DNA of 64,000 nt, taken from the NCBI GenBank assembly GCA_021785515.1, contig JAJYEX010000003.1, positions 186,001 to 250,000 on the forward strand. Direction: 5' to 3'. How positions within the stretch are numbered: position 1 is the first letter of the stretch; the number at the start of each line of letters is the position of its first letter. Below the pieces are notes generated by a model. The model had not been told where the DNA came from, ran no database searches, and saw nothing but the letters and a program-made list of their open reading frames with translations. The stretch is from Pseudomonadota bacterium. GTDB taxonomy: Bacteria; Pseudomonadota; Gammaproteobacteria; Acidiferrobacterales; UBA6901. The translations under genes and the position numbers were made by a program. This document shows positions 1 to 64,000 of the stretch, piece by piece.

Positions 1-6
1 CGCCGG

Positions 7-486
7 TCAGCCGTCGAACAGACCGAGCAGGCGGGTGAGATAGGCGGGGGCCGCCGGGTCCTGTTCCGCCGGCGACCAGCCGGCCCGCTCGTCCGCACGT
101 AGCGGCCGGTACGGCCCGGCCTTGGACTCAAAGAACACCCCGGCCGGCGCGAGCGACACGATGGTGTGAAAAACGCCATAGGGAATCGTGATGCCGATTG
201 TCGGGCCGCCAGGTTCGAGCATGGCGGTACCGGTCACCGTTCCGGTCTGGTCAAAAAATATCACCCCGAACCGGCCGCGTAGCGCGATGATGGTCTCATC
301 CTTCGCCGGGTCGCCATGGCAGTGCGGCTGGATATAGGAATCCGGTTCCATGGCGTTGAGCAAGCGGTGGCTGAGGTCGTCATCGGTGCCGTGAAAGTTG
401 TAGTTCTTGCGCCGCCGCGGCGACTCGCTGGCCGCGCGCGCTACCTCATCGAGCAACGCGCGGTCGATCAGCCGGACATCCTTCAT
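7..486 (-). CDS. WbuC family cupin-fold metalloprotein
   Basis: A 159-residue protein that matches the WbuC family in length and layout. A short helical N-terminus leads to a basic 'RRRKNYNFH' stretch, followed by a cupin barrel. The likely metal ligands are the two histidines of 'QPHCHGDPAKDE' with the glutamate of 'DET', plus the later 'FHTIV' histidine. WbuC proteins often sit in O-antigen loci, but no such genes are visible here, so the role (a small-molecule isomerase or binding protein) is unknown. It is transcribed away from the DsrE gene to its right. The family call is from sequence resemblance; the function is not inferred. Confidence 0.75.
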   Translation of the reverse strand: MKDVRLIDRALLDEVARAASESPRRRKNYNFHGTDDDLSHRLLNAMEPDSYIQPHCHGDPAKDETIIALRGRFGVIFFDQTGTVTGTAMLEPGGPTIGITIPYGVFHTIVSLAPAGVFFESKAGPYRPLRADERAGWSPAEQDPAAPAYLTRLLGLFDG

Positions 487-659
487 CTGTTTCCCGTCCT
501 GTCCTGAACCAGGGTCGATGATAGCAGGGCACGCGCCGCGCCGTCCCGTGCTGACCGAAGGCAGAAACCAAGGTGGGGTGGTTATGGTCTGGCCCGAAGC
601 GGTCGGTGTCGGGCGCCACAGACGCGTGCCGCCGACCCTTTGCTGGCGGTCACGCCGAG

Positions 660-686
660 GGAATAAACTCGGATGCTCTGTACGTC
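660..686 (+). promoter_or_regulatory. Candidate ECF-sigma promoter upstream of the exported DsrE gene
   Basis: GGAATA at 660-665 and CGTC at 683-686 are separated by 17 nt, with CGGATG in the spacer. The same three blocks (GGAATAAA, CGGATG, CGTC) occur upstream of the ECF sigma operon at 60377-60402. The GGAA...CGTC form is typical of ECF-type promoters. The transcript would have a leader of about 130 nt before the gene at 821. This site lies in the 334-nt stretch 487-820, where I see no gene. Confidence 0.5.
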
Positions 687-820
687 ATCAACTGGATAGT
701 CCGGCAGACTGCACGCGCCGGACCAGTGGTCCTTATGGACGAGGAATCTTGCCGCCACATCGGGCGGGTGTCGTTCCGCCAAGCGGCCGTGAAAATCGAT
801 GGTCTTCGGAGGAGCATATG

Positions 821-1324
821 ATGAATATCAATGACGGGGTTTGGAGCTGGAAGGCAGCACGCCGCACCTTGGGTGCCGCGGCGGCGGTGGCGGTGCTGGG
901 CATTCCGGGGCAGGCTGCGGCCGCCGGATTCCATGGGGCCGTTGCGACCAAATCCAGCTACGGCGTGATTTTCCAGATCGACAACGGCAGCAACGGGGCA
1001 ATCAAGAAAACGATCAACAATGTGCAAAACCTGCTGCAGGATCCGAGGCTCAAAGGGAAGGTAAAGGTGGAGCTCATTGCCAACAGCAAGGGTTACGCGA
1101 TCTATGTCAAGAATAACGGTTTCGAGAAGAAACTGCTCAAGCTCAAGAAGGAAGGGGTGATTCTGGCCCAGTGCAACAACACCCTGCACGAATTGCACGT
1201 GAACCGCAACAGCCTCTATCCCTTCGTGGCCGTCGTTCCCTCAGGAATGGGCGAGATCGCGCTGCGCGAATCAGAGGGCTGGGCATACATCCATCCCGGT
1301 GCGCCTACCCACGCATCCTTCTAG
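821..1324 (+). CDS. Exported DsrE-family protein
   Basis: A 167-residue protein with a hydrophobic, Ala-rich N-terminal signal peptide (about residues 14-36, ending in AAAA) and then one DsrE-type domain. Cys118 lies in 'AQCNNTL', the position of the conserved cysteine in DsrE-like proteins, and the end 'PSGMGEIALRES..GWAYIHP' is shared with the paralogues at 58540-58923 and 58982-59767. It therefore probably acts in the periplasm in sulfur handling or sensing. A GGAGGAG ribosome site at 808-814 precedes tandem ATGs at 818 and 821; 821 has the better spacing. The ECF-type promoter at 660 suggests control by the sigma factor at 59770-60342. The exact substrate is unknown. Confidence 0.75.
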   Translation: MNINDGVWSWKAARRTLGAAAAVAVLGIPGQAAAAGFHGAVATKSSYGVIFQIDNGSNGAIKKTINNVQNLLQDPRLKGKVKVELIANSKGYAIYVKNNGFEKKLLKLKKEGVILAQCNNTLHELHVNRNSLYPFVAVVPSGMGEIALRESEGWAYIHPGAPTHASF

Positions 1325-1349
1325 CCGACTCCTGGTTTGTTCCGGTGCG

Positions 1350-1390
1350 CATCGTTCCGGTCGCGTCATGTCCACGCGACCGGAACGATG
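1350..1390. terminator. 16-bp perfect hairpin between convergent genes
   Basis: Positions 1350-1365 and 1375-1390 form a perfect 16-bp inverted repeat around a 9-nt loop. It lies just after the exported DsrE gene and before the end of the convergent DUF2934 gene. No T-run follows on either side, so it is not a classic intrinsic terminator. It may stop or protect transcripts from both directions. Confidence 0.45.
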
Positions 1391-1463
1391 TCTGTGTGGC
1401 GCAGAGTCTCTCCCGGAACAGAATAACCCGGGCTTGTCTTCGGGGAAGCTCAGCCGGTCACAG

Positions 1464-1673
1464 TCAGTGTACCCGGTTGAGCCGTCCCTCGATCTCTGCT
1501 TCCGCGGTCAGCCAGTCTTCGATGGGGTCCCCGCCGACGAATCCGCGACGTTCGGCCCTATAATAGGCTGCTTCCGCGATCATCTGGCGGCGTTCCTCTA
1601 CTGAGAGGATGAGAGAAGCGACGGGTGCTGCTTTGGGCGTCCGTTCGCCGGATACGGCCTTTGCCTTAGCCAT
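1464..1673 (-). CDS. DUF2934 domain protein
   Basis: A 69-residue protein whose second half matches DUF2934: 'RRQMIAEAAYYRAERRGF', then 'GGDP..DWL.AE.EI'. Family members are small cytoplasmic proteins of unknown function, common in gamma- and betaproteobacteria. The start at 1673 is preferred over longer upstream options because GGAGGG lies 7 nt upstream of it on the minus strand. The N-terminal 25 residues are Ala/Lys rich and probably disordered. Confidence 0.7.
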   Translation of the reverse strand: MAKAKAVSGERTPKAAPVASLILSVEERRQMIAEAAYYRAERRGFVGGDPIEDWLTAEAEIEGRLNRVH

Positions 1674-1805
1674 GCCAATGCCCTCCATGAGAGAAGTAAA
1701 GATTACGACTTCCTGATCCACCCTGCTGCCCACCCCTGCGTACTGTGCGCCGAACCGGCCGCGGATTACAAGGGCATGCGGCAGCCCCGACAAAGGGTGC
1801 CGGCG

Positions 1806-2441
1806 CTACTGAAGCTGTTCGATGATGCGCTGCAGGATGCGTCGTGGTGGTGCTCCCTGGATCACTATGGGCGTGCCGCCCTGAACCCGGAAGACCATGG
1901 CCGGCACTGCCTCCTGGCCGGCACGCTGCAGCAATGCTTCATTGGCGCGCAGATCTTTTATGATCGCCGGTTTTGGCATAGGTTCCTCCTTGATCTGTCC
2001 GAAACCCGCCGCCTGGCTGAATCCCTGTTCATTTTGTCGGAGAGCCGCGAGCCGGTTCCGGGCTTGCAGGATTGCGGCGGCTTTCCGCTGGCTGGTCGCC
2101 ATCAGCACTCCGACCGGAAGCCACCGGATCTGGACCTGGTTGTGGTTGACCCAGGGGCGCAGGTCTTCGTACAGCTTGTGGCAATAGGGGCAATTCGGGT
2201 CAAAGAATATATAAATAATGTGCGGACTGCGGCCCTCTGTGATCCAGGTTCCACGCCGGATATTTTGCAGAATGGAAGCGGCTGCCTGTTCCTGCGCGGT
2301 CTCAGACCCGGCCGACACCGCCTGGGCCGTGTCGGGTACCAGCAGGGCGACGGCCGTCAGAGCGACCGCGGCGCACAGCGAGATCGATAGCAGCAGCGCA
2401 CCCACGGTTCCTGTAACATACTGTTTCTTAAAGCTAATCAT
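1806..2441 (-). CDS. DsbG/DsbC-type periplasmic thiol-disulfide protein
   Basis: A 211-residue thioredoxin-fold protein with an N-terminal signal anchor (about residues 11-40) and the active site 'FDPNCPYCHKLY'. The CPYC motif is that of DsbG rather than the CGYC of DsbC. The following 'RPWV....VQIRWLPVGV' and the cis-proline 'VPAM' also resemble DsbG. It is shorter than E. coli DsbG because most of the N-terminal dimerisation domain is missing. It may therefore act as a monomeric reductase or isomerase, or reduce sulfur intermediates in the periplasm. No DsbD-type partner is in the window. Confidence 0.75.
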   Translation of the reverse strand: MISFKKQYVTGTVGALLLSISLCAAVALTAVALLVPDTAQAVSAGSETAQEQAAASILQNIRRGTWITEGRSPHIIYIFFDPNCPYCHKLYEDLRPWVNHNQVQIRWLPVGVLMATSQRKAAAILQARNRLAALRQNEQGFSQAAGFGQIKEEPMPKPAIIKDLRANEALLQRAGQEAVPAMVFRVQGGTPIVIQGAPPRRILQRIIEQLQ

Positions 2442-3597
2442 GAATTATGGCCTCGGTTCAGTTTCCACAGCTGCAGGTGGCAGATTTTTTGCTAGATTTG
2501 GAAGTAGTGTACGCCCAAATTATTGCGGTTAAGCGTGTCCTTACCTGCTGCAAAGACTGCAGACATCGGGGAGCAAAAATGGCTATTAGAGTGATCAAGA
2601 TTGCCCTGCCGCGCTACGAATGCTTCGCCGTAGCCGCATTATTCGTTTCGCGCTGTGCCGGCGTCAACGTTCAGAGCGTGCTGCAATCCCTCCGTCCCAG
2701 GGTACGTTTTTCCTGAGTCCACACGGGTGGCTGTGGGGTGGTAGCAGCGGGTTCGTGCCTGGCGAGAAGAGGCACGGGTTCCGTTACGGGAACGGCGGTT
2801 GCCCCGGTGGGGTGAGGAAGGTTGCCAAGGCATCGCCCTGCGGATCACCCGACGGACCGCGCTCGCCCAAGACGCTGGGGGGGTAGGGCAAAACCGAAAG
2901 GCAGCCTGCCTAAGCCCTTGCCGTAGTGGCTGTGCTGGGCGTCGACCCTGATCCAGGCACCGGACTGCGGCGCGGGCCCGAATACCTGCCCTCGTTGTGT
3001 GTGCCACCGCTGAATGTCGTCCGGCAGCGGTTCCCGCTCGCGTCCATCCATGTGGCTGGCCAGGAAGATCCGGACGGCGCGCATGGGGCGTTCGTTGCCG
3101 CAGGTCCTGCTTCGCCGCGCGGCAAAACAACCCCTCTCGGGTTGTCCGACTATATGAAGGATCCCCGGGTAGCCAGAGCGCATCGAAGCGGGAGGCGCTC
3201 CTGAGCCGCACAAAAAGCCGGGGTCGGGCTGTCCACTGCCTGCTATTTTTCCACGGTGACGCGCGCCCAGTGATCCGGTCCACCTGGCGACGGCGCTCGC
3301 CGATGTGATCGTCTTGGTAATTGCCGGTAACTGGGGCGAATTTCGTGGATAAACAGGGTATCTTGAGGAAAGTCGACGTTTCTATTTTTCAGGCATTCCG
3401 GACCCGGTCGTTGTTGATCCGTTCAAATCGTCTTGGAAAGTCAATGCCTTGACCTCGTCAGGTAAAAAAACGATCATACGCCGCTTGAATTCGCCCGGTA
3501 TCCGCCCGAGTTGCCCCCGCTGGCGACCGGCCACACACGGCTTTCGGGAGCGGTTGTCGGGGTTGATGCATCCTTTAAATACAGTGTCAGGAGATTC
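2442..3597. other. Gene-poor stretch, possible decayed sequence
   Basis: About 1.15 kb with no gene I can support. Several open frames exist on both strands but they lack family signatures, and only weak starts are seen. One 45-codon frame (2580-2716) has a fair ribosome site but no recognisable product. Small inverted repeats occur at 2755-2775 (GTGCCT/AGGCAC) and 2778-2793. The 3' part must hold the promoter of the pdh operon, but I could not identify a convincing one. Confidence 0.5.
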
Positions 3598-4602
3598 ATG
3601 AAAGCCGCTGACCAGAAACGCCTGCTCCGCGAGATGATCTTTTTCCGCCGCTTCGAGGAGCGCTGCTTCGAAGCTTATATGGAACACAAGATCGGCGGGT
3701 TCCTGCATCTCTATTCGGGACAGGAGGCGGTGGCCACCGGCGTGCTCGAGACGGTCCGGCGCGGGGAAGATTACGTGATCACCGGCTACCGCGATCATGT
3801 CCACGCCATCAAGTCCGGCGCCCCCGCGCGCGAGGTGATGGCGGAACTGTACGGCAAAGAGACCGGGTCCTCGCGCGGCCGTGGCGGTTCCATGCACATC
3901 TTCGACCCCACGGTCCATTTCATGGGCGGGTACGCGCTGGTGGGCCAGCCGTTTCCGCTGGCGGCGGGCCTGGCGCTGGCGTGCAAGTACCGCGGAACTG
4001 ATCACATCGCAGTCTGTTTTCTCGGCGACGGTGCCAACAATCAGGGCACATTCCACGAGACCATGAACATGGCCGCGCTGTGGCATCTACCGGTGCTGTT
4101 CGTGTGCGAAAATAACCAGTACGCCATCGGCACGCGCATCGACCGCTCCACGGCGGTGACTGACCAATACAAGCGCGTGTGCAGCTACAACATGGCTTCG
4201 AGCCAGCACGATGGCCAGGATCTGGACGCTGTTCTGGCTGCCGCGGGCAAGGCGGTGGAGCACGTGCGTTCTGGCAAGGGTCCCTATTTCATCGAATTTC
4301 TTACCTACCGCCAACGCGGACACTCGATGTCCGACAAGACTGCGGCTTATCGCAGCAAGGAAGAAGAAGCGGAGTGGGCAAAGCGCGATCCGATCAAACT
4401 GTACGGCGCCAAGCTCATCAAGGCGGGGGTCCTGACCGATGCCGACCTCAAGGCCATCGAACACGATGTCCTGAACGAGATCGAGAACGATGTCGTAAAA
4501 TTTGCCGAGGACAGTCCGGCGCCCAAGGTTGAGGATCTCAACAAATACGTTCTGGATGACAGGCCGGATCCGCGCTGGATCGGTCCGCTGCAGAACTCCT
4601 GA
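3598..4602 (+). CDS. pdhA: Pyruvate dehydrogenase E1 component, alpha subunit
   Basis: A 334-residue thiamine-diphosphate enzyme subunit that, with the beta subunit, decarboxylates pyruvate and acetylates the lipoyl group of E2. The ThDP/Mg motif is visible as 'FLGDGANNQGTFHETMNMAALWHLPV...ENN'. The phosphorylation-loop region 'YRQRGHSMSDKTAAYRS' is of the typical E1-alpha form. The size fits the heterotetrameric E1 type (plastid, cyanobacterial or Gram-positive style), not the single-chain AceE of E. coli. The start at 3598 follows AGGAGA closely; longer in-frame starts upstream lack support. First gene of pdhA-pdhB-(E2-E3), with argG behind. Confidence 0.93.
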   Translation: MKAADQKRLLREMIFFRRFEERCFEAYMEHKIGGFLHLYSGQEAVATGVLETVRRGEDYVITGYRDHVHAIKSGAPAREVMAELYGKETGSSRGRGGSMHIFDPTVHFMGGYALVGQPFPLAAGLALACKYRGTDHIAVCFLGDGANNQGTFHETMNMAALWHLPVLFVCENNQYAIGTRIDRSTAVTDQYKRVCSYNMASSQHDGQDLDAVLAAAGKAVEHVRSGKGPYFIEFLTYRQRGHSMSDKTAAYRSKEEEAEWAKRDPIKLYGAKLIKAGVLTDADLKAIEHDVLNEIENDVVKFAEDSPAPKVEDLNKYVLDDRPDPRWIGPLQNS

Positions 4603-4645
4603 CGGCTGACCGTCGGGCACTAGTCAACGAGTTAAGGATCAATGC

Positions 4646-5626
4646 ATGGCTGAGCTGGCATACTGGGAGGCGATACGCCGTGCCCATGACGAGGAACTGG
4701 CCAATGACCCGATGGTGCTCGCCATGGGCGAGGACATCGGCGTGGTGGGCGGAACCTACAAGGCGACCTCCGGCCTGTACCAGAAATATGGCGACAAGCG
4801 CATCATCGACACGCCCATCTCGGAAAATTCCTTCACCGGTATTGGCATCGGGGCCTCGATGGCCGGTCTGAGACCGATCATCGAAATCATGTCGATCAAT
4901 TTCGCGCTGCTCGCCCTCGATACGCTGGTAAACGCGGCTGCCAAGATCCGGTACATGTCGGGCGGACGCGTGTCTTGCCCGATCGTGATGCGCACACCGG
5001 GCGGCACGGCGCACCAGCTTGCCGCCCAGCATTCGGCGCGTCTGGCACGCGTGTTCATGAGCACCTCCGGGCTGCGCGTGGTGACGCCGCGCGGCGCCAT
5101 GGAGGCCTGCGGCATGCTGAAGTCCGCGGTTCGCTGCAACGATCCGGTGATCTTCATCGAACACGAACGCATGTACAACCTGCGCGAGCAGGTTCCGGAC
5201 ACGGAATATTTCCGGCCGCTGGAGGGCGCGGAGATTGTGCGCAAGGGCACCGACATCACTCTCATCGGATACAACTGGAGCTTCCTGCTCTGCATGAAGG
5301 CCGCCGACATGCTGGAGAGGGACGGTATCAGCGCCGAGGTCGTCGACCTGCGGTCGCTCAAGCCGCTCGATCGCGAGACCATCCGCCGCTCCGTCGAGAA
5401 GACGCACCGCGTGCTGGTCGCCGAGGAGGATGAGGCCGCGGTCGGAGTCGGTTCAGAGATCATTTCGGTCATCATCGAGGACTGTTTCTTCGCCCTCGAC
5501 TCCCAGCCGGTGCGCATACATGCGGCGGACGTTCCGGTGCCGTATGCGGCGAATCTGGAGCACGCCGCCATTCCGGACGAGCACGATGTCTACCAGGGTG
5601 CGCTCAAGGCACTGGGCCGGATCTAG
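4646..5626 (+). CDS. pdhB: Pyruvate dehydrogenase E1 component, beta subunit
   Basis: A 326-residue partner of E1 alpha, 43 nt downstream of it. It shows the typical 'MGEDIGVVGGTYKATSGL', 'RIIDTPISENSFTGIGIGASMAGLRPIIE', the 'GGRVSCPIVMRTPGG' segment and the C-terminal transketolase domain with 'LRSLKPLDRETI'. It is full length for the family. An AAGGA site precedes the ATG at 4646. It supplies the pyrimidine-binding half of the ThDP site; the conserved glutamate of 'MGED' fits the expected catalytic position. Confidence 0.93.
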   Translation: MAELAYWEAIRRAHDEELANDPMVLAMGEDIGVVGGTYKATSGLYQKYGDKRIIDTPISENSFTGIGIGASMAGLRPIIEIMSINFALLALDTLVNAAAKIRYMSGGRVSCPIVMRTPGGTAHQLAAQHSARLARVFMSTSGLRVVTPRGAMEACGMLKSAVRCNDPVIFIEHERMYNLREQVPDTEYFRPLEGAEIVRKGTDITLIGYNWSFLLCMKAADMLERDGISAEVVDLRSLKPLDRETIRRSVEKTHRVLVAEEDEAAVGVGSEIISVIIEDCFFALDSQPVRIHAADVPVPYAANLEHAAIPDEHDVYQGALKALGRI

Positions 5627-5701
5627 CTGCGCAAGCGTGACGGTGCCGGCGGCAGTGGCCGGAAATCATAAAACCAACCGGACTCATTGGAAGACAGGAA
5701 A

Positions 5702-8407
5702 ATGGCCGAACCCTACGCGATAAAAATGCCGAAGCTTTCGGACACCATGACCGAAGGGACGGTGGTGTCCTGGGAAAAGAGCATCGGCGATCAGGTGAGC
5801 CGCGGCACGGTAGTGGCGACCGTCGAGACCGACAAGGCGATCATGGACGTCGAGATCTTCCGCGACGGATATCTGTCCGGACCGGTGGTGCCGGTCGATT
5901 CAGTGGTGCCGGTCGGCGAGGTGATCGCCTACGTGGTGGCGGAGCCGGCGGACGTCAAGGGCGGCGAAGCGCCGGCCAGGGCGCCGGTCAGGGAGGCGAT
6001 GGTCGAATCCGAGGGCCAGGCCGAGCGCCACTTCGACCCCTACGGAACCCAGAAGCCGAAAACCCATATTCCGGCCATGCCCCATGGCGCCACACCCGCA
6101 CCGCGGCCGCGTGCCGGACAGGCCTCGCCGTATGCCCGTCAGCTCGCGGGCGCGCACGGGATCGACATAAACAGCCTGCTCGGCACGGGACCCGCCAGCA
6201 CCGTCGTGGCCGGTGATGTGACGAAGGGCCAGGTACCGCCGACCCTCGCCCGGCGCATCTATCAGGTGCCCGGCAGCGGCCGGCCGATGGACGCCATGGA
6301 GAAGGCGGTCAGTCACAATATGGAGTACTCGCTGTCCATGCCGCTGTTCCGGGCGACGGTGAACATCCAGCCCGACCGCCTGATGGCGGGCGCCAAGCAG
6401 GCCGGTTATTCGCTTACCGTGCTGTTTGCGAAAGCGGCAGCGCTCGCGATTCAGAAGTTCCCGCGAGTCAACGCGGTCTACCAGCATGAGGACCGGATCG
6501 TCGAGCGCGACCAGATCGATGTGGGTCTGGCGGTCGAGACCGAAGGCATGGGGCTGGTGGTTCCGGTGCTGCGCGACGTGCTGCATACGGAACTGCAGAC
6601 GATGAACGAACAGTGGAAGGACCTGGTGGCGCGCGCGCGGGTGAAGCGGCTGAAGCCGCAGGAATACTCCAATCCCACCTTTACCATTTCGAACATGGGC
6701 ATGCTCGGCGTGAGCCACTTCGACGCCATCCCGTCTCCGGGCACCTCGGCGATCTTTGCCATTGCCACCCGGGGTCCGCAGGGAGTGCCGGTAACCATCA
6801 CCGCCGACCACCGCATCGTCAACGGTGCCGACGCCGCCAAATTCTTGAATGCGTTCAGACTGCTGGTCGAAGATCCGGCGCCCTGGCTGCGTGGCGCAGG
6901 TGCGGTATCGGCGGCAGCGTCCGGTCCGGCGATCGTTTCCGGAAAATGGGATTACGACGTGGTCGTGATCGGTGGTGGCCCGGGTGGAGAGGACTGCGCG
7001 CGCGACCTTGCCGACCACGGCAAGAAAGTCGCCATGATCAACGATGCACCGTTGCCGGGCGGGGAATGTCTGTGGCGGGGTTGCATACCTTCCAAGGCCT
7101 GGCGCGCGGCGGCTGACCGTATCCGCGACCGGCAGCACGATGGACATCTCGGGGTGGTCGGAAGCAGCGCCCGGCTCAGCTGGACGGGTCTGGAGAAGAT
7201 GCGCAAGGGTGTGCTCAAGACCCGCGGCGACATGGCATTCAAGACCGACAAGGGTGTGCGGATCGACCTTCGGCAGGGGTTCGCCTGTTTCGAGTCGGCC
7301 AACAGCCTCATTGTCGATCTGTCCGGAAACGGCAAGGATCCGTTTGCACGTCCCCGGCGCGGTGACGGGAAGAAAACCGAGCGCATCACTTTCGGCGCCT
7401 GCGTGATTGCCGCCGGCGCGCCGCCTTTTGTCCCCCCGATCCCGGGTGCTGACGGCAAGGGTGTGCTGACTTCGGATACGGTGTGGAACCTGAAGACCGC
7501 ACCCAAGCGCCTCGGTGTCGTGGGAGCTGGAGCGATCGGGCTCGAAATGGCGCAGATCTTCGCCGATTTTGGTACTAAAGTGGTCATTCTGGAGGCGCAG
7601 GATCGCCCCTTGCCCGAGGTTGAGAGCGAAATTGCCAAAGGCCTGACCGAGCTGCTCACAAAACAGAAGAATCTGAAGCTCGTCACCTCCGCACGCGTAA
7701 GCCGGATTTCCGGCAAGCCGGGGCAGATGGCGCTTGACTATGTGGACAGCGCCGGCAAGAACACCAGCTTCAAGTGTGATTACGTGCTCATGGCGACCGG
7801 CAAGCGGCCGGTCACCGGCCCGCTGCAGCTCGACAAGGCAGGGGTGAAGACCGATGACCGCGGCGTGATTACGGTCGACCGCAATTGCCGGACCAATGTC
7901 GGGCACATCTTTGCCGTGGGCGATGTCAACGGCGGGCTCATGTTGGCGCACACCGCAGGCCAGCAGGGGCGGGTGGCGGCCGCTACGATTCTCGGCGAGT
8001 CAATGGAGTACAACCAGGACAAGGACTGCGGCGTGATTTTCACGCGGCCGCAGGCCGCGTTCGTGGGGCTGTCCCTGGAACAGGCCAAGAGCCGCGGCAT
8101 CGACGCGGTCGAAGTGAAGGTCCCGATGAACATCGACGCCAAGGCCATGATTACGGCCGAGACCGATGGTCTTATCAAGATCGTCGCTGACAAGGCCACG
8201 CGTCGTATCATCGGTGTCCATTTCCTTGCGGATCACGCCGACCTGCTGATCGGCGAGGCGGTGATGATGGTGGCCGGCAACCTGACGCTCGAGCAGGTGG
8301 CCCAGGCCATACACCCGCATCCGACGCAGACCGAGCTGTTCGGCGAGATGGCCCGGCGCCTGCTTTCGCGCCTGCGTCGTACGCAGAAGGTGGCCGGCGG
8401 CAGGTAG
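5702..8407 (+). CDS. Fused pyruvate dehydrogenase E2-E3 (acetyltransferase + dihydrolipoamide dehydrogenase)
   Basis: A 901-residue single chain joining two enzymes usually made separately. Residues 1-80 are a lipoyl domain (Lys45 in 'ETDKA'). About 141-173 is the peripheral-subunit binding domain ('SPYARQLA...GIDINSLLGTG'). About 195-395 is the E2 catalytic domain, in which the usual HxxxDG reads His370-RIV-Asn374-Gly. After a 20-residue Ala/Gly linker comes E3: FAD site 'GGGPGG' at 424-429, redox disulfide Cys456/Cys461 ('ECLWRGCIPSK'), the NAD site 'GVVGAGAIGLEMAQIF', the 'VGDVNGG' FAD segment and the C-terminal 'HPHPTQTE' active-site histidine. The frame is open throughout, so this is a true fusion. 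The ATG at 5702 is chosen over a TTG at 5687. It transfers acetyl groups to CoA and reoxidises lipoate with NAD. Confidence 0.92.
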   Translation: MAEPYAIKMPKLSDTMTEGTVVSWEKSIGDQVSRGTVVATVETDKAIMDVEIFRDGYLSGPVVPVDSVVPVGEVIAYVVAEPADVKGGEAPARAPVREAMVESEGQAERHFDPYGTQKPKTHIPAMPHGATPAPRPRAGQASPYARQLAGAHGIDINSLLGTGPASTVVAGDVTKGQVPPTLARRIYQVPGSGRPMDAMEKAVSHNMEYSLSMPLFRATVNIQPDRLMAGAKQAGYSLTVLFAKAAALAIQKFPRVNAVYQHEDRIVERDQIDVGLAVETEGMGLVVPVLRDVLHTELQTMNEQWKDLVARARVKRLKPQEYSNPTFTISNMGMLGVSHFDAIPSPGTSAIFAIATRGPQGVPVTITADHRIVNGADAAKFLNAFRLLVEDPAPWLRGAGAVSAAASGPAIVSGKWDYDVVVIGGGPGGEDCARDLADHGKKVAMINDAPLPGGECLWRGCIPSKAWRAAADRIRDRQHDGHLGVVGSSARLSWTGLEKMRKGVLKTRGDMAFKTDKGVRIDLRQGFACFESANSLIVDLSGNGKDPFARPRRGDGKKTERITFGACVIAAGAPPFVPPIPGADGKGVLTSDTVWNLKTAPKRLGVVGAGAIGLEMAQIFADFGTKVVILEAQDRPLPEVESEIAKGLTELLTKQKNLKLVTSARVSRISGKPGQMALDYVDSAGKNTSFKCDYVLMATGKRPVTGPLQLDKAGVKTDDRGVITVDRNCRTNVGHIFAVGDVNGGLMLAHTAGQQGRVAAATILGESMEYNQDKDCGVIFTRPQAAFVGLSLEQAKSRGIDAVEVKVPMNIDAKAMITAETDGLIKIVADKATRRIIGVHFLADHADLLIGEAVMMVAGNLTLEQVAQAIHPHPTQTELFGEMARRLLSRLRRTQKVAGGR

Positions 8408-8455
8408 CGGGCGGCGCGCCGCAAGGCCGGGCGCCTAACGGGGTACAGGATTCCA

Positions 8456-9670
8456 ATGGCAAAGATCAAGAAAGTCGTTCTGGCATATTCCGGAGGCCTG
8501 GACACCTCCGTGATCCTCAGGTGGCTGCAGGAAACCTATCAGTGCGAGGTCGTGACCTTCACGGCCGACATCGGGCAGGGCGAGGAACTTGCGCCGGCGC
8601 GCGCCAAGGCGCGCCGTTTCGGCGTGCGCCAGATCTTTATCGACGACCTCAAGGAAGAGTTCGCGCGTGACTTCGTGTTCCCCATGTTTCGCGCGAATGC
8701 GCTCTACGAGGGCGAGTATCTGCTCGGAACATCAATCGCGCGGCCGCTGATCGCCAAGCGCCTGGTAGAGATCGCCAGACAGACCGGCGCCGACGCGGTG
8801 GCGCACGGTGCCACCGGGAAGGGCAACGACCAGGTACGCTTCGAGCTCGGTGCGTATGCGCTCAGGCCCGATATAAAGATCATCGCCCCGTGGCGCGAGT
8901 GGGACCTCACCTCGCGTGACAAGCTGCTTGCGTATGCCGAGAAGCACGGCATACCGGTCGAGATGAAGCGCGGCCGCAAATCGCCGTACTCGATGGACGC
9001 GAACCTGCTTCACATCTCCTATGAAGGGGGCGTGCTGGAGGATCCATGGCACGAGCCGGAGGCGTCCATGTGGCGCTGGACCGTTGCCCCGGAGAAGGCG
9101 CCTGCCCGCGCGACCTCTGTCGAACTCACCTATCGCAAAGGCGACATCGTTGCTGTCAACGGACGGGCGGTGAGCCCGGCGACCGCACTGAAGATGCTCA
9201 ACCGGGTGGGCGGCGCGAACGGCATCGGCCGTGCGGACATCGTCGAAAACCGCTATGTCGGGATGAAATCCCGCGGAGCCTACGAAACCCCCGGGGGCAC
9301 CATCATGCTCAAGGCCCATCGTGCGATCGAGTCCATCACGCTGGACCGCGAAGTGGCCCATCTCAAGGACGAACTCATGCCGCGGTATGCGAGCCTTGTT
9401 TACAACGGCTACTGGTGGAGTCCGGAGCGGCGTATGATGCAGGAAATGATCGATGCCTCGCAGGCAACGGTGAACGGCGTGGTGCGTCTCAAGCTCTACC
9501 GGGGCTGCGTCAGCGTCGTTGGCCGCAAGTCCGACACCGACAGTCTCTTTGATCCGCGCATCGCGACGTTCGAGGAAGACCAGGGCGCGTACAATCAGAA
9601 GGACGCCGAGGGCTTCATAAAGCTCAATGCGTTGCGGATGCGCATCGCCGCCCGCCGCCGCCGGCGCTAG
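8456..9670 (+). CDS. argG: Argininosuccinate synthase
   Basis: A 404-residue ATP-dependent ligase joining citrulline and aspartate in arginine synthesis. The N-terminal PP-loop reads '[12 protein letters not shown]'. Other landmarks are '[17 protein letters not shown]', '[14 protein letters not shown]', '[14 protein letters not shown]' and '[15 protein letters not shown]'. It is full length for the family. It starts 48 nt after the E2-E3 gene in the same direction and may be cotranscribed with the pdh genes, although the two pathways are not closely linked. The last residues are a run of arginines. Confidence 0.96.
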
Positions 9671-9863
9671 CAGCCCGGTTTCCCGCAGCAGACCGACCAC
9701 GTGTGATCGGGAATGGTTGAAGCGGATGTCGACTGCGGTTGCCGTGACTTGGCCGGAATCCGGATGCCAGCATGTTGTTTAATAATGATCCGGGGCGCGA
9801 TGCGCTCACGGCTGTTTCCGGAAGCGACCGCAGCATGGGTGGCGGAAACGGGGGAGGACCGGC

Positions 9864-10364
9864 ATGTATCAACACATTCTGGCCGCGATCGACGGCAGTG
9901 ATTCCGGATGGCTGGTGGCGGACGAGGCGGTCCGGTTCGCCGCCGACCAGCGGGCCAGCCTGCGGTTCATCCATGTGGTGGACGAGGGCGTGGTCTATTG
10001 GGGCGCGGACGGGGTGATTCTCGATTCCGTGTTCGACACCTTGCGCCGGTCCGGACAGGCCATTCTTGACCGGGCCGCGGCCGCGGCCAGTCAGGCGGGC
10101 CTGAAAGCCGAGACGCTGCTCAGGGAAACAGTCGGCAAGCGTCTGCCCGATGTCATTATCGCAGAAGCGGCGGCCTGGCCGGCCGATCTCCTTGTTCTGG
10201 GCGCACACGGTCGCAGCGGTGTGGGGCATCTGCTTCTGGGGAGCGTGTCGGAGAGTGTGGTGCGTCGCTCCCCGGTGCCGGTTCTGCTGGTCCGCGGACG
10301 TACTGAAGCAGCGCAGGGGACTCCCTCGCCGCAAGACGCGCCACCGGGGTCCGGCGGTCGCTGA
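9864..10364 (+). CDS. Universal stress protein, UspA family
   Basis: A 166-residue single-domain Usp. It begins 'YQHILAAIDGSD' and ends with the ATP-binding signature 'GAHGRSGVGHLLLGSVSESVVRRSPVPVLLVR', which suggests the ATP-binding subclass. The last 20 residues are a Pro/Gly-rich tail beyond the fold. A strong GGGGGAGG site lies upstream of the ATG. It stands alone between argG and the convergent cbbR gene. It likely acts in general stress or energy-limitation responses. Confidence 0.9.
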   Translation: MYQHILAAIDGSDSGWLVADEAVRFAADQRASLRFIHVVDEGVVYWGADGVILDSVFDTLRRSGQAILDRAAAAASQAGLKAETLLRETVGKRLPDVIIAEAAAWPADLLVLGAHGRSGVGHLLLGSVSESVVRRSPVPVLLVRGRTEAAQGTPSPQDAPPGSGGR

Positions 10365-10510
10365 AGGGCTGCGGCGCGGATCGGTCCGCCGGCCTGTCAG
10401 ACGTTGTCTTTGCCCCTGAAATCTGCCAGCTGTCTCGCCGTGTACCCAGGTTTTTCGGAGCGTCGCAGGGTGTGATAACGCCATGCGCGGCGTTGCCGCT
10501 TGTTCGGGCC

Positions 10511-11495
10511 TCAACGCCGGGCAGAGTGGCTGCGTCGGCGATTGCCTCCGGCACCGGATTTGCGGCGGGGCGCGTCGCGGACCGCCGGGATGGACGGTGC
10601 TACGAAATGTTGCCTGACTTCGAACAGGTAATCGAGGAAGGTCCGCGCCACTACCGACAGCTGCTTACCGCGAGGGTGGGCGACATACCAGTGGCGCTGG
10701 ATGGGGAAGCCCTGTACGTCAAGAATGGTGAGCTGGCCGGTCGTGCCGTCGAGCGCCAGGGTGTGTTGTGACAGTACCGAGATCCCCAACCCGCCCACGA
10801 TGGCCTGCTTGATCGCCTCGTTGCTGCCGAGCTCCATGCGTACCCGGATCTTCAGCCGGTGCCGCTCGAACAGGCGTTCAAGCGCCATGCGTGTTCCGGA
10901 TCCCGGTTCGCGCATGAGGAAGGGTTCCTCGGCGATGCGTGCGAGCGTGATCTTCCGGGCGCCGGCGAGCGGATGATCCGCCGGCGCCAGAATCACCAGG
11001 GGGTTCTCGAGAAACGGCTGGTATTCGGCGTCGATTTCCTCAGGCGGCTGGCCCAGTATGCACAGATCATCGCTGTTGTCCGCCAGCCGTTCCAGTATGC
11101 GCTCGCGATTGGTGACCTTTAGCGCCACCTCTATGCCCGGATAGCGTTGATAGAACGGTCCGAGCAGGCGCGGCGCGAAGTACTTCGCGGTGGTTACCAC
11201 CGCGAGCCGCAGATGCCCCTTCTTCAGTCCCTTCATGTCCGCAACCGTCATTTCGAGCTGGTCGAGCCGCTCGAAGATCTCGCGGCAAACGGTGTACAGC
11301 TCGCGCCCGGCGTCGGTCAGATGGATGCGTTTACCGACCTGCTCGAACAGCGGCAATCCGACGGTCTCGGCGAGGCGCTTGATCTGCATGGATGCGGTTG
11401 GCTGGGTGAGGAACAATTCCTCGGCGGCGCGCGTGAAACTGCCGTGGCGGGCGATGGCCGCGAACACCTCGAGCTGCCGGAGAGTCAGGTGTTTC

Positions 11496-11497
<2 letters not shown>
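10511..11497 (-). CDS. cbbR: LysR-type regulator of the RuBisCO operon, CbbR
   Basis: A protein of about 328 residues. The N-terminal winged helix-turn-helix ('LRQLEVFAAIARHGSFTRAAEELFLTQPTASMQIKRLAE') is followed by a LysR substrate domain. It is divergent from cbbL, the classic cbbR arrangement. By family knowledge it binds the shared intergenic region and activates cbbLS in response to metabolites such as RuBP or NADPH. The ATG at 11497 ('MKHLTLRQLE') fits the family start; a further ATG at 11518 exists. Neither has a good ribosome site. The C-terminal 30 residues are rich in Arg and extend past the domain. Confidence 0.9.
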
Positions 11498-13116
<1,619 letters not shown>

Positions 13117-13134
13117 CACCGAGGAGCTACAGTC

Positions 13135-13572
13135 ATGATGACCAACCACGGAAGCCGCATCACGCAGGGCACGTTTTCGTTCCTTCCGGACCTGAGCGAC
13201 GAGCAGATCACCAAGCAGATCCAGTACTGTCTGAAGAACGGCTGGGCGCTCAATGTCGAATTTACGGACGACCCGCATCCGCGCAATACCTACTGGGAAA
13301 TGTGGGGAATACCCATGTTTGACATCAAGGACGCGGCGGCAATCCTTTATGAGACGAATCAGTGCCGCAAGGCCTATCCGAGCCACTATATCCGCCTCAC
13401 CGCGTTTGACAGCACGCGCGGTACGGAAAGCGTGAAGCTGTCCTTTATCGTGAACCGTCCCAAGAACGAGCCGGGGTTCCGCCTGGTGCGTCAGGAAGTC
13501 GAGGGACGCCACGTCCGTTACACCCTGCAGTCGTATGCGGCCGACCAGCCGGAAGGGGAGCGTTATCGCTGA
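13135..13572 (+). CDS. cbbS: RuBisCO small subunit, form IC (red type)
   Basis: A 145-residue protein beginning '[29 protein letters not shown]', the red-type small-subunit start. It lacks the long A-B loop insertion of green-type forms and carries the C-terminal extension (about residues 105-140) that forms the extra beta-hairpin in red-type enzymes. It lies 18 nt after cbbL with a GAGGAG site. It caps the L8 core to give the L8S8 holoenzyme. Two adjacent ATGs (13135, 13138) could serve as the start. Confidence 0.96.
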
Positions 13573-13590
13573 CCAGAAGGTGTCGGGGTA

Positions 13591-13652
13591 AGCCGTTCGT
13601 GCCGCCGGCACGCCCGCCTTCGCGGCGGGCGCCATCGACGGCACGAACGGCT
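13591..13652 (+). promoter_or_regulatory. Two-tier hairpin in the cbbS-cbbX intergenic region
   Basis: A perfect 14-bp outer stem (13591-13604 with 13639-13652) encloses an 8-bp inner stem (13611-13618 with 13624-13631, loop TTCGC). No T-run follows, so it is more likely an RNA stabiliser or processing element, or a partial attenuator, than a full terminator. It could keep cbbLS mRNA much more abundant than cbbX mRNA, as the stoichiometry of RuBisCO and activase requires. Confidence 0.6.
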
Positions 13653-13699
13653 GCTGCGGGGATCCGACCGCCAGTACGTGAACGCGGAGAGCCTGGAAC

Positions 13700-14674
13700 A
13701 TGACTGAAGCAAGCGAAAACAACATCGGAATACCGGCCAGGGACGCGGTTGCAAAACCCGCGCCGGACGATACCCCGGTAGATCTTGAGGCAGCATTCCG
13801 GGACTCCCAGGTCCAGGAGGTGCTCGACAAGCTCGACCGTGAGCTGGTTGGCCTGAAACCGGTAAAGACGCGCATCCGCGAGATCGCCGCCCTGTTGCTG
13901 GTCGACCGTCTGCGCCGGCAGCTCGGGCTGACCACGGACACACCGACGCTGCACATGTCCTTTACCGGCAATCCCGGCACCGGCAAGACCACGGTGGCCC
14001 TGCGCATGGCGGAGATACTCCACCGGCTCGGCTACGTCCGCCAGGGCCATCTGGTGGCGGTGACCCGCGATGACCTGGTGGGCCAGTACATCGGCCACAC
14101 CGCGCCCAAGACCAAGGAAGTGCTCAAGCGCGCGATGGGCGGGGTGCTGTTTATCGACGAAGCCTACTATCTGTATCGTCCCGAGAACGAGCGCGATTAC
14201 GGCCAGGAATCCATCGAGATCCTGCTGCAGGTGATGGAGAACAACCGTGATGACCTGGTCGTGATTCTGGCCGGCTACAAGGACAAAATGGACCGTTTTT
14301 TTCTGAGCAATCCCGGCATGCGCTCGCGCATCGCGCACCACCTGGATTTCCCGGACTACGCTGCCGAAGAGCTCATGGGAATCGCCTCGCTCATGCTGGA
14401 GCAGGTGCAGTACCGTTTCAGTCCGCAGGCGGAGGCGGCATTTCAGGACTATATCCGGCGGCGCATGCGGATGCCGCACTTTGCCAACGCGCGGTCGATC
14501 CGAAACGCTCTGGACCGTGCGCGACTGCGCCAGGCCAACCGGCTTTTTGCGCGCGCCGACGGGCATCTGACCAAGCGGGACCTGATGCTCCTCGAGCCGG
14601 ACGATATCGTGGCAAGCCGGGTATTCCGGGAGGGCGTGCCTGACGAGCAGAGGCCTGACTCCGCGATGGAGTGA
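13700..14674 (+). CDS. cbbX: Red-type RuBisCO activase, AAA+ protein CbbX
   Basis: A 324-residue AAA+ ATPase. Walker A is 'GNPGTGKT' (90-97), Walker B '[10 protein letters not shown]' (about 149-158), and the pore-loop region includes '[14 protein letters not shown]'. The sensor/arginine-finger region includes 'NPGMRSRI'. By family knowledge it removes inhibitory sugar phosphates by pulling on the C-terminus of the red-type large subunit and is allosterically switched on by RuBP. The first 30 residues are a poorly conserved acidic tail. It lies 127 nt behind cbbS, separated by the strong hairpin. Confidence 0.96.
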
Positions 14675-14675
14675 C

Positions 14676-15029
14676 ATGGCAACCCGGCTGAGGGATATTC
14701 CACCGCTGCGCAGTCTGCCGCTGTCGCTGGAAGCGGTTCGCTTCAATCGCGTGCGGCTGGCACTGCGGCGGCTGGGCAATCCGTTGTGCCTGGAGTTGCC
14801 ACGCGGCATCGATCTGATCCTGGAAGACCGCTCATGGTTTTGCCTGCAGGCGGCCGGTGAATTGCCGCTTGTGGAATGGACAGCATTTGCGTGTGCCGGG
14901 CGCGCCCTCCACGAGCCGGTACCCTGCATCATGCACATCTATCACGTCCATGCGGGCATGATCGGTGGCAGCCTGCTCGCAGCCATGGACACCAGGCTGA
15001 ACGAACGCCTCGCTACGTGGTCCCGCTGA
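14676..15029 (+). CDS. Uncharacterised small protein following cbbX
   Basis: A 117-residue protein starting one base after the cbbX stop codon, so almost surely translated from the same mRNA. I do not recognise a family. It begins with a basic, Leu/Arg-rich segment ('SLEAVRFNRVRLALRRLGNPLCLELP') and has several aromatic and cysteine residues in the middle ('WFCLQAAGELPLVEWTAFACAGRA'). It shows no signal peptide and no clear membrane segment. Its position suggests a role linked to RuBisCO assembly or regulation, but that rests on context only. Confidence 0.65.
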   Translation: MATRLRDIPPLRSLPLSLEAVRFNRVRLALRRLGNPLCLELPRGIDLILEDRSWFCLQAAGELPLVEWTAFACAGRALHEPVPCIMHIYHVHAGMIGGSLLAAMDTRLNERLATWSR

Positions 15030-15257
15030 CGGCGCGTGGTCTTGGCGGCGTCTGCGGCCGGCTTGAGGGCGCGGATGCCGAAGGGGCTGGCCGGTGCCTT
15101 ATCGGCGGGTCGTCCCCCGTGACTGCGCAGGTTTATACTGCCGATGGGCCGGGCGCGGCCGCGACGGTCGTCGAGGCCGCCGGGACTGCGACCCTTGACG
15201 GAACTGCGCGGCGTGGCCGAAGGTGGGCGGGGCAGGGTGGCAGAATCGGCGGAACTG

Positions 15258-16079
15258 ATGGTGCGGACGATCCCGCGTTCGGGAGAGGTGCTCCCGGCCG
15301 TGGGGCTGGGTACCTGGCGGACCTTTGACGTGGGCGCCGATGCGGCGCAGCGGGCCGGACCCAAAGCAGTGCTGCGTCTGTTCGCGCAAGCCGGGGCACG
15401 GGTGGTCGACTCCTCCCCGATGTATGGTTCGGCCGAGGCGGTGGTCGGCGATCTCACCGGGGAGCTCGGACTGGCGGGTCGGCTGTTTCTGGCCACCAAG
15501 GTCTGGATTCAGGGTCGTGAGCAGGGCATCCGGCAGATGGAGGAATCGCTGCGCAGGCTGCGCACGACCTGCATCGACCTGATGCAAGTACATAACCTCC
15601 TCGACTGGACCGTCCATCTTCGGACCCTGCAGGCCTGGAAGGAGCGGGGTCGGATCCGCTACATCGGCGTGACCCACTATTCGCAGAGCGCTTACCCGGA
15701 GCTCGAGCGCGCGATCCTAACCGGGGATGTGGATTTTCTGCAGGTCAATTACTCGTTGACATCAACCGCGGCGGAACGCCGTCTGCTGCCGCTCGCGCAG
15801 GAACGGCGCGTCGCGGTCCTGATCAACCGTCCGTTCGAGGGGGGCGCGCTGCTGACCCGACTGCGTGGCCGACCGTTGCCTCCCTGGGCTGCGGAGATAG
15901 ACTGTTCGAGCTGGGCACAGTTGCTGCTGAAGTTCGTCCTGTCGCATCCGGCGGTTACCTGTGCTACTCCGGCGACCGACAAGCCTGGACATATGCGCGA
16001 CGATCTGGAAGCCGGCTGCGGCCGCCAGCCGGACGCAGCCATGCGCGCAAGAATGATGCAGTGTCTTGATCTGATCTGA
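15258..16079 (+). CDS. Aldo/keto reductase family protein
   Basis: About 273 residues with the (beta/alpha)8 aldo/keto reductase pattern. 'AVGLGTWRTF' opens the barrel, catalytic Asp and Tyr lie in 'VVDSSPMYGSAE', Lys in 'LATKVW' and His in 'LMQVHNL'. 'GRIRYIGVTHYS' and 'DFLQVNYSL' are typical later strands. The C-terminal NADP-binding part is shorter and more divergent than usual. The start at 15258 is chosen by homology; an upstream in-frame start would add 38 low-complexity residues. It lies 228 nt after the small gene behind cbbX and may or may not be in that operon. Confidence 0.82.
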   Translation: MVRTIPRSGEVLPAVGLGTWRTFDVGADAAQRAGPKAVLRLFAQAGARVVDSSPMYGSAEAVVGDLTGELGLAGRLFLATKVWIQGREQGIRQMEESLRRLRTTCIDLMQVHNLLDWTVHLRTLQAWKERGRIRYIGVTHYSQSAYPELERAILTGDVDFLQVNYSLTSTAAERRLLPLAQERRVAVLINRPFEGGALLTRLRGRPLPPWAAEIDCSSWAQLLLKFVLSHPAVTCATPATDKPGHMRDDLEAGCGRQPDAAMRARMMQCLDLI

Positions 16080-16515
16080 ACGAATCCCTTAGAGGAACTC
16101 TGACCTGTGGTCGGGGTAGGTGCTATCATGCGCGCGGTGTGCAGCGTGCGCCGGAAAGCCAACTATAATCTGTTACTCGGGTCCGGTTAATGAACCAGTG
16201 GATTCTTGATCACGTCTAAAGGATGTTGTTTCGTGTCGCTGCCGCTTTGCGACCGAAATTGAAATCGAGACCCCGCTTGTGAGGCCTTAGCTAAGATCTG
16301 TTTTGGAAGGCGGGTCCTAACGGCATCGCGGAATCAACCGGACACCACTGATAATCGGTCAGTAGGTTTTCCGTATAATAACTAGAAGTTAATCGGTCAT
16401 GAGGGCATGACGAGTTGCCATCCGGATCCGGTCTGGACCCTGAACGGGCGCACACCCGTGTTTTGCGCGACCGCCATCCCCGGCGGCTTTCGGTGGCCTG
16501 TGGCAGAGACCTTCC
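16080..16515 (+). promoter_or_regulatory. Leader of the histidine kinase gene with 10-bp direct repeats
   Basis: A 436-nt gap without a gene. The decamer TAATCGGTCA occurs twice, at 16352-16361 and 16390-16399 (38 bp apart), flanking a perfect -10 hexamer TATAAT at 16374-16379. A second TATAAT lies near 16164. No good -35 box is seen at the usual distance, so an activator binding the repeats is plausible. Confidence 0.4.
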
Positions 16516-18351
16516 ATGACTGACGTTTTCGGCGGTCCGGACGGAGACGGGCCGGGGCAGACTTCCGCGGCCCCTTTACCGGATCGCGGCGCCCTCATCC
16601 GCGCGGAACAGCTCAGTCTGCTTTATAGGAACCTCCCGGCCGGACTGTTGACGGGCGTGCTCTGCGCTGCCGTACTGGTGGCTGTAGAATGGCACGCCAT
16701 TCCCGATCTCACGCTCGGGATCTGGTTTGTTGTTTTGACGCTGGTTTCTCTGGGGCGCTATCTGATTGCTCTTTGTTACCGGCGCCAACCTCCCCAGGCC
16801 GGCACGTCCAGACCGTGGGAGGGCTACTTTACCTACGGTACCCTGTTGTCGGGCCTGATCTGGGGGTCAGCGGGCCTGGTTCTGTTGCCCAACCAGATTC
16901 CGGGACAGGTATTCGTGCTTCTGGTGCTGGCCGGAATGACGGCCGGCAGCGTGGTGAGCTATTCTCCGCTCGCCCGGGCGGTGCAGTTCTTCGTAGTACC
17001 CGCGCTGTTGCCGCTTATCGCACGCCTGCTTTATCTCGGCGGCAATCTGCAGTACGTCATGGGGGCGCTCTCCTTCCTGTTCATGACCATGATGCTTGTC
17101 CTGGCGCATCGCCTGCACGAGACCACGCTTGCCTCACTGAGCCTGCGTTTTGAGAACAGCGACTTGGTTGCAGTTCTCGCGCGCGAGAAGACGGCGACCG
17201 AAGATCTCAATCGCGATCTCAGAAGGGAGATCGGCGAACGCGCACGGGTAGAGGAGGGATTGCGCGAGAACGAAGTCCGCATGCGGACCATAGTGGACAA
17301 TGTGCTGGACGGGATCATCACTATGGATGAACAGGGCCGGCTCGAGTCCATGAACGCCGCGGCCGAGCGCATATTCGGATACGCAGCGGCTGAGGTGGCG
17401 GGCCGGCACTTCCGCATGTTGCTTCCCGAGCCGGAACGTGATGAGTACGAGGGCTATGTCGAGGGCTTCGCCGGTTCGGAGAAGCAGCGGATGCTCGGCT
17501 TTGGTCTGGAAATCAGCGGTCTGCGCCGCGATGGTTCGGTCTTCCCCCTTGAGCTGGCCGTGAGCAATATCGTGCTCAGCCGACGGCACATGTTGATCGG
17601 AATCGTACGGGACATGACCGAGCGCAGGCGGCTGGAGCGTATGAAGAGCCGGTTCATCTCGACCGTGAGCCACGAACTCAGGACTCCGCTCGCCGCTCTG
17701 GTCGGCTCGCTGGGTCTGCTGGCGGAGGGTGTCGGGGCCGACCTGTCGGTGCGCGGACTATCGCTGCTCGACATCGCGCGCAACAACACCGCGCGGCTGG
17801 CGCGCCTGATCGGTGACATCATCGACGTGAATGACGTGCAATCGGGCAAGCTGAAACTTGACCTGCAACACGCCGACCTGGCGGATCTGGTACGGCAGGC
17901 GGTGGAGCGGAGCCGCGGCCTGGCGGCTGCGTCCGCGGTGACGCTGGAGTTCATGCCCAGTCCTGGTGCAGCACCCGTGTATGTGGACAGCGAACGCCTG
18001 ATCCACGTGATCGACCACCTAGTGGCGAATGCGGTGCATTTTTCACCGCGCGGCGCGCCAGTCGAAGTGCAGCTGGAGGAGGCAAGCGGCAGCTTCCGGG
18101 TGTCCGTGACCGATCACGGTCCGGGCGTCCCGGACGGTCTGCGCGACCGGTTGTTTGAGGTATTTGTTCCGGGCGCAGAAGAGTGCGGGGTACCGTCATC
18201 CGACGGGGTCGGGCTGGGGCTGAGCATTGCGCGCGCGATCGTCGAGGCCCATGGCGGTAGTGTCGGGTTCGACACCGTCCCCGGGGCTGCCACCTGTTTT
18301 TACTTCGAACTTCCCCAGTGGCATGATGCCAGCCCGGACAGTCAAGAATGA
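16516..18351 (+). CDS. Membrane PAS-domain sensor histidine kinase
   Basis: A 611-residue hybrid of a multi-span membrane domain (about 5-6 helices between residues 40 and 200), a short coiled coil (220-250), a PAS domain (about 253-375; 'ILDGIITMDEQG'-like start, 'GIVRDMTERRRLE' end), HisKA with His386 in 'STVSHELRTPL', and a HATPase domain with N box 'HLVANAVHFSP', 'DHGPGVP' and 'GVGLGLSIARAIVEAHGG'. All ATP-binding boxes look intact. No response regulator gene lies nearby, so the partner is encoded elsewhere. The stimulus is unknown. Confidence 0.88.
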   Translation: MTDVFGGPDGDGPGQTSAAPLPDRGALIRAEQLSLLYRNLPAGLLTGVLCAAVLVAVEWHAIPDLTLGIWFVVLTLVSLGRYLIALCYRRQPPQAGTSRPWEGYFTYGTLLSGLIWGSAGLVLLPNQIPGQVFVLLVLAGMTAGSVVSYSPLARAVQFFVVPALLPLIARLLYLGGNLQYVMGALSFLFMTMMLVLAHRLHETTLASLSLRFENSDLVAVLAREKTATEDLNRDLRREIGERARVEEGLRENEVRMRTIVDNVLDGIITMDEQGRLESMNAAAERIFGYAAAEVAGRHFRMLLPEPERDEYEGYVEGFAGSEKQRMLGFGLEISGLRRDGSVFPLELAVSNIVLSRRHMLIGIVRDMTERRRLERMKSRFISTVSHELRTPLAALVGSLGLLAEGVGADLSVRGLSLLDIARNNTARLARLIGDIIDVNDVQSGKLKLDLQHADLADLVRQAVERSRGLAAASAVTLEFMPSPGAAPVYVDSERLIHVIDHLVANAVHFSPRGAPVEVQLEEASGSFRVSVTDHGPGVPDGLRDRLFEVFVPGAEECGVPSSDGVGLGLSIARAIVEAHGGSVGFDTVPGAATCFYFELPQWHDASPDSQE

Positions 18352-18365
18352 GGCGCAGACCGACG

Positions 18366-18674
18366 ATGAGTTTCAAGAACGTGGAGATCAAGACCCGAGC
18401 CAACATCTACCACGAGGGGCGCGTAACCAGCCGCAGCTTCATTACGCCGGAAGGCGAGATGAAGACGCTCGGCATCATGCTGCCTGGCACGTACCGCTTC
18501 AGCACGGAAGCGGCGGAGCGTATGGACATCACGCAGGGGCACTGCCGGGTAAAGCTTGCCGGATCCGGGGCGTGGAGTGACTATCAGGCGGGCGAGAGCT
18601 TTACGGTGCCGGGAAACTCCCAGTTCGAGATCGAGGTTGATGATCTGCTCGACTATGTCTGCCACTTTGATTGA
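18366..18674 (+). CDS. ppnP: Pyrimidine/purine nucleoside phosphorylase, PpnP (YaiE) family
   Basis: A 102-residue cupin-like protein. 'KTLGIMLPGTYRFSTEAAERMDITQGHCRVKLAGS', 'YQAGESFTVPGNSQFEIEV' and the final 'DYVCHFD' match the PpnP (formerly DUF1255) family over its full length. The family cleaves nucleosides with phosphate. The ATG at 18366 fits homology; a longer frame from 18348 would overlap the kinase gene by 4 nt. Its close spacing to the kinase gene suggests cotranscription. Confidence 0.88.
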   Translation: MSFKNVEIKTRANIYHEGRVTSRSFITPEGEMKTLGIMLPGTYRFSTEAAERMDITQGHCRVKLAGSGAWSDYQAGESFTVPGNSQFEIEVDDLLDYVCHFD

Positions 18675-19229
18675 ATGGCCCGCTGTGGGATTTGCGCTGC
18701 CGCCGGCGGCCGATGGAATTTCGCTGTGGCGGACGGTGGGCCTGCGCAGGGCTCGGCGTGTTGAGATGGCGGTTTGATTCGGGAAATGCCGGAAGGCGGT
18801 CGTCCCGGGGCAGGTCGCAGAACGGGCATAGCCGGCGGATCTTGTCCTTCGGGTTTGTAACAAGGCTGCGTAGCGGATGTCGAGAATCGCGGACCACGGC
18901 GTCGTGCGGCAGAACGCCATGAGTTGCCGGTAGATGCAATAGACCGCGGCGAGTGCGCGCAGATTTGTCGGGCAGGTCTGGTTTTTGTCAAAGTTCTGGA
19001 AGTAGCGCCACAGGCAGGTATCGCGGGAGTCACGGAACACGAACGGTCGTATCGCCCGTGCGTCGCCAGTTTCGGGTGCGCCGCGCCATCCGGCGGCCGG
19101 CCGGCAGGCGGGATTGGCGCAGGCAGGGCATGGTCATACGTTGTCTGATTGCCGCCGCCCGAGGGGTGGATCGTGCGGTTTATGGTCACCGGGGGGGTCG
19201 CGATGAACAGCACCATGGAGACAGTGGAA
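18675..19229. other. Intergenic stretch, nothing recognised
   Basis: About 550 nt between ppnP and the dehydrogenase gene. I see no coding sequence with a family signature and no RNA gene. Open frames here on both strands are short or low in information. A G-run at about 19192-19198 lies just upstream of alternative starts of the next gene. Confidence 0.4.
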
Positions 19230-20132
19230 ATGAGCGATGATCGGACGATCGGCTTTATTGGTCTCGGACAGATGGGCTTGCCCATGGCCGCCAACCTGCT
19301 CCAGGCGGGTTTTCATCTGCGCGCCTACAATCGCACTCCAGGCCGTATCCAGAGTCTGGGGGCTGCCGGAGTTACGCCCGCAGCCAGGCCGGCCGAAGCC
19401 GCGGTGTCCGGAGGAATCGTTGTGACCATGGTGGCAAACGACCCGGTTCTCGAGGACGTGGTCTGCGGGATCGGCGGATTCGGGGAGGTGCTGGGCGAGG
19501 GCGGTGTGCATCTGTCCATGAGCACGGTTGCGCCGGCCACCGCACGACGACTGGCCGCCTATCATGCGGATCGCGGCAGCAGCTATGTGGCGGCGCCGGT
19601 ATTCGGGCGGCCGGAGGCAGCGGCGGCGAGGAAATTGTGGATCTGCGCTGCCGGAGCTCCGGATGCCAAATCCCGGGTGCGACCCGTGCTCGATGCGCTG
19701 GGGCAGCAGGTCTATGACTTCGGTGACAACCCGACGGCTGCAAACGTGGTCAAGCTTGCGGGAAATTTTCTGATTGCGAGCGCGCTGGAGGCCATGGCCG
19801 AGGCCTTTACGCTGGCCGCGAAAAACAGTGTCGATCCGGTCCGGTTCGCAAGCTTGATGAGCGAGACGCTATTCAGCAGCCCGGTGTACCGCAACTACGG
19901 CCAGATCATCGCATCGGGAGCATTTGAGCCGGCCGGCTTCCGGCTTGCGCTCGGAAAGAAGGATGTGGATCTCGTGCTGCAGACTGCCAGCGACAGCCGG
20001 GTGCCCATGCCCTTCGCCAGCCTTCTGCACGATCGCCTGCTTGCCGGTCTCGCACGCAATCGGGGTGAAATGGACTGGTCGGCGCTGGCCTTGGAGGTGC
20101 GTGAGGACGCCGGTCTCAGCGCCGGACCCTAG
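19230..20132 (+). CDS. NAD(P)-dependent beta-hydroxyacid dehydrogenase family protein
   Basis: About 300 residues. The N-terminal Rossmann motif 'IGFIGLGQMGLPMAANLLQAG' and the conserved 'NVVKLAGNFLIASALEAMAEAF' with the catalytic lysine mark the 3-hydroxyisobutyrate / glyoxylate-reductase superfamily. 'MSTVAPATAR' corresponds to the substrate-binding loop ('STxSP') and 'APVFGRPEAA' to the next motif. The substrate is unclear; glyoxylate or succinic semialdehyde reduction is typical for this subgroup. ATG 19230 has GGAG 9 nt upstream; ATG 19203 is an alternative. The last 17 bases overlap the convergent GNAT gene. Confidence 0.87.
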   Translation: MSDDRTIGFIGLGQMGLPMAANLLQAGFHLRAYNRTPGRIQSLGAAGVTPAARPAEAAVSGGIVVTMVANDPVLEDVVCGIGGFGEVLGEGGVHLSMSTVAPATARRLAAYHADRGSSYVAAPVFGRPEAAAARKLWICAAGAPDAKSRVRPVLDALGQQVYDFGDNPTAANVVKLAGNFLIASALEAMAEAFTLAAKNSVDPVRFASLMSETLFSSPVYRNYGQIIASGAFEPAGFRLALGKKDVDLVLQTASDSRVPMPFASLLHDRLLAGLARNRGEMDWSALALEVREDAGLSAGP

Positions 20133-20628
20133 AGTTGGTTTCCGCCCTGGGGCCTGCGGCCGGTCTGGCCCGGCGCAGGTCCAGAGCCAGACGCACCCCG
20201 TCGATGCCCCGACCGTAATAGTCGGGAAGCCGGCCGGCTTCCCGGAACCCGAACTGTTCATACAGGCGGCGTGCGCCGTGATTGCTGGCCCTGACCTCGG
20301 CGCGACAGGCTGAGAAGCCCTGCGTACGCCCCCAGGCCAGGCCCGAGCTGAGCAGGCGTTTACCCCAGCCCTGACCCCGCAGGCCCGGATGCACGGCCAG
20401 AGAATAGAGGCGCAACCAGCGTGCCCGGCCGTTGCCCGCCGTCAGCCAGCAGGCGACCGCCTGGCCGTCTGCTGCCAGCATCCATCGGGCGCGCGGATTG
20501 GCGAGCAGTCGTCGAAGCTGGCGGCGCGAGAAGGCGCCGTCGACCGTACCGAAGCATTCCCGTTCCAGAGCCTCGATCCGGTCGAGGTCCGCCGGCCTGG
20601 CGCGGCGTATCGCCGCCCCGCTCGTCAT
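20116..20628 (-). CDS. GNAT family N-acetyltransferase (RimI-like)
   Basis: A 170-residue acetyl-CoA-dependent transferase. The coenzyme A loop reads 'LAVHPGLRGQGWGKRLL', and 'NHGARRLYEQFGFREAGRLPDYY' is the typical RimI-type end. The substrate, probably a protein N-terminus or small amine, is unknown. Its ATG overlaps the stop of the DUF2156 gene (TAATGA arrangement), so the two are translationally coupled. Confidence 0.87.
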   Translation of the reverse strand: MTSGAAIRRARPADLDRIEALERECFGTVDGAFSRRQLRRLLANPRARWMLAADGQAVACWLTAGNGRARWLRLYSLAVHPGLRGQGWGKRLLSSGLAWGRTQGFSACRAEVRASNHGARRLYEQFGFREAGRLPDYYGRGIDGVRLALDLRRARPAAGPRAETNSRVRR

Positions 20629-21722
20629 TATTCGGACAAGGGGCGTCTCAGGATGACCTTCTCGCCGAACATCGCGGGCCGGTAGCTCATCTTCACGCGC
20701 CGCAGATTCTCGAAGCCGAGATCATCGCCCACATTGATGTAGGTGCAGCTGCTGAAGACCTTGCTGAATTCCCGAAACAGGTACTGGGCTGCGCCCTGGA
20801 TGTTGAAATTCGTTTTTTCAATGAGAACGTTGGCGACATTCGGGTTGAGACGCTCGCCGAAGGTGAAGCCCTCCAGGCGTCCATCGATGAACAGGCTGAG
20901 TCCTTCAAGGCCCAGCTCGTCGTACAGGGCGATAGCGCGCTGTATGGCCTTGCGTTCCATTTCCAGGTTATACAGGAATTCCTCCACCGGTCCGTCCGGC
21001 AGGGTCCGCAGACGGTTCTGCATCCAGGTGTTTACCAGAGCCCGCGCCTCTTCACGATGGTGGATGCTGAACGGAGCCAGGGAATGATTGGGGTAGGCGC
21101 GGCGGAACTGGTTGATTTCATTCCGTTTTGTCTTGTACGCATTGCCCCTGAGCTCGATCAAGTCCTGGGTGCGGTAGATATAGTCAGGATTGGTGACCTC
21201 GACGTGCCAGCGTTCGCCGTTGATCGTGGCCGCACCGGTCACAGCATTGAACTCCAGAACCTGGAGAAAATCCCTGTAGACATAATCCAGTCTGGCCTGC
21301 AGCGGCGAGGGATTGTACAGGTCCATGATTTTGACGCAGATCTTGAGCGCACGGTACTGGCGCGAGCTGCTCCCGAGAGGAGGCAGAAGCATGGTCAGTC
21401 CGTTGCCATTGAGGGCAAACAGGCAAAAACAGCCTTCAATGATCTGGTAAAAACCGCTCGCCTGAGCCAGCCAGATGACATTGTTGGCAAAGCTGTAATC
21501 CGATAGCGCCACGTTGCTGCGGGCGCAGGCTTCGTCAAAGTAGGCCCGGGCGTCGCGATCAAACGGGTAGAGCCGGTACTTGCCGGCGGCCAGGTAGCGT
21601 TTGGGGGGTGCTTCCTGGCGGGCAATTCGCTGACCGTCGGCGGCGCCGCCCGGTCGCAGCGGCTTGGGGCCGACCGGGGTCAGAAAGTGGATATCCATTA
21701 CAGTGTTGACGGCGTTCAGCAT
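20628..21722 (-). CDS. DUF2156 / phosphatidylglycerol lysyltransferase C-terminal-like protein
   Basis: A 364-residue soluble protein resembling the GNAT-fold DUF2156 domain found at the end of MprF but without membrane helices. Landmarks are 'YDELGLEGLSLFIDGRLEGFTFGERLN', 'KTNFNIQGAAQYLFREF' and the terminal 'YINVGDDLGFENLRRVKMSYRP'. By family knowledge such proteins are tRNA-dependent or CoA-dependent acyl or aminoacyl transferases; the substrate is unknown. The start at 21722 has AAGGGG 7 nt upstream. It is coupled to the GNAT gene and may be read from the promoter at 22017-22045 past a terminator. Confidence 0.8.
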   Translation of the reverse strand: MLNAVNTVMDIHFLTPVGPKPLRPGGAADGQRIARQEAPPKRYLAAGKYRLYPFDRDARAYFDEACARSNVALSDYSFANNVIWLAQASGFYQIIEGCFCLFALNGNGLTMLLPPLGSSSRQYRALKICVKIMDLYNPSPLQARLDYVYRDFLQVLEFNAVTGAATINGERWHVEVTNPDYIYRTQDLIELRGNAYKTKRNEINQFRRAYPNHSLAPFSIHHREEARALVNTWMQNRLRTLPDGPVEEFLYNLEMERKAIQRAIALYDELGLEGLSLFIDGRLEGFTFGERLNPNVANVLIEKTNFNIQGAAQYLFREFSKVFSSCTYINVGDDLGFENLRRVKMSYRPAMFGEKVILRRPLSE

Positions 21723-21887
21723 GGGCGGACCCCTTCGCAGCCGTGGCTGCCGCAGATCCTGGCGCACGCTGGCGCCGTCATAGGTTCGGGAGGTTCGTTT
21801 TCGTTCTGTTTGGGCACGGCGGCTCCTTTTCCGGGGGTAAGATTGATTCAGGTATTCAGGGTGATGGTGCGCGCGGCAGGATGGCAT

Positions 21888-21913
21888 AAAAAAACGGGGC
21901 ATCGGAGCCCCGT
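21888..21913 (-). terminator. Intrinsic terminator on the minus strand
   Basis: Read on the minus strand, ACGGGGC pairs with GCCCCGT around a 6-nt loop and is followed by a run of seven T. It is a strong rho-independent terminator. It lies 166 nt upstream of the DUF2156 gene and downstream of a minus-strand promoter, so it ends a short transcript. Confidence 0.85.
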
Positions 21914-22010
21914 CCAGCGCGCGTTGACAGCAAACCCTCGCAAGCGTGTGGCAGCGAAGGTCGGACTCAGTCCGGTACTACAGCAGTCGACAGAAGCAGT
22001 CATGATCTGA
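21888..22010 (-). ncRNA. Candidate small RNA or transcription attenuator
   Basis: A short transcription unit of about 120 nt bounded by a good sigma70-like promoter (22017-22045) and a strong terminator (21888-21913). Inside is a small hairpin (CGGAC/GTCCG) and no convincing gene; a 51-codon frame overlaps it but runs through the terminator. It could be a free small RNA or a leader that attenuates the DUF2156-GNAT operon downstream. No known RNA family was recognised. Confidence 0.5.
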
Positions 22011-22016
22011 TGTCGG

Positions 22017-22045
22017 TATTTACTCTCTAGTGTAGACGATTGCAA
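22017..22045 (-). promoter_or_regulatory. Sigma70-type promoter, minus strand
   Basis: On the minus strand TTGCAA (22045-22040) and TAAATA (22022-22017) are separated by exactly 17 nt. The match to consensus is 4 of 6 in each box. The predicted start is near 22010, giving the short transcript that ends at 21888. Confidence 0.5.
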
Positions 22046-22363
22046 GCGGTTTTTGCGGGCGTCGGCGGTAGTCCGGTGATTACGCAACGGGTGGCGACTG
22101 AACGCCGGCTGACGGCGGCAGTGTTGGATGTCGTGCGGGCGGCAAGCCGCTGCCCCGGGAGGTCGGCCGCCGGGTTTCCGGGCGATGCTCGTAGAACCCG
22201 ACAGCCCGACATGCTGGCCAACGGAAGCGGGAATCGCGCTGGGGGAAGGGCCCCGGTAACGGTCCACGCGGCCCTGGGATGACGAGGGTGCCTGTCGGCT
22301 GGCGGCAGTCTGATTAAATGCGCCGGAACCTTGCCCCCACCGCGCCGGTTTGTGGGGATGGAT

Positions 22364-22807
22364 TCAGCGTTTTGGCGGATCGGTACCGCTGGCGCGCGCA
22401 AGGCAGTCCAGGTAGGCGTTCATGTCCGGTATGCCGCTGCCGCGTTCTGCCTGCCAAAGCGTTTCGCCAAGACAGTCCATCATGCGGTGTTCGGCGTCGT
22501 GCTCGCTGCCTGTGGCGCACAGCGCCGCATAGCACGCGCGAATGCCCGCAGGCTGGTCTATGGACAGCTGTTCCGCGATCGCAATATGCATGGCAAGGTG
22601 CAGGAACGGGTTGGTCTGTCCGGATTCGGCCGGGTAGTCCCGGTCGCTGCGGTTGTCCCGGTTCTCAAGAAAGGTGTGGTACTCGGGGTGCCGCCCGGCC
22701 ACCGCCACGATCAGAGGCTCGATTCCTTCGAGTGGCAAGCCTTGACGGTAGTGCTGCCAGGCGCGGAAGAAAATCAGCCGCAGGCGGGTACGGTCCTGCG
22801 TGTACAT
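22364..22807 (-). CDS. DUF1841 family protein
   Basis: A 147-residue protein matching DUF1841 over its full length: 'MYTQDRTRLRLIFFRAWQ', 'HPEYHTFLENRD', 'ESGQTNPFLHLAMHIAIAEQLSID', 'AEHRMMDCLGETLWQAERG'. The conserved histidines suggest metal binding, but the function is unknown. It starts 8 nt after the FIST gene in the same direction. The order nth-FIST-DUF1841 here looks like one operon with overlapping or near-overlapping ends. Confidence 0.88.
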   Translation of the reverse strand: MYTQDRTRLRLIFFRAWQHYRQGLPLEGIEPLIVAVAGRHPEYHTFLENRDNRSDRDYPAESGQTNPFLHLAMHIAIAEQLSIDQPAGIRACYAALCATGSEHDAEHRMMDCLGETLWQAERGSGIPDMNAYLDCLARASGTDPPKR

Positions 22808-22814
22808 GAGCTGC

Positions 22815-23921
22815 TCAGGCCGACTGTACCCGGAACAGGCCGAGCACCGTCGAGTACTGATAGAGGTGGTTGCCGCCATCCACCGGTCCGATCTCGCCGT
22901 TTCCGTAGAAACCGATGATCGGCAGGTCCGGAAAGTGGCCGCGCAACAGGTCCAGATCGCGATCCCGGTTTCCATAGAAATTCGGGCCGCGTCCCATGCA
23001 GGGAAACAGAAGCGCGAAATCCGGTGGGGCCGCGAGCAGCGTGCGCGCGCGGTCGATCGTCAGGAGCATGTCGCGCTCGGCAGCGAGCGTATCGCGCATC
23101 GCCCAGAACAACCGCTCGCCACGCGCAGGCGGATGCGACAGCGTGATTGACTGATCATTCAGGTTGGCCGAGACGATATGGTCCAGCCGGAAGCGTCCGT
23201 CCCGTATCGCGGTGTGCGGGTCGCCATAGGTGACGCCGCCCATGATCAGGTGCAACGGAATGTGGTCCAGTTCACGTACGCCGACGGGGAGGGCCTGAAC
23301 CAGGACGTTGAGTGCCGGATAATGGCCGAGGCGCAATACGTCGTACCCATGTACTTCCGCGATTTCGATCGGCGAGGTGAGCGCCCGGACTCCCTGTGAG
23401 GTCCAGATCGCTGCCCGGCATCCCGAGATCACCGCCTCCGCCCGGCCGCCGTCGACAATCCGGCAGCCGCTCCATACCCGGAACGGTCCTTGACCGAAAA
23501 TGTCTCCGGATACGGCACCGATTCGTGGTACGGGCCGGTCAAACCATTCGGCGGTGGCGCCTGCCGGCGTGCACAGGCTCAGTACCGCCTGCCCCTCCTG
23601 CACATCCTGTACCTCAGGCAGGGCGAGCTGCAATGCGTCCCCGAAAACCATCGCGGCCGCCCCGGGGCTGTCGAGCAGCCATTCCTGCTCGGTCAGAACG
23701 CCGGCACCGGTACAGCCGACGATCTGCAGGCAGCCGGCGGCACGGGCTGCGGCGCGTAGTGCGGCCTCCGGGCGGCCCGCATAATGGGGGGTAAGGAACA
23801 ACAGTACGCCATTGGCAGTCGTCAGTCCGGCACGTTCCAGGGCCGCGGCCACGGCACGTTCGGCGTGGTCCGGTACGGCCTGTGCGCCGTAGCTGATACC
23901 GGTAGCGACAGATCGGCTCAT
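22815..23921 (-). CDS. FIST domain small-ligand sensory protein
   Basis: A 368-residue soluble protein made of the FIST N-domain (about 30-200) and FIST C-domain (about 210-355). 'GVLLFLTPHY', 'QIVGCTGAGVL' and the C-terminal 'ALLFPCMGRG....FGN'-like segment with 'PIIGFYGNGEIGPV' are typical. FIST domains bind small ligands, probably amino acids, and often accompany signalling domains; here the protein has none. Its ATG overlaps the stop of nth by 4 nt (ATGA). Confidence 0.88.
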   Translation of the reverse strand: MSRSVATGISYGAQAVPDHAERAVAAALERAGLTTANGVLLFLTPHYAGRPEAALRAAARAAGCLQIVGCTGAGVLTEQEWLLDSPGAAAMVFGDALQLALPEVQDVQEGQAVLSLCTPAGATAEWFDRPVPRIGAVSGDIFGQGPFRVWSGCRIVDGGRAEAVISGCRAAIWTSQGVRALTSPIEIAEVHGYDVLRLGHYPALNVLVQALPVGVRELDHIPLHLIMGGVTYGDPHTAIRDGRFRLDHIVSANLNDQSITLSHPPARGERLFWAMRDTLAAERDMLLTIDRARTLLAAPPDFALLFPCMGRGPNFYGNRDRDLDLLRGHFPDLPIIGFYGNGEIGPVDGGNHLYQYSTVLGLFRVQSA

Positions 23922-24637
23922 GCGTCTAATTTATCCGGGTACGTGCACAAATCATAGATCACGCAGCTGCCGCATCGTGGTTTGCGCGCAACGCAGGTGT
24001 AGCGTCCGTGCAGGATCAGCCAGTGGTGTGCGTCCTGGCGGTAGCGGGCGGGTACCGCCTTGAGGAGGTTTTTCTCGACTTCGATCACCGTGCGACCCGG
24101 AGCGAGCCCGGTACGGTTTGCCACGCGGAAGATATGGGTATCGACCGCGATGGTGGGCTGGCCGAATGCCGTATTGAGTATGACGTTGGCGGTCTTGCGG
24201 CCTACCCCCGGCAGGGCCTCGAGTGCGGCGCGCGTAGACGGCACCTCGCCACCGTGTCTGGCCAGCAGCAGGCCGCAGGTTTTCATAATATTGGCAGCCT
24301 TGGTGTTATAGAGGCCGATTGTCCGGATGTGATTCTTCAGGCGCCGGAGCCCGAGATCGAGCATGGCCTGGGGCGTAGCGGCGGCCGCGAACAGTCCGGC
24401 GGTGGCTTTGTTTACGCTGCGGTCCGTCGCCTGGGCCGAAAGCATGACGGCCACCAGCAGCTCGAAGGGTGTCCGGTAATGCAGTTCCGTGGCGGGTGCC
24501 GGATTCTCGGCCTTCAGGCGCTCGAACAGCAGACGCCGCCGCGCCGGAGCGAGAAGGCTGGCCGGCGCGGTGCGCTGCGCGCGGCCGGATTGCCGGCTCG
24601 TTGCGGAGCGGTGTCGCTGTCGGGCGCGTGTCTTCAG
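23918..24637 (-). CDS. nth: Endonuclease III; start codon unresolved
   Basis: A DNA glycosylase/AP lyase for oxidised pyrimidines. The helix-hairpin-helix 'LPGVGRKTANV' holds the catalytic lysine, 'AVDTHIFR' the catalytic aspartate, and C-x6-C-x2-C-x5-C at the end binds a [4Fe-4S] cluster. Homology to E. coli Nth clearly runs upstream of the first GTG (24454): 'LLFERLKAENPAPATELHY' and 'TPFELLVAVMLSAQATD' are in frame. No ATG, GTG or TTG lies between that region and the upstream stop. A CTG at 24637, overlapping the stop of the previous gene as CTGA, is the best candidate and is used here. Otherwise the gene has lost its start or translates a shortened form from 24454. Confidence 0.85.
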   Translation of the reverse strand: MKTRARQRHRSATSRQSGRAQRTAPASLLAPARRRLLFERLKAENPAPATELHYRTPFELLVAVMLSAQATDRSVNKATAGLFAAAATPQAMLDLGLRRLKNHIRTIGLYNTKAANIMKTCGLLLARHGGEVPSTRAALEALPGVGRKTANVILNTAFGQPTIAVDTHIFRVANRTGLAPGRTVIEVEKNLLKAVPARYRQDAHHWLILHGRYTCVARKPRCGSCVIYDLCTYPDKLDA

Positions 24638-25050
24638 GTGTGACGGTAGCGCCCGATCTCTGGCGGGGCGGGCCGGGGATGCTGGGTGGCTTCCTGACTG
24701 AGTTGAGCCACCATCTGGTCATGTTGCCGTTCGAGGTCGTGCATGGCGTGTTCGTCCAGTTTCGGAAAGATCACGTTCTCGATGAATTTCCCCAGATCCA
24801 GCATGGGCGTCGCCCACATGTAGTCGTGCAGATGAAAATTTCCGTGTGCATGCTGTCCGAACGGGTAACCGCTCAGTTCCACGGCCTTCGTGCAGGACAG
24901 GTCCGGATCCTTAAGAACGAAACTCCTGGCCCACTCATGCCACCAACGGTAATACCGTTCCTGCAGTTCCAGGCTGAGACCGAGGTCTTCGAAGAAGGCA
25001 AACACGGCAACTCGGTTTGCCTTGCCGCTAAACGGAAAATGACCGGACAT
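24634..25050 (-). CDS. Uncharacterised protein upstream of nth
   Basis: A 138-residue soluble protein that I do not recognise. It is rich in aromatic residues and histidine ('YYRWWHEWARSFV', 'FGQHAHGNFHLHDYMWATPML'), which could bind metal or haem. The C-terminal 30 residues are Gln/Pro-rich and probably disordered. Its stop codon overlaps the likely CTG start of nth, so the two are coupled. It shows no signal peptide and no membrane helix. Confidence 0.6.
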   Translation of the reverse strand: MSGHFPFSGKANRVAVFAFFEDLGLSLELQERYYRWWHEWARSFVLKDPDLSCTKAVELSGYPFGQHAHGNFHLHDYMWATPMLDLGKFIENVIFPKLDEHAMHDLERQHDQMVAQLSQEATQHPRPAPPEIGRYRHT

Positions 25051-25429
25051 GCATTGGCCTCCTGCTGGCTGGTGTTCAGGTCCCTAACGGGACGGACACG
25101 CTATTTTAGAAGTGGACGAGCCATTTGCCAATGAACGGCCCGGCAGCCCGCTATTTCCGGGCGCCCGCTGATGGCATCAGGGCCACGATGCCAGCCCCCT
25201 TAAAAAAGGGCATCGAGTGCTGAACTCAATGCGGAAACGAAATGGCCGAAGCCTCGGCGGGCGAGTCGCAAGATACGGTGACAGCGCGAGCGTGCAGGCT
25301 GTAACGCGAGTGAACGCCGAGCAGACCTCGAATGCCATCGTGCCGGCCGACCCGGTAGTTTTTGACCGGGGGGCTGAGACGGCGGCGGAAGTGAGCATGG
25401 CCGGAACCGCAGACACCGCACCTTGATAG
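25051..25429. other. Intergenic stretch before tusE
   Basis: About 380 nt. A hairpin is possible at about 25188-25217 (CGATG..CATCG with CCCTT/AAGGG inside). A 69-codon frame starting with GTG at 25217 has AAGGG 6 nt upstream, but its product has no recognisable features, so I do not call it a gene. Confidence 0.4.
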
Positions 25430-25458
25430 TTGACTAAATAACTCACCTTTTGCATAAT
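25430..25458 (+). promoter_or_regulatory. Sigma70 promoter of tusE
   Basis: TTGACT (25430-25435) and CATAAT (25453-25458) are separated by exactly 17 nt, matching consensus in 5 of 6 positions in each box. The surroundings are AT-rich in an otherwise GC-rich window. The start site would lie near 25465, giving a leader of about 28 nt. Confidence 0.75.
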
Positions 25459-25492
25459 TTTAAATGTATTCAATTTTAGCGAGAGTCTTGTC

Positions 25493-25786
25493 ATGGAAAT
25501 TCCCCAACGCGACGGCGACGGATACCTCATTGACCGCAGCTTATGGACGTCGGAGGTTGCCCGAGCCATGGCGCAAGCCGATGGTTTTGCGCTGGATGAC
25601 CTGAAATGGTCACACATCGTTAAGGCGCGCGAATTTTATGAGCAGTTCGGCGTCGTTCCGCCGATTCGCAAATTCGCCAAGTTTGTCGAGTTTGATCAGA
25701 AGGATATGTTCAAGCTCTGGCTGACGGGGCCGATGAAGCCCATCACCAAGTATGGTGGTTTGCCCAAGCCAACGGGTTGCGTGTAG
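25493..25786 (+). CDS. TusE/DsrC/DsvC family sulfur-relay protein
   Basis: A 97-residue sulfur carrier with the family end 'GLPKPTGCV', whose penultimate cysteine (CysA) carries persulfide sulfur. The second cysteine of true DsrC proteins, about 11 residues before it, is replaced (the segment reads 'PITKYGGLPKP'). The protein is therefore more like TusE (tRNA 2-thiouridine relay) or a DsrC-like protein of sulfur oxidisers than the DsrC of dissimilatory sulfite reductase systems. 'DGYLIDRSLW', 'REFYEQFGVVPPIRKFAKFV' are typical. It is monocistronic with its own strong promoter; no tusBCD or dsr genes are near. Confidence 0.88.
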   Translation: MEIPQRDGDGYLIDRSLWTSEVARAMAQADGFALDDLKWSHIVKAREFYEQFGVVPPIRKFAKFVEFDQKDMFKLWLTGPMKPITKYGGLPKPTGCV

Positions 25787-25987
25787 CGCTTATCCGGCAT
25801 TGATTGTCCGGATGAGTGGAAACGATAGGGAGGCCCGGTTGGGGTCTTGCCTTGGGTGGACTCATCCGTCGGTCTGAACCGCCAACCTGCTATGAGCGCT
25901 CGTTAAGCGACTATGCAAAGCGTGCTGACCGAGCCGGCCAGCACCGCAGGCATGCTGACGCATGTTCGGGCATGGAAGCACCCATAA

Positions 25988-26614
25988 TCAACGGCGATAC
26001 GCGCGCCGGCAGAAGCAGTAAACAAATTCCTGCGTTTTGCCTGCTGGAGTCGTGTGCAGCTCAGTCGCATGTGAGATCAGCTCGTAGCCGGTGTCGAATT
26101 CACCATGCAGGCTCTCGGGTGTATAGCGGCGCACGTCCAGGTTCGAACACTGCAATGGCCCGTTCGGGCCAAAAGTGGCAACAACAACGTACCCCCCTGG
26201 CCGCACGGATCGCCAGACCTGATCAACATAGCGTTTGCGGTCTTCGTCTTGCGTCAGAAAGTGAAATACCGCCCGATCGTGCCAGATGTCATAGGTCGCC
26301 GGAGGCAGTTCGATGTTCCGGATGTCGCCAACCAGCCAATTCACCTGGCCTGCCCGATTGGCCAACCGGACCTTGCTCGCGGCGAGTGCGGAGATGGAAA
26401 TGTCGAGCGCCGTGACATGACGGTAGCCCGCATCAAGCAGGTCATCGACCAGCACGGACGCCCCCGCGCCAACATCGATGATAGCGGCCTCTTCGGGTTT
26501 CAAACCCGTTTGACGGATCATGTCTAGCGAACGCCCGGCGTGCTCCTGAAACCAGCTTACCTGGTCAGTCGCTTTCGTCCGATACACGTTTTCCCAATGC
26601 TCAGCGTTGTTCAC
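25988..26614 (-). CDS. Class I SAM-dependent methyltransferase
   Basis: A 208-residue enzyme. 'EHWENVYRTKATDQVSWFQ' is the typical start of a family of small methyltransferases (methyltransferase type 11/12). Motif I is 'IIDVGAGASVLVDDLL', motif II region 'VTALDISISALAASK', motif post-I 'YDIWHDRAVFHFL', followed by 'VRPGGYVVVATF'. The substrate is unknown; tellurite/thiopurine-like or small-molecule methylation is possible. The start is a GTG at 26614 with GGGGA upstream. The gene is slightly less GC-rich than the core genes and borders the IS remnants. Confidence 0.85.
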   Translation of the reverse strand: MNNAEHWENVYRTKATDQVSWFQEHAGRSLDMIRQTGLKPEEAAIIDVGAGASVLVDDLLDAGYRHVTALDISISALAASKVRLANRAGQVNWLVGDIRNIELPPATYDIWHDRAVFHFLTQDEDRKRYVDQVWRSVRPGGYVVVATFGPNGPLQCSNLDVRRYTPESLHGEFDTGYELISHATELHTTPAGKTQEFVYCFCRRAYRR

Positions 26615-26726
26615 TTGGTCCCCGCGCGTAATGATCAAGCCTCGTTGTAGCGCTAGGCCATTCTAGGGCAACCCGGGGCCAACTAACAATCAGGACATGA
26701 TCCCCATTACCCGCACGTAATTTAAG

Positions 26727-26930
26727 CGGGAGAACCAGAAGGTTAAAGGACTATTTGCTGAAATCGGGCTCGCCAAGGTAGCACGTAAAGGATCTTCTCA
26801 ACCGGAAAATGGTAAGCCTGCAGGCCAAGCGCGATACGGTGACGGTGCTCATGAGCGAACGTCACTTGTGTTTAACCCATGCCTGCGGGCTCATTGGGAT
26901 CTCCCGCTCGCTTTACCTACCAGTCCGGTC
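26727..26930 (+). mobile_element. Decayed IS3-family (IS407-like) transposase, left piece
   Basis: Translation in two frames shows the end of OrfA ('RENQKVKGLFAEIGLAK') and then the beginning of OrfB ('QAKRDTVTVLMSERHLCLTHACGLIGISRSLY'), typical of IS407-type transposases. Frames are broken and CpG-type decay has changed key residues. The right piece lies in the same order and strand at 28749-29075. The two pieces are separated by the lipoprotein gene and lack about 50 codons of OrfB between them. Confidence 0.7.
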
Positions 26931-28273
26931 GGGACATCAGTTCTTTTTTCCTGCTTTCTCAACCAAGCAGCAAGAGCCGTGTGGTCATTTCGTTCAGCCA
27001 AAGTTGCCGCGTCCAGTCCTTGCAGCGTAATCCGAATATTGGCCCCTTTTGCCAGCAACATCTTGGCGATTTCGGTGTTCCCGGCGTAGGCTGCAGCAAG
27101 CAGCGGTGTCCATCCGGTGTTCGAGATAATGTTTGGATTAGCATTTAAATCCAGCAAGAAACGAACTACCTGGATACGGTTTTCGTCGGCCGCATAAAAA
27201 AGGGCGGTTGCGCCATTTTCGGTTCGCGCATCGATCGAAACCCCTTTTTGGGAGATCAATGCCTTTACCAGATTTTCGCCCGTCGGTCTTGTCCCCCCGA
27301 TTGCCATGACGTTATTAAGCTCTGGGTAATTCTCCCAGGCTTCGTCGAAATACTTCGTTCCTGCGGCCACGTTTCCCTGTGCAACCATATCCGCCCATTT
27401 CCTGTAAAGGGCCATCGCGAGGATGCGATGACCCACACCGTAATCCATAATTTTCAGGGCCGCGCGAGCCTCCGCGATCCCCTCATCATTTTTGCCGAGT
27501 GTGTTGCTTAAGAAATTCGCCAGGTTCCCCCGTAACCAGGCATCGTTCGGATCGAGCCTGATCTCATCTTTATAGAGAGCCACGACTTTGTTGTCCTTGC
27601 CTGCCTGTTTGTAACCGATTATTAAGCAGTCGTACGCAACTGCCTTTGCGTGACGATTCGCGGTCTTGCTTTGCAGAACTTTTTTGCAACGCTTCTCGGC
27701 TGCCACGGGTTCGCCTAACGCCCAATCGAGTGTCGCCCAGTTTAATTGCAGCCATGGGTTATCGGTTCCAATGGCCTCGGCTTGCGCCAAATTCAGTGCT
27801 GCCTCATGCAAGTGGGTTTGATTCAGCTCAATGTTGGCAAGCAATACATAGCCGTCGGCAAACTGCGGATTAATCTGAATGGCTCTTTGGACTGTCGCTG
27901 TAGCTTCCTCCAGCGAGCCTGGAACAAAATTTCCGACCGAGTATACGTTTGTTATAACTCGCTCATCGATGTACCCGGACTTCACCTGGGACCGAGCTAA
28001 TTCCGCGAGCGCAAGATAATTCCTGGGATCTTTTCGGAGGACCCGCGCGAGTATTTTCTGGGCTTGCTCAAGAACCTCGGGCTGACCACTCCATGAGTCT
28101 ATTAAATGGCGGGCCGTTCGGACCTCGGTATTGATATTGGCATCAGTCGATTTCGAGACCGTTGGAGTTGACCTGCGCACAGATGGCAAAGGCTGACAAG
28201 AGGCAAGAAACAGAACCGCTAATGCTGTGACAACTGTTCCGGCTCGCTTTGTATATCCGCTATCCTTGCGCAT
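26891..28273 (-). CDS. TPR/ankyrin-repeat lipoprotein
   Basis: A 460-residue protein with a lipoprotein signal peptide (about residues 12-26, lipobox 'LASC'). A TPR-like solenoid (about 50-310) is followed by at least two ankyrin repeats ('NGATALFYAADENRIQVVRFLLDLNANPN', then 'TGWTPLLAAAYAGNTEIAKMLLAKGAN'), so it probably binds proteins at the outer membrane. Base composition is more AT-rich than its neighbours. Its last 12 codons and stop lie on sequence that, on the other strand, is IS3 OrfB. It therefore seems to have arrived by transfer and taken its C-terminus from the IS. The function is unknown. Confidence 0.82.
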   Translation of the reverse strand: MRKDSGYTKRAGTVVTALAVLFLASCQPLPSVRRSTPTVSKSTDANINTEVRTARHLIDSWSGQPEVLEQAQKILARVLRKDPRNYLALAELARSQVKSGYIDERVITNVYSVGNFVPGSLEEATATVQRAIQINPQFADGYVLLANIELNQTHLHEAALNLAQAEAIGTDNPWLQLNWATLDWALGEPVAAEKRCKKVLQSKTANRHAKAVAYDCLIIGYKQAGKDNKVVALYKDEIRLDPNDAWLRGNLANFLSNTLGKNDEGIAEARAALKIMDYGVGHRILAMALYRKWADMVAQGNVAAGTKYFDEAWENYPELNNVMAIGGTRPTGENLVKALISQKGVSIDARTENGATALFYAADENRIQVVRFLLDLNANPNIISNTGWTPLLAAAYAGNTEIAKMLLAKGANIRITLQGLDAATLAERNDHTALAAWLRKQEKRTDVPTGLVGKASGRSQ

Positions 28274-28748
28274 ACATCAAGACTCCGCTGCCATGGGTTG
28301 GTAAGTGGTAAATCTTGCCGCTCGGCATACCCAGGTCCGCCAATGAAGGGGCATTTCTTGTTTTTTCCACACTTCCTCTACAGCTTAGATCGAGTGCACG
28401 CAGTTTTCCAGCAAGTTAAGCGCGGTTCGTCGTGGCGAATGGGGAGGTTGGTTCTGGCGTTTTCTTCATCATCGACGAAAGCGGACGTTCCGGCTGGCCG
28501 ATATCGGTCAGCATCCAGCGCTGACTGCCCGCTCAATCGATCGAAGAGGAGGTTCAGTCCGTCGGCCAAAGCCAGCCACTTCACGTTCGATTTAGAGCCC
28601 AGTTCGCGCGAGTGCAGATCGTCGGTATGAGTGTGAACAGTTTTCGCTATCGGCCCGCCTTTAGTAATGCAATATCGGTTTACGTGAGCAGATCGCCATA
28701 CCTGCCAGGTGCCGCCGGCGCTATGGTTCCTGGGTGATCTATCTGATA
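28274..28748. other. AT-richer stretch between lipoprotein gene and IS remnant
   Basis: About 475 nt without a supported gene. A minus-strand frame (28378-28584 and upstream) reads 'VKWLALADGLNLLFDRLSGQSALDADRY', which might be a fragment of a larger protein, but I do not recognise it. It presumably carries the promoter of the lipoprotein gene. Confidence 0.4.
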
Positions 28749-29075
28749 GATGTGTCGGAGAGGACTTTTAGTCAACCCCAAGCGGATGGATCCGCTTTAC
28801 GCGCTGGAAAAGCTGCAATTGATGTGTCGCAAATGCAAGAAGGTGCCGATCGTTGATCGGCAACCCTGATAAGGCCGACGGCGGTGAATGAGTCCTGGTC
28901 CATGGACTCTGTCTCTGACTGCAGTGCCGATGGGCGGGTCATCAGGTTCCTCGCCATCGTCGATGACGCCACCGGTGAGCTCACGGGCCCGCGACCGGAA
29001 CGGGCGATCGGTGGACTGATGGTCACCCGCCTCTTGGATGAGCTGACTCTAACCCGCGGTTTGCCGAAGGTGCAC
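28749..29075 (+). mobile_element. Decayed IS3-family (IS407-like) transposase, right piece
   Basis: Two frames together encode the middle of an OrfB: 'VNPKRMDPLYALEKLQL', then after a stop and frameshift 'NESWSMDSVSDCSADGRVI', 'RFLAIVDDATGE' and 'VTRLLDELTLTRGLPKV'. This is the DDE integrase region with the first two catalytic aspartates in 'SMD' and 'VDD'. It ends abruptly just before the stop codon of virJ. It complements the left piece at 26727-26930, consistent with one element interrupted by the lipoprotein segment. Confidence 0.72.
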
Positions 29076-29077
29076 GC

Positions 29078-30496
29078 TCACGGCTGCAAATATCGAGTCT
29101 GGTTCTGTTTGTGCAGGACCTTGAGGATAAGGTCTGCGAGCCTGGCATAGGCGCCATCGAAGTGATGGCCACCCTTGAGCTCCAGGGTCTGTCCGAGCCG
29201 GGATGTGAACTTCCGGCACGTGGAGTGCGCTTCGTCCTTACCGTAGATGCACAGTATCTGCCGGCCCGCGTGGAGTGCCTCGATCTGTGGAAAGATCGGG
29301 AGCGCGGAGGATCGCCGGTGCGTGATGGGCAGCCAGTCTGACAGGTGGAATTCGAAATCCACGTGTCGGCCAAGTCCGAGCAGCGCAATCAGATTGATGC
29401 GCCTGCGCAGTGCAGGCGGTAACTGTCTTACCATGAATGGCAGGACATCGGCACCGCGGGAATATCCGATCAGCAGCACCCGCTGCTTGTTCCAGTGGGC
29501 GAGATAGTAATCGAGTATACGTTCTAGATCCTGACCGGCTCCCTTGGGTGTGCGCCGGGTCCAGAAGTAGCGCAGCGAGTTCAGGCCCACGACGGAATAG
29601 CCGCGTGCGGCCAGCGCTGTCGCGACCTCCCGGTCCAGGCCGGCCCAGCCCCCGTCGCCGGAGACCATTACGACCAGATAATTGTTAGCAGGAATGGTGG
29701 CGGGAACCTCGACCAGGGGCAGGTCTGTGACCGGTCCTGGCAGTCCCACCGTCGCTGGCCGTCCCGCGATCCGCAGAAGCGCCTGACGCACCAGCGCCAT
29801 CGCGGCATCGCTCTCGGCTGGCTCCCCCTGCGAAGCATGCAGCACCGTGAGCTGCGCGGACGGGACCTGTTTGACGAAGTGCGCAGCATCAGCCGGTGTA
29901 CAGGACGGGTTTGCTGTGCTGTTCAGCACCGCCCACGGTGCCGTAAGTCTGCCGGTCTGGGGGAGGTAACCGCCACCGGGACCGCGTTTCATGGGCCAGC
30001 CGTCGCCGCGACACAACGGGCGGGGCAGCGGGCGCTGCGGACAAAAGTCAAAACCCACCGCACCGCGGAAAGTGCCGATGGGTGCCTGGGCCAGCGTTCC
30101 GTAGGCGACCGTGGCTCCCAGGCCTCGGCCGGCCAGCACGGGCGGGATGTAGGTCGAAAAGCGCAGTCGCTTCTGCATGTACTGGCTCAAGGCCTCGAGA
30201 TCGCCGGCCGGGTAGGCACAATGCAGGCGTGCCACGCGTCCAAGGTAATGATTAAGGTTGACTCCGAGCACCAGGGTGTCGGTCGCGGCCAGGGTCCGGG
30301 CAAGCGCCGCATCGCGTGCGGTCCACCCCCGGCGGCCGGACAACTGCAGCACGACGTGCGCCGGCTCCGTTGCTGGCTGGTAGACTTCGATCGGACCAAG
30401 GCGACCGAAGCGCACCTGGGTTTGCGCCGCCGGCACCGCGGCGATCCGCAGCAGAATGGCCGGCAATGCCAGCACCCATGCCAACGTGTGTTTCAT
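29078..30496 (-). CDS. VirJ/AcvB-type periplasmic serine hydrolase
   Basis: A 472-residue exported protein (signal peptide about 1-23). The N-terminal half resembles the AcvB-type first domain and the C-terminal half is VirJ: 'MVSGDGGWAGLDREVATALAARGYSVVGLNSLRYFW' and the nucleophile elbow 'LIGYSRGADVLPF', with a C-terminal 'GGHHFDG' histidine. By family knowledge AcvB of Agrobacterium hydrolyses lysyl-phosphatidylglycerol and is encoded with the LpiA synthase. Its ATG overlaps the mprF stop by 4 nt (ATGA), giving the same pairing here. Its end abuts an IS remnant, so the last residues may be altered. Confidence 0.88.
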   Translation of the reverse strand: MKHTLAWVLALPAILLRIAAVPAAQTQVRFGRLGPIEVYQPATEPAHVVLQLSGRRGWTARDAALARTLAATDTLVLGVNLNHYLGRVARLHCAYPAGDLEALSQYMQKRLRFSTYIPPVLAGRGLGATVAYGTLAQAPIGTFRGAVGFDFCPQRPLPRPLCRGDGWPMKRGPGGGYLPQTGRLTAPWAVLNSTANPSCTPADAAHFVKQVPSAQLTVLHASQGEPAESDAAMALVRQALLRIAGRPATVGLPGPVTDLPLVEVPATIPANNYLVVMVSGDGGWAGLDREVATALAARGYSVVGLNSLRYFWTRRTPKGAGQDLERILDYYLAHWNKQRVLLIGYSRGADVLPFMVRQLPPALRRRINLIALLGLGRHVDFEFHLSDWLPITHRRSSALPIFPQIEALHAGRQILCIYGKDEAHSTCRKFTSRLGQTLELKGGHHFDGAYARLADLILKVLHKQNQTRYLQP

Positions 30497-33048
30497 CGGA
30501 CGATTACTCCTTTCAGGCCGCCGGAGATCAGGGTGGCGATACTGGTGAGGACACGCGGCAGTGCGATGCCTCCGGGACTTGCCAGGTAACGTGGAGTCCA
30601 GACCGGGTCGAACTTGGCCTTGTACTGACGCAGCCCCTGGAAGTTGTAGAAATGCTCTCCGTGCCGGAACACCATCGCGCCCAGACGGGTCCATAACGGC
30701 GCCAGCGTATGATCCTCAAGCCCCGCGAGCGGGGCCATGCCGAGGTTGAACCAATGGAAACCTTCAGCTTTCCCCCACAGCATCAGGCGGATGAACAGGT
30801 ATTCCATCACCCCCTCCGGCGCATCGGGAAGGTAACGCATGAGGTCGACCGAAATTTCCTCCTTTTCCGCCGCGGTCCAGACGTTGGCAAAGGCCACGAT
30901 GTTGCCGCCGCGGCGCACGACCGCCGCCGGAAAATTGCGCAGGTAGGCATCGTCGAAGAAGCCCAGGGAAAAGCGTTTCTCCCGCGTTGTTTTCAGGGCC
31001 AGCCAGGTGTCAGATATTTCGCGGAACCGGTCGAGCAGCACCGGCATCTCGTCGGCCGATACCACCTCGAATGTGCATCCTTCCTTTTCCAGCCGGTTTA
31101 CCAGATTGCGTTTGCCCTTGTTGCCCGCGCCGTCGAGCGAGAAAGCGCCGAGGTCGACCCGCGCTTCTTCCCCGAGCTTGAGCAGCGTCAGTCCCAGGTC
31201 CAGGTACAGGGGCAGGTTGTCGGCTTGAACCTGATAGAAAGCGGTCCAGCCATCATGACTGTCAACGATGCCGCGGAACTGCCAGACCAGTTCTTCCCAC
31301 TCCTCCTGCGGCCCGACGGGGTCGCCCATGGCCACCCAGGTACGCCCGAGCACACCGTACATGAGCAGCGCTTTGCCGCTGTCGCTGAACAGGAGATGCT
31401 TGTCGCCGAGCAGCGCGAGGTTGGCCGCGGCATGACGCGAGTGCTGCAGGATCTCCCGGGCGTTCGCAAGTTCCGTCGGGCCCGGCAGCTGCGGCTCGGC
31501 CGGTGCCGGGCGCATCAGCCGCATAATCCCGAATATCAGCGCCACGCCGAGGGCGCCAACCGATGCCCGCAGGAATCGCGGGGCGTTCCCCGAGAAGGCA
31601 AAGCGCCACCACAGCTGGTTGCTGTACTCGACGTGTTTGTACGAAAACATGCCAAGCCAGATCGATGCGGCCAGCACCAGAATGATCGCCGCCACCCAGC
31701 CGGAACTGAACCGCTCGCCGATCAGCGAGGCTCTGCGATGGAAGTGCCGTCGTGTCGGGAGCAGCACCGCCAGCATCAGCGCCAGCGTCGCCGCCTCGAC
31801 ATAGTCGAAACCCTTTAACAGGGATACGACGACGCCTATTCCCAGAAGCACCACGGTCAGGTGGTAGGCGGCATCCAGGCGGCGTTGCAGGCCGCGCGCC
31901 AGTATCAGCAGGCAGGCGCCGATCACGCTGCTGGTGAAATGCGAAATTTCCAGCAGCGGCAACGGCTCGAACCGGCGCAGCCACTGGATCTGCCAGTGGT
32001 CAGCGGGTGTGGCGCCGGACAGCAGCATGATCGCTCCGCCTACGAAGACCGTAAAGGAGATCACATGCGGGGTGAGCACCGGCAGCCATTGCCCCACGAG
32101 GCGCCCCACGCGCCGGATGCCCTCGCGTCGCTGCAGCAGTTCAAGGGCGCCCAGCAGTGCGGCGGCGATCACCAGCGGCAGCAGGTAGTACATGCCGCGG
32201 AACACAAGCAGCGAGCCGAGGACCGAGGCGGAAGGCAGCGCGGGGGACAGGAACAGCAGCATGATGGTCTCGAAAATCCCCAGCCCCCCGGGCACCTGGC
32301 TGACCAGGCCGATGACCTGGGCCAGCAGAAAGACGCCGAGGAAGTCCGGGTAGCTCCAGGCGCTTCCGGTGGGCAGGAGAGCGTACAGCACGCCCGCCGC
32401 CAGGGCCCAGTCCGTGGTGGCGACCCCGACCTGGGCGAGTGCCAGTCGGAAGCGCGGCAGCGAAAACTCCCATCCGAAGATGCGTAGCGGCCGCTTCTGC
32501 AGGAGGCACAGAATCAGGTAAGCCGCGGTGAGCGTCAGGAACAGCAGTCCGGCCACGCGAACCGAATTGAACGGAAGATGCAGACCTCCGGGGATGGTGG
32601 GTGGTTCCAGCAGGAACGCGCTTCCACCGAGGGCCAGGAAGCCGAGCCAGAACATGACGCCGCAGAACACCACCAGCTTGGTGATCTGGATCGCCGACAG
32701 CCCCCAGGAGGAGTACAGGCGGTAACGCACTGATCCGCCCGAGACCAGTGAAAAGCCGAGATTATGGCTGAAGGCGTATCCGATGAACGAAGCCAGCCGG
32801 ATCTTGCCGAGTTCCAGCGGTTGGCCGATGTAGCGGAATGCAAGAGTGTCGTAGCCGGTGAGCACCGCATAGTCGAGCACCGTCAGGACCAGGGCAAGCA
32901 GGATGTGCGTAGTCGGAATGGCGCCGATCTGGTTTACCACCTGCTGATACTGATGGTGTCTTAGCTCGTGATGCAGCGCCCACAGCGCGATGCCGAACAG
33001 CAGCAGGCCAAACAGGGAGCCAAGCGAGTTGAGTATCCGTTTCTTCAT
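30493..33048 (-). CDS. mprF: Bifunctional lysylphosphatidylglycerol flippase/synthetase, MprF/LpiA
   Basis: An 851-residue membrane enzyme that transfers lysine from Lys-tRNA to phosphatidylglycerol and flips the product. The first about 520 residues form many membrane helices, including the flippase region 'SFIGYAFSHNLGFSLVSGGSVRYR' and 'QVPGGLGIFE'. The C-terminal DUF2156 synthase domain shows 'LLGDKHLLFSDSGKALLMYGV', 'VAMGDPVGP', 'NLGMAPLAGL' and 'GLRQYKAKFDPVW'. It is full length for the family. The start at 33048 is chosen by homology, because the open frame upstream is Arg/Pro-rich noise. It is coupled to virJ. A likely role is acid and cationic peptide tolerance. Confidence 0.93.
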   Translation of the reverse strand: MKKRILNSLGSLFGLLLFGIALWALHHELRHHQYQQVVNQIGAIPTTHILLALVLTVLDYAVLTGYDTLAFRYIGQPLELGKIRLASFIGYAFSHNLGFSLVSGGSVRYRLYSSWGLSAIQITKLVVFCGVMFWLGFLALGGSAFLLEPPTIPGGLHLPFNSVRVAGLLFLTLTAAYLILCLLQKRPLRIFGWEFSLPRFRLALAQVGVATTDWALAAGVLYALLPTGSAWSYPDFLGVFLLAQVIGLVSQVPGGLGIFETIMLLFLSPALPSASVLGSLLVFRGMYYLLPLVIAAALLGALELLQRREGIRRVGRLVGQWLPVLTPHVISFTVFVGGAIMLLSGATPADHWQIQWLRRFEPLPLLEISHFTSSVIGACLLILARGLQRRLDAAYHLTVVLLGIGVVVSLLKGFDYVEAATLALMLAVLLPTRRHFHRRASLIGERFSSGWVAAIILVLAASIWLGMFSYKHVEYSNQLWWRFAFSGNAPRFLRASVGALGVALIFGIMRLMRPAPAEPQLPGPTELANAREILQHSRHAAANLALLGDKHLLFSDSGKALLMYGVLGRTWVAMGDPVGPQEEWEELVWQFRGIVDSHDGWTAFYQVQADNLPLYLDLGLTLLKLGEEARVDLGAFSLDGAGNKGKRNLVNRLEKEGCTFEVVSADEMPVLLDRFREISDTWLALKTTREKRFSLGFFDDAYLRNFPAAVVRRGGNIVAFANVWTAAEKEEISVDLMRYLPDAPEGVMEYLFIRLMLWGKAEGFHWFNLGMAPLAGLEDHTLAPLWTRLGAMVFRHGEHFYNFQGLRQYKAKFDPVWTPRYLASPGGIALPRVLTSIATLISGGLKGVIVR

Positions 33049-33100
33049 GATTCGTGCCGCCGCTGTCGATCGCGGCAATTCCTGCGGTGTGGCCCGTAAG

Positions 33101-33775
33101 TCAGCCGCCAGGCTGCCGGTCGGACCGCAAGACCCCCTGTTTTCTGCGGCGTACGCGTTCGAGTGCTGCCCTGATTTCGGCCCGGCGCAGCGCACGCTCC
33201 TGTTCTCCGGCTCGAACCCGCGCTGGTACTGCCGGGAGAAGGCGCCGTGCGATGAGCGCTTCGTTGCGTCGCCGCCAGTTGTCTGCCTCCTGACTGTCGT
33301 AGAAACGCCAGGGTCCGGTCCGGGTGCCGGTGGCCTGTGCTGCCGTGAGATTGATGCAGTCGACGGGACAGGCCGGCAGGCACAGTTCGCATCCGCTGCA
33401 GGCCTGGGCGAGGACGGTGTGCATGTGTCGTCGTGCACCTATTATTGCGTCCACCGGGCAGGCGTCGATACATTTGCGGCATCCGATGCAGCGCTCCTCG
33501 TCGATGACGGCCCACTGGCGCTCGGTTTCGCGCCCGCATCGGGGGTCAAGCGGCTTCGGCTGGCGGTCGAGCAGGGCGGCCAGTGCGCCTATGGTTTTAT
33601 CCCCGCCCGGCGGACAGCGGTTGAGGTCGGCTTCTGCGCGAGCGACGGCCTCGGCGTAGGCGCGGCAGCGCGGGTATCCGCAGCGTGTACACTGGGTCTG
33701 GGGCAGGCAGGCGTCGATCCGGGCGGTCAGCGTCGCAGCGGTGGCCAATTGATCGTGCGGATCCGGGTTTAACAT
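33101..33775 (-). CDS. RnfB/RsxB-like iron-sulfur protein without membrane anchor
   Basis: A 224-residue protein with three Fe-S cluster motifs: 'CTRCGYPRCRAYAEA...CPPGG' (Fes-type), 'CIGCRKCIDACPVDAI' and 'CSGCELCLPACPVDCI' (two [4Fe-4S] ferredoxin clusters). It resembles the cytosolic part of RnfB but lacks the N-terminal membrane helix, and no other rnf genes are nearby. Such stand-alone RnfB-like proteins are common near nth and metG in proteobacteria. The last 45 residues are basic and helical. It probably passes electrons to an unknown partner. The start at 33775 is chosen by homology. Confidence 0.87.
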   Translation of the reverse strand: MLNPDPHDQLATAATLTARIDACLPQTQCTRCGYPRCRAYAEAVARAEADLNRCPPGGDKTIGALAALLDRQPKPLDPRCGRETERQWAVIDEERCIGCRKCIDACPVDAIIGARRHMHTVLAQACSGCELCLPACPVDCINLTAAQATGTRTGPWRFYDSQEADNWRRRNEALIARRLLPAVPARVRAGEQERALRRAEIRAALERVRRRKQGVLRSDRQPGG

Positions 33776-33902
33776 GGTTGCGGAGTATGGCCTTGGGCCG
33801 GATTTGAAGCAATAATCCCGGTCATGCGGCGGGTCCATGGGTCATCTGCGTCGGGGGCCATCTGCGTCGGGGCGATCGGTATCGCGGGAGGCGGTTGGGG
33901 TT

Positions 33903-34388
33903 ATGGATGAGAGCAGACGGGAGCCTGAAAAAGCGTCCGACCGCTGGTGGGTGGTGGCGCAAGTCCCGCTGCTCGCACTCGCTGTGTTCTTGCCGCTGTG
34001 GTTCCGGATTCCGGCCCGTAACCGGGCAGAACGTCTGGTGCATGGCGGCGGTGCGGCGCTGCTGCTGTTCGGAGCCGGCATGGTGCTTGCGGCTTCCATC
34101 AGTCTCGGGCGTCAATTGACGCCCTTTCCCCGTCCGCGCGATCATGCGCACCTGCGCGAACATGGCATCTACGGTCTGGCGCGCCACCCGCTCTACGGGG
34201 GTCTTATCCTCGCCACCACCGGCTGGTCGATGTGGACCCTGAGCTGGCCGGGGGCGGTGTCTGTCTTGCTCCTGGGACTGTTCCTCGACCGCAAGGCGTC
34301 GTATGAGGAAGGCTGGCTGACGCGAAGGTTCGATACGTACGCCGGGTACCGCGAGCGCGTGCGCAAGCTCATCCCCTGGATCTACTGA
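33903..34388 (+). CDS. Membrane methyltransferase, isoprenylcysteine carboxyl methyltransferase (ICMT/PEMT-like) family
   Basis: A 161-residue protein with about four membrane helices. The SAM-binding C-terminal signature is visible as 'HGIYGLARHPLYGGLILATTGW' and 'DRKASYEEGWLTRRFDTYAGYRERVRKLIPW'. Family members methylate small or lipid substrates; bacterial ones are mostly uncharacterised. It is divergent from the rnfB-like gene and convergent with metG. Confidence 0.85.
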   Translation: MDESRREPEKASDRWWVVAQVPLLALAVFLPLWFRIPARNRAERLVHGGGAALLLFGAGMVLAASISLGRQLTPFPRPRDHAHLREHGIYGLARHPLYGGLILATTGWSMWTLSWPGAVSVLLLGLFLDRKASYEEGWLTRRFDTYAGYRERVRKLIPWIY

Positions 34389-34428
34389 GCCGGGTGGGGC
34401 GCGGTGCTGTCCGGATGGAACGCGATTC

Positions 34429-36531
34429 CTATTTGATGCGCATTCCCGGCTGGGCACCGGAATCCGGGGACAGGATCCACAGATCCTTGTTCCCGGGGCC
34501 GGCCGCGAGAACCATGCCTTCGGAGACCCCGAATTTCATCTTGCGTGCTGCGAGGTTGGCGACCACTACGGTCAACCGGCCCTCGAGGTCGGCCGGCGCA
34601 TAGGCGGAGCGGATGCCGGCAAATATGTTGCGGTGACGCCCTTCGCCCAGGTCGACGGTCAGTTGCAGCAGCTTGTCGGCCCCGTCGACGTAGCCGGCCT
34701 TGACGATGCGTGCAACGCGCAGGTCCACCCGGGCGAAATCATCGATGGTGATCTCGGGTTTGATCGCCTCGGTCTGCGTTGCAGCCGCTGGAATTGTCGG
34801 TGTGGTCATCGTCAGGCTCTCTTTGGAGTGGTCCAGCATGGCCTGCACCTGTTTCGGATCCACGCGCGTGGCCAGGTGCTGGTAAGCATGGATACGGTGG
34901 CCCGCGCGCAGCGCCGTGGCGAGGTCCGCCCAGTTCTGCGGCGGGAGGTTCAGGAAGCGCTCCGCATTGGCCGCAAGTTCCGGCAGCACCGGCTTGAGGT
35001 AGAGCGTCAGGATCCGGAACCCCTCGAGCGCTGTTGAGCAGATCGCGTGGAGGTCGGCATTGTCCCCGGGTGCGGCCGGCGCCTCGAAGCGCTTTGACAG
35101 TTCCCAGGGCCGCCGCTGGTCCCACCACTGGTTGAAGGCATCGGCGAGGGTCATGATTTCGCGAACGGCCGCCCCGAAGCGGCGCTCGTCGTAGGCGTCC
35201 GAAATGCGTTCCGATGCGGCCAGGGCGCTGCCGGTGATGCCATCGAGGACCGAAGCCGTGCCCGCACGGTCCGGTTCCGGGCCCGATATCACTCCCGAAA
35301 AATGGCGGTGCAGCAGTCCCGCGGCACGGCTGGCGATATTCACGTACTTTCCGACCAGATCGCTGTTGACGCGGGCGATGAAGTCGTCAAGATTCAGGTC
35401 GATGTCTTCGACGTGGGGCCCTAGCTTGTTGGCGAAGTAGTAGCGCAGGTATTCCGGGTTGAGGTGGTCGAGATAGGTGCGTGCATTGATGAACGTCCCG
35501 CGCGACTTCGACATCTTCTGGCCGTTCACCGTCAGGAAGCCATGGGCAAAGATGGCGGTCGGCTTGCGGAAACCTGCGCCCTCGAGCATCGCCGGCCAGA
35601 ACAGCGCGTGGAAATAGAGGATGTCCTTGCCGATGAAGTGGTAGAGCTCGGTACCGGCGTCGGCCGCCCAGAACCGGTCGAAATCGAGCCCGACGCGCTG
35701 GCATAGCTGGCGGAAACTTGCCATGTAGCCGACCGGCGCATCCACCCATACGTAGAAGTATTTTCCGGGTGCATCCGGTATCTCGAACCCGAAATACGGG
35801 ATATCGCGCGAGATATCCCAGTCCTGGAGCCCGGATGCGAACCATTCGTCCAGCTTGTTGGCGACTTCCGCCTGAACATGCCGCGGCTGGGTGATGTCGG
35901 GAAAGAGCCAGATCCGCAAGGCATCCGCGAAGTTGCCGAGCTGGAAAAAGTAGTGCTCCGACTCCTTCTGCACCGGTGTGGCGCCTGATATCGCCGATAC
36001 CGGGTTGCGCAGCTCCGTGGGTGAATAGGTTGCGCCGCACACTTCGCAGGAATCGCCGTACTGGTCGGGCGCGCCGCAGCGCGGGCAGGTTCCCCGGATG
36101 AACCGGTCCGGCAGAAACATGTTCTTCACCGGATCGTAGGCTTGCTGGATCCTGCGCGTACTGATGTGCCCCCCCTGTTGCAGCCGGCGGTATATCTGCG
36201 TGACCAGTTCGCGGTTTTCCTGCGAGTCGGTTGACCCGTAGTTGTCGAAGGCTACCCCGAAATCCGTGAAATCACGCAGATGCTCCTTCCCCATGCGCGC
36301 GATCAGCTCTGCGGCTTCAATCCCCTCTTTCTGCGCGCGCAGCATGATGGGTGTGCCGTGAGCGTCGTCGGCGCAGACGTAGTAGCAGTCATGCCCGCGG
36401 AGTTTCTGAAACCGGACCCAGATGTCGGTCTGGATGTACTCGACGAGATGCCCGATATGGATCGGGCCGTTGGCATAGGGCAGGGCGCTGGTGACGAGAA
36501 TCTGGCGTTTCGGGTAGACCATGGACGGCAT
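34429..36531 (-). CDS. metG: Methionyl-tRNA synthetase
   Basis: About 700 residues. The HIGH motif is 'PIHIGHL', KMSKS is '[10 protein letters not shown]', and the zinc knuckle is '[18 protein letters not shown]'. The anticodon domain follows ('[11 protein letters not shown]'). After a Thr/Ala linker, a C-terminal EMAP-like tRNA-binding domain ('[15 protein letters not shown]....LLQLTVDLG') mediates dimerisation, as in E. coli MetG. Two starts are possible, ATG 36531 or 36522; neither has a clear ribosome site. It is divergent from mrp, a common arrangement. Confidence 0.96.
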
Positions 36532-36713
36532 TGTAAACCAAAATGCCGGGGCTCTGGGCGCCGCGGCGGCCGGCCGCCGCGGCAGGTGCCGGCGATGAAC
36601 ATCCATAGGTCATGCATGGGTAAGCCTCTGATAATCCGCGCCTACCATGACATTTCGGCCTGCCCGGTGTAGCATGGCGGGTCCAAAAAAGCGATCGTCG
36701 TGTGGAGAGGCCT

Positions 36714-37805
36714 ATGGCAGAAGTTTCCCAGTTGCAGGTCGAGACAGCGTTGAAGGAGGTCATCGATCCGTATCTCGAGCAGGATCTGGTGTCTTCCAAA
36801 TGCGTGAAGAAGATCGGCGTCGAAAAGGGCAAGGTCAGCGTCGACGTGGTCTTGGGGTATCCGGCCAAGGGATCCAGGGACGCTCTTGCGGCCAGGCTCA
36901 AGGAAAAGGTGGCGGCGATTCCAGGCGTGACGGAAGCCAGCGTGAACATATCGTCAAAGATTTCCGCCCATGGCGTGCAGAAAGGCGTAAAGCCGATCGA
37001 AGGCGTGAAGAACATCATTGCCGTCGCCTCCGGCAAGGGCGGCGTCGGCAAGTCCACGGTCTCCGTCAACCTGGCCCTGGCGTTGTCGGCGGAAGGGGCG
37101 AACGTGGGCATCCTGGATGCGGACATATATGGTCCCAGCCAGCCGCGTATGCTGGGTGCCAGCGCGAAGCCTGAAACCAAGGACGGACGCAAGATGGAAC
37201 CGGTGGTGAGCTACCACCTGCAGTCCATGTCTATCGGGTACCTGATCGACGAGGAGACCCCGATGATCTGGCGCGGTCCTATGGTGACCCAGGCGCTGGA
37301 GCAGCTTCTCAAGGACACCAACTGGACCGATGTCGACTATCTCATCATCGATCTTCCGCCGGGCACCGGCGATACCCAGCTCACCCTGGCGCAGAAGGTT
37401 CCGGTCACCGGCGCGGTGATCGTCACCACGCCGCAGGACATCGCGTTGCTCGATGCGCGCAAGGGATTCAAGATGTTCGAGAAGGTGGAAATACCGGTTC
37501 TCGGCATTGTCGAAAACATGAGCACCCACATCTGCAGCAAGTGCGGACACGAGGAGCACATTTTCGGCGAGGGTGGCGGAGTGCGCATGGCGGAGCAGTA
37601 CGATGTCGATTTTCTCGGGGCTATTCCGCTCGACATCCGTATCCGCGAGCAGACCGACCACGGCAAGCCGACGGTGGTTTCCGATCCGGATGGGCGTCTA
37701 TCGCAGGTTTACCGCGATATCGCGCGGCGCGTGGCGGCAAAACTGTCGCTGCAGAAAAAGGATTTCAGCGCCAAGTTCCCCAACATCGTCATCCAGAATA
37801 CCTGA
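36714..37805 (+). CDS. mrp: Iron-sulfur cluster carrier protein, Mrp/ApbC P-loop ATPase
   Basis: A 363-residue protein. The N-terminal MIP18/DUF59 domain (about 1-90) precedes the ATPase with deviant Walker A '[19 protein letters not shown]', '[15 protein letters not shown]', Walker B-like '[10 protein letters not shown]' and the cluster-binding CxxC in '[18 protein letters not shown]'. It loads [4Fe-4S] clusters onto apoproteins. GGAGAGG precedes the ATG at 36714. It lies 44 nt upstream of dcd in the same direction, so the two are probably cotranscribed. Confidence 0.95.
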
Positions 37806-37849
37806 CCAGGGGCGCCCCGCCGGGACCCGGCGGGGCGCAAGATCGCCCG

Positions 37850-39031
37850 ATGGGAATCAAATCTGACACTTGGATCCGGCGTATGGCGCTGGAACAGAGG
37901 ATGATCGAGCCGTTTGAGCCTGGCCAGGTGCGGCGTAGCGGCAACGGTCCGATCGTCTCCTACGGTACGTCCAGCTACGGTTACGACATCCGCTGCTCGG
38001 ACGAATTCAAGATCTTCACCAACATCAACTCCACCATCGTCGACCCCAAGAATTTCGACGCCAAGAGCTTTGTCGATTTCCGGGGCGAGGTGTGCATCAT
38101 TCCGCCGAATTCCTTTGCGTTGGCGCGCACCGTGGAATATTTCCGGGTTCCCCGCGGCGTGCTGGTGCTCTGCCTCGGAAAGAGCACTTACGCGCGCTGC
38201 TTCCGTGGCGACCAGCGGGTGGCGCTCGCCGACGGCAGTTCGATCGCGCTGGAGGACATGGCACGACGGTCGGAGCGGGGTGAGGAGTTCTGGGGATACA
38301 GCCTCGAGGCGTCCGGGTCGGTCATTGTCACCCGGCTCGAGGCGCCACGCTGGATAGGGCGTGATGCGCTCCTCGAGATAGCGATCGATTCAGGTGAGCT
38401 GATCCGGTGCACACCTGATCACGTGTTCATCCGGCGCGACGGGACGACGGCGCCGGCCGCCGAACTGCGCCCGGCAGACGCCCTGATGCCGTTGTACCGG
38501 GACAGGGTCGGCGGTCAGCAGACGGTCTATCAGCCGATCAGCGGTCGGCGCGTGGCGGTGCGGCGTCTGGCGACGGACTGGCGCGAGCGCCATCCGGGCG
38601 GCGGACTGGCGGTGCGGACGGCCTCTCCTTCGGTGCCGGATGGATCGGTCTTCCGGGTGCGCCCGGAAGTGGTCGATGCGTTCCGTGCGCAGCCGGGCCG
38701 TAATCACCGCATCGCGACCATACGTGAACTGCCAGGTGATCACGATGTGTACTGCCTCACGGTGCCGGAAGCAGGCAACTTTGCGCTGGAGGCCGGTGTG
38801 TTTGTGTCCAATTGCGGCATCATCGTCAATGTGACGCCTCTCGAGCCGGAATGGGAGGGCCATGTGACCCTTGAGTTTTCGAATACGACGCCGCTGCCGG
38901 CAAAGATCTACGCCAACGAAGGGGTGGCGCAGGTGGTGTTTCTGGAAGGAGATGCCGTTTGTGAAGTGTCCTACCGCGACCGTGGCGGCAAGTATCAGGG
39001 GCAGACCGGAGTGACGCTCCCCAAAGCCTAG
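37850..39031 (+). CDS. dcd: dCTP deaminase interrupted by a mini-intein
   Basis: One 393-residue open frame in which residues 1-116 and 322-393 together make a 188-residue dCTP deaminase, the normal family length (E. coli Dcd is 193). The host protein shows '[23 protein letters not shown]', 'GKSTYAR' (the SSxAR substrate strand) and '[10 protein letters not shown]' with the catalytic glutamate. The reaction deaminates dCTP to dUTP for thymidylate synthesis; dut at 47039 provides the next step. The intein begins at Cys117, directly after the arginine of 'STYAR', and ends before Cys322. The host would be inactive until splicing, because the insert separates the arginine strand from the catalytic glutamate. 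Confidence 0.95.
38198..38812 (+). other. Mini-intein within dcd (HINT domain, 205 residues)
   Basis: The insert starts with Cys1 in '[16 protein letters not shown]' (block A). Block B follows with '[17 protein letters not shown]' (TxxH present). Block F is '[16 protein letters not shown]' and block G ends 'VFVSN' with Cys as the +1 residue, so class 1 Cys/Asn/Cys splicing chemistry is complete. The usual penultimate His is Ser, as in some DnaE inteins, and the block F positions for Asp and His are Cys and Gly. No LAGLIDADG motif is present. The middle segment ('[20 protein letters not shown]') resembles the start of HNH-type homing domains, but the zinc/catalytic part is missing, so it looks like a remnant. 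Confidence 0.92.
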
Positions 39032-39057
39032 CGTGGTGCCGTCCGCAGCCAGCGGGT

Positions 39058-39483
39058 TCAGGGCTTCAGGTAGGACCAGCCGGCGCGTTGCCGCCTGATG
39101 ATTTCCGCGATTCCCAGCGGGACGAACCTGATACCTGGATACATGTTTTTGGGACTGAGTCCGCGGGCGCGCATGCTGGTTTCTCCGGCGACGAAACGTA
39201 CTCCCTGCTCCATGGCCTTGTGCAGGTCAGTGCGGACTTCCGAGTCCCGCGCGAGCATATAGACACCCGGGCCGAATGCGACTACCTCTATCGGCATCTG
39301 GTGGTTGCCGAGCTGCTTCTGGATGTAGCGGATGTTGGTCAGGGTAAAGTCCCAGGACTCGGGATCATCGTTGCTGACCTGGATCACGACGCCGTGACGG
39401 CGGGCTGCAGCGGCCTGAACACAGGCCGGCAGCAGCAACCCCAGCAGGGCGAAGAGCAGAACAATCAGGCGTGCGTAACGCAT
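39058..39483 (-). CDS. Exported DsrE-like protein lacking the conserved cysteine
   Basis: A 141-residue protein with a hydrophobic signal segment (about 5-25; a Cys at 21 could even be a lipid anchor) and a DsrE-type domain. 'LTNIRYIQKQLGNHQMPIEVVAFGPGVYML' and 'PLGIAEIIRRQRAGWSYLKP' match the other DsrE paralogues of the window. At the position of their reactive cysteine (C-x-N-T) it has 'AGETSM', so it cannot carry a persulfide there. It lies 103 nt behind the transporter genes, same strand, and may be part of that cluster. It may act as a structural or binding subunit. Confidence 0.75.
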   Translation of the reverse strand: MRYARLIVLLFALLGLLLPACVQAAAARRHGVVIQVSNDDPESWDFTLTNIRYIQKQLGNHQMPIEVVAFGPGVYMLARDSEVRTDLHKAMEQGVRFVAGETSMRARGLSPKNMYPGIRFVPLGIAEIIRRQRAGWSYLKP

Positions 39484-39586
39484 CCTTTGCGCCAGGTGGC
39501 CGGTGAGCACCTGGCCGGAGTATCGCGCAAGCCGTTGCACTGCACAAGCCGCTTCACTATCACCGGATCCGCCCCGCACCCCCGGT

Positions 39587-40012
39587 CTATTCGCAGGCCC
39601 CGCGATCCCAGTGGAAGTACTGGCTGTGTACCTGCCGGTACGACCATACGCCGAACAGGATTCCGAGCAGCGTGAACACGGCCGCCAGCTGGCCCTGGCC
39701 AAGTTGCACAATCGCGACCGCCGGACAGGCCCCGGTCAACGCCCAGCCCGTGCCGAACAGCACGCTGCCCGGAATGGTGCCAGGATGGAAGTGTTTGGAC
39801 GGAATGTGTTGCCCACCGGCAAAGATCCGGAATCCTGCCATGGTGAGCCCGACTGCGCCGGCGAACGTAAAGAGCAGGCGCAGATCCGAGAACACGAACA
39901 TGTGGTGCACCTCGCCAAAATTGGCGAAACCGATTCGGCTCAGGGAGAATCCCAAGGCCACACCCATGAGTCCGTATATGACGTGCTGCACCGTCTTCGA
40001 TGGTCTTTTCAT
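39587..40012 (-). CDS. YeeE/YedE family transporter, second half
   Basis: A 141-residue membrane protein with about four helices and the conserved motif 'FGTGWALTGACPAVAIVQLGQGQ', whose cysteine lines the substrate path in thiosulfate transporters of this family. With the first half encoded at 40009-40635 it forms the two-gene version of a transporter (PmpA/PmpB style). The ATG overlaps the stop of that gene by 4 nt, so the subunits are made together. It probably moves thiosulfate or another sulfur species across the inner membrane. Confidence 0.88.
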   Translation of the reverse strand: MKRPSKTVQHVIYGLMGVALGFSLSRIGFANFGEVHHMFVFSDLRLLFTFAGAVGLTMAGFRIFAGGQHIPSKHFHPGTIPGSVLFGTGWALTGACPAVAIVQLGQGQLAAVFTLLGILFGVWSYRQVHSQYFHWDRGACE

Positions 40013-40635
40013 TTTACCAGCACCTGTATGAGAAATGAGACCGCCACTGCGGTCCCGAAGAACATCGCCGTGGCGAGCAGGCTTGCCGGTACCAGGCGCG
40101 AGCAGCCGCTCAAACCATGACCGGATGAGCATCCGCCTGCCATCTGGGTACCGAAGCCGACCAAAGTGCCGCCCAGCATCAGCAGCAGCCAGGAATGCCA
40201 CCCGGCCCCGAACAGTTTGGTGTAAACCGGCCCCAGGGTGAGGTGCAGCGACAGGTTGCCGCTTATCACCGCGGCGGCCAGTCCGCCCACAAACAGCGCG
40301 ACCAGGAAGGTCAGATGGACTGTCCAGGGCGCACGCGCCGGTGGTGACACGGCCCGGGCCGGTGACGGGATGCCGGCACCGGACCCAGTTAGCGACTGAA
40401 GGGTCGCCTGCTCGCCGAATTCCGCGAGCGTTGCCGCCAGCAGCGCATCGCCCATGGCGGCCGCATTGACGCGGAAGGGTGCCTCGGAACGCGCCACCGC
40501 GCGGGCTTCACGCCAGCCGACGATGCTTGCCCAGCTGCCGGATACGCCCAGCGGTTTGCGCAGCAGAAGCCAGAAGCTGACCGTGATTGCGGCCAGCGCC
40601 AACGATCCTAACCACCATGGCCAGTAGTTTGTCAT
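40009..40635 (-). CDS. YeeE/YedE family transporter, first half
   Basis: A 208-residue membrane protein. Helices flank the family motif 'GTQMAGGCSSGHGLSGCSRL', in which the cysteines are predicted to relay the sulfur substrate. Compared with typical halves it carries an extra loop of about 60 residues after the first helix, rich in Ala/Arg ('MGDALLAATLAEFGEQATLQSL'). The start overlaps the stop of the upstream ankyrin gene by 4 nt. Confidence 0.88.
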   Translation of the reverse strand: MTNYWPWWLGSLALAAITVSFWLLLRKPLGVSGSWASIVGWREARAVARSEAPFRVNAAAMGDALLAATLAEFGEQATLQSLTGSGAGIPSPARAVSPPARAPWTVHLTFLVALFVGGLAAAVISGNLSLHLTLGPVYTKLFGAGWHSWLLLMLGGTLVGFGTQMAGGCSSGHGLSGCSRLVPASLLATAMFFGTAVAVSFLIQVLVK

Positions 40636-41621
40636 GTTGCTGTCCTCGCCAGGTCCGGCATGCTTAGCGCTTCGAGTCGCATGCAGCTGATCTGGCCTGA
40701 TACCGCATTAAAACCCTGAAGTCGATAGACGATGCGATGGATCGCGTCCGGATCCACGACCGGTCCGGTCAACACGATTACCGAGGCGACGCCGGGATCT
40801 CCGATACCGTGTTTGCGCACCATTGCCTCGATGGCAACGTAGCAGTCGCCGCAGGCGTGGGCGATTTCCAGGGCGAGCCCCTGGGCGTCCCGCGTCGGGA
40901 TGCGCAGACAGTAGCTGTGACCCAGGTCCACGGCGCGATTACGTTCCTGCGCCAGTGACACCACCTGTGCGCCCTGGGGTCGCGCCTCGGATTCCGTCTC
41001 AAGCGGCCCGGCCTCGGCGTGCGGTTCGTCCGGCGCGGATTCCACGGCGGCCATTGGCGGCTCGGTTGCCGTCGGCTTTTCGACCACGTCGACGGTGACG
41101 GGTGCTTCCGCAGGTCCGACCGCAACCGGCATGCCGCTTGGCTTGCCACCGGCAGCCTCAATGAGCTTTACCACCTGCGAAAAGCCTGCCTGGGTTGCGA
41201 TGTCGTGGGCATTGACCCCGTGCAAGTTGGTGGTGCTCACGTCGATCCCTTTGGAGAGCAACAGGCGGATGATGGGAACGTTCCCGCGGCTGGCAGCCGC
41301 CATCAGCGGAGTCATGCCTTCAGGATTGCGAACGCTGACGTCGACGCCGGTGCGCAGCAGTGACTCCACCATGTGCGCCCGGTCCTTCAGGATCGCGTTG
41401 AACAGCGCAGCCGCGCCATAGGCGTTCGACGTGCGTGGAGTTTCGACGCGTTTGCCGTTGGGCAGCAGGTTCAGTGGAACGGCCTTGCCCTCGAGGGCCA
41501 GTTGGAAGCGCGCACACTGGCTGAATTCGCCTTCGCAGAAGTGGGTCTGCCAGACCTTGAGCGCTGGATTGAGCGCAAATTGCGGAAACAGTTCGCAGTT
41601 TTTAGTGTGGCTGCATGCCAT
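40632..41621 (-). CDS. Ankyrin-repeat protein with cysteine-rich ends, linked to YeeE/YedE genes
   Basis: A 329-residue soluble protein with three parts. Residues 1-60 hold four cysteines ('ACSHTKNC', 'HFCEGEFSQCARFQL') in the pattern of small Cys domains seen in signalling proteins, possibly a metal or Fe-S site. About 65-160 are two or three ankyrin repeats ('AYGAAALFNAILKDRAHMVESLLRTGVDV' onward). An acidic, Ala/Pro/Glu-rich linker (165-225) leads to a C-terminal domain with 'HACGDCYVAIEAMVRKHGIG'. It is coupled by an ATGA overlap to the transporter genes, so it may sense cytoplasmic sulfur or gate the transporter. The function is not known. Confidence 0.78.
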   Translation of the reverse strand: MACSHTKNCELFPQFALNPALKVWQTHFCEGEFSQCARFQLALEGKAVPLNLLPNGKRVETPRTSNAYGAAALFNAILKDRAHMVESLLRTGVDVSVRNPEGMTPLMAAASRGNVPIIRLLLSKGIDVSTTNLHGVNAHDIATQAGFSQVVKLIEAAGGKPSGMPVAVGPAEAPVTVDVVEKPTATEPPMAAVESAPDEPHAEAGPLETESEARPQGAQVVSLAQERNRAVDLGHSYCLRIPTRDAQGLALEIAHACGDCYVAIEAMVRKHGIGDPGVASVIVLTGPVVDPDAIHRIVYRLQGFNAVSGQISCMRLEALSMPDLARTAT

Positions 41622-41987
41622 GGTTCTGGCCCCCCGTATGTGTGTTTGTTGCCCAAATGCGTCTGGTTTAATTCCTCATCAGAATCGAAGCACAAACTGT
41701 GCCAATGCGCCGGGGCCAGCCTCGTTATGCGGCCTGTGTTCCGTGGCGGTGAGATCGTGCGTGGCGACCAGCAATTACTCTGACCGTTGTCCGGCCTAAA
41801 TTAGGCTTCCGGATCGGTGCGGGTCTACCGTGTTGGCGTGGCTGTCAGATTAAATAATAGACGCTGCCTGCGGGATCACCAGTCAGTGATCTTCGCAGAC
41901 AGCCCGGGACCATCGGGAAACATATGATAAACATGTAGTTTTTGGCCGGCCGGAACCTGGTCCCGGTCAGGCTGGCCTGGCGGGCGA
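41622..41987. other. Intergenic stretch, nothing recognised
   Basis: About 365 nt between the ankyrin gene and the small protein gene. Its AT content is higher than that of the neighbours. No coding sequence, RNA gene or clear promoter was recognised. It should contain the promoter of the sulfur-transport cluster, read leftwards. Confidence 0.4.
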
Positions 41988-42239
41988 TCAGTCGGTGCTG
42001 GGCGCCGGATCTCCGAATTCGGTGAGCGTTGCATCCAAAAGTCCGTGCAGCAGATCGCCAGGATGGTCGCGAAAATAAATTTCCGCGTCGCTCGCCGCCG
42101 GGTCCGCGGCGCAGGTGTTGCAGCTGGGAGCAGTCCGATGCATTGCCGAAGCGTTCGGTGATGCGCTGTCACCGCTACTCAGGGAAAGAGTCTGGCTTAA
42201 AGCTTCCGCGGAGACAGTTTGATTCAGTGGAGATGGCAT
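41988..42239 (-). CDS. Small uncharacterised protein with CxxC
   Basis: An 83-residue protein, supported mainly by a strong ribosome site (AAGGAG 7 nt before the ATG at 42239). The first 40 residues are Ser/Ala-rich. The middle has 'APSCNTCAADPAA', a CxxC that could bind metal or be redox active, and the end is acidic ('HGLLDATLTEFGDPAPS'). I do not recognise a family. It stands alone between the sulfur-transport cluster and the algC-like gene. Confidence 0.5.
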   Translation of the reverse strand: MPSPLNQTVSAEALSQTLSLSSGDSASPNASAMHRTAPSCNTCAADPAASDAEIYFRDHPGDLLHGLLDATLTEFGDPAPSTD

Positions 42240-42446
42240 GCAGGCGCTCCTTATTTTCAGTTTTAGGGAGGTCGGATTGCCGGGCACGGCGCGGATATCT
42301 GCCTGGCAGTCGTTTAAACTTAGAATCCGCCCGGTGAATTTTCAATGTCGCACTGGCGCCTGCGCGACAATTGACCGGTACCGGACGACGGGTGGCAGCG
42401 GCCCGGATAAGAGGTACACCCGAGCGGGTGTGCGGCGCCGTGCTGT

Positions 42447-43850
42447 TTAGAATGGCACCAGGAGATCAGGACGCAGCTGTGTGATCAGCTTCTTAAACTC
42501 ATTCTGAATTCTGGTGAGCGCCGCGGTGGTGTCGCCTTCGAACCGCAACACCAGAACCGGGGTCGTATTGGAGGCGCGTACCAGTCCGAAGCCATCGGGA
42601 TAGTCCACGCGCAGACCGTCGATGGTGGTGACCTGCGCGCCGGGAAACTGGCCCCGTTCGGCCAGCTGCCGCACGAAGTTATGGGGCTCCCCCTCGCGCA
42701 GCGGGATGTGCAGCTCCGGAGTATTGACGGTGTCCGGCAGCGATCCGAAGACTTCCGCCGGTGGCCGCGGATCGTGCGATAACAGTTCCAGCAGGCGCGC
42801 GCCGGCATACAGGGCGTCATCGAAGCCGTACCAGCGTTCCTTGAAGAAGAGGTGGCCGCTCATTTCTCCGGCAAGCATCGCGTCCGATTCGCGCAGCTTG
42901 GCTTTGATGAAGGAATGTCCCGTTTTCCACAGCAGCGGCTGGCCGCCCGCCTGGCGTATGGCGGCCTTCAGGGTGCGTGAGGACTTGACGTCGTAGATGA
43001 TCGTGGCGCCCGGGTGACGCGACAGGATGTCGCGCGCATACAGGATCATCTGCCGGTCTGGCCAGATAATTGAGCCGTCCGGCGACACCACGCCGAGACG
43101 GTCCCCGTCGCCGTCGAAGGCAAGCCCCACGTCCGCGCTGCCGTCGCGCATGGCCTGAATGAGGTCGACGAGATTTTGCGGTTGGCTGGGGTCGGGATGG
43201 TGATTCGGGAAGTGTCCGTCAATGTCACAGTACAGGCCGCGCACCTCGCAGCCGAGGCGGCGCGCAAGCTCTGGCGCGAGTTCGCCGGCAACGCCGTTGC
43301 CGCAGTCCATGATGATCCGCAGCCGCCGGCCGAGCCGGACATCCGAGGTGATGCGTTGGAGGTAGGCCTCGCGGACATCTGCGACCTCAAGGGTGCCGCG
43401 GCCCGACGCCAGGTCATTCTCGGTCAGCCGGCGGCGGAGATCCTGGATCGCAGCGCCCGCGAGCGTCTCACCCGCGAGGACCATCTTCAGGCCGTTGTAC
43501 TCGGGTGGATTATGGCTACCGGTCACCATGATGCCCGATTGGGTACCCAGGTGATGGGTGGCGAAGTACAGTACCGGCGTTGGCACTCTGCCGATATCGA
43601 CCGCGTCGCATCCGGCGGCAATCAGGCCCCGGGCGAGCCCCGCTGTCAGGTCCGGACCCGAAAGCCGGCCATCACGGGCCACCACGATGCGTTGCATGCC
43701 CCGTGCCCGGGCCTCGCTACCGATCGCCCGGCCTATGCGCTCGGTAATCGCCGGGGTGAGGGACCTGCCGACGATGCCACGGATGTCATAGGCCTTGAAG
43801 ATTTCGGCCGGAATTTCGTTGGGCCGCGCGGTAGCCTTGGATTCATGCAT
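42447..43850 (-). CDS. algC: Phosphomannomutase/phosphoglucomutase (AlgC type)
   Basis: A 467-residue alpha-D-phosphohexomutase that interconverts 1- and 6-phosphates of mannose and glucose for LPS or exopolysaccharide precursors. The phosphoserine loop is 'MVTGSHNPPEYNGLKM', the Mg site 'AFDGDGDRLG', the sugar loop 'GEMSGHLFF', and the phosphate-binding end 'RASNTTPVLVLRFE'. It starts 'IPAEIFKAYDIRGIVG', typical of AlgC. It is full length. The gene is often near coaBC-dut in gammaproteobacteria; here it is about 3 kb away. Confidence 0.93.
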   Translation of the reverse strand: MHESKATARPNEIPAEIFKAYDIRGIVGRSLTPAITERIGRAIGSEARARGMQRIVVARDGRLSGPDLTAGLARGLIAAGCDAVDIGRVPTPVLYFATHHLGTQSGIMVTGSHNPPEYNGLKMVLAGETLAGAAIQDLRRRLTENDLASGRGTLEVADVREAYLQRITSDVRLGRRLRIIMDCGNGVAGELAPELARRLGCEVRGLYCDIDGHFPNHHPDPSQPQNLVDLIQAMRDGSADVGLAFDGDGDRLGVVSPDGSIIWPDRQMILYARDILSRHPGATIIYDVKSSRTLKAAIRQAGGQPLLWKTGHSFIKAKLRESDAMLAGEMSGHLFFKERWYGFDDALYAGARLLELLSHDPRPPAEVFGSLPDTVNTPELHIPLREGEPHNFVRQLAERGQFPGAQVTTIDGLRVDYPDGFGLVRASNTTPVLVLRFEGDTTAALTRIQNEFKKLITQLRPDLLVPF

Positions 43851-44059
43851 GACAGATCGTCTCGGTTATAGGGGAGCAGTGGGGCGTTCGATGCCGTGAA
43901 CTCAAAGTGTAAAGCATGCCGGTGGCGGCCGGCCACCGCCGTGTGCCCGAATGCCGAACTTGCTAGGCTTGAGCGTGCGATGACAGAATCGCGCCCTTGG
44001 GAACGGTGGCGGTTCTCAGGACACCAGGCCGCCGGTCCGGCACGGAGGTGTTGCAGCGC

Positions 44060-44998
44060 ATGACTCCAGCGGAGCTGAGGTACATCGTGGCACTTGCACG
44101 CGAGCGCCATTTCGGGCGGGCTGCGGAAGCCTGTTTTGTTACCCAGCCGACTCTTAGCGTGGCGGTGAAAAAGCTGGAGGAGGAGCTCGGCATTGTCTTG
44201 TTCGAGCGTGCCAGGAACGAGGTCGCGCCCACGCCTGTGGGCGTGCGCATCATCGAGCAGGCGCGACGCGTGCTCGAGGACATGGACGCCATCAGAAACA
44301 TTGCGCTGCAGGCACAGGATCCGCTTGCCGGAACGCTGCGCATCGGTGCGATTTACACCATAGGCCCGTACCTGTTTCCGCGTCTGGTGCCAATCCTGCA
44401 CGGAACGGCGCCGCGCATGCCGCTGGTAATTGAGGAGAACTACACCGCCCGGCTGCGCGAGCAGCTGATTCAGGGTGATCTCGACGCAGTGCTGGTCTGT
44501 CTTCCGTTCGATGAACCCGGGGTCGTGACGTTGCCGCTCTATGACGAGCCGTTCCAGGTCATGGTGCCTGCGGCCCATGCCTGGGCGGGTGCAAAGAGCG
44601 TCTCGACCGGTGATCTGTCCACGCAAACGGTTCTGCTGCTTGGAGCGGGTCACTGTTTCCGTGACCAGGTGGTGGCCGCCTGTCCGAGCTGTGTCGGGCC
44701 GCCGGCCGCGGAGGGTGGACTTCAGAAAGCCGTGGAGGGCAGCTCCCTGGAGACCATCCGCTACATGGTGGCGTCGGGAATGGGTGTTACCGTGCTGCCC
44801 TGCACCGCAACTTCGGGTCCGTCGCACGACCCCGCTGCACTGACTGCGATCATTCCGTTCAGCGATCCGCCGCAACGGCGTGTGGCGCTCGCCTGGCGCG
44901 TCACCTTTCCGCGTCCCCAGGCGATCGAGGCTGTGCGTCAGGCCATCAGGGCCTGCGCCCTCGGCTGCGTCACGTACGTTGGCGGCGCTGGCGCCTGA
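44060..44998 (+). CDS. oxyR: Hydrogen peroxide sensor OxyR (LysR family)
   Basis: A 312-residue LysR regulator. The helix-turn-helix reads 'HFGRAAEACFVTQPTLSVAVKKLEEELG'. In the effector domain 'GHCFRDQVVAAC' aligns with Cys199 and Cys208 of E. coli OxyR at the same nine-residue spacing, so the peroxide-sensing disulfide is present. 'SSLETIRYMVASGMGVTVLP' follows as in OxyR. It is divergent from algC and lies upstream of rubrerythrin, a plausible target. The start at 44060 is by homology, with GGAGG about 11 nt upstream. Confidence 0.92.
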   Translation: MTPAELRYIVALARERHFGRAAEACFVTQPTLSVAVKKLEEELGIVLFERARNEVAPTPVGVRIIEQARRVLEDMDAIRNIALQAQDPLAGTLRIGAIYTIGPYLFPRLVPILHGTAPRMPLVIEENYTARLREQLIQGDLDAVLVCLPFDEPGVVTLPLYDEPFQVMVPAAHAWAGAKSVSTGDLSTQTVLLLGAGHCFRDQVVAACPSCVGPPAAEGGLQKAVEGSSLETIRYMVASGMGVTVLPCTATSGPSHDPAALTAIIPFSDPPQRRVALAWRVTFPRPQAIEAVRQAIRACALGCVTYVGGAGA

Positions 44999-45148
44999 AC
45001 CGCGTTCGATAGTCCGGCGCTATCAGCGCCATGATGACGTTCAATTGGCCGCGATCGCGGCCTTCCCGTAGCCTTCATCCCAAGCCGCGTTCCGGTGTCA
45101 CCATCGCGCGCGGCGATAGACAATCCCAATCTGACCTGGAGAAAGAAC

Positions 45149-45568
45149 ATGAAACTGAATGGCACCAAAACCCACGATAACCTCAAAGCCGCCTTCGCCG
45201 GAGAGTCACAGGCGAACCGGCGCTATCTCTACTTTGCCGGCAAGGCCGACGTTGAGGGCTACAACGATGTCTCAGCGGTATTCCGTTCCACCGCCGAAGG
45301 CGAGACCGGCCATGCCCACGGGCATCTGGAGTACATGGAGGCGGTGGGGGACCCGGCCACGGGGCTGCCCATTGGCAGCACCAGCGATAACCTGAAGTCG
45401 GCCATCGCCGGGGAAACCCATGAGTACACCGATATGTATCCGGGCATGGCGAAAACCGCCCGGGCCGAGGGCTTTGGCGAGATTGCCGACTGGTTCGAGA
45501 CCCTCGCCAAGGCCGAGCGCTCCCATGCCAACCGTTTTCAGAAGGCTCTGGACGGCCTCGGTAAGTAA
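45149..45568 (+). CDS. Rubrerythrin family protein (no rubredoxin domain)
   Basis: A 139-residue four-helix diiron protein. The ferritin-like repeats '[23 protein letters not shown]' and '[23 protein letters not shown]' carry ExxH-type and Glu ligands ('[15 protein letters not shown]', '[14 protein letters not shown]'). The C-terminal rubredoxin domain of classic rubrerythrins is absent. It likely reduces peroxide with electrons from a separate donor. A GGAGAA site precedes the ATG. It lies between oxyR and the DUF3501 gene, same strand. Confidence 0.92.
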
Positions 45569-45635
45569 CCCTGTCAGCACTGCAGTCCCGGGGCGGGTGC
45601 CGCCCCGGATTCCAGCCTATCGAGAGGAGCCAACC

Positions 45636-46220
45636 ATGCAATTGCTTACGCGAGAAAGCCTGATGAGTCTTGAACAGTATGCTGCCCGGCGGCCGCAGTT
45701 TCGCGCGGAAGTCCTGGCACACAAGCGCGATCGCAGCCTTGCACTCGGGTCGCACGCCACGCTTTATTTCGAGGACCGCCTGACGGTCCAGTATCAGGTG
45801 CAGGAGATGCTGCGCATCGAGCGCGTCTTCGAGCCGGCTGGCATCGAGGAGGAGCTCGTGGCCTACAACCCTTTGATACCCGATGGCCGTAACTGGAAGG
45901 CCACGTTCATGATCGAATACGAGGACATCTGGGAACGGCGTGCAGCGCTGGCGCGTCTCGTCGGCATCGAGCACGAAGTGTGGGCGCAGGTCTGCGGCTT
46001 CGAGCGCGTGTATGCGGTTGCCGACGAGGACCTCGAGCGCACCACCGGCGACAAGACTTCATCGGTGCACTTTCTGCGTTTCGAGCTGACTCCGGCGATG
46101 GCGGCGGCCGTTCGGCGCGGCGCGGCGATCGCCATGGGCTTGAGTCATGAGGCATATGCCTGCACCGTCGAGGCCGTACCCGAGAGCGTGCGCCGGTTGC
46201 TCGCAGCCGATCTCGACTGA
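45636..46220 (+). CDS. DUF3501 family protein
   Basis: A 194-residue protein matching DUF3501: 'RRPQFRAEVLAHKRDRSLALGSHATLYFEDRLTVQYQVQEMLRIERV', 'YNPLIPDGRNWKATFMIEY', 'SVHFLRFELTP'. In many proteobacteria this family is encoded with rubrerythrin and an Fe-S oxidoreductase; here only rubrerythrin accompanies it. The role is unknown, possibly in rubrerythrin electron supply or regulation. A good GAGAGGAG site precedes the ATG at 45636, 67 nt after rubrerythrin. Confidence 0.88.
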   Translation: MQLLTRESLMSLEQYAARRPQFRAEVLAHKRDRSLALGSHATLYFEDRLTVQYQVQEMLRIERVFEPAGIEEELVAYNPLIPDGRNWKATFMIEYEDIWERRAALARLVGIEHEVWAQVCGFERVYAVADEDLERTTGDKTSSVHFLRFELTPAMAAAVRRGAAIAMGLSHEAYACTVEAVPESVRRLLAADLD

Positions 46221-46330
46221 GGCCTGTGGCCACCGTCTTGCTGATGACCGCTGGCCTGTGTTACGGTGCCTGCAGGGCAGGGGCTTGAATCGTTTGTGGG
46301 CGCGTTGTGCGCAAACCACCGGAGGATAGC

Positions 46331-46990
46331 ATGACGTTACGCGGAAAAATGCTGTTTATGTTGCTAGCCATGGTAGCGGCCGCTGCCGCACCGGCGCAGG
46401 CCGATAGCTGGTATGCGGGTGCCGGGCTCGGTGTGGGGCACGCGGCGGATGCCGACAGCAATGTGTTCAGCTCCATAGCCATGCGGACGAACGGCGCTGT
46501 GCCGGTGGCCGGCAGTTACGATTCCAGTCACGGCCTGTTCCAGCTGTTCGGCGGTTTCCGCTTTGACCGTTACATTGCGGTCGAAGCGGGTTACGTCAAT
46601 TTGGGGCGGTATACGCTCAACAGCATCTCCAGCCAGGGTGCAGGATTTGTGGGCATGAGCGAGACGGACCGGGTTGATGCGCTCTACGTTGCAGCGGTCG
46701 GCACCTATCCGGTCAGCCGGATCGTCTCGGTGTACGGCAAGCTGGGGCTGGCACATTCCCGCGACAAGGAAACCTGTTTCGTCACCGGAAGCGTCTGTCC
46801 GTCCGCGAGTGATACGGCGGACGAGCCGATGATCGGTGTCGGTGCCGAGTTTCCCTTTACCCCGGTGCCCTGGCATCCCCACTGGGCCCTGCGGGTGGAG
46901 TACGACATATACCCGAGCGTCGGCGGCAGCGCTGAGTACACTTCCGGCACCTTCAATCTGGTGACAGCCGAAGGTCTGTACGAGTTCTGA
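46331..46990 (+). CDS. Outer-membrane beta-barrel protein (OmpA/OmpW-like fold)
   Basis: A 219-residue exported protein. The signal peptide is residues 1-24 ('AAAPAQA' cleavage). The mature part begins 'DSWYAGAGLGVG' and alternates amphipathic strands ('FGGFRFDRYIAVEAGYVNLG', 'VYGKLGLAHS', 'GVGAEFPFTP') with an aromatic end 'GLYEF', typical of eight-stranded barrels. Two cysteines flank a short loop ('CFVTGSVCPS') and may form a disulfide outside. A GGAGGA site lies 4 nt before the ATG. The cargo or function is unknown. Confidence 0.8.
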   Translation: MTLRGKMLFMLLAMVAAAAAPAQADSWYAGAGLGVGHAADADSNVFSSIAMRTNGAVPVAGSYDSSHGLFQLFGGFRFDRYIAVEAGYVNLGRYTLNSISSQGAGFVGMSETDRVDALYVAAVGTYPVSRIVSVYGKLGLAHSRDKETCFVTGSVCPSASDTADEPMIGVGAEFPFTPVPWHPHWALRVEYDIYPSVGGSAEYTSGTFNLVTAEGLYEF

Positions 46991-47038
46991 GTCGGGTGCC
47001 GGTCGGGCGTTTTGCTGCCGGCTGCCCGCAGGGGCGCC

Positions 47039-47494
47039 TTATTTGCGCCCCGAATGACCGAAGCCGCCGCCACCGCGGCCGCTTTCCTCAAACTCTTCCA
47101 CAACGTGGAAGTCCACCTGCACTACCGGTACAAACACCATCTGTGCAATCCGTTCTCCCGGCTCAATGACGAATTGCTCCCGTCCCCGGTTCCAGCAGGA
47201 GACCAGCACCTGACCCTGGTAGTCGGAGTCGATCAGCCCCACCAGGTTGCCCAGTACGATGCCGTGTTTGTGACCCAACCCGGAACGCGGTAGCAGCACC
47301 GCAGCCAGATGTGGCAGTCCGATGTGGATGGCGATGCCGGTCGGAATGAGGTGCGTCTCTCCCGGTCCGACCGGCAGTGGACCATCGATGCAGGCGCACA
47401 GGTCCACGCCCGCGGAGCCGTCGGTGGCATAGCGCGGCATTGGAAATCTACTGCCGATGCGCGAGTCGAGAATTTTCAGCTGAATTTTTTGCAT
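47039..47494 (-). CDS. dut: Deoxyuridine 5'-triphosphate nucleotidohydrolase
   Basis: A 151-residue trimeric dUTPase with all five motifs: '[12 protein letters not shown]' (1), 'PRSGLGHK' (2), 'GLIDSDYQG' (3), '[11 protein letters not shown]' (4) and the flexible Gly-rich end '[11 protein letters not shown]' (5). It converts dUTP to dUMP and, with the intein-bearing Dcd, forms the dTMP route. Its start lies 47 nt inside the end of coaBC, indicating coupled translation. Confidence 0.96.
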
Positions 47495-48683
47495 GGTACA
47501 GGACGGCGATGTGGTGGATCAGTTCGCGTGCGGCCGCGGCTTTTGAGAGCAGGGGCAGTGCCAGCGTTCCCCGCTCATCGATGAGCACCAGGCGGTTCTC
47601 ATCCGCCTCGAACCCGCTGCCAGGCTGACCGACGATATTCGCGGCGATCAAATCAGCGCGCTTGGCCCGCAGTTTCGCGGTGGCGTTCAGTTCGAGGTCG
47701 GAGGTCTCAGCAGCAAAACCGACCACAAGCGGGGCCGGATCGAGCGCCGAGACGCTTGCCAGGATGTCGGGGGTGCGGACCAGGTTCAGGCTCAAGCTGT
47801 CAGCGGTCCGCTTTATCTTGCCGGACGCCGCATGGGCCGGCCGGTAGTCGGCGACCGCGGCGGCGCCTACGAAAATCTGCGCGCTGGTGATGTGCTGCTG
47901 TACTGCATCGAACATTTCCTGCGCCGTCATCACGCGGATGCAATCCACCCGCTCGGGTGGTGTGAGCGCGGTGGGGCCGGTTACGAGTGTAACGCGTGCT
48001 CCGGCTTCCATGGCCGCCGTCGCCACCGCATAGCCCATCTTGCCGGAACTGCGATTGGTAATTATGCGCACCGGATCGATGGGCTCCCAGGTGGGGCCAG
48101 CAGTTACGAGCACGCGCAGTCCGGCCAGTTCGCCCGTTTCAAACATGGCCGCGGTGAGAGCGGCCAGTTCCTCGGCCTCGAGCATCCGTCCGGGGCCGGT
48201 TTCGCCACAAGCCTGGGCGCCGCTGGCTGGACCGAAAAGCCTGATCCCGTTGTTCTGCAGCGTGGAGAGATTGGACTGGGTTGCCGGGCTGGTCCACATC
48301 TGCCGATTCATCGACGGTGCCACAGCCACAGGTGCCTCGGTCGCAAGGCACAGCGTACTGAGCAGGTCGTCGGCGATCCCTTGCGCGAGCTTCGCAATGA
48401 AGTTGGCGCTTGCCGGCGCCACCAGCACCCCGTCGGCCCAGCGCGCGAGTTCTATATGATCCATCCCCGACTCGGCCTGGGTGTCGACAAGCTGGCGGTG
48501 CACGGGATGGCCGCTCACGGCCTGCATCGTCAGGGGGGTAATGAATTCGGTTGCCGCCCGGGTCATTACCACGCGCACCTCGGCGCCTGCATCGCGCAGC
48601 CGCCGCACCGTCTCGGCGCTTTTGTAGGCGGCAATGCCGCCGGTTACGCCCAGCACGATGTGTTTGTTTGTCATCGGAATCAT
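47448..48683 (-). CDS. coaBC: Bifunctional phosphopantothenoylcysteine decarboxylase/synthetase
   Basis: A 411-residue coenzyme A biosynthesis enzyme. The CoaC half has '[11 protein letters not shown]', '[21 protein letters not shown]', 'APSMNRQMW' and 'GPGRM'. The CoaB half begins '[31 protein letters not shown]' and contains the cysteine-free dimer strand and 'KIKR' lysine. It is full length, with two possible ATGs at 48683 and 48674. It overlaps dut downstream, the usual gammaproteobacterial order, and is divergent from radC. Confidence 0.95.
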
Positions 48684-48834
48684 ACGATATTAGAGTGTAC
48701 TTTGGGTGGCCAGGCAAATACATAGCCATTGCCCCGGGACCGGATCCGTCCGGCCCGCCCCGCGGGATGCGGGGGCAAGATGCCGCCACCGGCGTGTCTC
48801 GCCGGACATCGTTACCACACAGCGGAGGTGAGGC

Positions 48835-49509
48835 ATGACGATCCGTGAATGGCCGGTCGACGAGCGGCCGCGGGAGAAGCTTCTAAAAGACGGCGCCCGG
48901 ATTCTCTCGGACGCCGAGCTGCTCGCGATCTTTCTGCACACGGGGATTCGCGGGAAGACCGCGGTCGACCTGGCGCGCGAATTGCTGACCCGCTTCGGAG
49001 GATTGCGGGAGCTGTTGCTGGCCCCGCGCGGGGATTTCTGTTCTCTGCCTGGACTGGGCGATGCCAAGTTTGCGCAAATCCAGGCGGCACTGGAAATCGG
49101 TCGACGCCACCTCGAGCAGGAGCTGCGCCGCGGCAGCGCCCTCAATTCGCCGCAGGATACGCAGAGCTATCTGCGTGCGTGCCTTCGTGACCGGCCCTAT
49201 GAGGTATTCGGCTGTCTGTATCTGGACAACCGGCACCGGGTACTGGCGTTTGAAGAGCTGTTCCGGGGGACACTCAATGGAACGGCTGTCTATCCGCGCG
49301 AAGTCGTGCGACACGCCCTGGTCCGGAACGCGGCCGCAGTGATCCTGGTGCATAATCATCCATCCGGTGTTGCCGACCCGAGCCGGGCGGACGAAGCGCT
49401 CACCCAGCGGCTCAAGGAAGCGCTGTCGCTGGTCGATATCCGGGTGCTGGACCACCTAGTCATCGGCGACCGGGATGTGGTGTCGTTCTGTGACCGGGGG
49501 CTGCTGTAG
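48835..49509 (+). CDS. radC: RadC family JAB/MPN-domain protein
   Basis: A 224-residue protein with a helix-hairpin-helix region ('[18 protein letters not shown]...[21 protein letters not shown]') and the JAMM metalloprotease-like motif '[16 protein letters not shown]'. It is full length. Despite the name, a DNA repair role has not held up in E. coli, so the function is open. A strong GGAGGTGAGG precedes the ATG. It sits upstream of rpmB-rpmG as in many gammaproteobacteria. Confidence 0.95.
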
Positions 49510-49842
49510 GGGCCGGGTCGTGTGGTGGCCGGTCTCCGGGGGGCGCCGCACCGGGCGGGCGTTGTTACCGGGCGGTTCTTCGGGACCGGCGGCGACGTCC
49601 CGGCGGTTGCCGGAACGGCCGCAGGCTGCATTTTGGCCGGACCTGCCGGCCCCTGAAGGCGGGATCCACCCGTCCTGTAAGCGCCAAAGTACCGGGTTTT
49701 CCCGCCGAGAGCCGGGGGTCTTACCGGACGCAAGGGGGCCGGGTCGCCCTGCCCGGTGTGCTGACTGGGGGCTATCCGTACGGCCGGGAATTTGGTATAA
49801 AGTCGAGCTTTTCCCGCCAGCGGGATGTGTGGAGAATCCAGT
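49510..49842 (+). promoter_or_regulatory. Region upstream of rpmB with an extended -10 promoter
   Basis: This 333-nt gap is very GC-rich and holds no gene I can support. TGGTATAAA at 49793-49801 is an extended -10 element; the -35 position has no good match, as is usual for this promoter class. It gives a leader of about 35 nt to rpmB. Confidence 0.5.
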
Positions 49843-50079
49843 ATGTCGAAAGTCTGCCAGGTCACCGGGAAGCGTCCCATGAGGGGCAACAATGTTTCCC
49901 ACGCCAACAACAGGACCAAGCGCCGTTTCCTGCCCAACCTGCACTATCGGCGTCTGTGGGTGGAGAGCGAGAAGCGCTGGGTGAGCCTGCGCCTGTCGAC
50001 CAAGGGTCTGCGCACGCTTGACAAGAACGGCATCGACAGCGTGCTGGCCGATATTCGCGCGCGCGGCGAGAAGGTCTAA
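49843..50079 (+). CDS. rpmB: 50S ribosomal protein L28
   Basis: A 78-residue protein with the full L28 sequence pattern: '[36 protein letters not shown]', '[17 protein letters not shown]', 'GEKV' end. A GGAGAA site precedes the ATG at 49843. It lies 11 nt upstream of rpmG in one operon. Confidence 0.97.
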
Positions 50080-50090
50080 GGGGAACAGCC

Positions 50091-50258
50091 ATGGCCAAAG
50101 CGGTACGAGAGAAGATCAAGCTTGTGTCGAGTGCGGGCACCGGCCACTACTACACGACGACCAAGAACAAGCGAACCAGTCCGGACAAGATGGAGATGAA
50201 GAAATACGATCCGGTGGTGCGCAAGCACGTTTCCTACAAGGAAGCGAAGATCAAATAG
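50091..50258 (+). CDS. rpmG: 50S ribosomal protein L33
   Basis: A 55-residue protein: '[20 protein letters not shown]', '[20 protein letters not shown]', '[14 protein letters not shown]'. It is the cysteine-free (zinc-independent) form of L33. The ATG at 50091 has AGGGGA upstream and the stop is at 50256-50258. It is followed by a strong terminator that ends the rpmB-rpmG operon. Confidence 0.97.
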
Positions 50259-50288
50259 CACTGTATAGCGCAGTGGTGTCCATGTCAG

Positions 50289-50315
50289 AGCCCGGCCCGA
50301 GAGCCGGGCTTTTTT
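50289..50315 (+). terminator. Intrinsic terminator of rpmB-rpmG
   Basis: AGCCCGGC (50289-50296) pairs with GCCGGGCT (50303-50310) around CCGAGA, followed by a six-T run. The convergent aldolase gene ends at 50332, so it may also act there. Confidence 0.92.
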
Positions 50316-50331
50316 GTTGTGGCAGGTCTTC

Positions 50332-50892
50332 TTAGCCGGGAAGTGCAGCCATGCGGGCGATGAACGCCGTCTTGGCGGAAAGCTCCAAGGAACACGTCCA
50401 CTTGTAAGCCAGATTGAGGTTTGCTGCACAAGCGTACACCCCATGACCGCATACGACGGCGATCGGGTGATGGGCAAGCGCTGATGCGACGCCGCCTGGA
50501 GCCTCGGCCAGGTAACGATCGTAGGGTATCCGGATCACGGGTACGCGCGGAAAATACAGCTGTCCCTCAAAATCCCGCGGCTCGAAGTCATGCCCGTTCA
50601 AGGTGAGCGCCACGGTGTGGGGCCCATGGCTGTGGAGTACCGCGGCGGCCGCGGGGTTGGCCCGGTAGACCTCCAGGTGCAGGGGCGCATCCAGTGACGC
50701 GCCGCTTCCGATACGACCATCGAGGTGACACTCGACCAGCGCTTCCGGGACGAGCGTATCGGCGCAGGCCCCGGTGGGCGTAACCCAGATGCGATCCCCG
50801 GTGCGTACTGATGCATTGCCGCTGTGGGAGTCGTTGAGTCCGTACTGGCGCAGCCAGCGATAATATTGAACCAGCTCCTGTTTTGTCTGCAC
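50332..50892 (-). CDS. Class II aldolase/adducin family protein
   Basis: A 186-residue zinc enzyme of the fuculose-1-phosphate aldolase / MtnB family. 'DSHSGNASVRTGDRIWVTPTGA' is the phosphate/substrate loop; 'VLHSHGPHTVAL' and 'CGHGVYA' carry the zinc histidines; 'EVYRAN' is typical. The start is a GTG at 50892 with GGAG 9 nt upstream. It could be a methionine-salvage dehydratase or a sugar phosphate aldolase; no pathway partners lie nearby to decide. Confidence 0.86.
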   Translation of the reverse strand: MQTKQELVQYYRWLRQYGLNDSHSGNASVRTGDRIWVTPTGACADTLVPEALVECHLDGRIGSGASLDAPLHLEVYRANPAAAAVLHSHGPHTVALTLNGHDFEPRDFEGQLYFPRVPVIRIPYDRYLAEAPGGVASALAHHPIAVVCGHGVYACAANLNLAYKWTCSLELSAKTAFIARMAALPG

Positions 50893-51147
50893 GCGCGCAC
50901 TCCAGAATAAGCCCGGTCGTGCCGGCCCGCCCTGCTGTCGGCAGGGGTGGCGGCTGTGGTGTCCGTCACCAGCGCCGCGCTGAATGGGCGGCAACCGGCG
51001 CGCCAGTATACCCGGAAAATGGACAACAACGCCGCGTTGTCGTATAAAAGGCGTCGCACAGCGAGGCAATGAAGCAGTATGGTGCCGGTCTCGGCATTGC
51101 GGGATCGGGCGGTGGCTAGACACCGAGGCATACGGGAAAGGTCAGTT

Positions 51148-51744
51148 GTGTACCCACTGAATCAGCAAGTTTTGCGGACCGACGTGGCGGGCATGCCGCT
51201 CGAATGGATAGACTATCAGGACGCGGCCCGCATCTATCATCTTGGGCAGGTGGCCTACAGTTGCGGCATTCCGCTGTATCGGATTCACGGCGGCTATAGC
51301 GCCAGCACCGGCCGGCGCAGCGTTATCGAGGTCAACTCGATAATCGCCACCCTCGGGGATCATGCCTACCTGAAGTCGCGTGAGCATTACGTTCCACCGC
51401 TCAGCAACCCTGCGCTGTTCGCGCGTGACGCGCACCTGTGCATGTACTGCGGGGCCCAGTTTTACGCGCACGATTTGTCCCGTGACCATATCACGCCCCT
51501 CAGCAAGGGTGGCACCGACACCTGGATGAACGTGGTGACGGCGTGCAAGCGCTGCAACAATCATAAGGCCGGCGCAACGCCCGAGGAGGCTGGGCTGACG
51601 CTGCTTGCTGTGCCGTTCACTCCCACCCACGCTGAATATGTTTATCTGCAGGGCCGGCGCGTGCTGGCCGACCAGATGGAATTCCTGCTGGCACACTTTC
51701 CCCGCAGCAGCCCGCTGCACAAGCGCCTGTCGCGCAGACGCTAG
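51148..51744 (+). CDS. HNH endonuclease domain protein
   Basis: A 198-residue protein. The HNH/treble-clef region reads 'CMYCGAQFYAHDLSRDHITPLSKGGTDTWMNVVTACKRCNNHKAG', with two CxxC zinc pairs, the catalytic DH and the Asn. The N-terminal 80 residues include 'YKSREHYVPPLSNPALFARD'-like sequence common to the cyanobacterial/proteobacterial McrA-like family often found as a lone housekeeping-type gene. The start is GTG 51148 with AAAGG upstream. No restriction or mobile partner is present, so a repair or RNA/DNA processing role is as likely as defence. Confidence 0.88.
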   Translation: MYPLNQQVLRTDVAGMPLEWIDYQDAARIYHLGQVAYSCGIPLYRIHGGYSASTGRRSVIEVNSIIATLGDHAYLKSREHYVPPLSNPALFARDAHLCMYCGAQFYAHDLSRDHITPLSKGGTDTWMNVVTACKRCNNHKAGATPEEAGLTLLAVPFTPTHAEYVYLQGRRVLADQMEFLLAHFPRSSPLHKRLSRRR

Positions 51745-51801
51745 CCCGCCGATCCGCCGCCGGTGTCCTGCTGACGGCGCGGGCGACGGCCTGCAAGGAT
51801 T

Positions 51802-53541
51802 TCAGCCAGACTTCTTGAGAGGTTGCGGGCGATGGATCGCGTAGCCCTGCACATAGTCGATGCCCATCGCTGCCAGGCATTCGTGGATTTCCGGGTTTTC
51901 CACATACTCGGCGATGGTCTGCACGCCCATTTCGCGGGCGATGTAGGCAATGGACTCGATGATGCGGCGGTCGAGGGATGATCGGACCACCTCCCGTACC
52001 AGGCCGCCGTCGATTTTTATGAAGTCGACCGGCAGGGCCTTGAGGTAGGAAAACGACGACATACCGCTGCCGAAATCATCGAGGGCGAACTTGAAGCCGA
52101 GTTTCCTGAACTCGGTTATGAACCGGCCCACCCGCTCCAGATCGCGTACGGCGACGCTTTCGGTGATTTCGAAACAGACCGCGTGTGGCTGCACATCATT
52201 CGCCAGTATCTGTTCTTTGAGAAATCCGTAGAACGTGTCATCGTTCAGGCTCGCGCCTGAGAGGTTGATGGTGGTGATGCTGCTGTGGGCGCCTGCCTCC
52301 GGTCGCACCGACTTTCGCCCCCGCAGGTAGTTGTCCTCGAACACATGCCGGACCACCCAGCGATCGATGGCGGTCATCATGTTGTACTTGATGGCTGTGG
52401 CCATGAATTTGCCCGGTGCCACGATCTGGCCGTTCGCGTCAATCATGCGCAGCAGTATTTCCTGGTGCATGATTCCGTCGGCCCTGTTTGCCGCCAGGAC
52501 AATGTTCTGGAAGTAGAGGCAGAACCGGTCCTGGTCGAGCGATGCGGTAAGCGCCGATACCCAGTTCATGTCCGAGTGCAGTTTCGTGATCGTGCCATCG
52601 TCGGCATACCGCGCCACGTGATTGCGTCCGCGTTCTTTTGCTGCATAACATGCGGCATCGGCCCGCATCATGACCGCCAGGCCATCCTTTGAGCTGTCGT
52701 CGATTTCGGCCACTCCTATGCTGGCGGCGAGACGGATGGTGCGATCCTGCCAGACGAACCGGAAGGACGAAAACGCCTCCTGGATGAGCGCGGCGATTGC
52801 CATTGCCTCGGCACTGCTGCAGTCGTTGAGCAGAACCGCAAATTCGTCGCCGCCGAGGCGGCAGATGGTATCGTGTCCGCGCACGGTATTGCGCAGAACG
52901 ATGGCGACCTGCTGTAGCAGTTCGTCGCCGGCGGAGTGGCCGCAGGTATCATTGATCAGCTTGAACTGGTCAAGGTCGAGGCACAGCAGCGCGTGCTTTT
53001 GCCCGTGCGGGCGGGCGGACTGCGTCAGATTTTCCAGGTGAGCCATGAATCCCCGGCGGTTGAGCAGGCCGGTCAAATCATCGCGCAGCGCCTGCTGCTC
53101 GAGCCGCAGCTGTGCCAGCTTCTGCTGCGTGATGTCGCGCACCACAGCGATGACCATGTCGCCGCACCCGACGTCTACCCGGTTCATGCTGATTTCGACC
53201 CAGCGCGGTTGGCCGTTGGGCGGATGGATGGGGCATTCGAAGCGCGCCACCTTTCCGGTGATGGCGTCGGAAAATCGGGCGGCAAAGATCTCCTGGGAGG
53301 ATGTCGGTCCGAGAAACTCGGTAATGGGCATGCGCCGGTTGTGGGCCGTCAGCCGCTCCTCGGTCTCTCCCAGCCATTCGGCCATGGTGCGGTTGGCGAC
53401 GAGAAATTTCTGTTCATCACACAGTACGAAAATGCCGTCATTCGCGCTGTCCAGGTAGGCGCGCATGAGACCGAGATAGAACGCGGCGTCCTGATGCTCG
53501 GGCGATGAGGTATTGCCCTCTTTGTTGGCGTATTTGGTCAT
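51802..53541 (-). CDS. PAS-GGDEF-EAL cyclic-di-GMP enzyme
   Basis: A 579-residue cytoplasmic protein. A PAS domain (about 25-150) is followed by GGDEF (about 155-320; 'DDLTGLLNRRGF', 'RLGGDEFAVLL') and EAL (about 330-575; 'QEILLRM', 'INLSGASLND', 'FEITESVAV', 'LDDFGSGMSSFSYLKALPVDFIKIDG', 'QTIAEYVEN', 'VQGYAIHRPQPL'). Both catalytic cores keep their metal and loop residues (EIL in place of EAL is common), so synthesis, breakdown or both are possible. The start at 53541 removes an upstream low-quality extension. It stands alone. Confidence 0.9.
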   Translation of the reverse strand: MTKYANKEGNTSSPEHQDAAFYLGLMRAYLDSANDGIFVLCDEQKFLVANRTMAEWLGETEERLTAHNRRMPITEFLGPTSSQEIFAARFSDAITGKVARFECPIHPPNGQPRWVEISMNRVDVGCGDMVIAVVRDITQQKLAQLRLEQQALRDDLTGLLNRRGFMAHLENLTQSARPHGQKHALLCLDLDQFKLINDTCGHSAGDELLQQVAIVLRNTVRGHDTICRLGGDEFAVLLNDCSSAEAMAIAALIQEAFSSFRFVWQDRTIRLAASIGVAEIDDSSKDGLAVMMRADAACYAAKERGRNHVARYADDGTITKLHSDMNWVSALTASLDQDRFCLYFQNIVLAANRADGIMHQEILLRMIDANGQIVAPGKFMATAIKYNMMTAIDRWVVRHVFEDNYLRGRKSVRPEAGAHSSITTINLSGASLNDDTFYGFLKEQILANDVQPHAVCFEITESVAVRDLERVGRFITEFRKLGFKFALDDFGSGMSSFSYLKALPVDFIKIDGGLVREVVRSSLDRRIIESIAYIAREMGVQTIAEYVENPEIHECLAAMGIDYVQGYAIHRPQPLKKSG

Positions 53542-54265
53542 TCGGCGGAAAGTGGTGGAGAAACAGGACGTGGTGGAGAGACGGCGTAAACCGGCTGATA
53601 TTCCATCCTGATGTCGCGCTGCCGTCCCGCGGCACAGGGCACTGCCCAGGGGCGGCCCCATTCCGGGTTCCTTTGGCACAAAAATACCCCATCCCTGCGC
53701 GGAAAATCAGCGTTTTTGGCCATGCGGGTTCCCACGTTCTGCCTTCCATGCAGCGGTTTTTTTGCCGTAGACATATAGTAGAAGCAAGAAATATGCCGGA
53801 TCGCGGGCTTTGCGGGATCCCGGGCCAGTATGTCCGTGCGGCGTGCGATTGGGGTCGGGCGCATCCGCCTTACGGCCAGTCCAGCCGCATCCGGCCCGTC
53901 GTCGCGCTCGGCCACATCCACGGCGGTCGATACTCAAAGAGGGGGTGTGAACCGGTCGTCCAGGGATGGTCCGGGTGATGAGACGGTCGTCTCTGCGCAG
54001 TACCCGGACATCTCATATGCCGCCGCGGCCGGCGGCCAGCGCCGACCCAGCGAAGCGGGTCAGGCGCGGATTCTCGGGGTCATCGGCGTAAACGCAAAAG
54101 CCTTTTCTCCCGAATCGTCTGGCCGACGGCGATCTGCCAGGCGGCAAGGACGCGGTGCTGGCCACGGTGACAAACGACAAGACGGCGCAGCGGGGCAGTC
54201 CTGACTCCAGGCAGTTCCGTGCACTGCGGACGATCTGCCCCAACAGTGCGTCGGTACGGCCGTAC
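53542..54265. other. Gene-free stretch
   Basis: About 720 nt with no supported gene. There is a local AT-rich part at about 53690-53800 with TATAGT at 53774-53779 that could be a -10 box, but no -35 match. Open frames downstream of it have no recognisable product. The minus strand near 53580-53604 has a GGAATA-N15-CGTC sequence (see rejected items). Confidence 0.4.
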
Positions 54266-55459
54266 CTAGGCCGCCGTCCGTGCGAGCGTGCATCCGCGCA
54301 GCTTGCGCGCGAAATCATGCAAGGCGTGAATCCGTGTTTCTTCCGCCTCACGGCACCAGTCCTGCAGGGCCCGCAGCAAATGCTCCTGGGTTGTGGCCGA
54401 GCGATGCCAGATATCCTGCAGTTTCTGCTTCATGGTGTAGACCGTATGCAGATTCTGGTAGCGCTCCAGGGCGCGCTGGAGCCACTCGCTGCTTCGCTGG
54501 TCGAGCAGGCGTCCCTCGCGCACCATCAGGCGACGCGCCCGCTTGAGCAGTGTCCGCGATACGCGGTCACGGCGGTCGGCCCTGAGGAGTTCTTCATGGT
54601 GGACGGCGCGCAGGACCTCGCGGGCAAACTGTGCCATCAGCGCAAAGCGGTTAGCGATGACTGCGCGCACCGTGTCGAGGTCAATGTGCTCCTTGCCGGC
54701 ATCGAAGGCCAGCGCCGGCGGCACCTTGCGAACCCGCGCGAGCCCCACCGCCTCCATCAGACGGATGTACATCCAGCCGATGTCGAATTCCCACCATTTG
54801 GATGAAAGCTTGGCCGAGCTCGCGAAGGTGTGGTGATTGTTGTGCAGCTCCTCGCCGCCGATCAGGATGCCCCAGGGGACGATGTTGGTGCTCGCGTCGG
54901 CAACCTCGAAATTGCGGTAACCCCAGAAATGTCCGATGCCATTGATCACCCCGGCCGCCCAGAACGGAATCCAGGCCATCTGGGTGATCCAGATGAGCGT
55001 GCCGGCGGCCGCGCCAAAGAGCAGCAGATCGATCACGAGCATGGCTGCCAGACCAAGTTGAGGATGAGGCGTGTAGATATGGTGTTCCAGCCAGTCGTCC
55101 GGTGTTCCATGTCCGTAACGCGCCAGCGTCTGCGCGTTTCGGGCCTCGCGGTGGTACAGGGTTGCCCCCAGCCACAGCACCTTGTGAATGCCGTGCTGCT
55201 GCGGGCTGTGCGGATCCTCAGCCGTCTCGACCTTGGCGTGATGCTTGCGATGTACCGCGGCCCATTCCTTGGTCACCATGCCGGTGGTGAGCCACAGCCA
55301 GGCGCGGAAGAAATGGCTGGCAACGGGATGCAGATCCAGAGCCCGGTGCGACTGGTGACGATGAAGAAAGATGGTGACGCTCGCGATGGTGACGTGTGTC
55401 AGGGCAATGGCGGCGACCACGTAGCCCCACCAAGGCAGGACAATCAATCCGTGGAACAT
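54266..55459 (-). CDS. Delta-9 acyl desaturase (membrane fatty acid desaturase)
   Basis: A 397-residue membrane di-iron enzyme. The three histidine boxes are 'HRHQSH', 'HRKHH' and 'HNNHH'; about four helices are arranged between them. 'GIHKVLWLGATLYHREA' and 'FWGYRNFEVADASTNIVPWGILIGGEELHNNHH' are typical of bacterial stearoyl desaturases. About 130 residues at the C-terminus are helical, Arg-rich and extend beyond the catalytic core. It introduces a double bond into acyl chains to adjust membrane fluidity. It is divergent from the phosphoesterase gene. Confidence 0.92.
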   Translation of the reverse strand: MFHGLIVLPWWGYVVAAIALTHVTIASVTIFLHRHQSHRALDLHPVASHFFRAWLWLTTGMVTKEWAAVHRKHHAKVETAEDPHSPQQHGIHKVLWLGATLYHREARNAQTLARYGHGTPDDWLEHHIYTPHPQLGLAAMLVIDLLLFGAAAGTLIWITQMAWIPFWAAGVINGIGHFWGYRNFEVADASTNIVPWGILIGGEELHNNHHTFASSAKLSSKWWEFDIGWMYIRLMEAVGLARVRKVPPALAFDAGKEHIDLDTVRAVIANRFALMAQFAREVLRAVHHEELLRADRRDRVSRTLLKRARRLMVREGRLLDQRSSEWLQRALERYQNLHTVYTMKQKLQDIWHRSATTQEHLLRALQDWCREAEETRIHALHDFARKLRGCTLARTAA

Positions 55460-55682
55460 GGGGTTCTGGACTCCTGGACGTAAAGGGGGTTCACGGCAGT
55501 TCTCTTAGCTCCTGCAGTAATGGTAGCAGGCGTGCGGATAATCAAGGGGTCTGCGTATTCTACCGACAAGTCCTGCGAGCGTCGATGGGTCGGCCAGAAT
55601 CCGCTGCTATCGCTACTTCATCGGGATTTCACGTCGCTGCCACGGCGTCGCAATCCATTCTGGATAGGATCGTCTGCCAGAA

Positions 55683-55699
55683 GCTCCCCGCCGGGGAGC
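55683..55699 (+). promoter_or_regulatory. Hairpin just upstream of the phosphoesterase ribosome site
   Basis: GCTCCCC (55683-55689) and GGGGAGC (55693-55699) form a perfect 7-bp stem with a 3-nt loop, 10 nt before the AAGGAG ribosome site (55709-55714). It could protect the mRNA 5' end or affect translation. Its significance is uncertain. Confidence 0.35.
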
Positions 55700-55721
55700 C
55701 GTTCGCACAAGGAGTTTTGCG

Positions 55722-57620
55722 ATGTACATCCAGGCCAGGAAGTGGGCCCGCATGGCCGCCGTAGGTGCGGCGATCGCGGGAATGCTGAACACGCAAGCAC
55801 TGTACGCCGGCGAATTCAATTGGAACGACAATGCCACAACCACCCCGATCAAGCACGTCATCTTGATCATCGGGGAGAACCGCTCGTTTGACCAGGTCTT
55901 CGGAACCTTCCAGCCCAATCCGGGACAGCATGTCTGGAACCTGCTGAGTAAAGGTATCGTCAATGCCAACGGCAATCCGGGACCGAACTTCAAGGACGCC
56001 GCGCAGTGGCAGGCGAGCGACATGGGGTCCTACAGCATTCATCCCCAGAAGACTGCGGCCTATGGTGTCCTGCCGCCCGTCAACGTTGGTGGCACCCCCG
56101 CCGTGGCGCCCTTTGCCACCGCTGCCGCTGCGGCGGCGGTCGAGCCGGCGCTGCCCGCTGCGAGCTACGGCCTGCTGACCACCGGTGGCAGTGGACTGGC
56201 GGCCGGTACGCTGGTTGATCCACGCTTTCCGGCGGATCTGCCGGATGGGCCCTATGACATCACGCACTATCTTTCCTATGACGACTACACCGCCAGCCCT
56301 GTGCACCGCTTCTTCCAGATGTGGCAGGAGGCCGACTGCGATCTGAGTACGGCCAGCGCAGCAAACCCGAGCGGATGTCAGAAAGACCTGTTTGCCTGGG
56401 TCGAGGCAAGCGTTGGAGCCGGCAGCAATGGCGCGTCACAACCCTCAGACTATGCCGAGGACGGCCATCATGAGGGAGCGATTTCGATGGGCTTCTACAA
56501 TGTCGCCGCCGGTGACGTAAGCTACTTCGATGAGCTCGCGCATGAGTATGCCCTGAGCGACAACTATCATCAGGCCGTGATGGGCGGTACCGGGGCGAAT
56601 CACATTGCCATCGGTTATGGCACGGCGATCTACTATGCCGGGGCCAACGGCCGTCCAGCCACTCCGCCATCAAACCAGATTGAGAACCCCGACGCCCAGT
56701 CTGGCACCAACAATTTCTACACCCAGGATGGCTACAGCGGGGGCTCATACGTCGACTGTTCCGATCCGTCCGCCCCGGGCGTCTCCTCGATACGCAATTA
56801 TCTCTCGAAGCTGCCATACCCGGTGTTCCGCCACGGGGACTGTGCTCCCGGAGCGTATTACCTCGTCAACAACTACAACCCGGGCTATCTGGGTACCGGC
56901 GCGCCCGCGCCTCTCGGAGCGAATGACTTCACCGTGCCGCCGACCCGCCAGCAGAATCTGGGCCTGCTGCTGTCCCGCCACCATATTTCCTGGGGTTACT
57001 ATGGTGAGGGCTGGGCGCATGGGACAGAGACTGGCGAGAACTCGACATACTGCAACATCTGCAATCCATTCCTCTATTCGACGCAGATCATGACCAACCC
57101 CAGGTTGCGGGCGAATCTGCACGGCATCCGCGCCCTGTACACCGCAATCGCACAGAGCAGCCTGCCGGCGGTCACGATCGTCAAACCGGATGGCTATCTC
57201 GACGGGCACCCGGCTTCGTCGAAGTTTGACCTGTTCGAGGCCTTCTGTCAGAAGATCATCGATCAGGTCAAGGCCAACCCGACGCTGTGGGCAAATACCG
57301 CCATCTTCATCACCGTCGACGAGGGCGGAGGTTACTATGACTCGGGCTACATCCAGCCAGTTGACTTCTTTGGCGACGGCACCCGTATCCCGCTGCTGGT
57401 GGTCTCGCGCTTCTCGCGCGGAGTGGGCATGGTCCACACCTACGCCGATCACGTCTCTTTCGACAAGTTCGTCGAGGCGAACTGGCGTCTGCCCCCGATC
57501 TCCGGCCGTTCGCGCGACAACCTGCCGAATCCGGTCACCGCTCCGGGCAACCCCTATGTTCCGGTAAACGGTCCGGCCATCGGCAACCTGATGACCATGT
57601 TCCGGTTCGATCAGCGCTGA
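55722..57620 (+). CDS. Secreted phosphoesterase (phospholipase C / acid phosphatase family)
   Basis: A 632-residue exported protein with signal peptide about 1-29. The start of the mature enzyme 'IKHVILIIGENRSFDQVFGTF' carries the conserved E-N-R-S-F-D metal/nucleophile motif of the phosphoesterase (PF04185) family. 'GGTGANHIAIGYG' and 'ITVDEGGGYYDSGY' near the end supply further metal ligands. A Pro/Ala-rich insert (about 115-165) is unusual. It may release phosphate from phospholipids or other esters. A strong AAGGAG precedes the ATG and an intrinsic terminator follows, so it is monocistronic. Confidence 0.88.
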   Translation: MYIQARKWARMAAVGAAIAGMLNTQALYAGEFNWNDNATTTPIKHVILIIGENRSFDQVFGTFQPNPGQHVWNLLSKGIVNANGNPGPNFKDAAQWQASDMGSYSIHPQKTAAYGVLPPVNVGGTPAVAPFATAAAAAAVEPALPAASYGLLTTGGSGLAAGTLVDPRFPADLPDGPYDITHYLSYDDYTASPVHRFFQMWQEADCDLSTASAANPSGCQKDLFAWVEASVGAGSNGASQPSDYAEDGHHEGAISMGFYNVAAGDVSYFDELAHEYALSDNYHQAVMGGTGANHIAIGYGTAIYYAGANGRPATPPSNQIENPDAQSGTNNFYTQDGYSGGSYVDCSDPSAPGVSSIRNYLSKLPYPVFRHGDCAPGAYYLVNNYNPGYLGTGAPAPLGANDFTVPPTRQQNLGLLLSRHHISWGYYGEGWAHGTETGENSTYCNICNPFLYSTQIMTNPRLRANLHGIRALYTAIAQSSLPAVTIVKPDGYLDGHPASSKFDLFEAFCQKIIDQVKANPTLWANTAIFITVDEGGGYYDSGYIQPVDFFGDGTRIPLLVVSRFSRGVGMVHTYADHVSFDKFVEANWRLPPISGRSRDNLPNPVTAPGNPYVPVNGPAIGNLMTMFRFDQR

Positions 57621-57646
57621 ACCGCCACTAAGAGGGCGAGGAGGAG

Positions 57647-57682
57647 GGCGGCGGCATGGCGACATGTCGCCGCCTTTTTTTT
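57647..57682 (+). terminator. Intrinsic terminator of the phosphoesterase gene
   Basis: GGCGGCG (57647-57653) pairs with CGCCGCC (57668-57674), followed by eight T. It lies 27 nt after the stop codon. Confidence 0.92.
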
Positions 57683-57789
57683 GTGTGATCCCGGCAGACC
57701 GGAATCGGTCGGACAGGTATTTCCGGTAGAGATGCCGACGGCATCGCGTTATGATCACCGCACCCTGCAGTCTGTCTTTGAGGTGAAGA

Positions 57790-58227
57790 ATGGGGCCGCC
57801 ACTGACTCCGCTTCTGGCCGCCGATATCGTGATTGAGCTCGTAGACCGCGAAGCGCGTCCGGTCGTGCTCATAGAGCGGAAGAATCCCCCGTACGGCTGG
57901 GCCTTGCCCGGAGGGTTTGTGGACCGTGGGGAGAGTGTGGAGGCGGCTGCTGTGCGCGAGGCGCTCGAGGAAACCGGGCTGGAAGTGCAGCTGCGGCAGC
58001 TGCTTGGATGTTATTCAGACCCGGGGCGGGATCCGCGCGGTCATACGGCATCGATTGTGTATGTCGGTGAGGCGCGTGGCGAGCCGGTGGCGCAGGACGA
58101 CGCGGCGGCCGTGCGGCTGTTTGTTCCCCCCGATTTCCCGCAGGTTCTTGCATTCGATCACGCCAAGATTTTGAGCGACTACGTGGCGTACCGCCTCCGC
58201 GGCGAGATTCCTGCCCCCCGTTCCTGA
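57790..58227 (+). CDS. Nudix hydrolase
   Basis: A 145-residue protein with a complete Nudix box: 'GGFVDRGESVEAAAVREALEE' followed by TGL (Gx5Ex7REUxEExGU). 'VVLIERKNPPYGWALPGG' and 'LGCYSDPGRDPRGHTASIVYVGEA' are typical of the ADP-ribose/NADH pyrophosphatase-like subgroup. A GAGGTGAAG ribosome site precedes the ATG. The substrate is not known. Confidence 0.9.
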   Translation: MGPPLTPLLAADIVIELVDREARPVVLIERKNPPYGWALPGGFVDRGESVEAAAVREALEETGLEVQLRQLLGCYSDPGRDPRGHTASIVYVGEARGEPVAQDDAAAVRLFVPPDFPQVLAFDHAKILSDYVAYRLRGEIPAPRS

Positions 58228-58489
58228 GACCGGGGTTCGGTGGCAGAGACGGATGCTTGGGGCGTGGCGCGATATTCCGTTGATGCAGAGCGGCGTGAAT
58301 GGCCACAGTTCGCGTGTTCGCAGACTTTCCGGCGTCTGACTTGGAGGGTGTTTCAGCTGCCCGGCCATCCCCATGACATCGTCAGCCTTCCCGTTGGGCA
58401 GGAAACCGGGGGCCGTCCAGTCCGTCCATAGCGGCAACCGTCAGCCCTTATTCGCGCCGGCAGGCTTCATCCACAATTCCGGACCCTCG

Positions 58490-58516
58490 AAAAAAAAGCC
58501 CGCTTATGCGGGCTGG
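58490..58516 (-). terminator. Intrinsic terminator of the sigma-DsrE operon
   Basis: On the minus strand AGCCCGC pairs with GCGGGCT around ATAA, followed by a run of seven or more T. It lies 24 nt past the stop codon of the last DsrE gene and ends the ECF operon. Confidence 0.93.
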
Positions 58517-58539
58517 AAGAGAGGAGAAATTGCGACGAA

Positions 58540-58923
58540 TCAGGGTTTGATGTAGACGAAACCCTCCTGCTGGAGTCTGGCGATTTCCGCCACTCCGCTC
58601 GGCACGATGTCCACTTCCGACACACCGTAGAGGTCAGTCTGGTAATTGAGGTGCGCGCCCAGCAACGTGTTGTTGCAGACGCCGAACCTGACCCCCAGGG
58701 CCCTAAGCCCATCGATCGCGTTCCTTGCCTGCTCGTCCTGATCCGCAAGTCTGACCAGGGCCACGCCGTCGCCGTGCGTGATTACGATGATCTTGATCCG
58801 GCCCGCCCCGACTGCGTTGACGTGGTTCCGGATGTTGGTCAGCGCCCCTCTGAGCAATTTTGGGTCGCCGGAGTTGATATGGTATACCACTTTCTGGCTG
58901 GCGTATGCCGGTTCCTGGCTCAT
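58540..58923 (-). CDS. Cytoplasmic DsrE-family protein of the ECF operon
   Basis: A 127-residue single-domain DsrE protein without signal peptide. 'VVYHINSGDPKLLRGALTNIRNHV' opens the fold, Cys83 lies in 'GVCNNTL', and the end 'VDIVPSGVAEIARLQQEGFVYIKP' is shared with the anti-sigma domain and the exported paralogue at 821. It is the last gene of the sigma operon, 58 nt after the anti-sigma gene. It may relay sulfur or oppose the anti-sigma sensor in the cytoplasm. The family call is firm; the role is inferred from context. Confidence 0.85.
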   Translation of the reverse strand: MSQEPAYASQKVVYHINSGDPKLLRGALTNIRNHVNAVGAGRIKIIVITHGDGVALVRLADQDEQARNAIDGLRALGVRFGVCNNTLLGAHLNYQTDLYGVSEVDIVPSGVAEIARLQQEGFVYIKP

Positions 58924-58981
58924 GGCACTTCCCGCAATGTCTGCATGGCGTTATGCACCGAGGCCGCTCCCGGAGTGCCGG

Positions 58982-59767
58982 TCAGACCTGAACGTAGATC
59001 CAGCCCTTCTGCTGCAGGCGGATGATCTGCGCCACGCCGGAATCGATGATAGTGGTTCCGGGCAACAGCTTGGTGTCGATACCCTCGCCGCCAAAGCGAT
59101 TCAGCGTATTGAGGCAGGCCGCAAACTGCAGATTCTTGTAATGCTTCAGCATCGCGCTAACCATGTCCGGGTAGGGGGAGCGGGCAGCCAGCAGCAGGTT
59201 GAGTCCCTCGCCATTGGCGATCACTTCCACGCGCGCCTTCTGATGGGTGCGCTGGTATAAATTGAGCAGGTTGCGGGTCTCGTCCAGCACCTCCTTCATG
59301 TGCGCCGGATTGCCGCTGTTCAGGTTAAAGAGAACCTTGATGACCTGGCTGGCTGGCGTCGCCGCGCTCGCCACCATCTGTCCCGCATGTTCAGGCCTGG
59401 TGGCGGGTGAGGCCGGTGCCACCAGTGCCACCCGCGCGGATCCGCCCCAGTGGCCGATGTTGCTGGTGCTGCCCCGTTGCAGTCCACCTACCAGCACCAC
59501 AACGCCCACCACCGCCGCCGCACCCCTCAGGAATCTCCGGTGTCGGTCGCCCGCGTGCCCTGCCCGGTCCGGCGAGCCGGCCGGGTTGGGCGGATTCTTG
59601 TATGCCATCTGCACCAGATCACGAACCTTGCGCAGTTCGCAGATCCGCCGGTTCATTGCCTCGTCCTTGTTGATCTCGATGTACAGCCGGCCCTTTTCAT
59701 CAAGCGCCAGCTGATCATCGACGAACGCGTTCAGGTATTCGTCTGAAAATGGTCCTTCATTGTTCAT
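58982..59767 (-). CDS. Anti-sigma factor with C-terminal periplasmic DsrE domain
   Basis: A 261-residue membrane protein. Residues 1-58 look like a zinc-free anti-sigma domain ('YLNAFVDDQLALDEKGRLYIEINKDEAMNRRICELRKVRDLV'). One membrane helix (about 81-97) follows a basic stretch. An Ala/Pro-rich linker leads to a DsrE domain (about 141-261) that would face the periplasm: 'VLFNLNSGNPAHMKEVL', Cys218 in 'AACLNTL', 'IIDSGVAQIIRLQQKGWIYVQV'. It starts 2 nt after the sigma gene, so the pair is coupled. I infer that the outer DsrE domain senses a sulfur species or thiol state and controls sigma release. I know of no described example, but could not search. Confidence 0.82.
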   Translation of the reverse strand: MNNEGPFSDEYLNAFVDDQLALDEKGRLYIEINKDEAMNRRICELRKVRDLVQMAYKNPPNPAGSPDRAGHAGDRHRRFLRGAAAVVGVVVLVGGLQRGSTSNIGHWGGSARVALVAPASPATRPEHAGQMVASAATPASQVIKVLFNLNSGNPAHMKEVLDETRNLLNLYQRTHQKARVEVIANGEGLNLLLAARSPYPDMVSAMLKHYKNLQFAACLNTLNRFGGEGIDTKLLPGTTIIDSGVAQIIRLQQKGWIYVQV

Positions 59768-59769
59768 GA

Positions 59770-60342
59770 TTATTTAATTCTCCGAAGACGGGCTTCGCGC
59801 TTGGTCCCTATTGCGTTGAGGGCCTCCGCGCCACCGAATTCCGTGGAGAGCAGGCGCAGCAATGCGCTGCGTGCCCGACATAACCGGCTCATCACGGTTC
59901 CCACCGGTATGTCCAGCACGTTTGCGACCTCTACGTACGAAAATCCTTCCAGGTCCACAAGCGTGACAACCTGGCGCTGCCCTTCCGGCAGATGTTCGAT
60001 GGTGGCGCGCACCTTGCGTACGATCTCGATCTGGCTGTGTTCGGTCTCCGGGGTGGAGTCGTGCGGCAGATCCAGCTCGTCGATGTCCTCGGTCTCGCGG
60101 TGGCGCCGGAAATGATCCCGGTAGCAGTTGGTCAGGATGGTGAAAAGCCACGCATCACGTGCCTTTACATCGCGCAGTTGTGAGGACTTCTGCATGGCCT
60201 TGGTCAGCGTCTCCTGCACCAGATCATCCGCCAGAGCGCGGTTGTGGCACCAGGCATAGGCCATGCGGTAGAGCCGGCCCCGCGCCTGTTCGAGCGAGTC
60301 CGCAAGATCACGACGCTGGCCAAACAGTTTGAGAAAATCCAT
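59770..60342 (-). CDS. ECF RNA polymerase sigma factor
   Basis: A 190-residue sigma-70-family ECF protein. Region 2 is 'LYRMAYAWCHNRALADDLVQETLTKAMQ...KARDAWLFTILTNCYRDHFRR' and region 4 'IEHLPEGQRQVVTLVDLEGFSYVEVANVLDIPVGTVMSRLCRARSALLRLL'. A candidate promoter of ECF type (60377-60402) lies just upstream, suggesting autoregulation. It is followed directly by its anti-sigma gene and a DsrE gene. Its probable targets include this operon and the exported DsrE gene at 821. Confidence 0.93.
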   Translation of the reverse strand: MDFLKLFGQRRDLADSLEQARGRLYRMAYAWCHNRALADDLVQETLTKAMQKSSQLRDVKARDAWLFTILTNCYRDHFRRHRETEDIDELDLPHDSTPETEHSQIEIVRKVRATIEHLPEGQRQVVTLVDLEGFSYVEVANVLDIPVGTVMSRLCRARSALLRLLSTEFGGAEALNAIGTKREARLRRIK

Positions 60343-60376
60343 ATGGAGTTCTAACTCGTATCTGTTAAGGGTAAAG

Positions 60377-60402
60377 GACGGCCATCCGTGTAGCTTTATT
60401 CC
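60377..60402 (-). promoter_or_regulatory. Candidate autoregulated ECF promoter
   Basis: On the minus strand GGAATA (60402-60397) and CGTC (60380-60377) are 16 nt apart, with AA after the first box and CGGATG in the spacer. These blocks recur at 660-686 before the exported DsrE gene. The leader to the sigma start codon is about 30 nt. Confidence 0.55.
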
Positions 60403-60445
60403 AAACGCCCGTCTGTCCCCGGTGTTCTCCGGGGCACCAGAACCA

Positions 60446-61180
60446 TTATATCCCTGACGCGGAGCGAATCAGCATGGATGCCGTGTCGCCGCCATCCTTG
60501 GCGACAATCCGTATCGGTATGTTGTGGCGGGCCGGCGCCAGCCAGGCGGTAAACTCCTTGCCCGGGCCGTGACGGGTCTGTTCCACCCAGTAGACCACGG
60601 TGGTGCGGAGCCGGCCGAGGGCGCTATCGACAGTCTCCGTGCGGAGGTAGCGGTACTTATAAAGTATGATCTGGCTGCCCGTGGTGATAGGGAGCTCTCG
60701 CAGTCGCCGTGTAGACGGCGGATGCAGCATGAGCTCGAAGATCACCGTGTTCTCGTCCTGCGTACCTGGCGGCAGGGCCTCGCTGCGCTGGTCGGCGTAC
60801 CGGATTCGGGACCGGGTCCAGTCGAACCAGGCCTCCTTGCGGCGCTGGTCGCGCGCGCCGGTACGGTACTTCAGGTACTCCAGCGGATACACCTGGTCGT
60901 TGACGACCCGGAAGCGGCCCTGCTCGAACCATTGGAAGCGGGTGAGCAGGCGTGCGACGCCCGTCGGGAAGGAATGCAGGGTATAGCGGTAGGTGCCGTC
61001 CGAATCCCGATCCAGGGTGCGAACGCTGATACCTATGGGTATGGGCCCGTAGTAGACCTCATAGTTGAGCACCATGTGATTGGGGAACGGGGCCGCACGC
61101 GGGGCCTGGGCAAGGACGCTGAATGTGGCCAGCAGAAGCACTGCCGGCAGGACCCGGACCAGGGTAGTGGCTTTTATCAT
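60446..61180 (-). CDS. DUF3108 domain exported protein
   Basis: A 244-residue protein with a signal peptide (about 1-24). The mature part is beta-rich: 'MVLNYEVYYGPIPIGISVRTLDR', 'YRYTLHSFPTGVARLL', 'FRVVNDQVYPLEYLKYRTG', 'HNIPIRIVAKDGGD', which is the DUF3108 pattern found next to purN in many proteobacteria. The function is unknown, possibly in the periplasm or outer membrane. Its ATG overlaps the purN stop by 4 nt. Confidence 0.88.
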   Translation of the reverse strand: MIKATTLVRVLPAVLLLATFSVLAQAPRAAPFPNHMVLNYEVYYGPIPIGISVRTLDRDSDGTYRYTLHSFPTGVARLLTRFQWFEQGRFRVVNDQVYPLEYLKYRTGARDQRRKEAWFDWTRSRIRYADQRSEALPPGTQDENTVIFELMLHPPSTRRLRELPITTGSQIILYKYRYLRTETVDSALGRLRTTVVYWVEQTRHGPGKEFTAWLAPARHNIPIRIVAKDGGDTASMLIRSASGI

Positions 61181-61824
61181 GGGACCGATCCCTCCGGGTG
61201 CATGCACGGCCGGCCGTCGAGCAGCGCGCGTCCCTGTTCCAGCCCCAGACGGCCCTGCGCGAACCAGCGGATCGCTTCGGGCAGTATGCGGTGTTCCTCC
61301 TTGAGTACCCGCACCGCCAGCGTCTGGGCATTATCGTCTGCCCGGACCTCGACCTGTGCCTGGATGATCACCGGGCCGCCGTCGACGTCCGGGGTCACGA
61401 AGTGGACGCTAGCTCCATGATAGCGCACGCCGGCCTGCAGCGCGCGCTCGTGTGTGTGCAGGCCCTTGAACTGGGGCAGCAGGGATGGATGCACGTTGAT
61501 CAGTCGTCCGGAGTAATGACGGACAAAATCGCTGCCGAGCACGAGCATGAATCCGGCAAGCACCACGAGCGCGGGGGCGCGGGCGTCAATCTCCTCCATG
61601 AGCGCCTTCTCGAAGAGCGCCCGTGCCGGGAAGCGGCCGGGATCAACGATGACCGCCGGCAATCCGGCGTCGCGGGCGCGATCCAGCCCCTGGGCGCCGG
61701 GACGGCTGCTGATCACCGCCCGGATGTCCACCGGCAGATCGCCGCGCTGCTGCTGCTCGATGATAGCCTGGAGATTGGAGCCGCGACCCGAGATCAGGAC
61801 GACGACCGGTAGTTGCGCGATCAT
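61177..61824 (-). CDS. purN: Phosphoribosylglycinamide formyltransferase
   Basis: A 215-residue enzyme of purine synthesis that transfers a formyl group to GAR. '[15 protein letters not shown]' binds the phosphoribosyl group, '[13 protein letters not shown]' and '[21 protein letters not shown]' form the active site, and '[17 protein letters not shown]' contains the catalytic aspartate. Its ATG overlaps the purM stop (ATGA), and it overlaps the DUF3108 gene in the same way, so purM-purN-DUF3108 are coupled. Confidence 0.96.
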
Positions 61825-62867
61825 TCCACCATGACGAGCTCGCTTTCGCCGTCGTGTGCCTCCACATGACCGATGACGAATGCCTTTTCGCCCGTCTCCG
61901 CAAGGATGCGCATGGCGTTGTCCGCATCGGACGCCGCGATGGCGACCACCATTCCCACGCCGCAGTTGAATGCGCGGTACATTTCCCCGCTTGCCACGTT
62001 TCCGCCTTCCTGCAGCCAGTCGAAGACGGCCGGCCGCGCCCAGGCGCGGCTGTCAACCACCGCGCGCGTGCCGCTGGGCAGAACCCGCGGCACGTTTCCA
62101 GGCAGCCCGCCGCCGGTGATGTGCGCCAGCGCGTGTACCGGCAGGCTGCCGAGCAGGCGCAGCAGTGGCCGGACATAAATGCGCGTCGGTGCCAGCAGTG
62201 CGTCTCCCAGACTGCCCTGCCCGAAGCGCTCGTCAAGACGGGCATTGCGCTCGCGCAGTATCCTGCGGATCAGGGAATAGCCGTTGGAATGCGGCCCGCT
62301 GGAGGCAATGCCCAGTAGGACGTCGCCCGGCCGCACGGCTGTGCCGTCTATGATGCGTGATTTTTCCACCACGCCGACGCAGAAGCCCGCGAGATCGTAG
62401 TCCCCGTTGGCATACATGCCCGGCATCTCGGCGGTTTCGCCACCAACGAGCGCGGCGCCGGCCTGCCGGCAGCCTTCGCCGATACCGGCAATGACCGCTT
62501 GCGCCACCGCCAGGTCGAGTTTGCCGGTGGCGAAATAGTCCAGAAAGAACAGCGGCTCGGCTCCCTGCACGACGATGTCGTTCGCGCACATGGCCACAAG
62601 ATCGATTCCAATGGTATCGTGCCGTGCGCTCTCGATGGCGAGTTTCAGCTTGGTGCCGACCCCGTCGGTCCCGGAAACGAGCACCGGTTCCCGGTATTGT
62701 CCCGGCGGGATCTGGAACAGCGCGCCGAATCCACCCAGCCCCGCCAGCACGCCGGCGCGCCGGGTGCTGGCCGCAATCGGCTTGATGGCCTCCACCAGGG
62801 CGTCACCGGCTTCGATGTCGACGCCAGCATCACGGTAGGTGAGGGGGGTATTTTGAGATTTGTCCAC
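61821..62867 (-). CDS. purM: Phosphoribosylformylglycinamidine cyclo-ligase
   Basis: A 348-residue AIR synthetase. '[14 protein letters not shown]', '[15 protein letters not shown]', '[25 protein letters not shown]', '[11 protein letters not shown]' and '[16 protein letters not shown]' are all canonical. The start is a GTG at 62867, preceded by GGAGG 5 nt upstream; the open frame continues upstream without homology. First gene of the purM-purN-DUF3108 operon, divergent from the phosphatidyltransferase gene. Confidence 0.95.
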
Positions 62868-63069
62868 GAGAGCCTCCAGGGCACGGACGCAATGGTAGGC
62901 TGCCATAGCCGGGGCTGCAAACCTTGACTTCCCGCCTTGGCTTCGCATAGCGTGGATGGCGCGCGCGGGAACGCAGGCCGTTTGCGCGCGGGCCGCCCCT
63001 GGGGCGACACCCCCCCCGGTGCGCGTGATCACCGGTGGTCCCCTCACCAATGCACCGGTTGCCGAACTT

Positions 63070-63675
63070 ATGCTGTATCTGTCACAGCTGCCCAACGCGA
63101 TCACGCTTTCCAGGATAGCGTTGGTGCCAGCCCTGATTCTCGCGCTGAAGAGCCGCCATTTCGGGACCGCCCTGGCGATATTCCTTACGGCCGGCGTTTC
63201 CGATGCGCTCGATGGTTTTTTGGCCAAGCGCTTTAACATGACGAGCCGCCTCGGGGCGATCCTCGATCCGGCGGCTGACAAGATCCTGCTGGTGAGCGCG
63301 TATGTCATGCTCACCATCCTGCAGTATATTCCCTTCTGGCTCATGCTCGGTGTGGCGTTCCGTGACCTGCTGATTGTCGGCGGCTACCTTGTGTATGCCT
63401 CGCTGTACGGCCCGGTTACCATGCGTCCGAGCTATCTCAGCAAGGTCAACACGCTGATGCAGATATCGCTGGTCTGCATCATCCTGGCGCAGCACGCCAT
63501 GGGCCTTGCGCTCTTCGGTCTCGACCGCGTTCTCGATTACGTGGTGCTGGCCACCACGGTCGCTAGCGGCCTGCATTATCTGTGGATCTGGGGGGTTATG
63601 AAGGATGTGGTGCCGGTCAAGCCGTCCGGGACGATGTCCCGGGCAGCCGGTGACCGGCCGGGGCGGGGTCGGTAG
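63070..63675 (+). CDS. CDP-alcohol phosphatidyltransferase family membrane protein
   Basis: A 201-residue membrane protein with about five helices. The signature DGxxAR-x8-Gx3Dx3D appears as '[27 protein letters not shown]', with Lys-Arg in place of Ala-Arg. It resembles PgsA and related enzymes that join CDP-diacylglycerol to an alcohol; the precise alcohol is not clear. The C-terminal tail is basic. The start at 63070 is by homology. The gene lies between purM and an AI-2E-type permease, a common gammaproteobacterial arrangement. Confidence 0.88.
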
Positions 63676-64000
63676 TGAACGCGACGCAGCGGCCCTGGGT
63701 CTGGTGGGCGGTCGCAGCAGTGGGTGCAGGGGTGCTCCTGCGTCTGCTCGGGCCGGTGCTCACGCCCTTCCTGCTCTCCGCGCTGCTTGCCTATATCGCC
63801 AGCCCCCTGGTGGCGTGGCTCGAGCGCCGGCATGTACCGCGGGTTTTCGGGGTCGTTATCGCATTCGCACTGCTGGCCGCGATTTTGGTCGGTCTGGTCG
63901 GAGGGCTTATCCCGGAGCTGCAGAAGCAGATGGGCGCATTTGCCGCCCGGATGCCGGGGTACATGGTCGTGGTCCAGAAGCGCTGGCTGCCCTGGATCAG
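63675..64000 (+). CDS. AI-2E transporter family permease (PerM-like), truncated by the window end
   Basis: The first 108 codons are visible. It starts with GTG at 63675, overlapping the last base of the previous stop codon (TAGTG). '[22 protein letters not shown]' begins the first helix and 'LTPFLLSALLAYIASPLVAWLERR' is the family's conserved segment. 'VFGVVIAFALLAAILVGLVGGLIPEL' forms the next helices. Substrates of this family vary; it should not be taken as an AI-2 exporter on this evidence. The gene continues past base 64000. Confidence 0.85.
   Translation, partial: MNATQRPWVWWAVAAVGAGVLLRLLGPVLTPFLLSALLAYIASPLVAWLERRHVPRVFGVVIAFALLAAILVGLVGGLIPELQKQMGAFAARMPGYMVVVQKRWLPWI

Follow-up and report, generated by a model that had tools for sequence, protein, structure and literature searches.

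An ECF-type promoter word shared by an exported DsrE gene and a sigma operon with a DsrE-type anti-sigma factor in a predicted sulfur-oxidation regulon

The closest described systems are the ECF26 sigma factors RpoE4 of Sinorhizobium meliloti and SigE of Starkeya novella, which, like the system proposed here, form an ECF/anti-sigma pair answering a sulfur compound (PMC6527743, PMC3511301). Their promoters have a −35 box GGAAT and a −10 box CGTC (PMC6527743, PMC3511301). These boxes resemble the motif analysed below, a similarity that amounts to no phylogenetic placement. How the anti-sigma factors of RpoE4 and SigE sense is unknown (PMC6527743). ECF26 anti-sigma factors have been described as COG5662 proteins, with a DsrE sensor unmentioned, whereas the anti-sigma factor here carries a DsrE-type sensor. 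The ECF26 systems differ further in that their targets are sulfite-oxidising enzymes and their signal is sulfite, while those found here are sox, DsrE and transporter genes in beta- and gammaproteobacteria. Sigma2 of Arcobacter butzleri (AB1044) is another ECF factor activating sox genes; it is campylobacterial, its broad energy-metabolism regulon includes nap and hydrogenase genes, and the accessible text of that report mentions no DsrE sensor (PMC3445524).

Sulfur-responsive control of sulfur oxidation by cysteine chemistry is also exerted by SoxR and sHdrR, sulfane-sulfur-responsive repressors that control Sox in Hyphomicrobium, and YeeE-like SoxT proteins take part in sulfur import and signalling (accessible parts of PMC12423496, PMC10451225 and PMC11582611). 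As far as these parts go, both repressors are cytoplasmic ArsR-type proteins, in contrast to a membrane anti-sigma factor with an outward-facing domain, and sulfur sensing outside the cytoplasm of sulfur oxidisers is described as poorly understood (PMC11582611). The DsrE/DsrF/TusD family (PF02635; MTH1491, 1l1s; ST0148, 2pd2), characterised by a conserved cysteine, is the one to which the sensor domain, the exported DsrE protein and the third operon protein are assigned here; what sets the present cases apart is that the domain forms part of a membrane anti-sigma protein or is exported. A search of the open-licence literature returned no ECF system with a DsrE-bearing anti-sigma factor. Within that literature, a DsrE-type sensor on the anti-sigma partner of an ECF factor, combined with a predicted regulon for sulfur oxidation, appears to be new.

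The window, the whole stretch of 64,000 nt that was analysed, comprises bases 186001–250000 of contig C4 in a genome of 3.05 Mb and 22 contigs. The same ECF-type motif had been noticed at two sites 60 kb apart, and both are indeed exact matches: site 1 (660–686, plus strand) reads GGAATAAA-ctcggatgctctgta-CGTC with a spacer of N15, and site 2 (60402–60377, minus strand) reads GGAATAAA-gctacacggatggc-CGTC with N14. The box spacings of 17 and 16 nt given in the original prediction are the distances from GGAATA to CGTC. Its further element, CGGATG, had to be given up: this sits at the third base of one spacer and at the seventh of the other, is missing from the orthologous promoters, and is therefore common to both by coincidence. 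Elsewhere in the window GGAATAAA-N13..16-CGTC has no match, shuffled sequences contained 0.01 matches on average, and two matches occurred in none of 100 shuffles.

We consider it likely that the promoters at the two sites belong to a single autoregulated ECF system, which would switch on sulfur oxidation upon periplasmic sulfur. The basis is computational: the motif, its conservation, the regulon content, the dependence on presence of the system, the domain layout and an invariant cysteine. The features are listed in Table 1.

Table 1. Features in the window and exact motif matches in the genome (positions without contig refer to the window).
Feature	Position	Strand	Evidence or context
−35 box GGAATAAA, exported-DsrE promoter	660..667	+	Exact match; kept in 5/5 genus orthologues
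−10 box CGTC, exported-DsrE promoter, spacer N15	683..686	+	Exact match; N15 in 5/5 genus orthologues
Exported (Sec-type signal) DsrE-like protein P0004, 168 aa, C119-N-N-T	818..1324	+	Translation; hydrophobic N-terminus
Strong hairpin, 18-bp stem, terminator-like, without T run	1349..1391	+	z-score −5.2; just 3' of P0004
DsrE protein P0001, 127 aa, without signal peptide in this genome	58540..58923	-	Pfam DsrE 36.3 bits, above cut-off (22.7)
Anti-sigma factor P0002, 261 aa: cytoplasmic N-terminus, one TM, periplasmic DsrE-like domain	58982..59767	-	52-sequence alignment, TM, 1l1s match
ECF sigma factor P0003, 190 aa	59770..60342	-	Sigma70_r2 47.6 bits, Sigma70_r4_2 61.4 bits, both above cut-off
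−10 box CGTC, sigma-operon promoter, spacer N14	60377..60380	-	Exact match; N14 in 29/30 sigma promoters listed
−35 box GGAATAAA, sigma-operon promoter	60395..60402	-	Exact match; kept 5' of sigma through the order and beyond
Genome match 1	C4:186660		Site 1, 5' of exported DsrE gene
Genome match 2	C4:246377		Site 2, 5' of sigma operon
Genome match 3	C1:132840		228 bp 5' of outer-membrane porin gene
Genome match 4	C11:169		5' of putative soxY, start of sox genes; contig edge

Many matches unrelated to sulfur genes had been named beforehand as the outcome that would speak against a common regulon. The exact pattern GGAATAAA-N13..16-CGTC has four matches in the 3.05-Mb genome, most of them 5' of sulfur genes; when reversed as a control, it has one. 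The porin 3' of the match on C1 might be an entry pore for sulfur compounds, or the match might be due to chance; a clear tie to sulfur is lacking. The match on C11 precedes MTVQETTVTTVTRRTFLKGS at the contig edge, which agrees with how SoxY begins in relatives. A soxZ-like fragment stands at the end of contig C22, with soxA-like and soxB genes after it, and in the genome G002 the corresponding contig ends overlap, the complete SoxY passing the equivalog cut-off. We infer that C11 and C22 join at soxY across the contig break in this genome as well. Contigs break inside or at soxY in three genomes of the genus, which suggests that the soxYZ region is repeated.

Loosening the word to GGAATAA-N14..16-CGTC raised the count to eight in the genome versus five for the control; such loose matches alone are no evidence. 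Of the four added matches, one precedes a Tat-exported DsrE gene, one is a near-match 5' of a tsuA-like gene, one falls within an open reverse frame and one has no clear downstream gene. The near-match GGAATAAT-N14-CGTC lies on C10, 5' of the Tat-exported DsrE gene, and GGAATAAC-N14-CGTCTTTA on C17, about 730 bp 5' of a TsuA-like gene. One-mismatch matches at C3, C10:257119 and C11 were set aside as they have no convincing downstream gene. At C10:13337–14911, a molybdoenzyme-like frame, judged by eye to be of the sulfite oxidase/MsrP type, overlaps the Tat-exported DsrE gene or follows it closely.

In five genomes of the genus, 19 of the 21 exact matches could be assigned 5' of sulfur genes: the sigma operon (5), the exported DsrE gene (5), a Tat-exported DsrE gene (1), TsuA-like genes (4), soxY (3) and soxB (1). 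The other two are the porin match of this genome and one inside a coding frame reading like FtsZ. Recurrent targets among relatives are SoxB (TIGR04486) and SoxY (TIGR04488), both above the NCBIfam equivalog cut-off, and TsuA/YeeE-like proteins (Sulf_transp above, TsuA equivalog below cut-off). Tat-exported DsrE proteins recur as well, as do YeiH-like putative sulfate exporters, which score below their NCBIfam cut-off. Every target type keeps its own spacer length: the promoter of the exported DsrE gene always has N15, all but one of the 30 sigma promoters listed have N14, and those of Tat-exported DsrE genes have N13 in 16 of 16. Response-regulator genes in several relatives (motif with N15, about 220–330 bp away) were left uncounted, since conserved coding sequence is possible there. 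Three genomes belonging to a single genus also have the motif (N13) 100 bp 5' of a DciA-family gene. In the window itself, a two-gene split YeeE-type Sulf_transp pair precedes the gene for a DsrE-domain protein, and an ankyrin-repeat protein is encoded immediately 5' of the pair (39058–40635, minus strand); no copy of the motif was found near these genes.

The few matches, mostly 5' of sulfur genes, and the conservation of site 1 support the proposal that a DsrE protein of the periplasm, a DsrE sensor in the membrane and another DsrE protein share one regulon. As a regulon of DsrE genes it was drawn too narrowly: the DsrE members stand, and sox genes and sulfur transporters belong to it as well. 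The sequence data argue strongly for a regulon of the sigma/DsrE-anti-sigma system.

Site 2 heads an operon encoding, in this order, the ECF sigma factor, the anti-sigma factor and a DsrE protein. The sigma factor has regions 2 and 4 only, in about 190 residues, as is the rule for ECF factors. The motif lies 5' of the sigma gene in most relatives and the anti-sigma gene is adjacent in the aligned loci, an arrangement typical of ECF autoregulation. The anti-sigma factor has the layout of a membrane anti-sigma protein, with a conserved N-terminus (N13–D17), one hydrophobic segment (about residues 78–97) and a C-terminal domain, and is predicted to bind sigma. Ten positions are invariant in an alignment of 52 sequences; N13-A-F-V-D17 and C43, both cytoplasmic, are included, and so is C218 of the periplasmic DsrE-like domain. 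The fold was assigned from profile matches to DsrE-like proteins of known structure: the family profile matched PDB 1l1s with an E-value of 8.4e-19 over the C-terminal domain, and also 2pd2. As a single sequence the protein stays below the cut-off of Pfam DsrE (14.8 versus 22.7 bits). The conserved cysteine of PF02635 is present as C218 in 52/52 anti-sigma factors and in the C-N-N-T of P0001 and P0004.

The third operon DsrE had been called cytoplasmic. It does look so in this genome, where it lacks a signal peptide, as it does in one relative of the genus; most of its counterparts seen elsewhere in the order, however, have a signal peptide or lipoprotein signal. All three DsrE domains would therefore usually be located outside the cytoplasm.

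From these data the following mechanism may be proposed. The sigma factor would be co-transcribed with the anti-sigma factor, which would span the membrane once. Upon arrival of reduced sulfur in the periplasm, probably sulfane sulfur or a thiosulfonate would be loaded onto C218, either directly or by delivery through the exported DsrE protein. C218 is the candidate receiving site because it is invariant and because DsrE homologues bind sulfur on cysteine, according to the accessible text of PMC4175335 and PMC3397948. The loaded C218 would relax the hold of the anti-sigma factor, and the freed sigma factor would transcribe promoters of the form GGAATAAA-N13..15-CGTC, namely those of its own operon, exported DsrE genes, sox genes and genes for TsuA/YeeE-like and YeiH-like transporters. 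The sulfur signal, the persulfide switch and the role of the exported DsrE protein as carrier or feedback partner are thus conjectural parts of the scheme.

The same regulon might instead answer sulfite, oxidants or envelope stress, with C218 being structural or a redox switch rather than sulfur-carrying. Related ECF26 systems do answer sulfite, by a mechanism that is unknown (PMC6527743), and a second invariant cysteine, C43, lies in the cytoplasmic part of the anti-sigma factor, where sigma would be bound. We regard this reading as rather unlikely, however, as the sensor is a DsrE-type domain, homologues of which carry sulfur on cysteine (PMC4175335, PMC3397948), and most targets are genes for the oxidation or transport of sulfur.

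Which sigma factor reads the motif was addressed by comparing 59 relatives, in which 154 motif matches were found versus 33 for the control. Genomes with a strong anti-sigma match (n = 48) have a mean of 3.02 matches against 0.50 for the control, whereas in those without one (n = 11) the enrichment is gone (0.82 against 0.82). The difference persists after removal of one sigma-promoter match per genome (p 0.005, a value that is indicative only as the genomes are kin). A different ECF sigma factor could read the motif and have the DsrE operon as just one of its targets, given that GGAAT/CGTC is also the promoter of the ECF26 factors RpoE4 and SigE in alphaproteobacteria (PMC6527743) and that three weaker sigma matches exist in the genome, the best being 37% identical. 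This is improbable in view of the dependence of the motif count on anti-sigma presence and of the position of the motif 5' of this very sigma gene across beta- and gammaproteobacteria. We infer that the sigma factor of the operon reads the motif and that the anti-sigma factor inhibits it.

Site 1 is located 131 nt 5' of the ATG of the exported DsrE gene, and the hairpin just downstream suggests that this gene forms a single-gene transcript. Its product is below the Pfam DsrE cut-off (13.8 versus 22.7 bits). In a profile–profile comparison, the profile of its orthologues matched the anti-sigma family with an E-value of 4.7e-20, the C-x-N-T cysteines being aligned. Alignment also confirms that it shares the C-x-N-T and a C-terminal SG...GWxYI-type segment with both operon DsrE proteins. 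Orthologues 76–82% identical are present in 4/4 other genomes of the genus, each with GGAATAAA-N15-CGTC upstream. Among the five species the boxes are 100% identical, the spacer 40% and the 95-bp flank 29% (mean pairwise identity); the flank value is near random and the surrounding DNA is otherwise unalignable. Conserved blocks in the upstream alignment comprise aGGGAATAAA, CGTC and GGAGGAG, the last being the ribosome-binding site. A chance match at site 1, for which one might cite its CGTC followed by ATC in this genome instead of the TTT common elsewhere and its spacer of N15 instead of N14, is hardly credible, as position, sequence and spacer are the same in 5/5 genus members amid flanks of such low identity, a footprint that contradicts it. 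Convergent with the exported DsrE gene is a gene for a thioredoxin/DsbA-like protein with a hydrophobic N-terminus (1806–2441, minus strand).

Conservation of the sigma/anti-sigma(DsrE) pair extends through the order Acidiferrobacterales and to further sulfur oxidisers among the beta- and gammaproteobacteria. When named genomes were scanned with the anti-sigma profile, 80 loci were obtained, of 124 relatives found; carriers include Sulfuricaulis, Acidiferrobacter, Sulfuricella, Sulfurimicrobium, Sulfuritalea, Thiobacillus, Sedimenticola, Thiohalobacter and a record titled Halothiobacillus. At 60 of the 80 loci GGAATAA-N-CGTC is located upstream, where the sigma promoter would be, and many of the remainder have GGAATATTT-N-CGTC. 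Ten genomes outside the order contain 33 matches versus 5 for the control, of which 11 are sigma promoters and 10 belong to exported DsrE genes. In several betaproteobacteria the exported DsrE gene is divergent to the sigma gene and each has its own copy of the motif; by this comparison, the two sites of the window, 60 kb apart, are the dispersed form of that divergent pair. In two betaproteobacterial sulfur oxidisers the motif was also observed 5' (d=55) of the gene for a 481-aa exported thioredoxin-like protein (DUF255-type by eye).

The analysis names a candidate sensor protein with an invariant cysteine in its DsrE-like domain, and it defines a promoter word and a small set of targets, conserved in many sulfur oxidisers. 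The promoter word is a simple annotation aid for sulfur-oxidation regulons in genomes of uncultured bacteria. In a wider reading, which we put forward tentatively, the system might be a widespread sulfur-sensing device of beta- and gammaproteobacterial sulfur oxidisers, in which the DsrE cysteine of the anti-sigma factor reads periplasmic sulfane sulfur and is loaded or discharged by exported DsrE proteins acting as sulfur carriers. If this is true, Sox and sulfur import would be controlled directly from outside the membrane.

Follow-up and report, generated by a model that had tools for sequence, protein, structure and literature searches.

Among the described systems closest to the locus discussed here are the ECF26 sigma factor pairs that control sulfite dehydrogenase, namely S. 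meliloti RpoE1/RpoE4 and Starkeya novella SigE. These sigma factors respond to sulfite and use promoters with GGAAT at -35 and CGTC at -10 (PMC6527743, PMC3511301). A different type of control has been described in Hyphomicrobium denitrificans, where thiosulfate oxidation is controlled by external sulfur through the ArsR-type repressors SoxR and sHdrR together with SoxT1B, and a SoxT-like gene is part of the regulon. These repressors are cytoplasmic and are informed via the SoxT membrane protein. How regulators in sulfur oxidisers sense external sulfur has been called poorly understood (PMC11582611).

Two protein families are also relevant. RskA, RseA, RsiW and other class I anti-sigma factors have a small N-terminal helical domain followed by one transmembrane helix, and their genes come after the gene of the ECF sigma factor. 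RskA and RseA have an Hx3Cx2C zinc motif, which is found in about 56% of class I anti-sigma factors and is hence optional (PMC7406223). The MTH1491-type DsrE/DsrF-like proteins with solved structures (PDB 1l1s) are free-standing.

The locus lies in a 64,000-nucleotide stretch of DNA, referred to here as the window, and joins a membrane anti-sigma factor to a predicted periplasmic domain of the sulfur-binding DsrE type. From the sequence comparisons that follow, we consider it fairly likely that the locus encodes an ECF/anti-sigma switch that turns on genes for the periplasmic oxidation of thiosulfate and sulfane sulfur.

Architecture of the operon and its anti-sigma factor

The operon is located on the minus strand of the window. 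The initial annotation had given its order as an ECF sigma factor, an anti-sigma protein with one membrane helix and a C-terminal DsrE domain, a DsrE gene and a terminator, and all of these were found. The sigma factor (190 aa, 59770..60342) has sigma-70 regions 2 and 4 only (Pfam Sigma70_r2, 1.5e-12; Sigma70_r4_2, 6e-17), as is typical of the ECF class. It scores above the cut-off of NCBIfam TIGR02937 and matches solved ECF sigma factors at 9e-22. A putative ECF-type autoregulatory promoter, GGAATAAA-N14-CGTC, precedes it at 60377..60402 and is the sole match in the window, where 0.02 would be expected by chance. The right boundary of the initial annotation, 60402, is the edge of this conserved promoter, which was absent from that annotation. 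The operon ends with a predicted intrinsic terminator (58489..58514), in which a T run comes after a 7-pair stem (58514..58497). It lies 26 bp past the last stop codon and was located by a pattern scan, matches of this type not being rare by chance. The neighbours are a DUF3108 protein (60446-61207, minus strand) and a Nudix hydrolase (57790-58227, plus strand), and the gene order around the operon is kept in most Acidiferrobacterales loci.

The anti-sigma protein (261 aa, 58982..59767) begins with a cytoplasmic domain (residues 1-65, 59573..59767) for which AlphaFold predicts three helices, 9-16, 22-34 and 36-57. A helical N-terminal cytoplasmic domain that is encoded together with an ECF sigma factor, upstream in 71/71 fusion loci, is characteristic of class I anti-sigma factors. 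The protein differs from RskA and RseA in having no Hx3Cx2C motif, and from class I members generally in its DsrE sensor domain. It was rejected as a zinc-type anti-sigma factor, as Cys43 (codon 59639-59641) is the only cysteine of such a motif that remains; matches of the N-terminus to zf-HC2 are weak and were obtained for 7/29 homologues. A profile of the anti-sigma domain had no meaningful match among solved structures, and no solved anti-sigma factor was found with it. The single transmembrane helix (residues 79-97, 59477..59533) is a Kyte-Doolittle peak after a basic stretch, and a comparable hydrophobic segment is present in 30/30 homologues. Both the hydropathy and the basic flank support the proposal that the DsrE domain faces the periplasm.

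The DsrE-like nature of the C-terminus (residues 142-261, 58985..59344) was also claimed in the initial annotation. It is sub-threshold in Pfam (DsrE at E 0.034, under the gathering cut-off) but firm by three other methods. Residues 144-260 match MTH1491/1l1s in phmmer at 5.8e-11, and AlphaFold models residues 143-260 with pLDDT mostly above 90 after a low-confidence linker. In Foldseek the domain matches 1l1s with an E-value of 3.5e-9 and a TM-score of 0.90 on the target. The domain shares with MTH1491-type proteins the DsrE fold, a conserved Cys that ends the fourth strand in the strand-helix turn and a C-terminal GW.Y motif; the difference is that it is fused to an anti-sigma factor, of which it makes up the periplasmic end. 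Assignment as a DsrEFH component was rejected, as there is no DsrE/DsrF/DsrH gene trio beside the operon and a DsrEFH structure is matched only at E 0.04, the closest fold being 1l1s.

The reactive cysteine, Cys218 (codon 59114-59116), had been described as kept, and it is present in 66/66 homologues. Asp17, Cys43, Trp256 and Tyr258 are likewise invariant in all 66 full-length anti-sigma proteins, with identity down to less than 30%. Cys43, which was overlooked in the initial annotation, lies in the cytoplasmic domain and is as invariant as Cys218. Sensing could be cytoplasmic, through a persulfide or disulfide at Cys43, and the periplasmic DsrE domain would then be merely a docking or sulfur-relay module. 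The invariance of Cys43 fits such a scheme, as does its replacement by Ser or Ala in two related anti-sigma factors without DsrE (L180 and L190), and there is a precedent in the cytoplasmic SoxR, which needs SoxT1B as a signal transducer (PMC11582611). However, a lone cysteine in a helical domain may be structural, and the retention in most loci of a DsrE domain with its Cys and of an exported partner is hard to explain if nothing is read there. Cytoplasmic sensing is therefore considered improbable, and the preferred reading remains that of a periplasmic sensor with Cys218 as its reactive site.

The partner DsrE gene

The third gene (58540..58923) codes for a 127 aa DsrE protein with a conserved Cys83 (Pfam DsrE, 7e-9; AlphaFold pLDDT 94.5). 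A soluble DsrE partner had been proposed from the first reading of the operon. The gene is confirmed, but a periplasmic partner in this genome is not, as the product has no signal peptide. There are 58 nt between the stop codon of the anti-sigma gene and the ATG and no signal peptide is encoded there, so that the third gene was rejected as an in-place periplasmic partner. No contact between the partner DsrE of this genome and the periplasmic domain is therefore predicted.

The situation differs in other loci. A partner DsrE gene is found in 45/71 fusion loci, where it is third in the operon or divergent from the sigma gene. A start resembling a signal peptide, sometimes with a lipobox-like cysteine, is present in 49/51 ECF-linked partner DsrE proteins, and the two without an export signal, from the window and from L032, belong to the same genus. 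Among other loci of the genus, L002 has only a degraded dsrE remnant, and no dsrE match follows the anti-sigma gene in L003 and L005, the latter ending at a contig end. Because the exceptions are confined to the genus of the window, the comparison indicates that the ancestral partner was an exported protein, and that the linked copy has lost its export signal or decayed in this genus. In 14 loci of the Acidiferrobacter type (L046, L049, L050, L052, L060-L062, L064, L065, L069-L073) a gene for a seven-bladed, lactonase-like beta-propeller follows the anti-sigma gene instead of DsrE. These loci carry the propeller, and in the genus of the window the signal peptide or the gene itself is gone, so that a linked DsrE partner is not essential.

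Other DsrE genes with export-type N-termini are present in the source genome. One (L141) belongs to the predicted regulon, and another lies in the window at about 820-1324 on the plus strand. The latter is near a gene for an exported thioredoxin-fold protein (1806-2441, minus strand), which has a CPYC motif and by eye is DsbC/DsbG-like. A similar arrangement occurs in L075, where two exported DsrE genes flank a DsbC-type gene. An outer membrane gene of the porin type often follows the divergent dsrE (L047, L076, L077, L079-L081 and others; Pfam Porin_O_P in L079).

Distribution, promoter motif and predicted regulon

The pairing of an ECF sigma factor with a DsrE-fused anti-sigma factor is not limited to this genome. 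Homologues were found in 54 of 60 relatives searched, some of them only to free DsrE, and an ECF gene was directly upstream in 30/30 loci fetched. A scan of named genomes gave 78 loci; with the window included, 71/79 have the ECF gene, and in the remaining 8 only a free-standing DsrE is matched. The neighbourhood survey suggested with the initial annotation thus places an ECF gene immediately before the fusion gene in every fusion locus, mostly in sulfur oxidisers: Acidiferrobacterales (Acidiferrobacter, Sulfuricaulis), Sulfuricella, Sulfurimicrobium, Thiobacillus, Hydrogenophilus, Parasulfuritortus, Sedimenticola, Hydrogenovibrio and Gallionellaceae.

In the source's class, a full-length fusion is found in 56/274 genomes from 38 families. 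SoxB above its curated cut-off is present in 54/56 of these genomes versus 58/218 without the fusion. SoxB or DsrA is present in 56/56 versus 67/218. The SoxB correlation is partly phylogenetic; the Fisher test counts genomes as independent though they share ancestry. The sox genes adjoin the ECF pair in four loci (L074, L075, L085 and L090), and NCBIfam confirms SoxX, Y, Z, A and B in L075. SoxB-like metallophosphatase genes are located beside the ECF operon in L044 (7322-9112, well under the SoxB cut-off) and L094 (1475-3520); the latter gene is divergent, with an ECF motif of its own.

The promoter motif is also conserved. GGAATAWW-N13/14-CGTC was found upstream of the sigma gene in 65/73 ECF genes examined; for most of the 8 exceptions the start call is over-long or the contig ends there, and several of them do have the strict pattern nearby. 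The 862 kb of loci contain 85 sites: 66 precede ECF genes, 15 dsrE, 2 soxY and 1 a SoxB-like gene, with 1 left unassigned. The reversed control pattern has 0 sites in the same 862 kb.

The source genome has 8 motif sites versus 2 for the control. They are located before the operon, soxB, a dsrE-msrP pair, a porin gene and guaB, and three are doubtful. In the dsrE-msrP pair (L141, G000:C10 13251 onward) a gene for an exported DsrE is followed by msrP, and the motif lies 61 bp ahead of dsrE. G001 and G003 have a motif before dsrE as well, with msrP also in G001. Sites before guaB, of uncertain significance, were observed in the source genome (L138) and in G002 and G003. The sites in lpd (L143) and by a contig end (L142) were set aside, as they look like chance matches. 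A further conserved ECF motif, followed by about 15-20 conserved bases, occurs in the source genome (at G000:C4:22401) and three genus members (L139, L156, L165 and L171); no convincing gene is downstream, and it possibly marks a small RNA or a leader.

Six close relatives have 39 motif sites versus 3 for the control. In 6/6 of them a gene for a SoxT/TsuA-like transporter (Pfam Sulf_transp, 1e-69) begins 25-90 bp after a site, and the motif precedes soxB in two, G002 and G004. Across 21 fusion genomes, 7 sites lie upstream of soxB in the same orientation and no more than 5 kb away, versus 0.08 expected, the seven including two same-family pairs (G136/G260 and G177/G291). The strict motif was not found near soxB in G012, G009 and other fusion genomes. 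In 22 SoxB genomes without the fusion there are 18 motif sites versus 33 for the control, none of them near soxB.

These data bear on whether the locus is an ordinary ECF system for envelope or thiol stress, in which the DsrE fusion and the link to Sox are incidental to a common lifestyle. ECF systems are common and the SoxB correlation is partly one of ancestry, but the motif is placed specifically before soxB, soxY, the SoxT-like gene and dsrE and is absent around soxB in the genomes that have no fusion. A general stress role is considered very improbable. The link to sulfur proposed in the initial annotation is well supported by SoxB co-occurrence, by the adjacency of soxXYZAB in some genomes and by the predicted regulon.

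Relation to ECF26 systems and proposed mechanism

The fusion-linked motif has the GGAAT/CGTC consensus of ECF26 promoters. ECF genes linked to sulfite dehydrogenase (sor) genes were fetched and are 42-45% identical to the window sigma factor, and in L180 and L190 the motif is also found before the sor gene. In a search of three sor-linked anti-sigma proteins, the profile of the fusion's N-terminus matched L180 with 37 bits and L190 with 23 bits, and the DsrE profile had no match. Because the promoter, the sigma factor and the anti-sigma N-terminus are related while the sor-linked anti-sigma factors have no DsrE, the system resembles an ECF26-like module, by promoter and homology, in which the periplasmic sensor has been exchanged for DsrE. 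It shares with the ECF26 pairs the control of sulfur compound oxidation. In contrast, the sor-linked anti-sigma factors examined have a non-DsrE periplasmic domain and no Cys43, and their targets are sorT/sorA and not sox, SoxT-like or dsrE genes. In three anti-sigma factors encoded beside sulfite dehydrogenase genes (L180, L186 and L190) the periplasmic domain is a different one that has a GC[HR]L motif in common and is possibly a sulfite-sensing domain.

Sulfite is what the ECF26 relatives respond to, and it may be the signal here as well. The locus would then be an ECF26-type switch whose signal is sulfite, including sulfite formed from thiosulfate, with DsrE binding sulfite or reporting a sulfitolysed disulfide, and the regulon would serve sulfite stress or turnover and not a response to sulfane sulfur. 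The shared promoter consensus, the sigma factor identity of 42% over 156 aa to a sor-linked ECF and the homologous anti-sigma N-termini all speak for this. However, the domain that faces the periplasm in the sor-linked anti-sigma factors is a different one, and the predicted targets are soxB, soxY, the SoxT/TsuA-like gene and dsrE. No sulfite dehydrogenase gene is among the targets in the source genome (soxB, dsrE-msrP, porin and the operon itself); MsrP is the nearest and the only one with a sulfite oxidase fold. Sulfite as the signal is considered unlikely, though less so than the other alternatives.

The mechanism favoured here is a switch that responds to oxidisable sulfur. The anti-sigma N-terminus would hold the sigma factor at the inner membrane, with the DsrE domain in the periplasm. 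Oxidisable sulfur (thiosulfate, tetrathionate or a derived persulfide) would form a persulfide or thiosulfonate on Cys218, which it may reach directly or via the exported DsrE protein. DsrE3A of Metallosphaera is reported to form a Cys-S-thiosulfonate with tetrathionate and to transfer thiosulfate to TusA (PMC4175335); such reactivity makes both the proposed chemistry at Cys218 and a hand-over from exported DsrE plausible. The change would be passed on through the single helix, or proteolysis would occur, and the sigma factor would be freed. The freed sigma factor would transcribe from GGAATA-N15/16-CGTC promoters of its own operon, the exported dsrE and the soxB or soxYZAB operon; the SoxT/TsuA-like sulfur transporter, msrP and porins are further proposed targets. 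The arrangement differs from SoxR and sHdrR in that a membrane anti-sigma factor would itself carry the sulfur-binding-type domain. The broader proposal is that this is a widespread and so far undescribed one-step transmembrane sulfur sensor. Cys218 would take up sulfur, probably from exported DsrE, and the domain would thereby directly control a sigma factor devoted to the Sox-type oxidation of thiosulfate across dozens of beta- and gammaproteobacterial families; we give this proposal an even chance.

In the open-access literature no DsrE-fused anti-sigma factor was found, nor an ECF sigma factor that controls sox through one; subscription papers and the main ECF classification lay outside the scope of this search, and a prior mention is possible.

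The outward part of the switch is a sulfur-handling domain and the predicted sites precede genes for thiosulfate oxidation; for these reasons the switch is probably the means by which these bacteria detect external sulfur as food. A specific candidate sensor, with its promoter motif and regulon, is now available in at least 38 families. Some have cultured members, such as Sulfuricella sp. T08, Parasulfuritortus cantonensis and Hydrogenovibrio sp., and the question of sensing can thus be tested with point mutants and reporters. The comparison also suggests that ECF26-like systems diversify by exchanging the periplasmic sensor domain while the sigma factor and promoter are kept.
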